NCBI GenBank assembly: GCA_008501735.1
Contig: QQUF01000058.1
Location: 1 to 28,915, forward strand
Length of the DNA stretch: 28,915 nt
Direction of reading: 5' to 3'
From: Calditrichota bacterium
Lineage (GTDB): Bacteria > CLD3
Below the pieces are notes generated by a model. It was not told the origin of the DNA. It did no database searches and saw only the letters and a list, made by a program, of their open reading frames with translations. The translations under genes and the position numbers were made by a program. Positions 1-28,915 of the stretch are shown one piece after another; within the stretch, counting starts at the first letter, position 1; each line of letters starts with the position of its first letter.

Positions 1-98
1 AAAAAAGAGGTGGTTACTCGCAACTCAACATTAACGTTAGAACTGATATTCGAGATGGAAAAATTGGTGATTTAATCATCTGTACGGGGAAAAATTGA
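1..98 (+). CDS. 3' end of an unrecognised gene (partial)
   Basis: An open frame runs from the window edge to the TGA at 96-98 and ends in the residues GDLIICTGKN. I do not recognise the family from about 31 residues. Its stop overlaps the TTG start of rsmD by a shared TTGA, the kind of coupling seen in operons, which supports both the stop and the rsmD start. The rest of the gene lies outside the window, so no function can be given. Confidence 0.5.
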   Translation, partial: KRGGYSQLNINVRTDIRDGKIGDLIICTGKN

Positions 99-631
99 GA
101 GTAATTTTTGGCTCAGCAAAAGGTAGGAACCTCGTCTCACCAAAATCAAAAAATGTAAGACCAACAACAGACAGAGTTAAACAATTCATTTTCGATTGCT
201 TAGGCGATGTCCAAGATTGCAAGGTTTTAGATATTTTCTCAGGAAGTGGTGGACTTGGAATCGAATCTTTAAGTCGTGGAGCTGAATCTGCAATTTTCAT
301 AGAAAACTCTTTCCACTCTTTACAAGCAATCAAAAAAAACCTTGAACTTACAAGACTTGCAAACAAGGCTAAAGTCCTAAAATTGGATTTTCAAAAAGGC
401 TTAAAAACTTTGGCACTTTCAGAAAACAAATTCAATCTAATTTTTGCAGATCCCCCTTACGACAAATGTTTTGAGAATCTTATTTTAGAGAAAATAGTCA
501 CAGGACAGCTTTTAGCAGAAAATGGAATCCTTGTCTTGGAACACTCAAACACAGATTTTGAAACAAATTTTAAATTAGTAAAACACAAAAAATTCGGAGA
601 AACAAATGTCAGCTTCTTCTCCAACTCATAA
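95..631 (+). CDS. rsmD: 16S rRNA (guanine(966)-N2)-methyltransferase RsmD
   Basis: This 178-residue protein is a SAM-dependent methyltransferase that methylates N2 of G966 in 16S rRNA during 30S assembly. Visible motifs are the family's N-terminal start (MRVIFGSAKGR), the RPTTDRVK segment at 22-29, the SAM-binding motif LDIFSGSGGLGIE at 45-57, and the catalytic motif ADPPY at 118-122, which is the (D/N)PPY box of N-methyltransferases. The TTG start at 95 is chosen because it puts the first Met exactly where RsmD proteins begin and overlaps the upstream stop. The gene overlaps coaD by 26 bases; rsmD-coaD is a common pairing in bacteria. Length is normal for the family. Confidence 0.93.
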   Translation: MRVIFGSAKGRNLVSPKSKNVRPTTDRVKQFIFDCLGDVQDCKVLDIFSGSGGLGIESLSRGAESAIFIENSFHSLQAIKKNLELTRLANKAKVLKLDFQKGLKTLALSENKFNLIFADPPYDKCFENLILEKIVTGQLLAENGILVLEHSNTDFETNFKLVKHKKFGETNVSFFSNS

Positions 632-1109
632 AATTGCAATTTACCCAGGAACTTTCGACCCAATAACTCACGGGCACATTGATGTTATAGAAAGAGCTTC
701 AAAACTATTCGACGAAGTCATTGTTACTGTCGCACAAAATATTTCCAAAACGCCAATCTTTTCAGCAAACGAAAGAATCTCAATTGTTCAAGAAGTAACA
801 AAAGAATTTAAAAATGTAAAGGTTGAAAAATTCGACGGACTCCTTGTTGACTTTGCAGTTAAGAATAAAGCAAATGCGATTATCCGTGGACTTCGTGCAG
901 TCTCAGACTTTGAATTTGAATTTCAAATGGCACTTTTTAACCGAAAACTTAAGCCTGAAATTATCACAGTTTTCTTAATGCCTCACGAAAAATACACTTA
1001 CTTAAATTCATCAGTTGTTAGGGAAATTGCTAAATTCGGCGGACAAATTGACCACTTTGTTCCTCCATTTGTAGAACAAAAATTAAAAGAAAAGTTAAGT
1101 AAAAAATGA
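606..1109 (+). CDS. coaD: phosphopantetheine adenylyltransferase CoaD
   Basis: This 167-residue cytoplasmic enzyme makes dephospho-CoA from 4'-phosphopantetheine and ATP, the fourth step of CoA synthesis. It shows the nucleotidyltransferase motif GTFDPITHGH at 15-24 with the HxGH-type signature (T21-H22-G23-H24), the RGLR motif at 94-97, and the C-terminal motif LNSSVVRE at 133-140, which corresponds to the ISSS motif of the family. The ATG at 606 has GGAG at 596-599. It starts inside rsmD, and its own stop overlaps the xth start as ATGA, so translation of the three genes is probably coupled. The length is usual for bacterial CoaD. Confidence 0.95.
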   Translation: MSASSPTHKIAIYPGTFDPITHGHIDVIERASKLFDEVIVTVAQNISKTPIFSANERISIVQEVTKEFKNVKVEKFDGLLVDFAVKNKANAIIRGLRAVSDFEFEFQMALFNRKLKPEIITVFLMPHEKYTYLNSSVVREIAKFGGQIDHFVPPFVEQKLKEKLSKK

Positions 1110-1867
1110 AAATTTGTACTTGGAATGTAAACGGAATTCGTGCTGTCTCTAAAAAAGGATTTGGCGAATGGCTTACCGAAACTCAGCCTGAAATTGTGTG
1201 CCTTCAAGAGACTAAAATTAATGAAGAATTTCAAACTGAATTACTTGCCGAACTTGGTTACCATCACTTTTGGAATTTTGCAGAAAAGAAAGGTTACAGC
1301 GGTGTTGCGACTTTCACAAAAACTAAACCTTTAAGCATTTCAAAAGGAATTGGAATTGAAAAATTTGATTTTGAAGGTCGAGTTTTACAAACAGATTTTG
1401 AAAATTATACATTGCTAAACATTTACTTTCCAAGCGGTCAAAGAGACCACGCAAGAGTTCCTTTCAAAATGGAATTTAACGAAGCAGTTTTGGATTTTTG
1501 CAACAAACTTAGAGCAGAAGGAAAACCGCTTGTTGTTTCGGGAGACTACAACATCGCTCACCAAGAACGAGATTTGAAAAACTACAAAGGTAATAAAAAT
1601 ACCTCTGGTTTTTTACCGATTGAACGCGAATGGTTGGACAAGTTTTTTGCCTCTGGCTTTGTTGATACTTTTAGAGAATTTGAACAAGAAACAGGCTTTT
1701 ATTCTTGGTGGAGTTATATGGGGCAATCAAGAGCAAAAAATGTCGGTTGGAGAATTGATTACAATTGTATAACTGAGGATTTAAAACCGAACTTAAAAAA
1801 TGCTTTTATTACTCCACAAGTTTTAGGTTCAGACCATTGTCCAGTGTTTTTAGAATTAGAATTTTAA
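1106..1867 (+). CDS. xth: exodeoxyribonuclease III / AP endonuclease
   Basis: This 253-residue protein belongs to the exonuclease III branch of the endonuclease/exonuclease/phosphatase fold and repairs abasic sites and 3'-blocked ends. The active-site residues are all in place: N7 in WNVNG, E35 in LQETK, Y107 in NIYFPSGQ, D147 and N149 in SGDYNIAH, and the D242-H243 pair in LGSDHCPV near the C terminus. The Trp-rich segment around 200-215 (FYSWWSYM) and GWRIDY fit the family. The start overlaps the coaD stop (ATGA), so it is part of the rsmD-coaD-xth-dapD unit. Nothing is missing or unusual. Confidence 0.94.
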   Translation: MKICTWNVNGIRAVSKKGFGEWLTETQPEIVCLQETKINEEFQTELLAELGYHHFWNFAEKKGYSGVATFTKTKPLSISKGIGIEKFDFEGRVLQTDFENYTLLNIYFPSGQRDHARVPFKMEFNEAVLDFCNKLRAEGKPLVVSGDYNIAHQERDLKNYKGNKNTSGFLPIEREWLDKFFASGFVDTFREFEQETGFYSWWSYMGQSRAKNVGWRIDYNCITEDLKPNLKNAFITPQVLGSDHCPVFLELEF

Positions 1868-1876
1868 GGATAAAAA

Positions 1877-2704
1877 ATGTTACAACAAAAAATAGAAGAA
1901 CTTTACAACTTACCTGCTTCTGAACTTAACGATGAAGCACGAATAATTTTTGAAGAATTTAAAGCAAAAGTCAACTCGGGTGAAATTCGTGCAGCCGAAA
2001 AAATTGGCGATTCTTGGCAAGTCAACCTTTGGGTGAAAAAAGGAATATTAATTGGGTTCAGACTCGGAAAATTAGTTGACCTTTCAATTAATGAAAACTT
2101 CAGATTCATTGACAAGGACACTTTCCCACTTAAGAAAATCACTCTCAAAGACAAAATTAGACAAGTTCCTGGAGGTTCTTCGATTCGTGACGGAGCTTTT
2201 GTTGGTCAAAGTGTAACTTTAATGCCACCAATGTACATAAATGTTGGAGCTTACGTTGACGAAGGAACAATGATTGATTCTCATGCACTCGTTGGTTCTT
2301 GTGCCCAAATCGGAAAGCGAGTTCACGTTTCTGCTGCAGCACAAATCGGTGGAGTTCTTGAGCCAATCGGAGCAATGCCTGTAATTATTGAAGACGATGT
2401 TTTTGTTGGTGGAAACACTGGAATTTATGAAGGAGCAATTGTTAAAAGTCGTGCAGTAATTGCTTCGGGAGTAATTCTTACAGGTTCAACAAAAGTTTAC
2501 GACCTTGTGAACGGAACTGTAATTTCTGCATCTAAAGAATCACCTTTAGTCATTCCTGAAAATGCGGTTGTTGTTTCGGGAAGTCGTCCTGCTTCAAGCA
2601 AATTTGCAAAAGAAAATGGAATCCAAATTTACACTCCTGTAATCATAAAATACAGAGATGACAAGACTGACGCTTCAACTGTTTTGGAAGATTCTTTGAG
2701 GTAA
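1877..2704 (+). CDS. dapD: tetrahydrodipicolinate N-succinyltransferase DapD
   Basis: This 275-residue enzyme transfers succinyl from succinyl-CoA to tetrahydrodipicolinate in the lysine and diaminopimelate pathway, so it also feeds peptidoglycan synthesis. The N-terminal helical domain covers about residues 1-90. Residues 100-210 carry the hexapeptide repeats of a left-handed beta helix ([36 protein letters not shown]). The conserved stretch [19 protein letters not shown] is the acyl-acceptor binding region. An AAGGA ribosome site sits just upstream of the ATG, nine bases after the xth stop, so it likely shares that transcript. A 28-base palindrome follows the gene. Other dap genes are not in the window. 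Confidence 0.95.
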
Positions 2705-2728
2705 ATTTAAAATACGGAAAACCATTTT

Positions 2729-2756
2729 GTAGTGAACAAAAATTTTTGTTCACTAC
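2729..2756. terminator. perfect 28-base palindrome between convergent genes
   Basis: The arms gtagtgaacaaaaa (2729-2742) and tttttgttcactac (2743-2756) are exact reverse complements with no spacer. The palindrome sits between the dapD stop and the Nudix gene, which converge, and it includes the Nudix stop codon (2753-2755). A two-way terminator is likely. There is no clean T run outside the stem, so it is not a textbook intrinsic terminator. Confidence 0.55.
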
Positions 2757-3313
2757 CCATTCAGATTATCTTTTAATTTTTTCTCGGCAAGTAGAATTCC
2801 GAGCATTGATTTTGTATCGGTGATTTTTCCTTCGTGAACCCAACGAACTGCTTCTTCAAAATCAATGTAAATATTTTCGAGAAATTCATCGTTGTCGGTA
2901 TTTTTCTCTGATTTTGAAAGCCCTGTTACTAAGTAAAGCCACATTTTTTCATCTGCATAACCAATACAAGGGTGAAACTCACTTACAAATTCAAACTCTT
3001 TTCCTTCATAACCAATTTCTTCAACAAGTTCTCGTTTTGCAGTTTCAAGTGGTGATTCTCCTTCGTCAAGCTTTCCCGCTGGAAGTTCGTAAAATTCCAT
3101 TTTCATCGGATGACGATACTGTCTAACTAAAACTACTTTTCCATCAGGTAAAATCGGGACCATTACAGAAGCTCCTGGGTGAAGAATAAATTCTCGGTAA
3201 GATTGGCTTCCGTCTGGAAGTTCAACAGTTTCCCTTTTGACTCTTAACATTTTCCCTTCACAAATCATCTCTGAGGAAAGGGTTTTCTCTTTAAGATTTA
3301 TCGGATTCGTCAT
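2753..3313 (-). CDS. Nudix hydrolase, ADP-ribose pyrophosphatase type
   Basis: This 186-residue protein is a Nudix hydrolase. The complete Nudix box lies at residues 80-102, with GX5EX7REUXEEXGU satisfied at every position (G80, E86, R94, E95, E98, E99, G101). The upstream segment VRQYRHPM at 63-70 and EFYELPAGK are typical of the ADP-sugar pyrophosphatase branch (NudF/YjhB-like), which splits ADP-ribose to AMP and ribose phosphate. The start lies 23 bases inside the preceding membrane-protein gene, so it is the last gene of the PspC operon. Substrate is inferred from the family; other nucleoside-diphosphate sugars are possible. Confidence 0.88.
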   Translation of the reverse strand: MTNPINLKEKTLSSEMICEGKMLRVKRETVELPDGSQSYREFILHPGASVMVPILPDGKVVLVRQYRHPMKMEFYELPAGKLDEGESPLETAKRELVEEIGYEGKEFEFVSEFHPCIGYADEKMWLYLVTGLSKSEKNTDNDEFLENIYIDFEEAVRWVHEGKITDTKSMLGILLAEKKLKDNLNG

Positions 3314-4253
3314 CTAAATTTTCGTCTTTTTCTTTTTTCAGTTTCTTTGGTTTACTCGGCTCTTTTGGCTTTACAGGTGGTTTCTCAGAAAGTTCTGTTT
3401 CTAACTCTTTAACTACTGATTCAATTTCACTTTTTACTTCCTTTGTAGCTGATTCAATTTCTTCTTTCACTTCCTTAACAACTGTTTTTAATTCTTCTTT
3501 AAGCTCATCTTTGAAACTTTCAACTTCTTCATTCATTTCTTTTTCAAAACTTTTCTTTTCTTCAGTATTCTCTTTAAGTTCTAATTTTTCTTCTTCAGGA
3601 ATGTCTTCGATAATTGCTTCAGCCTCCTCTTTTTTCTTACCCGAAGTAAAGTCAAAATCCATTTTCACTTTACTTTTTGACTTCCTACTACCACTACTTC
3701 CAAATTCAAAATTGATACTATCGCTTGATGAGTCTGAAAAAGAATTGTAAATTATTTTTGGTTTTGAGAGCAGAATTTTTATTCCCATTGCAACTAAAAC
3801 AAGCGGCCATAATTTTTGCAAGAAAATCAAAGTTGAAGTCGAAATTGTTCCAGTGCCTTCAAGAACGTTAAACACTCCAAAGATTATTACACCAATCGCA
3901 AGGATTAGTAAACTTGATTTTTTCTTTTTGAGAATTGAAGAAAAAGCTAATGCCAAACCGAAAATTAAAATTAAAACTTCACCTTGCAAAGCCTCAAGTT
4001 CAATATTCCATTTTGTAAAGATTTGAAAAATGGCAAAGAAAAGTGCAGCTGAACCCCAAAATGCACGAATCGCAGATTTACCTGAAAAAGCTGTCGCCAA
4101 AAGATAAATTGACAATAAAATTGGAACAAAAATAAATTTTAATGTTATTTCTTCAAGCAAGTCTAATTCAAAAAACAACCAACCCGTTCCAACAATTAGA
4201 AGCAAAATTCCGAGTGAAAAAGATGAAGAACTTTTTTTTACTTTCGCATTCAT
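3291..4253 (-). CDS. LiaF/DUF5668-type membrane protein with long charged C-terminal tail
   Basis: This 320-residue protein is a predicted integral membrane protein. About six hydrophobic segments fall at roughly 13-31, 37-58, 64-82, 88-107, 113-130 and 139-160; the first (LGILLLIVGTGWLFFELDL) looks like the LiaI/LiaF-type DUF5668 segment that often accompanies PspC. The second half (about 165-320) is almost wholly Lys/Glu/Ser, with a regular VKEVKEEIESATKEVKSEIE pattern that should form a charged helix or coiled coil, probably cytoplasmic. It overlaps the PspC gene by an ATGA and the Nudix gene by 23 bases. A role in envelope-stress sensing with its neighbour is inferred; the molecular function is unknown. 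Confidence 0.7.
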   Translation of the reverse strand: MNAKVKKSSSSFSLGILLLIVGTGWLFFELDLLEEITLKFIFVPILLSIYLLATAFSGKSAIRAFWGSAALFFAIFQIFTKWNIELEALQGEVLILIFGLALAFSSILKKKKSSLLILAIGVIIFGVFNVLEGTGTISTSTLIFLQKLWPLVLVAMGIKILLSKPKIIYNSFSDSSSDSINFEFGSSGSRKSKSKVKMDFDFTSGKKKEEAEAIIEDIPEEEKLELKENTEEKKSFEKEMNEEVESFKDELKEELKTVVKEVKEEIESATKEVKSEIESVVKELETELSEKPPVKPKEPSKPKKLKKEKDENLDDESDKS

Positions 4254-4969
4254 ATAGCTTTCTCTTTTTTAATTTCTTCTGGTAAAAGGATCGCTAAGAC
4301 AATGTAAAGAATTACTCCAATTCCGCCAGAAAGAACCGTCATAAATGCCCAACCAATTCTAACAATTGAAGGGTCTAAAGCAAAATGTTTTGCAATTCCT
4401 GCACAAACTCCAAGAATCATTCTGTCTTTATGGTTTCCTTTTGAGAGAGTTCCTGAAGTATTAAAATCTTCACTTGATGTTTCATAATTTTCAAATTCAT
4501 TTTCAGAATCTGAACCTGTATCTTCACTTTCAGAGAATTCATTTTTCTTTTGTGAAGTGTTATAAATGAGGTAAAGTCCCAAAGCAATTATTGAACCTGC
4601 AAAAATAACTTTCCAAGGTAAAAATCCAAAAACATCGTCAAAATCAAAGTAAAAGAAATTCCTAAGAATTATCCAACTTCCGATAGAAATTAGTAAAATC
4701 CCCAATCCAAAAGTTGTGTTTGAAACAGAAATCTTTGTATTTCTTACAAATTTTCTATTTGAATCGTCAATCCCAATCTCAACATCTTTCGGCAAAATTA
4801 TTCCAGCCAAGATGTAGAGTAACAAACCAGTTCCTCCGAAAAAGAAAACAATTAGAAAACAAATTCTAATTAAAGTTGAGTCAAGACTAAAATATTCACC
4901 GAGACCTCCGCAAACACCTAAAATTTTAGTGTCTTTTGTCGAACGATAAAGTTTTTTGAGATTTTCCAT
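4250..4969 (-). CDS. PspC-family protein with two PspC domains
   Basis: This 239-residue membrane protein has two PspC domains, at about 6-62 (LYRSTKDTKILGVCGGLGEY) and 178-232 (GNHKDRMILGVCAGIAKHF). Both show the ILGVC(G/A)G(L/I) core, a short amphipathic turn and a hydrophobic helix ending in ILLP. Between them lie two more hydrophobic segments at about 86-103 and 119-136, the first resembling DUF5668, and an acidic Ser/Glu linker (145-172). In Proteobacteria PspC senses membrane damage and controls PspA; here no pspA, pspF or sensor kinase is adjacent. It is the first gene of a three-gene minus-strand operon. No good ribosome site is visible before the ATG. Confidence 0.85.
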   Translation of the reverse strand: MENLKKLYRSTKDTKILGVCGGLGEYFSLDSTLIRICFLIVFFFGGTGLLLYILAGIILPKDVEIGIDDSNRKFVRNTKISVSNTTFGLGILLISIGSWIILRNFFYFDFDDVFGFLPWKVIFAGSIIALGLYLIYNTSQKKNEFSESEDTGSDSENEFENYETSSEDFNTSGTLSKGNHKDRMILGVCAGIAKHFALDPSIVRIGWAFMTVLSGGIGVILYIVLAILLPEEIKKEKAI

Positions 4970-4997
4970 TTTTTATACACAAATTTAAGTTTGAGAT

Positions 4998-5021
4998 TTA
5001 GTTTAGTAATTAGTTTAGTAA
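4998..5021. repeat. tandem perfect 12-base direct repeat upstream of the PspC operon
   Basis: The 12-mer ttagtttagtaa occurs twice with no gap (4998-5009 and 5010-5021), about 30 bases upstream of the PspC gene start and in the divergent spacer shared with the ATP-grasp gene. Repeated sites at this position are compatible with an operator, but A/T-rich chance repetition cannot be excluded. Confidence 0.5.
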
Positions 5022-5024
5022 GTG

Positions 5025-5035
5025 GTTACGGTAAC
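5025..5035. promoter_or_regulatory. short dyad, possible operator
   Basis: gttac-g-gtaac is a perfect 5+1+5 dyad four bases after the tandem repeat in the same divergent spacer. It could be a regulator site for either flanking gene. It is short, so the call is weak. Confidence 0.25.
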
Positions 5036-5080
5036 AAATCGAAAAGAGTTTCAAACGGTTTTTAAAATACAAAAATAACT

Positions 5081-5109
5081 TTGTGAAATTCGTTGTTTTT
5101 TACTAAAAT
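5081..5109 (+). promoter_or_regulatory. candidate sigma70-type promoter for the ATP-grasp gene
   Basis: TTGTGA at 5081-5086 and TAAAAT at 5104-5109 are separated by 17 bases and match the -35 and -10 consensus at most positions. This would give a leader of about 60 bases before the ATG at 5177. In an A/T-rich spacer such matches are easy to find, and this phylum may prefer another promoter form. Confidence 0.3.
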
Positions 5110-5176
5110 CTTTGTAACTTCGCCAAAATGTTAAACTTACGACTATTTTATTTACCATAAAATCTTGGAGATAAAG

Positions 5177-6145
5177 ATGAAAAAAATCGGAATACTTAGA
5201 GGACAGGAAGATACTTTTCCTATCGCTTTAATAGAAAAAATAAATTCTATGAATGAAAATGTTGTCGCCGAATTAGTTGAAATCGGTGGAATAAGAATGG
5301 ACGAACCAATGAAATACGATGTCATCCTTGACAGAATTTCGCAAGACGTTCCATTTTACAGAACTTACTTGAAGAATGCTTCTTTAGCAGGAACTCAAGT
5401 CATAAACAATCCATTTTGGTACTCAGCTGACGACAAATTTTTCGGTTACGCTCTCGCTAACAAACTCGGAGTTCCAACTCCAAAAACTGTAATTTTACCA
5501 CATAACCAACATCCTGACGATACAGATGAAAAATCATTCAGAAATTTGATGTATCCTCTGAATTGGGAAGAAATTTTTGATTACATCGGATTTCCAGCTT
5601 ATATGAAGCCTCACGACGGTGGCGGTTGGAAAGATGTTTATAAAGTAAACAATCCTTCAGAACTCTTCCAAGCTTACAACCAAACTCACACACTTTGTAT
5701 GACTTTGCAAGAAGAAATTGATTTCACACATTACTACCGTTGTTACTGTCTTGGGAAAAAATACATTCACATTATGGAATACGCTCCAAAAGAACCACAT
5801 CATTTACGTTATGTTCAAAATCCAGACCCAATGTCTCCTGAATTAAGAAAAGAAATTGAAGAACATTGTTTAACAATTTGTAATGCTTTGGGATACGATT
5901 TTAACACACTTGAATTTGCAGTGCGTGATGGAGTTCCTTATGCAATTGATTTCACAAATCCTGCTCCTGATGCTGACCTTCATTCTGTCGGGCAAGAAAA
6001 TTTCGATTGGATTGTAGAACACGCTTCTCTTTTCTTAATTGACAAAGCACTTAACTTCAAAGCACAGTACAAAACTTACAAATCAGGCGAATTCGCTCAA
6101 GGAAGAACCGTTAAAATTCCTAAGACAAGAGCAAAGAAAAAATAA
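5177..6145 (+). CDS. ATP-grasp domain protein, probable carboxylate-amine ligase
   Basis: This 322-residue cytoplasmic protein has an ATP-grasp fold with an N-terminal Rossmann-like part (MKKIGILRGQEDTFP), an ATP-binding lysine and glycine loop at 141-150 (AYMKPHDGGG), and a metal-binding C-terminal part with E246 and IDFTNPAPD at 257-265. Such enzymes join a carboxylate to an amine or thiol through an acyl phosphate. I recognise the family's conserved core (VPFYRTYLKNA, NNPFWYSADDKFF) but know no proven substrate. The frame opens at a TTG at 5165, but the ATG at 5177 is preferred because GGAG at 5167-5170 sits six bases before it. The gene stands alone, with its own terminator, so neighbours give no clue. 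Confidence 0.8.
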   Translation: MKKIGILRGQEDTFPIALIEKINSMNENVVAELVEIGGIRMDEPMKYDVILDRISQDVPFYRTYLKNASLAGTQVINNPFWYSADDKFFGYALANKLGVPTPKTVILPHNQHPDDTDEKSFRNLMYPLNWEEIFDYIGFPAYMKPHDGGGWKDVYKVNNPSELFQAYNQTHTLCMTLQEEIDFTHYYRCYCLGKKYIHIMEYAPKEPHHLRYVQNPDPMSPELRKEIEEHCLTICNALGYDFNTLEFAVRDGVPYAIDFTNPAPDADLHSVGQENFDWIVEHASLFLIDKALNFKAQYKTYKSGEFAQGRTVKIPKTRAKKK

Positions 6146-6165
6146 GAATTTTAGATTTTGATTAG

Positions 6166-6195
6166 AAGGGCGAGTAAATTCGCCCTTTTTTATTT
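6166..6195 (+). terminator. intrinsic terminator after the ATP-grasp gene
   Basis: The stem aagggcga (6166-6173) pairs with tcgccctt (6180-6187) around a six-base loop, and the right arm runs into a T-rich tract (ttttttatttt). It lies 20 bases after the stop at 6145, and on the other strand it would also serve the converging gene at 6212. Confidence 0.88.
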
Positions 6196-6211
6196 TAAGG
6201 AAGGAAAAGTT

Positions 6212-6646
6212 TTACTCTTCTAAAATTGTCTCACTCAAAGAAAGTGCAATTCCTGACATCATCACTTCCGGTCCGAGAGTTGTGAAATCTCCCGAAAGGA
6301 TTTCTTTGTCAACATTTGCGTACATCGAACAACCGGCGTTTTTCTCAATGATTAAGCCCGAAAGAAAGCCGTTGTTTTCACCAATAAATGTTACTTCGCC
6401 GAGCATTTCGCTGACAACGTAGCCTTTGCAAAAGTGAAGTTGCAAGTGAGTGCAATTTGTATAAACCGTAATCAAATTGCCTCTTTTATCGCCGATAGGA
6501 ATATCGCTGTAAATTTCCATTGAAACTTTGCGGGTTTTATCTTCGCTTTGGAGAGAAATCCTGTAATTGTTTCCTCTGTCTTTAAAGTCAATTTCCAATG
6601 CTTTAGCAATCTTTTCAATGTCTGTTCTTGTAAATTTAAAGTCCAT
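6212..6646 (-). CDS. hypothetical protein, 144 residues
   Basis: I do not recognise this protein. It has no signal peptide or membrane segment and looks like a soluble alpha/beta domain: a helical N terminus (FTRTDIEKIAKAL), then several beta-prone segments (KVSMEIYSD, NLITVYTN, EVTFIGENNGFLSGLIIE) and an acidic C terminus. There are two separated cysteines (C73-like and C106-like regions, in YTNCTHLQ and NAGCSMY) but no metal motif. The ATG has GGAG at good spacing upstream, and codon use resembles the neighbours, so it is a real gene. It stands alone between an ATP-grasp gene converging on it and a divergent kbl. Confidence 0.7.
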   Translation of the reverse strand: MDFKFTRTDIEKIAKALEIDFKDRGNNYRISLQSEDKTRKVSMEIYSDIPIGDKRGNLITVYTNCTHLQLHFCKGYVVSEMLGEVTFIGENNGFLSGLIIEKNAGCSMYANVDKEILSGDFTTLGPEVMMSGIALSLSETILEE

Positions 6647-6781
6647 TAACTAACTCCATTTGGTTAAAAAATTACAGTCGTTTACGAAGATTTTTTTATT
6701 TGTGTCAATTTAATTAAAATTTTGAAACTCTGAGAGTAAAACTTTAATACTTAACTTTTGAATTTTAAAGTTATTCGATTT

Positions 6782-6809
6782 TTGACAAATTTTAACTAAA
6801 TTTTGAAAT
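6782..6809 (+). promoter_or_regulatory. candidate promoter for kbl
   Basis: TTGACA at 6782-6787 is a perfect -35 hexamer. The best -10 partner is the poor match TGAAAT at 6804-6809 with a 16-base spacer; a better TAAAAT lies 22 bases away. The surrounding 200-base spacer (6647-6848) is otherwise plain A/T-rich sequence. Weak call. Confidence 0.25.
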
Positions 6810-6848
6810 TAAAATTCTAAAACAAACCCTATCAAATGAGGTCTCAAA

Positions 6849-8069
6849 ATGAATCCAAATTACACAAAAATATTTGCAGATGAGCTTGCTCGTTTGGAGC
6901 AAAACAAAACTTTCAAATACGAAGTTCCACTCGAAGGTCCACAAGACGGAACTGTCATTGTTGGTGGTAAAAAAGTTGTAATGCTTGCTTCCAACAACTA
7001 TTTAGGTTTGGCAAATCACCCAAAAATCAATGAAGCTGCAAAAAAGGGTTTGGAAGAATTTGGAAACGGAATTTCTTCTGTAAGATTCATTTGTGGAACT
7101 CAAACAATCCATAAAGAACTTGAAGCAAAAATTTCAAAATTTGTCGGAACAGAAGACACAATTCTTTTTCTTTCGTGCTTTTCTGCAAACGAAGGATTTT
7201 TCGCTTCACTAACAAACGAAGCTTGTGGTTACGAAGATTGGAAAGATGTTCTTTACAGCGACCAATACAATCACGCTTCAATCATTGACGGACAAAGACT
7301 CTGTAACAGAAAACGAACTGACAAAAAAGTTTATCCTCACGGAGATATGGAAAAACTCATCGAAATGCTCGAAGAGGACAAAGACAAAGATTACAGATTC
7401 AAAATCATTGCAACAGACGGAATTTTTTCGATGGAAGGTTACTTAGCGAAACTTCCTGAACTCGTTGCAATTGCTAAAAAATACGGTGCAATGCTTTTTA
7501 TGGATGATTCTCACGGAATGGGTGCAATCGGAGAAACAGGAAAAGGAACAGCCGAAGCTTGTGGAGTTTGGGGAGAAATTGACGTTGTAACAGGAACTCT
7601 CGGAAAAGCTCTTGGAGGAGCTGCAGGAGGTTTCATCAGTGGTAAAAAAGAAATGGTTACTTTTTTACGTCAAAAATCAAGACCTTACACTTTTTCAAAT
7701 TCACTTCCACCTTCATTAGTTTACGCAGCAAGTGCAGCTTTTGACTTGTTGGAAAACGACTCTTCTTTTGTTACAAGACTTGAAGAAAACACTGCTTACT
7801 TCCGAAAAGAAATGGTGAATCTCGGTTTTACAATTTTGGAAGGAAAACACCCAATCGTTCCGGTAATGCTTGGAGAAGCTCCACTTGCACAAGATATGAG
7901 TAACGAACTTTTAAAAGAAGGTGTTTACATAAAAGGTTTGTGGTTTCCGGTCGTTCCAAGAGGAATGGCAAGACTCAGAACACAAATTTCCGCAGCACTC
8001 ACGAGAGAAAATTTGGACTTCACTTTAGAAGCCTTTAGCAAAGTCGGCAAAAGAATGAACGTAATTTAA
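6849..8069 (+). CDS. kbl: glycine C-acetyltransferase (2-amino-3-ketobutyrate CoA ligase)
   Basis: This 406-residue protein is a PLP-dependent alpha-oxoamine synthase. The PLP lysine is K253 in GTLGKALGGAAGG, the ring-stacking His is H142 in YNHASIIDG, and the DDSH motif lies at 219-222. The segment SVRFICGTQTIHKELE at 77-92 and the length point to Kbl, which splits 2-amino-3-ketobutyrate with CoA into glycine and acetyl-CoA, rather than BioF or serine palmitoyltransferase. Threonine dehydrogenase, its usual partner, is not adjacent. GAGG lies about eight bases before the ATG. The gene is a single transcription unit with a following stem-loop. BioF-like or sphingolipid activity is the main alternative. 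Confidence 0.87.
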   Translation: MNPNYTKIFADELARLEQNKTFKYEVPLEGPQDGTVIVGGKKVVMLASNNYLGLANHPKINEAAKKGLEEFGNGISSVRFICGTQTIHKELEAKISKFVGTEDTILFLSCFSANEGFFASLTNEACGYEDWKDVLYSDQYNHASIIDGQRLCNRKRTDKKVYPHGDMEKLIEMLEEDKDKDYRFKIIATDGIFSMEGYLAKLPELVAIAKKYGAMLFMDDSHGMGAIGETGKGTAEACGVWGEIDVVTGTLGKALGGAAGGFISGKKEMVTFLRQKSRPYTFSNSLPPSLVYAASAAFDLLENDSSFVTRLEENTAYFRKEMVNLGFTILEGKHPIVPVMLGEAPLAQDMSNELLKEGVYIKGLWFPVVPRGMARLRTQISAALTRENLDFTLEAFSKVGKRMNVI

Positions 8070-8086
8070 AGAATTAAGAATTTTTG

Positions 8087-8119
8087 GTTTTGAGGTAAAT
8101 TTTTAATTTGCCTCAAAAC
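8087..8119 (+). terminator. stem-loop between convergent kbl and plsC
   Basis: gttttgaggtaaat (8087-8100) pairs with atttgcctcaaaac (8106-8119) across a five-base loop, with one G-U pair in 14. It lies 17 bases after the kbl stop and is followed by tttatta, so it probably ends kbl and may end the converging plsC transcript too. Confidence 0.7.
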
Positions 8120-8144
8120 TTTATTAGTCATTATTCATTAATAA

Positions 8145-8915
8145 TTAATCATTAGAAACAGTTGCTGTAAAATTCTCATTCACACCTTCCCAAAGTTTTT
8201 GAGCCAAAACTTTCCTATCTGAATTTTGCACTTTCTCATTACCAAAAACAATCTTTGCTTCAAATTTTGAAAGTTTACAAAGCTCGAAAAAATGCTTTGT
8301 AAAAGGCGAATCCTCTTGCCACCAACAAACTGAAAGGTAAGCAGGAGTTTCATTCGGTTTTGTTTTATACTGAATGCTTGCGTGAGTAACAGGAATTCCC
8401 TCGTTTGCAGGAAGTTGTAAAAGCGAAGGATTGAACTTCAAAACTTCCGCTCCTTTCGTACTCTTTCCTTCAGGGAAAAATATGATTCCGTGATTTTCAT
8501 TGATGTTTTCAGCAATCTCTTTGTTGACTCTCGGAATGTCTCTTTTATTAGTTCTGTCAATGTAAAGTGTGTTCGCAATTTTTGTTAGTTTGCCCATAAG
8601 GGGCCAAGAACTAATTTCTTGCTTTGCCACAAAAACAACATCAATTTTTGTAAAAAACAAAATTATGTCAACGTAACCCAAGTGATTTGAAACCAAAAAG
8701 AATGGCGGTTTTGGAACACTACCTTCGACAATGACTTTCATTCCAATTATTTTTGCCATCAAAACTGCCCAAATGCGAATGAATTTGTTCCTAAGTTTTA
8801 CGGAAAAATTTGAATGTAAAAATGAAATTAGAGAAGCGAAAATGAGAAAAATGAACAACGAAAGGGTTGTAAAAATTGATAAGGTAATTTTTATGTAAGC
8901 TCTTAAAGTAATCAT
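8145..8915 (-). CDS. plsC: 1-acyl-sn-glycerol-3-phosphate acyltransferase (PlsC family)
   Basis: This 256-residue membrane enzyme acylates lysophosphatidic acid to phosphatidic acid. A hydrophobic N-terminal segment at about 9-33 anchors it. The catalytic HX4D motif is H78-D83 (NHLGYVD), the substrate-binding motif is FPEGKSTKG at 147-155, and the QEISSWPLMGKL segment at 99-110 is the usual second block. The third motif has K151 where FPEGTRS has Thr, a tolerated change. There is no good ribosome site before the ATG at 8915. It follows the Rieske-glutamate synthase gene on the same strand, but 205 bases and a terminator-like element separate them. Other lysophospholipid acceptors are possible. 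Confidence 0.85.
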   Translation of the reverse strand: MITLRAYIKITLSIFTTLSLFIFLIFASLISFLHSNFSVKLRNKFIRIWAVLMAKIIGMKVIVEGSVPKPPFFLVSNHLGYVDIILFFTKIDVVFVAKQEISSWPLMGKLTKIANTLYIDRTNKRDIPRVNKEIAENINENHGIIFFPEGKSTKGAEVLKFNPSLLQLPANEGIPVTHASIQYKTKPNETPAYLSVCWWQEDSPFTKHFFELCKLSKFEAKIVFGNEKVQNSDRKVLAQKLWEGVNENFTATVSND

Positions 8916-8997
8916 CTAAAAATTTGTCAAATTTGGTTGGTTTCTCAAAAGTTAATTGAAAAACCATTCTGATTTATAAAGAATTTTAGATTTTAGG

Positions 8998-9038
8998 CAA
9001 AAAGAAAACGGCTAATCGAGGGGGAAAATTAGCCGTTT
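8998..9038 (-). terminator. terminator-like stem of repeat copy 1
   Basis: On the minus strand an 11-base-pair stem with an 11-base C-rich loop runs into TTTTCTTTTTG, about 80 bases past the stop at 9121. It probably ends transcription of the Rieske-glutamate synthase gene. Confidence 0.7.
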
Positions 9039-9111
9039 AAAATTGAGACGGGAAATCTCAGGTCAGTGGAAACTACGTAACCCAAATGACAACTGTATGT
9101 CATTCCCTAAA
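9005..9111 (-). repeat. structured repeat element, copy 1 (after the Rieske-glutamate synthase gene)
   Basis: This element of about 107 bases has a close second copy at 10849-10960, about nine in ten bases the same with several one-base gaps. Read on the minus strand it starts about ten bases after the stop of the upstream gene and contains a tgaca/tgtca hairpin, a middle stem, a tgaga/tctca hairpin, and an 11-base-pair stem aaacggctaat/attagccgttt (9006-9016 and 9028-9038) followed by TCTTTTTG. The differences between copies fall mostly in loops or keep pairing possible on the minus strand. It could be a 3'-UTR element, a leader of the next gene, or a small mobile repeat. I do not recognise it as a named RNA family. 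Confidence 0.75.
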
Positions 9112-9120
9112 AATTATTTT

Positions 9121-10743
9121 CTAAAAATTCATTCCACCGTAACTAATTCCTGCCAAATGAGCCATTTCACGATTAAAAGTCGTTAAGTCATCTTGACAAA
9201 ATCCACTCAAATTCTTATGTCCACAAGCTCTTGCCATTACTTTCATCAAATGAGTTGAGGCTTCAAAGTAATTTTTGAGTTGTTTTGCAGAATCTTCAAT
9301 TATTAATCTTGAACGTAAATCTTTTTTCTGAGTGGCAATTCCAACAGGACAATTATTTGTGTGACAAGCTCGCATTCCAAGACAACCAATTGCTTGTAAA
9401 GCAGAATTTGAAACAGCAATTCCGTCAGCTCCAAGTGCCATTGCTTTGATAAAATCAGATTCTGTTCTAAGCCCGCCTGTGATAATTAATGTAACATTTT
9501 TTGCACCGCGTTTGTCCAAGTGTTTCCTTGCTCTTGCCAAAGCAGGAATTGTTGGAACTGAAATATTTTGTTTGAAAACTTCAGGAGCTGCACCTGTTCC
9601 TCCTCCTCTTCCGTCTAAAATTATGTAATCAACTCCAACTTCAAGTGCAAAATCAATGTCTTTTTCAATGTGTTGTGCAGAAAGTTTGAAACCTATTGGA
9701 ATTCCGCCAGTTGCTTCACGAACTTCTTCGGCAACTTTTCTGTAGTCAGCAGGTGAGTCTAAGTCAGAAAATTTTGATGGACTAATCGCAGCTTCACCTT
9801 CATTCAAACCACGAACTTTTGCAATTTTTCCAACAACTTTTTCACCCGGTAAATGTCCACCTGTTCCTGTTTTTGCTCCTTGTCCTGCTTTGAAGTGAAA
9901 CGCTTGACAAACTTTTACTTTTTCAATATCCCAACCAAATTTCCCAGAAGCAAGTTCGTAAAAATAATTTGAGTTTGCTTCTTGTTCTTCGGGCAACATT
10001 CCGCCTTCTCCTGAACAAATTCCTGTTCCAGCCATTTCAGCACCTTTGGAAAGAGCAACTTTTGCCTCTTCGCTCAAAGCACCAAAACTCATATCGCTCA
10101 CAAAAATCGGGATTTTCAAATGCATTGGCTTTTTAGCATTTTTGCCAATCACTAACCCTGTTCCAACTTCGTCGTCGTCCATCAAAGGCTTTTTCCAAAG
10201 TTGTCCTGTAAGAAGCTGAATGTCGTCCCATTTTGGAAGTTCGGTAATTGCAACTCCCATTGCAGAAACCATTCCGTGATGCCCAATTCCCTCTTTTCCT
10301 TTTTTTGCAAGTGCTTGAATGTAAGAATTTTTGCTTTCTTCAGGAGTTCCGTGAGTATCTGCATAAAGTCCTAAGTATTCTTCGCGATTGTAAGGTTGTG
10401 GAAATTCTGCTTCCCACTCACTGATTTCTTCTTCGTCAACGTAAACTGCATCTTCTGCTTCTTCAACCCAAGCTGAAAATTTTGGCAAAATTTCTTCGTT
10501 GTTATAAGCACTAACTCCTGTTTCCAATCTGTAATCCCAATTGTGAACTCCACAGACCAAATCTTCACCTACAACTTTTCCGTCTGACATTAATGCTCCT
10601 CTGTGCAAACATCTTCCGTAAAAAACAGAAACTTTGTCGTCGAATCTTACAACAACAAGGTCAACATTCGCAACTAAAGCGTAAGTTGGTTTTCGGTCTT
10701 CAAGTTGACTCCAAGTTGCAACTTTACTTTTTTTAGCAGTCAT
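9121..10743 (-). CDS. Rieske [2Fe-2S] domain fused to an FMN glutamate synthase-like domain
   Basis: This 540-residue protein joins two redox parts. Residues 8-105 are a Rieske domain with cluster ligands C45-L-H47 and C64-G-V-H67. Residues about 190-530 match the FMN/alpha-ketoglutarate domain of glutamate synthase: the phosphate-binding ILDGRGGGTGAAP at 375-387, ITGGLRTESDF at 421-431, and the [3Fe-4S] cysteines C454, C460 and C465 in the CX5CX4C spacing. The glutaminase domain and the GltD-like subunit are absent here. The Rieske cluster may feed electrons to the FMN in place of GltD; this is inference. The ATG has GGAG nine bases upstream. The true substrate is uncertain; related single-domain proteins are often only named glutamate synthase-related. 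Confidence 0.85.
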   Translation of the reverse strand: MTAKKSKVATWSQLEDRKPTYALVANVDLVVVRFDDKVSVFYGRCLHRGALMSDGKVVGEDLVCGVHNWDYRLETGVSAYNNEEILPKFSAWVEEAEDAVYVDEEEISEWEAEFPQPYNREEYLGLYADTHGTPEESKNSYIQALAKKGKEGIGHHGMVSAMGVAITELPKWDDIQLLTGQLWKKPLMDDDEVGTGLVIGKNAKKPMHLKIPIFVSDMSFGALSEEAKVALSKGAEMAGTGICSGEGGMLPEEQEANSNYFYELASGKFGWDIEKVKVCQAFHFKAGQGAKTGTGGHLPGEKVVGKIAKVRGLNEGEAAISPSKFSDLDSPADYRKVAEEVREATGGIPIGFKLSAQHIEKDIDFALEVGVDYIILDGRGGGTGAAPEVFKQNISVPTIPALARARKHLDKRGAKNVTLIITGGLRTESDFIKAMALGADGIAVSNSALQAIGCLGMRACHTNNCPVGIATQKKDLRSRLIIEDSAKQLKNYFEASTHLMKVMARACGHKNLSGFCQDDLTTFNREMAHLAGISYGGMNF

Positions 10744-10840
10744 ATTTTTCTCCGTTGTAAATATTTTAAAATAAAAATTTGTTTGAATTTTTCAAGATTT
10801 TAGAACAAGTAGGAAACTAAAGTATTCCTATCAATTTGGA

Positions 10841-10882
10841 TAAATAAAAAACGGCTAATTGAGGGGGAAAAATTAGCCGTTT
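10841..10882 (-). terminator. terminator-like stem of repeat copy 2
   Basis: The stem aaacggctaat (10849-10859) with attagccgttt (10872-10882) is followed on the minus strand by TTTATTTA, directly extending the three Ts of the arm. It probably ends the protease transcript, or acts as an attenuator before the Rieske-glutamate synthase gene. Confidence 0.7.
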
Positions 10883-10960
10883 AAAATTTGAGACGGGAAA
10901 ATCTCAGGTCAGTAGCAAACTACAAAACCTGAGTGACAACTGTATGTCATTCCACTAAAA
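10849..10960 (-). repeat. structured repeat element, copy 2 (after the S8 protease gene)
   Basis: This is the second copy of the element at 9005-9111. On the minus strand it again begins about a dozen bases after a stop codon, here that of the protease at 10973, and ends 105 bases before the start of the next gene. Its middle stem is perfect: CTCAGGT pairs with ACCTGAG around an inner GTAG/CTAC hairpin. Copy 1 keeps the outer stem on the minus strand only by three G-U pairs. The bases TGAG are also used by the neighbouring tgaga/tctca hairpin, so the two folds exclude each other. Confidence 0.75.
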
Positions 10961-10972
10961 CTTTTTTAAAAT

Positions 10973-13900
10973 TTATTTCAAAAATGTCATTTTCTTAATT
11001 TCTGAGAACCCACTTGCAGTTTCAAGTTTGTAAAAATAAATTCCACTTGAGACTGATTTCCCTAAGTCATCTGTTCCGTTCCAAACAACTGAGTTGAAAC
11101 CAAAATTACCTTTTGAGTCAAACAATGTTTTTACAAGTTGTCCTTTAACATTGTAAACAAAGATTTTTAATGACTCCTCTTGTGGAAGTGTAAAAGTAAT
11201 TTTTGTGCTTGGGTTAAACGGATTCGGATAGTTTTGAGCTAAAGAATAAGAAATCGGGGCAGTTAAATCCAATTCACGAATATCAGTCAAAGTTCCCCAC
11301 CAATTATAAACATTTCCAAGAAAAGTATCTAAAGTCGAAAGACTTGGGTTTCCATTTAGGTCATAAATTCCAGAAGCTTCAAATCCTGTAAGAACAACAG
11401 ACCAATTATTTCCTGTGTTTGCGACAACCGCAGGAGCAAAGTTTCCTGTTACTCCGTAACTTATTACTGCTTCTCCTCCAGCAAGAGTGAATCCATCTTT
11501 ATTTGATTGAGTCGGAACAGAAACGTTGTAAAGTTTTGTATCGCCTACAGGGTGAGTTGTCCCTTTTACAAAAGAATTTGTAGTTCCAATTGGATCTATT
11601 AAAGCACCAACGAAATTGTTTCCGAAGTTTAGCCCACTTACACTATTTCCAACAGAAGTTCCACTAAGTAAAATGTTTCCACCTTGATTCAAGAAACTTT
11701 CCAATGCCGTCAAGTTATCAGTTGTTAAAACATCAGTATTTTGTTGGTAACCTGTAAACCAAATTACATTTCTATTAAAAAGTGAGTTTAAAGTATCAGC
11801 AGAAATTTCACCGAATTCTTCGACATCCCAAATAAAGTATCTTAGTCCAAGATTATCTAAAGCAGTAATGTAAATTGATTCTAAATTGTCGCCACCGTCA
11901 TCGTCAACCAAAATCAAATCTGTTCTTGGGACTTCGTAAGTTTCCTGTGTGTTTCCACCAGCAGTTACTGTAATTATGTCCTCAAAAGTTTTTTCAGAAT
12001 AATTAAAAGGAGGCTTAACAGTTGTAGAAACGTATTCCAAGTAACCTGTTTGAGACATTGGGATTGAAGGGAAAGCAAAATTACCATTTGCATCAGTAGT
12101 AGTTTCGATTGACATTTCTTCATCAAAGACATAAATATTTACTTCTAAAGATGCTTCAACAGGACTTTGGTCAACTTCATCTGTAACTGTTCCGACAAAA
12201 CTTCCCATTTGCGAAGCCACAAGAGTTGTATCAAAATCTAAAGTATCTAAAGTTGTCATAAAAACGTCTTTAGTCAAAAAGTCGAAACCATACTTGTAAA
12301 AAGTAACAGTTTGAATCGTATCAGCAGGAACTCTTACTTGGTAAAAACCTGTGGAATCTGTATGAGCAAGAGTTGAAGGGCTTTTGACACTTGCATTTGG
12401 AATAATGTTTCCGTTTGCGTCTGTCAAATAACCTTGCATAATCGGTTGAGCAACAGCAGAAACTGCTTCGTAAGCGTCAACCATTCCAGCTCCGTAACGA
12501 GGATCTTTTCCTGGAGCTCCTAAATCAACAGAAGTCAGTTGCATAAATTTTGAAATATCAGCAGGTGTCAAAGTTGGACTTGCGGAAAGCATTAAAGCAC
12601 AAACTCCAGCTAAGTGAGGTGTTGCACTCGAAGTTCCACCAAAAGAACCATAACCTCCTCCAGGAAGAGTCGATTGAGTACTTGCTCCTGGAGATGAAAC
12701 ATCAGGTTTGAGAAGTCCGATCGCTCCTGTTTGAGTTTCGTATGGATAATCGTGATAATTTGAAGGAAGTGTGTAAGGATAGCCTGGATGATTTGCTTGA
12801 ATATCTTCCCAAGCAGCAGGTCCGTGAGGTGAAGAACTTTCAATGATTCCAGTGTTCACGTTAATATTTCCTGAACCAATTACTGAGCTAAGTCCACCAA
12901 CTAAAGTTTGGTCAGGATGAATCCAAGGTGGAGGAGAATTTCCAGGTGCAGAAATATTGTAAGGAATTGGCTCATTTCCAGTGTTATTTCCATTATTACT
13001 TGTTGAATTTGTGTGAATAATTCCAAGTGCTAATTCCATATCTGTGTTTTGTCGGAACATTGCATAGTCAGGAGAGCTGCCATTAAACTTATAACTGTAA
13101 GAGCTTGTAATTACGTCAGCATCTTTATCCATTGCATATTGTTGAGCTTCCCAAAAAGAAGTTTGTCCACCAGTTACTTGTAAAATCATACAATTTGCTT
13201 GTGGTGCAACTCCAGTAATTGTTCCGTTTGCTCCATTTCCACAAACTTGTCCAGCTGTTGAAGTACCGTGACTACTAGAGCCTTGTGGGTCATTGTTGTT
13301 ATTTCCCATATTCCAACCAACTAAGTCATCTGTGTAACCATTATTATCATCATCAACTCCGTTTAAATCACCTGGATCGAAACTCCAAACTCCACCAATA
13401 AGTTCCATTGTTACTCCGTCACCATCAGCATCTTCACCAAGATTGTTCCAAATATTTGGTCCTAAATCTGGGTGTTCATAGTCTGTTCCACTGTCAAGAT
13501 TTGCAACAACAACTCCAGCTCCGTGATAGCCTAAATCTTCCCAAACTTCGTGAGCACGAATCATAATTAAACCAGGATTTGTGTCGTTAAAAGTTGGGTT
13601 AAGTGTAAAAATATTCTTTGGGATTGGATCAGGTTTGAAGTCAGTTAATTCTTCTTCAATGTATGTTTTATCGAATGAGATTCTTCCAATTTTGTCAAAA
13701 TTTGCGAGTTCTAAAATCACATCTTTTGTCGCACTAAAAGCCACAACGTTGTTTGTCCAAAGTGAAACGAGCTTTGAAACGCTTCCAAGTTCTTTATTAC
13801 GTTCCAAAAAGCTAAGGATTTCCCTTTGCTCATTTTTAGCGAATTCTTTAAGAGTTCTTTTGATAAAAGGTCTTTTTTCAAATTTATTTAAATTTTGAAG

Positions 13901-14104
13901 CCCTTCTCTCTCAAGCATTTCCATTAAATCAGTGTAAGTGATTCTGTCATCAAGAACAACGTAAGCATTGACTAACTCATTTGAGCCAACTCTTTCAAGT
14001 TCGTCGCTCAAAGGCTTGTCAATCTTAGCTGTAGCAAATGCATTTGAAAAAATCATTGCAGTTGAAGAAGCTAAGACAAGACTTAGTAGCTTTTTAGTAT
14101 TCAT
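10973..14104 (-). CDS. secreted subtilisin-like (S8) serine protease with type IX secretion tail
   Basis: This 1043-residue protein begins with a signal peptide (KKLLSLVLASSTAMIFS, cleavage near NAFA at 21-24). A propeptide-like region follows to about 170. The S8 catalytic domain (about 180-550) has D204 in NLDSGTDYEHPD, H279 in SSSHGTSTAG and S492 in GGTSSATPHLAG. A Ca-binding-like DADGDG (225-230) and Asp-rich DDDNNGYTDD lie between them. Then come two carboxypeptidase-regulatory-like domains (about 555-720), a flavodoxin-like or GATase-like region (about 730-940), and a C-terminal sorting domain with NYPNPFNPSTKI and a FlgD-like fold. The tail marks export by the type IX system to the cell surface. 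The ATG has a strong GGAGGA site. No immunity or partner gene is near. Confidence 0.9.
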   Translation of the reverse strand: MNTKKLLSLVLASSTAMIFSNAFATAKIDKPLSDELERVGSNELVNAYVVLDDRITYTDLMEMLEREGLQNLNKFEKRPFIKRTLKEFAKNEQREILSFLERNKELGSVSKLVSLWTNNVVAFSATKDVILELANFDKIGRISFDKTYIEEELTDFKPDPIPKNIFTLNPTFNDTNPGLIMIRAHEVWEDLGYHGAGVVVANLDSGTDYEHPDLGPNIWNNLGEDADGDGVTMELIGGVWSFDPGDLNGVDDDNNGYTDDLVGWNMGNNNNDPQGSSSHGTSTAGQVCGNGANGTITGVAPQANCMILQVTGGQTSFWEAQQYAMDKDADVITSSYSYKFNGSSPDYAMFRQNTDMELALGIIHTNSTSNNGNNTGNEPIPYNISAPGNSPPPWIHPDQTLVGGLSSVIGSGNINVNTGIIESSSPHGPAAWEDIQANHPGYPYTLPSNYHDYPYETQTGAIGLLKPDVSSPGASTQSTLPGGGYGSFGGTSSATPHLAGVCALMLSASPTLTPADISKFMQLTSVDLGAPGKDPRYGAGMVDAYEAVSAVAQPIMQGYLTDANGNIIPNASVKSPSTLAHTDSTGFYQVRVPADTIQTVTFYKYGFDFLTKDVFMTTLDTLDFDTTLVASQMGSFVGTVTDEVDQSPVEASLEVNIYVFDEEMSIETTTDANGNFAFPSIPMSQTGYLEYVSTTVKPPFNYSEKTFEDIITVTAGGNTQETYEVPRTDLILVDDDGGDNLESIYITALDNLGLRYFIWDVEEFGEISADTLNSLFNRNVIWFTGYQQNTDVLTTDNLTALESFLNQGGNILLSGTSVGNSVSGLNFGNNFVGALIDPIGTTNSFVKGTTHPVGDTKLYNVSVPTQSNKDGFTLAGGEAVISYGVTGNFAPAVVANTGNNWSVVLTGFEASGIYDLNGNPSLSTLDTFLGNVYNWWGTLTDIRELDLTAPISYSLAQNYPNPFNPSTKITFTLPQEESLKIFVYNVKGQLVKTLFDSKGNFGFNSVVWNGTDDLGKSVSSGIYFYKLETASGFSEIKKMTFLK

Positions 14105-14196
14105 TAAATTTCCTCCGTGAAAGGTTAAAAGTTTTGCAGAAGTGGAAACAAATTAAGTATTTAAACCAATAAATTGAAGAAAAATTTCAAAAAATC

Positions 14197-15831
14197 TTAA
14201 ACCTTCCAAATTCCTCTTAATTTCTCGATTGCGATTTTGAAATTTTCAGGTCTTGAAGGGTCGTAAACTAAATTCTCGTCAAAGACTTCCACAAAATTCT
14301 GATTCCCGTCATTTGTAATCGCTAAGCTGTAAAATTTTGTGCCTTTGACTTGCTGTTCTTTTATTTTCTCTTCTGTCTTTTTTGGCAGATTTGGTAGAAT
14401 AAAATCGGACACAAAAAGCACATCTGAGTATTCGTAATTCTTTTCTTGCAAAACTCTAATCGTGTGTAAAAGTGCAGGAATTGCATCTGTTCCGCCATAA
14501 AATCCCATTTTCAAAAATTGTAATAATTTTGGTATAGAAGTGTCAATATCGGAAAGTTCTAACGTCTCAATTTGTGTAGAAAATGAAACCAAGTAACACT
14601 TCCGTTTCTCATTCATAATTTTGGATAACAAGCCGAAGACGATTGTTTTTGCAATTTTTTCAGGAAGTCCATTCATCGAAGCACTCGTGTCAATACAAAC
14701 AATCAGCGGACCTTTCTCTGCCTCGGTTTTCTTTGTCATTTTGGTTTTTGATGAATTCCCTGCTCCACCCAAATATTCATCTCGAAATTTGAAAGTCAAA
14801 AGTTTCTTCTCTACAAAGTCTTTAGCAAACAGAATCGCAGTTTCTTCTGAACTCAAAAGTGCAACTTGGGAAGGCAAAACATTGCTCAAATCATCGCTAA
14901 AATGAACTCCAATAATTTCGGACTTTGAAGCCGAAGTTGCTCGCCAATCAAAACTTTGTTCTGAACTAAGCATCACATTTTCTTCGTATTCTTTCTCTAC
15001 TTCGCGATATTTTCCAAGTAAGTCTAAAAGTTCTTGAAGTTCTTTTTTGTTTTCCAAAATTTCTGCATATTTTTCAAATTCGTCCCAATCTAATCCTTGC
15101 CAAACTCCTTGAGACAAATCCCAAAACCTTCCCAAATCTTTGAAAAAAGGAGACAGGATTTCAAAAATTTGCTTGAGTCTTTGAAACTTAGAATCGTGTT
15201 CTTGGCTCAATTTCTTAAGTTCATTTTGAAGTCTTTCCCACTCTTGTTCCAACATTTTTTGTTCTAAAGAATTTTTCCATTCTTCAACCAATTTTTCCAA
15301 GTGAATGAAAAGTTCTTTTCGAGATTTTTCATTAAGTTTTTGGCTCGAAAGTTCCAAAAGTTTGTTGAAATAAAATTCCCAATCTTGGTCTTGTTTCGGA
15401 TAAGTTTTTCTCAAAAACTTTAGTAAATCAAACCAAGAATCAACTTCAAAAACTTTTTCTTTTACAAAATTTTCATACTTCTGAATGCTTTCATTCTCGT
15501 CAGCAAAGTTGTCATCTACAAAATGAAGTTGACGAAAAGTTTCGTTACACCATTCAAGAACTTCTTTTGTAAGCCAAGTTGAAAGACTTGCATTGTTTTG
15601 AGAGTAACTTTTGAACTGACTTCTGCTCAAAAATAAATTTACAACTTCAATCCAATTTGCAAATTCTGTCTGAACTCTTGACAACTTAGCTTCTTCTAAG
15701 AAATTGAATTTTTGCTTGTAAAAATGATTAAAAACCAACTCTGAAAGTTCAATCCGACAAGGTTCGTTCATAAAATTCCCGAACTTTACTAACCCGTCAA
15801 ACTGATTTCTTAAATGACTTGAACGAAACAT
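14197..15831 (-). CDS. viaA: VWA-domain protein, ViaA homologue
   Basis: This 544-residue protein has a long helical N-terminal part (1-360), with a charged coiled-coil stretch at about 160-285, and a C-terminal von Willebrand A domain (about 370-544). The MIDAS metal site is complete: D381-T-S383-A-S385, T448 in YGGTDA and D476 in FVSDF. It is the typical partner of the MoxR-type ATPase encoded upstream; in E. coli RavA-ViaA associates with membranes and with respiratory Fe-S enzymes and affects aminoglycoside sensitivity. It follows ravA on the same strand after 203 bases that hold repeats. E. coli ViaA is somewhat shorter. No Shine-Dalgarno site is visible before the ATG. Confidence 0.78.
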   Translation of the reverse strand: MFRSSHLRNQFDGLVKFGNFMNEPCRIELSELVFNHFYKQKFNFLEEAKLSRVQTEFANWIEVVNLFLSRSQFKSYSQNNASLSTWLTKEVLEWCNETFRQLHFVDDNFADENESIQKYENFVKEKVFEVDSWFDLLKFLRKTYPKQDQDWEFYFNKLLELSSQKLNEKSRKELFIHLEKLVEEWKNSLEQKMLEQEWERLQNELKKLSQEHDSKFQRLKQIFEILSPFFKDLGRFWDLSQGVWQGLDWDEFEKYAEILENKKELQELLDLLGKYREVEKEYEENVMLSSEQSFDWRATSASKSEIIGVHFSDDLSNVLPSQVALLSSEETAILFAKDFVEKKLLTFKFRDEYLGGAGNSSKTKMTKKTEAEKGPLIVCIDTSASMNGLPEKIAKTIVFGLLSKIMNEKRKCYLVSFSTQIETLELSDIDTSIPKLLQFLKMGFYGGTDAIPALLHTIRVLQEKNYEYSDVLFVSDFILPNLPKKTEEKIKEQQVKGTKFYSLAITNDGNQNFVEVFDENLVYDPSRPENFKIAIEKLRGIWKV

Positions 15832-15836
15832 TTTAA

Positions 15837-15871
15837 TGAATAATGATTAATGAATAATTACTAATATTTTT
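15837..15871. repeat. A/T-rich repeat resembling 8121-8156
   Basis: The stretch upstream of the viaA start is built from attaatg/aataatg words. Its reverse complement resembles the sequence after the kbl terminator (attagt followed by attattcattaat), with a handful of mismatches over about 30 bases. It may be a slippage-expanded spacer repeat; low complexity makes chance similarity possible. Confidence 0.3.
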
Positions 15872-15910
15872 TTAGAGGCTTTACCTCTAAAACTAAAATA
15901 AGCAAATTCA

Positions 15911-15967
15911 GGATTGCCGACTTTAGTCGGTTTCTTTTGCGATTTAACCGACTAAAGTCGGCAATCC
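15911..15967. repeat. REP-like long palindrome between ravA and viaA
   Basis: Two perfect 22-base arms (15911-15932 and 15946-15967) flank a 13-base loop. Each arm contains a second, nested dyad ccgact-nn-agtcgg, so the element can fold as one long hairpin or as two small ones. The G+C content is higher than the surrounding sequence, typical of repetitive extragenic palindromes or short MITE-like elements. There is no coding sequence in it. It would be transcribed in a ravA-viaA message and could stabilise the upstream part or reduce viaA expression. Confidence 0.85.
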
Positions 15968-16034
15968 AAACAAAGTTATTTGTGCGGACAGAAAGGAAAT
16001 TCTGATTTCTGGATTCTGTCTCCTGAATTCTTCT

Positions 16035-17618
16035 CTAATTTTCTAACTTTAGGTAAACAACTGTTTCTTCGCGAATATTTTTGCAAATGGCTGTAGTTTT
16101 TTGAATTTCACTTTGTAGAAACAAAAGTTTGTTTTCAAGGCGATTCAGATTTTCCAAAACTATTTTGCAAAATTCATCTTCTACGAAAAGATTGTCCATC
16201 AAAGATGCAACTTCCTTGTCTCTGTAATCCGAGATTTTTTTGAGACTTTCAGAACTTGCTTTTTCAAGTTGCCCTAATTTTTCAAGCCATTGTTTGTGAA
16301 GTCTTTTTTCGGGCTTCAAAGTTCGGACTTCTTCTCCCTCACTTTTGGTGTAAGAAAGTGAACAGACGAAATTTCCAACTCGGATTTTGTGTCCGCCTGT
16401 AACCAAGCTAACGTTGTAAATTCCAGATGAAGGAAGTAATTTTGAAAGACCGTTTTGGTAGTAAAGTATCAAATCTCTACTCTCAAGTTCTTTCAGTCCA
16501 TAAAATTCAGCTCTACTAATGAATAACCTTCCTTCTTGTCGCAAAGTTTTTTCTTCATCTTCGTATTCGCGATTTGAAAATAAATTTAGAACTTCAAAGT
16601 AGTCAACTTTACGCCTTCGAGTCGAGGCATTACGAAACTCAATTTGAAACTTTTTGAGTTCGTCTTCAATGAGCTGCGGATTGATTTCGTCGCCGTCAGT
16701 TTTTACAACTTCGATGACAATATTTTTGACTTCTTGAATTTGCTCAGTTTGTGTCCAAATGCAGTAAGGAATTAAAAAAGTGTCTGCAAGGTCAATCGAT
16801 TTTCTTTCGTTCAAAAATGCCGAAGTCCGAAGTAAACGAATGATTTTTTTCCAACGTCTGTCAGAAACAAAAATTTGACTTTCAGGCTCATTACTTCTGT
16901 TTCTTTCGACAATTTGTTTGCGAATAATGTCAATGATTTCAAGAACGTTTTCGGGGATTTCAATTTTGTTAATTTCTTTGAACCAGCTTTGGTATTCTCT
17001 GTCAGAAATTTTTATAGAAGTTGGAATTTCGTCTTTGTAAGGGTCTGAGACATCAGAAATCATATTTTCAAAATTGTCTCTGTCTTGAATTCCTTCAACG
17101 AAAAATCTAATCAAAAATCTGTCCCAAAGTGCTTCCAAACCTTCGCCTTTTGTTGGCAATTCGTTTGAAGCAGCGATTAATCCGCGAATGTCAACTTTCA
17201 TTTCTTGTTCGCCGTTTCGGTAGATTTTCTCGTTCAGAACTGTCAGAAGTGAGTTTTGAATCGGAGGACTTGCTTTCCAAATTTCATCAAGAAAAACGAT
17301 ATTTGCCCCTGGAAGATATTTTTCCGTTAGTCTTTCGTACTTATCATTTTCTTTTAATTTTTTGATTGAAACAGGTCCGAAAACTTCGTCAGGAGTACTA
17401 AAACGGCTCATCAAATATTCAAATGCTTGTCCACTCTGAAAAGCAAATTTTAACTTTCGTGCAACAAGACTTTTCGCCACTCCGGGTTGTCCGAGCAAGA
17501 AAATACTTTCTCCTGCAATTGAGGAAAGTAAAGTCAGGCGGATAATTTCTTCTTTTTCGTAAACTCCATTACTCAAACCTTCGAGGAGTTTTCTAATTTT
17601 CTCTTTTCTTTTTCGCAT
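16035..17618 (-). CDS. ravA: MoxR-family AAA+ ATPase, RavA homologue
   Basis: This 527-residue protein has a complete AAA+ module at about 20-310: Walker A GQPGVAKS (43-50), Walker B IVFLDE (107-112), sensor 1 AASNE (149-153) and the arginine-bearing LWDRFLIRF (164-172). The motif SRFSTPDEVFGP at 71-82 is characteristic of the RavA branch of MoxR ATPases. A C-terminal part with beta-prone and then coiled-coil segments (about 390-527) corresponds in place to the triple-helical/LARA region of E. coli RavA, which is 498 residues long. The viaA gene follows after a spacer. It starts 12 bases after the acetyltransferase gene, so it belongs to the same minus-strand unit. Confidence 0.82.
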   Translation of the reverse strand: MRKRKEKIRKLLEGLSNGVYEKEEIIRLTLLSSIAGESIFLLGQPGVAKSLVARKLKFAFQSGQAFEYLMSRFSTPDEVFGPVSIKKLKENDKYERLTEKYLPGANIVFLDEIWKASPPIQNSLLTVLNEKIYRNGEQEMKVDIRGLIAASNELPTKGEGLEALWDRFLIRFFVEGIQDRDNFENMISDVSDPYKDEIPTSIKISDREYQSWFKEINKIEIPENVLEIIDIIRKQIVERNRSNEPESQIFVSDRRWKKIIRLLRTSAFLNERKSIDLADTFLIPYCIWTQTEQIQEVKNIVIEVVKTDGDEINPQLIEDELKKFQIEFRNASTRRRKVDYFEVLNLFSNREYEDEEKTLRQEGRLFISRAEFYGLKELESRDLILYYQNGLSKLLPSSGIYNVSLVTGGHKIRVGNFVCSLSYTKSEGEEVRTLKPEKRLHKQWLEKLGQLEKASSESLKKISDYRDKEVASLMDNLFVEDEFCKIVLENLNRLENKLLFLQSEIQKTTAICKNIREETVVYLKLEN

Positions 17619-17630
17619 TTCAAAGACTTT

Positions 17631-18854
17631 CTAAAATTGCCAATCTGGTTTTGGAATCGGTAATTTGATTAAGTTGTCTAAATCTTTGATTAATTTTTCA
17701 TCGGCAGAAAATGAGTCTGTAAATGCTAAACCACTTGCAGGAAGAATTCCGAGCCAAAGTCTTGTAAAAGCTCCAACAGAAGTTTTTAAAATTGGCAATT
17801 TTTTGTCAGTTCCTTTTTTGGCTTTTGATTCTTCACCAAGTTCAACAACGTAATCTCCCGAAATTCCGTTCCAAGCCAAATCCGAGCCAAGAAATCTCTC
17901 AATCGGGTCTTTCAAACTTAAATTGAATTTTAAACCTTTTCCACTAAAGTGAGTCTTTGCAAGGCATTTTTCTAAATCCAAGATTCTCATTTGCCAGTAA
18001 GAAATTGTGTTAAAACGGTTTGCAAAAGTTGCTTTGTAAGTCATATTTTTCATAGCAAAAGGATTTTCGAGTAAATCTTGAAATTGAATGTTTGGAGGTT
18101 CATCAATTGAAATTAAATGAATTTGGTCGCCGAGACTTTGAAGCAAAGAAATCAATTCCCAAAACTGTTCTTTCGTTTGATAAGCGAGCCATTCGATTCG
18201 TAAAGGTCCGTTTTCCTTGCCTTTACCTGTTGCCCAAAAATGATGTGTCAAATTTCCATTTTTATCAAAATATCCTAATCCGAAGCCACTTTCTCCCCAA
18301 AACATTTCCGCTTTTGTGTATTCAGAAGGAACTACACAAGAACCATGAATTCTAAGACGATTAACTCTTGACTGATGCACTTTTTCCCAATCGTCTTTTG
18401 TAAGACGAGAAGGAACTCTGTGCTTTCCTTTGATCTTTAAAATTGACGGTGCAATTCGGAAAATGTGTTCCATTGTTCCATTCCCAAAACCGAGCCGATT
18501 GTAAAAACCTTGCTCAAAAATTCCAAGTCCACAAACTTCACCGCCGTCCAAAGCATCAAGTGCAATTTTAGTTGCTGTAAGCCTTCCTGCGAGGTTTTGC
18601 TTCCGAGCAATAAAACTTGTTGTAACTCCACCGACCATAGAAAGTTTGAGGAATTCTTCTTGGTATTTCAAATCTCCAAAAGCACTTACGACCAAACACT
18701 CAGGTTCCCCTTTAAGGTCTGCAACAATTGTTCTTCCATTTTCAATTTGCGAATCCATTGGCTCATAATTTTTGCCTTCAATCCAACCTGTTTCTTCCCA
18801 AATTCTGCGGACTGCATTTTTATCTTTTTTCGGGTCGTAATTTCTAAATTTCAT
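17631..18854 (-). CDS. Eis-like GNAT acetyltransferase with C-terminal sterol-carrier-like domain
   Basis: This 407-residue protein has the layout of Eis-family acetyltransferases: an N-terminal GNAT domain (about 1-150), a second GNAT-like domain (about 160-300), and a C-terminal SCP2-like domain (about 300-407). The acetyl-CoA-binding region is VTTSFIARKQNLAGRLTATKIALDAL near 77-102, where the usual R-x-x-G/A loop is RKQNLAG. The stretch GIFEQGFYNRLGFG also matches the family. Eis enzymes acetylate amines, in some bacteria aminoglycosides; the substrate here is unknown. It ends 12 bases before ravA and starts one base after the PhzF gene, so it is mid-operon. Confidence 0.78.
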   Translation of the reverse strand: MKFRNYDPKKDKNAVRRIWEETGWIEGKNYEPMDSQIENGRTIVADLKGEPECLVVSAFGDLKYQEEFLKLSMVGGVTTSFIARKQNLAGRLTATKIALDALDGGEVCGLGIFEQGFYNRLGFGNGTMEHIFRIAPSILKIKGKHRVPSRLTKDDWEKVHQSRVNRLRIHGSCVVPSEYTKAEMFWGESGFGLGYFDKNGNLTHHFWATGKGKENGPLRIEWLAYQTKEQFWELISLLQSLGDQIHLISIDEPPNIQFQDLLENPFAMKNMTYKATFANRFNTISYWQMRILDLEKCLAKTHFSGKGLKFNLSLKDPIERFLGSDLAWNGISGDYVVELGEESKAKKGTDKKLPILKTSVGAFTRLWLGILPASGLAFTDSFSADEKLIKDLDNLIKLPIPKPDWQF

Positions 18855-18855
18855 T

Positions 18856-19638
18856 CTAAACCTTTATTTTTCCTTCGAGGTACAAAACTGCATTTCCAGA
18901 AATTTTAACTCTTTTGCCATCTAATTTGCAAATTAATTCTCCACCTCTTGCAGAAACTTGTTTTGCTCTGAGATCATTTTTACCCAATTTTTCAGCCCAA
19001 AAAGGAATGAGCATACAATGAGCAGAACCCGTTACAGGGTCTTCGTTGATTCCAAAAATTGGAGCGAAGAACCTTGAAACAAAATCAAAATCTTTGCCTT
19101 TTGAAGTAATACAAACTCCACGAAAACCTGTGAGTTTTTTGAGAATTTCAAAATTTGGTTTAACTTTTTTGACAAAATCCTCATCGTCAAAAACTAAAAG
19201 TAAATCGTCAGAATTGTAGGCTTCCAAAGGCATTTTACCAAAGGCTTCAACTGCGAGTTTTGGAATTTCTGTTTTAGTAATTTCTTTGATTGGAAAATCT
19301 AAAGTGAGTAAGTCATTTTCTTTAGTAACGATTAACTCACCACTTAAAGAATCAAAATGGATTTTGTTAGAGTTTGGCTCAAAGTAGTTGAAAATTACAA
19401 ACGAAGTCGCCAAAGTTGCGTGACCGCAAAGTTTGACTTCTACAGCAGGAGTAAACCAACGAATGTGATAACCTTTTTCATTTTTTACAAAAAAGGCAGT
19501 TTCGGAAAGGTTGTTTTCAAGAGCAATGTTTTGCAAAACTGAATCTTCGAGCCAAGAATCAAGCGGACAAACTGCCGCAGGATTTCCCGAAAATCTTTCA
19601 TTTGTAAAAGCATCAACTTGGTAAATTGGTATTTGCAT
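18856..19638 (-). CDS. PhzF-family isomerase-like protein
   Basis: This 260-residue protein matches the PhzF fold, which is related to diaminopimelate epimerase. It has the N-terminal block QVDAFTNERFSGNPAAVCPLD, the catalytic Glu46 in NNLSETAFF, the CGHATLATSF segment and GINEDPVTGSAHCM near 200-215. PhzF proteins isomerise dihydro-hydroxyanthranilic acid in phenazine synthesis, but most homologues lie outside phenazine clusters and their substrates are unknown; no other phz genes are here. The stop lies one base before the GNAT gene's ATG end, and its own ATG directly abuts the HNH-like gene, so translation is likely coupled. Confidence 0.87.
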   Translation of the reverse strand: MQIPIYQVDAFTNERFSGNPAAVCPLDSWLEDSVLQNIALENNLSETAFFVKNEKGYHIRWFTPAVEVKLCGHATLATSFVIFNYFEPNSNKIHFDSLSGELIVTKENDLLTLDFPIKEITKTEIPKLAVEAFGKMPLEAYNSDDLLLVFDDEDFVKKVKPNFEILKKLTGFRGVCITSKGKDFDFVSRFFAPIFGINEDPVTGSAHCMLIPFWAEKLGKNDLRAKQVSARGGELICKLDGKRVKISGNAVLYLEGKIKV

Positions 19639-20022
19639 TTATTTTTTCCATTCTATGTGTCCATTGACTTCATTTTTCTCAAAAACTTCCAAAATTTCTG
19701 CACAAAAATTAGCTGTTTCGGAATCTCCAATTACTTTTGCTTTTTCATAAAGCCTAATGAACATCTTTTTTCCGGTTTCGGTCTGGGCACAATTTTTGCT
19801 ATTCAAGTAGTGAAAATTGCATAAGGTTACACTATCAAGTATTTTCAAGCTGGAATTTTTATCTTTAGGCTTCAAAAGACCAATTTGTAATTCTTCACCA
19901 AAAGGTTCTCTTTTCCCACAAATTACGCATCTAAAATCGTCTCTTTTGAAAATTTCTTTTTTCTGTTTAGGTGTAAATTCTATATTATTTGTAATTTTCA
20001 TTCGTTTTGAATAAGAATCCAT
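19639..20022 (-). CDS. HNH-fold protein with altered active site
   Basis: This 127-residue protein has the frame of a small HNH endonuclease: EIFKRDDFRCVICG at 23-36, the structural zinc pairs C32-x2-C35 and C68-x2-H71 (TLCNFH), then a conserved-looking tail (TGKKMFIRLYEKAK, FCAEILEVFEK, NGHIEWKK). In close relatives as I remember them, the catalytic segment reads as hydrophobic-Asp-His followed by KPKD; here LQIGLLKPKD has Gly48-Leu49 in place of Asp-His, and the downstream Asn position looks like Asp. The protein should bind DNA or zinc but is unlikely to cut as a normal HNH enzyme. The ATG at 20022 has AAAGGGG nearby; a second ATG lies at 20001. It sits between citDE and phzF. Confidence 0.68.
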   Translation of the reverse strand: MDSYSKRMKITNNIEFTPKQKKEIFKRDDFRCVICGKREPFGEELQIGLLKPKDKNSSLKILDSVTLCNFHYLNSKNCAQTETGKKMFIRLYEKAKVIGDSETANFCAEILEVFEKNEVNGHIEWKK

Positions 20023-20051
20023 TTAAAATACCCCTTTCAGCCTTGAGTTCC

Positions 20052-21206
20052 CTAAACCTCTGCTAATTTTACAGTTCTTAAAGCTCTTTTGACAACTGGT
20101 GGATCAATCATTTTTGTTCCGAGTGAGACAACTCCAAGCCCTTCTTTTTCCGCTTGTTCAAATGCTTCAACAATTCTTTGGGCTTTTGAAATTTCCGCTT
20201 CGTTTGGTCTCATCGCTTCGTGAATGATTCGAATTTGTCTTGGATGAATGCAACCTTTTCCTTCAAAGCCAAGTGATTTTGCACTCAAAACACTTTGTCT
20301 CAATCCTTCTTCGTCTGCAACGTCAGAAAAAACCGTGTCAATCGGCTGAACTCTTGCGGCTTTTGCAGCGTTTACAACTTGAGATTTTAGCCAAAAACTT
20401 TCCTTTTCGTCGGAAGTTCTTTGTGTTCCGATGTCTGCTGTGTAATCTTCAAGTCCAATCGCAACCGAACAAACTGTTTCTGAAGCAGTTGCAATTTCGT
20501 AAGCCTTAATTCCACCCAAAGCACTTTCAATAATTGGCATTAACCAAACTGGATTTTCAGGATTCAGCGATTTAATTTTGTTAGCAACTTCTTTGACTTG
20601 CTCTGCACTTTCGCACTTTGGAATCAAAACAACATTTACACCGCTTGGCACAATCGCTTCAAGTTCTTCGAGTCCAAGTGAACCTTGATTAATTCGCACC
20701 ATTTTTTCCGCACCGTAAAAATTCACTTGTCTGAGTGCATTCCGAACCAAAATTAAAGCAGCGTCTTTTTCAACTGGCGAAACCGAGTCTTCCAAGTCAA
20801 GAATTACTGCGTCAGGATTGTGAATTCCTGCGTTCAAAGAATACTTTGGAGTGTTTCCCGGAAGGTAAAGTCTTGAACGTCTGAATTTATCTTTTGCGGT
20901 TGAGTAACTTGTGTAAGGTTTGATTTCAGGTAAAAACTCAGCGTCTGTTTTTTCAATTCTTTTTACAGCCGCTTCAACTCTTGCAGAAATTACGTAAGGC
21001 AAAGCTCCCGAATCCTCAAAATCAACTTTTGCATTTTCGATTTTCAAAGCGTTCAAAACTTCTGTGATTAAATTACGGTTTGATTCTCCGTACATCACTT
21101 CGACTTTGCTTTTGGAATCAATTTGAATTCCGCCGTTTTCAGTAATTTCCACTGAAATCCAACAATCGTTGTTTGAATCTTTTACACCTGCAATTCCAAT
21201 TTTCAT
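20052..21206 (-). CDS. CitD-CitE fusion (citrate lyase acyl carrier protein plus CitE-type lyase)
   Basis: This 384-residue protein fuses two citrate lyase subunits that are normally separate. Residues 1-90 resemble CitD: Ser11 (in GVKDSNND) aligns with the Ser that carries the phosphoribosyl-dephospho-CoA arm, and DSGALPYVISARVEAAVKR matches the CitD C-terminal block. Residues 108-384 are CitE, with SRLYLPGNTP at 111-120, AVILDLEDSVSPVEKDAA at 133-150, MVRIN, IGLEDYTADIGTQRT and IHPRQI. CitE cleaves the citryl or citramalyl thioester to oxaloacetate or pyruvate. CitF and the citC/X/G maturation genes are not here. GAGG lies before the ATG. A citramalyl- or other acyl-ACP lyase is the main alternative. 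Confidence 0.83.
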   Translation of the reverse strand: MKIGIAGVKDSNNDCWISVEITENGGIQIDSKSKVEVMYGESNRNLITEVLNALKIENAKVDFEDSGALPYVISARVEAAVKRIEKTDAEFLPEIKPYTSYSTAKDKFRRSRLYLPGNTPKYSLNAGIHNPDAVILDLEDSVSPVEKDAALILVRNALRQVNFYGAEKMVRINQGSLGLEELEAIVPSGVNVVLIPKCESAEQVKEVANKIKSLNPENPVWLMPIIESALGGIKAYEIATASETVCSVAIGLEDYTADIGTQRTSDEKESFWLKSQVVNAAKAARVQPIDTVFSDVADEEGLRQSVLSAKSLGFEGKGCIHPRQIRIIHEAMRPNEAEISKAQRIVEAFEQAEKEGLGVVSLGTKMIDPPVVKRALRTVKLAEV

Positions 21207-21230
21207 TTTATCCTCAAAAGTTAAAAAATA

Positions 21231-21261
21231 GTGAGAGCCTGACTTGGAGTCAGAATCTCAC
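21231..21261 (-). terminator. two-tier hairpin A upstream of citDE
   Basis: The outer pair gtgaga/tctcac encloses a two-by-two internal loop and the inner pair ctgact/agtcag with a three-base loop. On the minus strand it is followed by TATTTTTTAAC. It lies 25 bases upstream of the citDE start, so it may be a terminator or attenuator, or a copy of a small palindromic repeat. Confidence 0.6.
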
Positions 21262-21272
21262 AAAAAAAATCT

Positions 21273-21303
21273 CTGAGTGTCTCATTCAAAATGAGGCTCT
21301 CAG
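21273..21303 (-). terminator. two-tier hairpin B after the MmgE/PrpD gene
   Basis: The outer pair ctgag/ctcag encloses three-by-three internal bases and the inner pair ctcatt/aatgag with a three-base loop. On the minus strand it lies 10 bases past the stop at 21314 and is followed by AGATTTTTTTTG, so it is a good candidate terminator for the MmgE/PrpD gene. Its shape closely mirrors hairpin A. Confidence 0.68.
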
Positions 21304-21313
21304 TTTTTTAAAA

Positions 21314-22681
21314 TTAAACTACTAAAGCACTCATAAAATCACGAGCAGTCATATTTTCGCAGTTGAAAATCATTTCTTTGATTTCAGCTTGTCTTTCAGC
21401 AGTCAAAAGTTCGGAAGAAAGAGCATTGAATTTCGCTACCAAATCGTCCATTGTCATTGGTTCTCTTGGGTCGCCTTTTGGATATTCCAAATACTCTGTA
21501 AATTCTCTTCCATCTTTTGTTTTTACAACAACTTTTGAAGGCTGTTTCGCAGGAAACATTTCTTCAAATTCAACAGATGCTTCACCTTTGATTTTTTTGA
21601 TTACTTCTCGAACTCTAGGGTCATTGAGTTTTTCATCAGAGAATGAATTTGTTGTAACTTGTCTGTCCACAATAGCAACTGCAATACAGTAAGGAAGTGA
21701 ATGGTCAGCAGTTTCTCTTGAATCAGGCTCGTATTTGTGAGCATCAAAAAGAATGTCACAAGCACGTGCAATTGTCGTGATTACAACTTCGTCGATTTCG
21801 TCGTAAGCAATGTCATTTTCAATAACTGCTTTAAGGGTGCAAGAAAGATGTGTGTGAGTAAGTGCTTCGGTTGGAAATGCTTTCATTGAACATTCAAGAA
21901 TTTTGAAGTTTTCACCGAGTCCACCAAGAAGTTTGCCCAAATCCCAATCTGGTCCGAAAACGTCCATCAAACCTTCTTTTCCTTCAAAAACAGCTTCCGT
22001 TCCACTGAAACCTTTTTGTGCCATCAAAGCCGCAAAAACTCCAGATTGAACAGACATTGGGTCAACAGTGTTTTTCATCATTGTTAATTTTCCAGCAGTT
22101 GGACAACCAATTGTGTGATTGTGCGAACCGTTGATTCCGATTGCATTCACCATTTGGTCAACTGTGAGTCCAAGGATTTTTCCTGCAACGATTGGAGAAA
22201 CAAATTGTGTCAAAGTTGCGTGATGCCATTTTCTTTCACGAACTCCCGGAACTGCGAATTCACAGATTCTTTGCTCAAATTCGTAAGCCAAAACGATTGC
22301 TACAATTACGTCTTTCATTGTAGAATCAATTTTTTCGGCAGTACACAAAGCCGCAGGAATTATGTCGGAAGGATGCGAAGGGTCTTCTTTCCAATAAATG
22401 TCGTTGAAGTCCAAAGCACGAATCATCAAAGAGTTTACTAAAGTTGCGTTTACAGCAGGCATTTTGCCACCGAAGCCGAAAATTGTTGCTTCCTCTGCTC
22501 CGCCCATTTCGGTGTAAATATCACGAATGATGTTTACGTCTTTTGTGTGATAACCTCCGTAAGTACAACCAACGGAATCGTAAAGGTAACGTTTTACTTC
22601 GTGGATTACGCTTTCCGGTAAATCTTCATACTTTAAATTGACTGCAAATTCTGAGATTTGCCTTGCTATCGACTTGTCCAT
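21314..22681 (-). CDS. MmgE/PrpD family protein (2-methylcitrate dehydratase-like)
   Basis: This 455-residue protein belongs to MmgE/PrpD, whose members include 2-methylcitrate dehydratase, cis-aconitate decarboxylase and some epimerases. Typical blocks are VKRYLYDSVGCTYGGY near 28-43, LVNSLMIRALDFNDIYW, HPSDIIPAALCTAE, NAIGINGSHNHTIG and ECSMKAFPTEALTHTHLS. I start it at the ATG at 22681, 24 codons inside the longest frame, because AAGGAA precedes it and MDKSIARQISEFAVNL is the usual family start. The next gene on the strand is citDE, behind two hairpins, so both may act on tricarboxylic acids. The exact reaction is not fixed by the sequence; no methylcitrate synthase is here. Confidence 0.85.
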   Translation of the reverse strand: MDKSIARQISEFAVNLKYEDLPESVIHEVKRYLYDSVGCTYGGYHTKDVNIIRDIYTEMGGAEEATIFGFGGKMPAVNATLVNSLMIRALDFNDIYWKEDPSHPSDIIPAALCTAEKIDSTMKDVIVAIVLAYEFEQRICEFAVPGVRERKWHHATLTQFVSPIVAGKILGLTVDQMVNAIGINGSHNHTIGCPTAGKLTMMKNTVDPMSVQSGVFAALMAQKGFSGTEAVFEGKEGLMDVFGPDWDLGKLLGGLGENFKILECSMKAFPTEALTHTHLSCTLKAVIENDIAYDEIDEVVITTIARACDILFDAHKYEPDSRETADHSLPYCIAVAIVDRQVTTNSFSDEKLNDPRVREVIKKIKGEASVEFEEMFPAKQPSKVVVKTKDGREFTEYLEYPKGDPREPMTMDDLVAKFNALSSELLTAERQAEIKEMIFNCENMTARDFMSALVV

Positions 22682-22810
22682 TTTGAAATATTCCTTGTTA
22701 AAATTTTTAGTTAAATCTATCCTCAAATCTAACAAATAAATCTCAATGAACAATGAAAAGTGAGCAATAAATATGTAAATGTTTATACGTATGTTTTAGG
22801 TAGAAAAATT

Positions 22811-23608
22811 TTACTCTAAACTCTTCCCTCTACAAATCCCCCAGAATTCGCAGTATTTTTCGGAGCATTTCCAAGTTGTTGGATTTGGCACAAAAGTTTC
22901 GCTTTTAATTCCTTGCCAAACTCTTTGAATAATTTCAAAAAGAAAGTCAAGTTCACCGCGTTTTCTTTGCGTCTCAATAATTTGTGCTTTTGGAGTTTTG
23001 TTTTTCACAAAAACAAAGTGACGGAATTTCATTTCAGGATTGTCTTCAAATCCATTTTGCTCAAGTCCTGCGATGTAAAAAAGTGGCTGTAATTCTTCCA
23101 TAGCTTTTTTCTCATTCCAAGACATTGAAGCAGTTTTGAAATCTCCCGGAACTCCGTCTTGCTCAATTATATCAATGTAACCAACAATCGGAAGTTCGAC
23201 TTCAGGCACAAAAAATTCAACTTGCTTTTCAATCGAAACCTTTTTATCAATGACTTGTGGATTAACTTTGAGCAAAGTTTGGAAAATGCTTGGCGATTCC
23301 ATTAATCTTCGACCTTCTGCTTCGACACTTTCGGGAGTTTCGTCTTGCCAATCAACTTTGCCTCCTTCTTGTTCTAACTTCTTTTCCCATTCATTTTTCC
23401 AAATTTCGACTAAAGGTTCTGCTGTGTTTGTAAGTGCAAGGTCTGTTACAAATTTTTCGACTGTGTTGTGAAAAACTCCACCAAGAAGTAAAGCTGTTGA
23501 AGTCGAAGTTGGGATTTTGTCAACGTAACGGAATTTCCACCAAAGCCCACAACTCAAGTAAGAACTAATCGACGAGTAACTTAATTTTTTGATAAATTCT
23601 TCTGACAT
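22811..23608 (-). CDS. RecB/Cas4-like PD-(D/E)XK nuclease with Fe-S cysteines
   Basis: This 265-residue protein is a stand-alone nuclease of the RecB family. It keeps the family's motifs: H47 in GGVFHNTVEKF, D146 in IVGYIDII, D156-x-K158 in GDFKTAS, and the Q174-x3-Y178 motif in LQPLFYIAGL. C20 near the N terminus with C248, C253 and C259 near the C terminus form the four-cysteine [4Fe-4S] pattern of AddB- and Cas4-like nucleases. There is no helicase domain. The start has AAGGAA. No cas gene or CRISPR array lies in the window, so a general exonuclease role is likelier than adaptation. It sits after the penicillin acylase gene, before PrpD. Confidence 0.85.
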   Translation of the reverse strand: MSEEFIKKLSYSSISSYLSCGLWWKFRYVDKIPTSTSTALLLGGVFHNTVEKFVTDLALTNTAEPLVEIWKNEWEKKLEQEGGKVDWQDETPESVEAEGRRLMESPSIFQTLLKVNPQVIDKKVSIEKQVEFFVPEVELPIVGYIDIIEQDGVPGDFKTASMSWNEKKAMEELQPLFYIAGLEQNGFEDNPEMKFRHFVFVKNKTPKAQIIETQRKRGELDFLFEIIQRVWQGIKSETFVPNPTTWKCSEKYCEFWGICRGKSLE

Positions 23609-23722
23609 TTTTAAGTTCCTTTTAATTTTTTAGAGTTCAAGAGTTACTACCGCTTGAAGTGTTAGCACCTCAAATTGTTCTTATCTTTTGTATTTTTCGT
23701 GGGCAATTGCTTTTGATTTTTT

Positions 23723-26170
23723 TCACTCTTTTACTAAAACCAATTTGTGTTCAGCCGAGCCAAAAACTTGTGTCGAATCCCAAACGGAAGTTTTGTAAAG
23801 TCCGCCAATCCAGTAAGAACTTTGATTCCAGTAGTCAGGATTCAAAAAACCTTCGTCAGAAGCAGAAGTTCGCCTTCCAGATTGCCCTGTTGCAAGAATC
23901 GATTGAGATTTGTTGAAGTCTGAAAAATCAATAATTTGCCTAAAAGCTGAAGTTGCAGTTGTCTCAAAAGGATTGTCAAAATAATATTCAAACAAATTCA
24001 CAGTTGCTGTTGAGCCTCCTGCATTTCCGGGTCCAATGTTATAGATTTTTGCAAGGAAATCATTTTGCCCAATTAAATGTGTGTGAGTAACTTGGTGAAT
24101 TGCTCCCCAACTCCAACTTTCCAAAGGTTTGCCAAGTCGCTGTTTCAGGTAATCAACACTTTCTTTTAGACTTTTTGCAACTAATTTCGAGGTGTTTTCT
24201 TGTTCGTTTGTCGTAACGTCATCAGTCCAATTTGAGTATTGGTTTTCGATAATTTTTTCAGTTACTCGTGTTACTTGCGAGCCAAGTCTTCCGAATTCGT
24301 GCCAAAGTAAAGTATCGGATTTTGTTGGGTTTTCTCCAAGAAATTCATCAGCAAAAATGTTCTCAACTAAGTTGAACCAAAAGCTGTGAAAAATTGCCGC
24401 TTCAACACTTTCGGGAGTTTCTACAAAATCCCAGTTTGTCAGAAAACTCAAAGCCTTAACGTAATCGTCTTTTAAGTTCACTACTTCTTTTCCAAGCAAA
24501 TTTTTTACCGTTTTTTCTGCGTGTTTTGAATAAAAATCGGTTTGTAATTTTTTGATACTTTTAGTTTTCACCAAAGTATCACTTGCAAGAACTTCTGTAA
24601 CTCTTTCAAAACGATAATTCGGTTCCCAAAAATCTGTTAAATAATTTCCATCGGAAGTAAAAACAGGATTGTTTGAATTTGCTACAAAACCTGTGTCAGG
24701 GTTCAGAGTAAAAGGCAGTTTTTCAAACTCTACAAACTTTTTCCAAACTCTAGTTGTGTCGCTTGAAGTAACTGGAAAAGGTAAGATTTTGTAATCACGA
24801 ATCGGAACTCTTCCTGCTGTTTGGATTCCGATGTTGTCAGAAGAATCTGCGAAAGTGTAGTTCAGAGCTGGAATTTCAACTTTGCTCAAAGCACTTCGGA
24901 AAGATTCTAAATTATGGCTTTTGTTGAGCTCGTAAAATCCGCGAATTTCGTCAGTGTTTGTGTCGAAACCTGTCCACTGTAAAGCCAAAACTTCACTTGA
25001 ATCTTTGCCAAGAACGTCTGTAACAATTAAGCCAAATTTACTTTTGTAAATCTCAAAAAACTCAGGTTCTTCGATGTCGCGAAATTTTAACTCTGAGTAT
25101 TCTTCTTCAAGTGGAAGAACTTCTTCACCGAATTTGTAAGACTTGGAATTAGTCATTTCAAGAACTGTTAAATCTGCATCGTCAAGTTTTAGAAGTGTAA
25201 TTCCCCAAGCGAAAATTTCGTTGTGCCCTGCTAAAACGCAAGGAATTCCGGGAATTGCAAAACCTTTGATTTGAATTGAATCTGTGAAGATTCCAACTTC
25301 GTACCATTTTGACGGAGTTTCAGGAGGTAAATGAGGGTCGTTTGCGAGGAAAGGTTTTCCTGTTTCGGTTCTCTTACCGGAAATTGCCCAAGCGTTGCTT
25401 CCGAAACTTCCAAAACCTAAATATTTTTCCAAATATTTTTCGCCTCTGTAAATCAAAGAACTATGGAATGAAGTTTTGCTTTTTGGTAAATCCTTGTCAG
25501 AAATTTTAAGGTTTTCGGGGTAAAGTTCTACTGCTTTTAAACCGAATTTTTTGAAAAGTTCACCGTAAAGAATTTCATACTTTGCACCAATCGAAAGTTC
25601 CCAACCCAAAAGTCTCGTGAGTCCAAGAACGTCAGAAGTTTCCCATTTTTTCGGTTCAAAATTCAGCAGTGCAAATTCCATTGGAAAAATATAATCTTCA
25701 CCAGAATTGCCCTTTCGAAAATCAATGAAAGCATTGATTCCTTTTGTGTATGCTTTAATAATTTTTAGAGTTGTGTCAGAAACCGACTTTTCAAGTTCTT
25801 GCCCAAGTTTTTTGAAAGCTAAAGTTTTGAGCATCAAATCCGCGTCTCTTGCTTCTTTTCCAAGAATTGTAGAAAGCTCGGCATTTACTGCGAGTCTGTA
25901 AAGTTCGAGTTGCCAAAGTCTGTCTTGAGCAGTAATGAAACCTTGAGTAAAAAATGCGTCGAATTCATTTTTTGCATAAATGTGAGGAACTCCAAATTCT
26001 GTTCTAACAACTTGAACCGAATCGGCAGAAATTGAAGTAACGATTTTGCCGTCTTTTTGAGTGTCAATTTTTGAAAAGAGGTAGTAAGAAACTCCGTAGG
26101 AAAGCCAATAAAAAATTATAAAGAAAAGGGAAATCCCTAGAAATATTTTACCAAAGCGTGATTTGAACAA
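23723..26170 (-). CDS. penicillin acylase family (Ntn) amidohydrolase, membrane-anchored
   Basis: This 815-residue protein is an N-terminal-nucleophile hydrolase. The autocatalytic cleavage site is G257-S258 in FGSNAWAISG, making Ser258 the nucleophile of the beta chain; the alpha-chain block VPHIYAKNEFDAFFTQGF at 61-78 and AQDRLWQLEL at 81-90 are typical. A single hydrophobic segment at 10-30 (FLGISLFFIIFYWLSYGVSYY) with a short positive N terminus acts as a signal anchor, so the enzyme faces the periplasm. It starts at a TTG at 26170; no in-frame ATG lies between the upstream stop and there. Substrates may be penicillin-type amides, acyl-homoserine lactones or others; none can be picked from the sequence. 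Confidence 0.85.
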   Translation of the reverse strand: MFKSRFGKIFLGISLFFIIFYWLSYGVSYYLFSKIDTQKDGKIVTSISADSVQVVRTEFGVPHIYAKNEFDAFFTQGFITAQDRLWQLELYRLAVNAELSTILGKEARDADLMLKTLAFKKLGQELEKSVSDTTLKIIKAYTKGINAFIDFRKGNSGEDYIFPMEFALLNFEPKKWETSDVLGLTRLLGWELSIGAKYEILYGELFKKFGLKAVELYPENLKISDKDLPKSKTSFHSSLIYRGEKYLEKYLGFGSFGSNAWAISGKRTETGKPFLANDPHLPPETPSKWYEVGIFTDSIQIKGFAIPGIPCVLAGHNEIFAWGITLLKLDDADLTVLEMTNSKSYKFGEEVLPLEEEYSELKFRDIEEPEFFEIYKSKFGLIVTDVLGKDSSEVLALQWTGFDTNTDEIRGFYELNKSHNLESFRSALSKVEIPALNYTFADSSDNIGIQTAGRVPIRDYKILPFPVTSSDTTRVWKKFVEFEKLPFTLNPDTGFVANSNNPVFTSDGNYLTDFWEPNYRFERVTEVLASDTLVKTKSIKKLQTDFYSKHAEKTVKNLLGKEVVNLKDDYVKALSFLTNWDFVETPESVEAAIFHSFWFNLVENIFADEFLGENPTKSDTLLWHEFGRLGSQVTRVTEKIIENQYSNWTDDVTTNEQENTSKLVAKSLKESVDYLKQRLGKPLESWSWGAIHQVTHTHLIGQNDFLAKIYNIGPGNAGGSTATVNLFEYYFDNPFETTATSAFRQIIDFSDFNKSQSILATGQSGRRTSASDEGFLNPDYWNQSSYWIGGLYKTSVWDSTQVFGSAEHKLVLVKE

Positions 26171-26203
26171 AAGTTTTTTCCATAGTTTTTTATAAAATTT
26201 AGA

Positions 26204-27169
26204 CTAAAAGTCCATTCCTTGAAAGATATTTTTTTTCTCTAAAGTTTTTTCGATGTAGTTTTGAATTAAAGTCTTTTTCATTCCCCAATTCGGAGCGATA
26301 AGTTCGTCCCAATCCGAAATTCCAAAAAGTCTTTGAACTACGATTTCAGGTTTTAGTTTTGGAAGAAATTTACAAAGAAAATTCGTGTAGCCTTCGAGTG
26401 TGAAAAGTGGGAAAGGATTGTTTTTAAATTCCCAAGCCATTTTCGAACCTTTAACAATGTGCAAGTGATGAAGTTTCACAAAATCAATTTCGAATTTATT
26501 CAGTTCATCAGCAACTTTTAACCACTGTTCTTCTGTTTCATTTGGAAATCCAAAAACCGTGTGAACACAAATGTCAATTCCGTTGCCTTCAGTAAGTTCC
26601 ATTGCTTTTGCAAAATCTTCGTGCAAATGCCCACGATTAATTTTGAGCAAAGTTTCATCGTACATTGATTCCATTCCATACTCAAGACAAACATTCAAAT
26701 TTTCAGAATATTTTTTAAAAAGCTGAATCTTTTCTTCGTCAATGCAATCAGGTCGAGTTCCAACCGAAAGTCCTACAATTTCACTCGAATTTACGGAAAG
26801 TGCCTCGTCAAAATGCTTTTGCAGAGTCTCAACAGAAGCGTAAGTGTTCGTGTTTGGTTGAAAATAAATTATGAACTTTTCGGCTTTGTAATGACTTTTT
26901 GCTCTTTCCATTCCACGTTCAACTTGCTCAGAAATTGTTCCACCTGCTCTGACTTGACTTGGAGTGAACGAATCAACATTGCAATAAGTGCAACCCCCGA
27001 AACCTTTACTTCCGTCTCGGTTTGGGCAAGTGAAACCTGCATCAACAACAATTTTATAGACCTTTGAATCAAACTTATTTTTTAAAAACTTGCCGTAGTA
27101 ATTGTAGTTTTTGGGATAAAATTTTTCTTTAAGGCATTCAATTTTGGAAAGTGTTTCAAGTTCTTGCAT
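26204..27169 (-). CDS. radical SAM protein of the TIGR01212/YhcC family
   Basis: This 321-residue cytoplasmic protein has the YhcC-type radical SAM cluster motif with cysteines C48, C60 and C63 in the unusual CX11CX2C spacing (TCPNRDGSKGFGGCTYC). Further family blocks are YFQPNTNTYA, SVGTRPDCIDEEKI, LEYGMESMYDETL, VFGFPNETEEQW and KLHHLHIVKGSKMA. The family is related to Elp3-like and coproporphyrinogen enzymes; its reaction is unknown. The stop is 33 bases before the penicillin acylase gene on the same strand, and the MscS gene lies just upstream (27 bases), so the three could be co-transcribed. Confidence 0.88.
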   Translation of the reverse strand: MQELETLSKIECLKEKFYPKNYNYYGKFLKNKFDSKVYKIVVDAGFTCPNRDGSKGFGGCTYCNVDSFTPSQVRAGGTISEQVERGMERAKSHYKAEKFIIYFQPNTNTYASVETLQKHFDEALSVNSSEIVGLSVGTRPDCIDEEKIQLFKKYSENLNVCLEYGMESMYDETLLKINRGHLHEDFAKAMELTEGNGIDICVHTVFGFPNETEEQWLKVADELNKFEIDFVKLHHLHIVKGSKMAWEFKNNPFPLFTLEGYTNFLCKFLPKLKPEIVVQRLFGISDWDELIAPNWGMKKTLIQNYIEKTLEKKNIFQGMDF

Positions 27170-27196
27170 TTAAGTCTTTCGGAAATTCAAAAGGAT

Positions 27197-28108
27197 TTAC
27201 TTCCCTTTGCCTTCGGTTAAATTGTTGTAAAATCTTTGAGTTGGGTAAGCGAAGTCAATGTCGTTATGATTTACAAATTCGGTCAAAATATCTTCCCAAA
27301 TTAATTCTTCTGTAACTCGTCTTTTTCTTGGATTACAAAGGTAACGCATTGTAAGACAAACTCCTGAATCCTTAACTTTCGTAAAAATTTTTGGAGTAAG
27401 GATTGAATAAAAAATCATAAATTTTTGATTGGCTTCTTTAAGATTTTTTTCAGCATCTTTACTTAGGTGAACCGTATTTTTATCAGCAATTTCTTCAAGG
27501 AGTTTTTTTGCTTTTTTCCAATCACTTTCAAAAGTAACAACGACTGGAATTTCGTGCCAAATGAACTGAAAACCTTTTGTGTAATTTGCAAGCGACTTAG
27601 TGAATATTTCACCATTTGGAATGTGAATTACTCTTCCTGTGCTATTTTCTGCGTCAACCCAATTCCCGATTTCCATTAGTGAAAATTGGAAAAGTCGGAT
27701 ATCAATTACATCACCTTTTGAATTTCCGATTTCAATTCTATCACCTTCTTCAAATGGTTTTCGGATAATTATGAAAAGCCAACCGACAAGCGAAACTAAA
27801 GGGTCTTTTAAAGCAATCGCAGCTCCTGCACTAAGAAGCCCAAAAAATGTTGCTAATGACTGTAAACCTTCAAACCAAATTCTTCCAACAATTACAAAAA
27901 CTACAACTCCGTTAAAATAAGTAAGGGTTTTGTTCCAACGATAACGGTCGTGAATGTCTTCGATTGGTCGGATTAAATATTTTTCGATTATTTTTTTTAG
28001 TAAAAAGCCAAGAACAATTACAAAGACCGAAGCAAAAATCTTCGTTTGAGTTTCTGGACTAAGTCCAAAAAAATTATGAATCCAATCGTTTAAATAGCTT
28101 AGTGTCAT
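27197..28108 (-). CDS. MscS-family mechanosensitive channel
   Basis: This 303-residue protein is a small-conductance mechanosensitive channel. Hydrophobic helices lie at about 23-42, 62-80 and 85-116; the last is the pore helix (LLSAGAAIALKDPLVSL) followed by the conserved FEEGDRIEIG at 119-128 that opens the beta domain. VIHIPNGEIFTKSLANYTKG near 165-185 is the usual second block. The C-terminal domain is cytoplasmic. It should release solutes on hypo-osmotic shock. Its ATG directly abuts the hicA stop, so it may be translated with the toxin-antitoxin pair upstream. Confidence 0.88.
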   Translation of the reverse strand: MTLSYLNDWIHNFFGLSPETQTKIFASVFVIVLGFLLKKIIEKYLIRPIEDIHDRYRWNKTLTYFNGVVVFVIVGRIWFEGLQSLATFFGLLSAGAAIALKDPLVSLVGWLFIIIRKPFEEGDRIEIGNSKGDVIDIRLFQFSLMEIGNWVDAENSTGRVIHIPNGEIFTKSLANYTKGFQFIWHEIPVVVTFESDWKKAKKLLEEIADKNTVHLSKDAEKNLKEANQKFMIFYSILTPKIFTKVKDSGVCLTMRYLCNPRKRRVTEELIWEDILTEFVNHNDIDFAYPTQRFYNNLTEGKGK

Positions 28109-28354
28109 TTAACTAATCAATTTTAGAATTTGTTCTTTGCTTAAACTTTGATGCTCTGAAATATCATTAAGAATGTTATTTAAAGTGCCAACTTTTATTG
28201 GGGAATGATTAGGAATTGTAATGTGAAATTCATTAGAATTTTGATTTATAAAGGTTAATCGAATATGACTTCCAGTTTGCCTCGTGATTGAGTAACCAAG
28301 TTTTTTTAACTTCTTAATTAATTTTTCACCTGACAAATCTCTTGGAATTTTCAT
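28109..28354 (-). CDS. hicA: HicA-type mRNA interferase toxin
   Basis: This 81-residue protein has the double-stranded RNA-binding-like fold of HicA toxins. The catalytic histidine is H30 in RQTGSHIRL, preceded by the KKLKKLGYSITRQ helix-strand that marks the family, and the C-terminal part ITIPNHSPIKVGTLNNILNDI corresponds to the V-P-x-H...GTL-x-x-IL motif of HicA. It should cut mRNA when free. Its start overlaps the hicB stop (ATGA), so antitoxin comes first and translation is coupled. The MscS gene starts immediately after. Length is normal. Confidence 0.85.
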   Translation of the reverse strand: MKIPRDLSGEKLIKKLKKLGYSITRQTGSHIRLTFINQNSNEFHITIPNHSPIKVGTLNNILNDISEHQSLSKEQILKLIS

Positions 28355-28557
28355 AAAGCCATAACTTCATCTTTTACAAAATGTAAGCGAATTAACTTTG
28401 GTAATTCATTAGTATCAAAATGACATTTTACTGAATCTTTAATCATAATCTTCAACTCAGGAATTGTTTCTGCTTCTGTAAAAATTGAATGCCCTAAGGC
28501 TTTAGCTTCAAAACCACCTTCTATTGATTCTTCAATCAAAAAAATAATTTCGTTCAT
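28351..28557 (-). CDS. hicB: HicB-like antitoxin, short form
   Basis: This 68-residue protein resembles the short HicB-type antitoxins often mis-named 2-oxoisovalerate dehydrogenase in annotations. It has the beta-alpha-beta core GGFEAKALGHSIFTEAETIPELKIMIKDSV and the family tail PKLIRLHFVKDE. There is no C-terminal DNA-binding domain (ribbon-helix-helix or HTH), which longer HicB proteins use for autoregulation. AAGGAT lies ahead of the ATG. The gene overlaps hicA by four bases, and it should neutralise that toxin. Confidence 0.82.
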   Translation of the reverse strand: MNEIIFLIEESIEGGFEAKALGHSIFTEAETIPELKIMIKDSVKCHFDTNELPKLIRLHFVKDEVMAL

Positions 28558-28614
28558 CTAATAAATCCTTGTTTTAAACTTAGGAGAATTTAAATCATAA
28601 AATAATTTTTAGAA

Positions 28615-28915
28615 TCATCTATTTTTTTCTTTACCCAATTTGTAAGCTAAAATCACAAATCCGCTTGTGAGGAGTTCGCCAACTAAATCGCCGAAAGTGT
28701 CTGCAAGAAAGACATTTACTGTTCCGTAAACTTTGAAGTCATTGAAAAAATAGCACTCTGAGAATTCGATTATTTCCCAACCCAAGCCACAAACCAAAAT
28801 TATCAGAAAGACAACTTTAGGTTCAAATTTCTTAAGAAGCAAGTAGCTAAAAAAAGCACCTGCAAACATATGAAATGACAACCAATAATTTGTGTTAAAG
28901 GCTTTATTGAAGTAA
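28615..28915 (-). CDS. integral membrane protein, VanZ/DUF2238-like (5' end outside window)
   Basis: The minus-strand frame is open to the window edge, reading FNTNYWLSFHMFAGAFFS before the first TTG and ATG codons, so the gene begins upstream of the window and an internal start is unlikely. The visible 100 residues have three hydrophobic segments and the features of small VanZ- or DUF2238-like membrane proteins: an early His (SFHMFAG), GWEIIEF at the end of the second helix, and DTFGDLVGELL near the third. Function is unknown. The stop at 28615 is 57 bases before the hicB start, so the toxin-antitoxin pair may be expressed from its own promoter. Confidence 0.68.
   Translation of the reverse strand, partial: YFNKAFNTNYWLSFHMFAGAFFSYLLLKKFEPKVVFLIILVCGLGWEIIEFSECYFFNDFKVYGTVNVFLADTFGDLVGELLTSGFVILAYKLGKEKNR

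Follow-up and report, generated by a model that had tools for sequence, protein, structure and literature searches.

A duplicated element with a repair-gene operator, a candidate small-RNA gene in a Calditrichota genome without detectable LexA

The locus and its two repeat copies

The window (the whole stretch of 28,915 nucleotides analysed here, contig QQUF01000058.1 of the Calditrichota bacterium assembly GCA_008501735.1) holds a unit of ~110 nt that is present twice in the 4.1-Mb genome, both times on the minus strand. The two copies align over ~118 nt with a mean column identity of 92% (MAFFT), and their similarity extends from GGAATGACAT (9106 / 10953) through to a T-tail (about 9000 / 10846). 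Thus, the two near-identical copies of the original prediction were recovered with the right positions and orientation, with unit ends that differ slightly from 9005-9111 and 10849-10960. In a whole-genome BLAST search, these two copies were the only matches (E 1e-60 for the self match and 6e-33 for the other copy), and therefore the duplication is not due to chance. The search of the element against 145 genomes matched its own genome only, and none of the 144 others. The features of the locus, together with the neighbouring genes, are as follows.

9087..9102, minus strand: copy 1, palindromic operator TGACATACAGTTGTCA (damage-type box), an exact match to TGACA-N6-TGTCA
9068..9075, minus strand: copy 1, predicted -7-type promoter element TAGTTTCC (TAnnTTTG-like), with TA 12 nt after the box, an offset found in 10 of 13 other box promoters
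9003..9063, minus strand: copy 1, predicted small RNA of about 60-65 nt, from the box-promoter-terminator layout and the fold, its start placed from the promoter element
9044..9060, minus strand: copy 1, hairpin A, TGAGA-TTTCCCG-TCTCA, with a C-rich loop
9005..9038, minus strand: copy 1, intrinsic terminator, stem AAACGGCTAAT / ATTAGCCGTTT, loop TTTCCCCCTCG, T-tail to about 9000
10934..10949, minus strand: copy 2, operator TGACATACAGTTGTCA, identical to that of copy 1
10915..10922, minus strand: copy 2, predicted -7-type promoter element TAGTTTGC
10846..10910, minus strand: copy 2, predicted small RNA of about 65 nt, from the fold, with 5 differences in 67 columns from copy 1
10889..10906, minus strand: copy 2, hairpin A, TGAGA-TTTTCCCG-TCTCA
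10846..10882, minus strand: copy 2, intrinsic terminator, loop TTTCCCCCTC
9121..10743, minus strand: gene for a Rieske and glutamate-synthase-like FMN protein, a neighbour upstream of copy 1 and downstream of copy 2
10973..14104, minus strand: gene for a secreted S8 peptidase with a Por-type sorting tail, upstream of copy 2, a neighbour only
8145-8915: acyltransferase gene, the next gene after copy 1

Both copies lie just past minus-strand stop codons, as had been noted before, with the box beginning 18 nt (copy 1) or 23 nt (copy 2) after the stop, and genome-wide mapping placed no further copies elsewhere. Each copy is closed by a stem of 10-12 bp followed by T's, in agreement with the terminator-like stem and T-rich tail described originally. 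The predicted fold of the minus strand is more stable than that of dinucleotide shuffles (z -3.8 and -6.0 for the two copies), the fold of the plus strand being weaker by the same measure (z -2.2 and -4.3). The comparison with Rfam that had been proposed for the element was carried out, and no family reached its gathering threshold anywhere in the window. As for the neighbours, the glutamate-synthase-like protein has 80 relatives spread over many phyla and is uninformative on the element. The window also contains a 43-nt AT-rich inverted repeat (8115-8157 / 15831-15873), whose arms are 84% complementary, lie 7.7 kb apart and adjoin gene ends.

An operator shared with repair genes

The unit had been suspected to hold more than a plain terminator, and this was confirmed: the conserved block acaactgtatgtcatt belongs to a 16-nt palindrome, TGACATACAGTTGTCA, and the spacer that leads up to the conserved aggtcagt holds a predicted -7-type promoter element. 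A search for the palindrome with one mismatch allowed, in nine genomes of the phylum, found sites upstream of recA and uvrA in a sister genus (G001). The motif TGACA-N6-TGTCA occurs nine times in the genome studied here (G000) and four times in G001, compared to three times in each for the reversed control, and 12 of these 13 sites lie outside ORFs. Among the sites with two mismatches, on the other hand, 28 of the 30 checked are inside ORFs, a contrast with the exact sites that gives a Fisher p of 7e-8.

Both G000 and G001 have the box ahead of recA, uvrA, and uvrB (the uvrB site being found again in G002), and also ahead of a VOC gene, which is followed by tag in G000. The identities of RecA, UvrA, UvrB, and Tag were confirmed with NCBIfam. 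Other box sites precede an outer-membrane-efflux-type gene, a small gene of no named family, and both repeat copies; the box regulon also includes a BNR-repeat protein, and one-mismatch boxes in G001 extend the set to a DinB-family gene, a SocA-type gene, and further genes. Judged from its place in front of recA, uvrA, and uvrB and from its intergenic bias, TGACA-N6-TGTCA is a repair-gene operator carried by both copies, the label "damage-type" being given to the box solely for the identity of the genes downstream of it. Both copies thus have the operator in common with recA and the excision-repair genes, a feature looked for in a member of the damage regulon.

Some of the sites deserve a separate description. 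At L089 1501-1516 (G000:C44:137304-137319), the box is located between divergent genes. A sigma-54-type regulator is encoded to one side of it, and the VOC gene, with the gene for DNA-3-methyladenine glycosylase I (tag) behind it, lies to the other. A gene with a SocA/Panacea domain, possibly a damage-linked toxin-antitoxin part, is preceded at a distance of 54 nt by the one-mismatch box AGACATACTGTTGTCA (L184; G001:C95:4783-4798). Finally, pairs of repair-type boxes ~300 nt apart are found in G005 (L132, 1659-1674 and 1966-1981) and G003 (L142, 1612-1627 and 1921-1936), where each pair encloses a short ORF that looked TfoX-C-like by eye and is followed by a small lipoprotein-like gene, an arrangement conserved in the two genomes.

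A predicted promoter element at a fixed distance from the box

When 13 other box promoters were aligned on the box, T, A, T, and T were observed at positions 12, 13, 16, and 17 in 12, 12, 13, and 12 cases, respectively. TAnnTT is present at offset 12 after the box in 10 of these promoters, and at any other offset in at most three. The element was therefore not picked by eye, but aligned on the promoters of the repair genes, to which the offset of 12 is common. The same element at the same offset appears in copy 1, in copy 2, and in the sister-genus homologue described below, with a chance of about 1-3% each as estimated from shuffles, and the spacing between operator and promoter element in both copies is consequently that of the repair genes. 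TAnnTT at offset 12 fits the Bacteroidetes -7 consensus, TAnnTTTG (PMC7366714), and the box would then lie over the -33/-35 region. The opposite direction of the operator was also considered and rejected, since, by eye, no promoter element was seen at the shared offset, and a transcript in that direction would run antisense into the upstream genes.

The predicted RNA

The RNA predicted from this promoter would start near 9063 in copy 1 and at about 10909 in copy 2, and would end at the terminator after 60-70 nt. Two hairpins make up its predicted fold: hairpin A, in which TGAGA pairs with TCTCA around the loop UUU(U)CCCG, and the terminator hairpin, with a stem of 12 bp and the loop UUUCCCCCUC(G). 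In both copies, UUUCCC occurs once in the loop of hairpin A and once in that of the terminator, so that each copy displays a repeated UCCC-type motif in single-stranded loops, as in small RNAs with C-rich loops. Between the copies, the operator is identical, 7 of 20 columns differ in the promoter spacer, and 5 of 67 differ in the transcript (Fisher p 0.005), the differences in the transcript being mostly single-base changes in the length of T or A runs. The better conservation of the transcript compared to the promoter spacer suggests, from just two sequences compared, that selection acts on the RNA. A short peptide encoded in the transcript was discarded, as no ATG, GTG, or TTG codon was reported in copy 1.

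A homologue in the sister genus

A covariance model was built from the two copies and searched in the nine genomes. The sole non-self match below 0.1 was G001:C227:7796-7919, which is full length and has a modest E-value (E=0.011), and the same site was found independently through its one-mismatch box, GGACACACTGTTGTCA. In this homologue, for which the first hairpin is not predicted, the box lies 28 nt past a stop codon and is followed by TAACTTTA at offset 12, about 70 nt, and a terminator. The stem of the latter ends in AAACGG/CCGTTT, as in the copies, and is located 55 nt after the box, compared to 48 and 51 nt in the copies. Its loops are of the CUCUCU type instead of CCCCC, and no CCC run is present in them. 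MAFFT misaligns the 5' arm of the G001 terminator, and therefore no covariation among the three sequences is claimed. Four further model matches (E 0.73-1.0) were set aside; one of them is the box promoter of a DinB-family gene, and the rest do not have the box-promoter-terminator layout.

The neighbours of the G001 homologue are unlike those of copies 1 and 2, and its next gene is on the opposite strand, in convergent orientation. Because of these two differences, the unit is, as read from this comparison, independent of its neighbours and not a leader.

Interpretation of the element

Each copy is best explained as a free-standing small-RNA gene of a DNA-damage regulon, transcribed from the minus strand, a reading to which a probability of about 0.77 is given. 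Since their promoter signal is common to recA, uvrA, and uvrB, both genes are probably switched on by DNA damage. According to this model, the palindromic operator and the -7-type element would drive the synthesis of a two-hairpin RNA of 60-70 nt, ended by the intrinsic terminator, and DNA damage would raise its transcription. Transcripts of the upstream genes may also stop at the terminator of the unit. An unexplained repeat would in this manner become a candidate small-RNA gene with a link to DNA repair, in genomes without detectable LexA or Hfq from a phylum that has been sampled poorly. To our knowledge, few small RNAs belong directly to a damage regulon.

Among the alternatives, one keeps the small-RNA gene as proposed and assigns its operator to a different, non-damage regulator under whose influence recA, uvrA, and uvrB would also come. 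This is unlikely. In its favour, the regulator is known here as a candidate only, and the regulon also holds the efflux-type gene, the VOC protein, and the BNR-repeat protein; however, recA, uvrA, uvrB, and tag together form the hallmark set of a DNA-damage regulon.

Just as unlikely is a 3'-UTR-derived RNA, in which processing would release the element from the 3' end of the upstream mRNAs, with the palindrome as a stabilising stem. Part of this reading, already contained in the original prediction, stands, as the element starts 18-28 nt past a stop codon in all three copies with no other terminator seen in between, so that its terminator may serve the upstream mRNAs too, and the palindrome is able to fold in RNA. 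What does not fit is the predicted promoter that the unit itself holds: recA, uvrA, and uvrB have this palindrome as their operator, and a promoter element follows it here at the shared spacing. Moreover, the upstream genes are not the same in the two copies, nor in the two genera, and copy 2 and G001 both have mismatches in the outer part of the stem.

The proposal that the unit is a leader for the next gene, where the box would drive the glutamate-synthase-like or the acyltransferase gene and the terminator would function as a conditional attenuator, is quite improbable. A co-directional start codon does lie about 90-105 nt downstream of both copies, and a competing long hairpin overlaps hairpin A in copy 2. 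Nevertheless, the downstream genes of the two copies are unrelated, the sister-genus homologue faces a convergent gene, and the unit is closed by an intrinsic terminator with a strong stem, with no antiterminator conserved in both copies. Lastly, a mobile palindromic repeat (REP/MITE-like), also put forward at first, would agree with a duplicated unit that has several inverted repeats, but it is extremely improbable for an element with two copies in 4.1 Mb instead of many dispersed ones, none by BLAST in the 144 other genomes, an oriented promoter and terminator, and a transcript more conserved than the spacer.

A candidate regulator in the absence of detectable LexA

The damage regulon outlined above does not appear to be an SOS regulon of the LexA-controlled type, as both G000 and G001 are without detectable LexA. 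The LexA model TIGR00498 had no match in either genome, and LexA-length matches to the LexA model were found in G004, G006, and G007. No S24-HTH repressor was found in G000 or G001, where the S24 matches are signal-peptidase-like proteins of 140 aa; without a DNA-binding domain, these were rejected as regulators. An M78/IrrE-type protease was also rejected, since an M78 protein exists in only one of the two genomes, which leaves no shared candidate.

G000 and G001 hold exactly one WYL-domain protein each, with the domains HTH_11, WYL, and WCX, each considered a candidate controller of the LexA-less recA/uvrA/uvrB regulon.

G000:C17:56383-56580 (L226, ORF 1159-2118, minus strand): WYL protein, 319 aa
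G001:C62:17018-17212 (L224, ORF 1165-2118, minus strand): WYL protein

Strong WYL proteins (E 1e-15 or better) are found in G000, G001, G002, G003, G005, and G007. Intergenic box sites occur in G000, G001, G002, G003, and G005, all five with a strong WYL protein. In the genomes with weak WYL matches (G004, G006, and G008), the box sites that were read lie inside ORFs, and G007 holds a strong WYL protein but one box site only. By elimination, by its rough co-occurrence with the box, and by its parallel with PafBC and DriD, this single HTH_11-WYL-WCX protein, and not LexA, is the leading candidate regulator, an assignment that is plausible but still short of even odds.

PafBC and DriD are WYL regulators of LexA-independent damage responses that are activated by single-stranded DNA (PMC11804915, PMC12340889). 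As in mycobacteria (PafBC) and Caulobacter (DriD), a damage regulon without LexA is here accompanied by a WYL protein as the candidate regulator. The sites of DriD are GAC-N7-GTC-like and keep a constant spacing to the -10 element (PMC11804915, PMC12340889), thus resembling GACA-N6-TGTC here, while the PafBC site is not palindromic (PMC6789036). Unlike PafBC and DriD, the candidate described here is a single-chain HTH_11-WYL-WCX protein associated with a -7-type promoter. By analogy, it would sense single-stranded DNA as PafBC and DriD do, and would act at the box. A SOS-type regulon without classical LexA is also reminiscent of the non-canonical LexA of Bacteroidetes, where S24 proteins carrying a CI-type HTH are used together with boxes of the type GGA-N5-TCC or CTAA-N5-TTAG (PMC8565304), but no S24-HTH protein was found in G000 or G001. 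The operator and the candidate WYL protein provide the phylum with a putative repair control which, if true, would extend damage control by the sensing of single-stranded DNA beyond mycobacteria and Caulobacter.

Comparison with known small RNAs and possible mode of action

By its predicted link to the damage response, the small RNA resembles IstR-2 and ChvR. IstR-2 from E. coli is a toxin-gene-linked small RNA of the damage response controlled by LexA through a LexA box (PMC2826370), and ChvR from Caulobacter is a damage-response small RNA under ChvIG, without an SOS box (PMC6237742). Unlike in both of these, the box here is common to recA, uvrA, and uvrB, and yet no LexA was found. The anatomy of the element is closer to that of the LhrC family from Listeria monocytogenes (also RsaE and FsrA), given the near-identical multiple copies, the two stem-loops, and the C-rich motif, next to U's, that is present in loop A and again in the loop of the terminator. 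LhrC is multicopy and stress-induced, and its C-rich UCCC motifs pair with and block Shine-Dalgarno sites (PMC4132741). However, the unit described here is shorter, has no Rfam match, and holds a DNA-damage-type promoter instead of one dependent on LisRK, in a phylum where Hfq was not found. As predicted from these features, it represents a new family of small RNAs within a damage regulon that is LexA-less, with a function like that of IstR-2 and ChvR and an anatomy like that of LhrC.

By analogy with LhrC, the predicted RNA might act in trans and damp translation in a Hfq-independent manner, through base-pairing between the UUUCCC in its loops and purine-rich Shine-Dalgarno sites, a mode of action that is regarded as possible but tentative. 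Hfq (PF17209) had no match in the nine genomes of the phylum, and Bacteroides is likewise without Hfq (PMC7366714). The more complete model, in which a single-chain WYL activator would control a LexA-less damage regulon through TGACA-N6-TGTCA at a fixed distance from TAnnTT, and in which this regulon would include a small RNA with two gene copies that damps translation after damage independently of Hfq, is doubtful as a whole. The perfect complement of the C-rich loop GAGGGGGAAA (10 nt) was found nowhere in the whole genome other than in the small-RNA genes themselves, and therefore any pairing with a target would be shorter or imperfect. SD-like motifs are present before 10 of the 22 genes of the window, compared to 3.5 expected.
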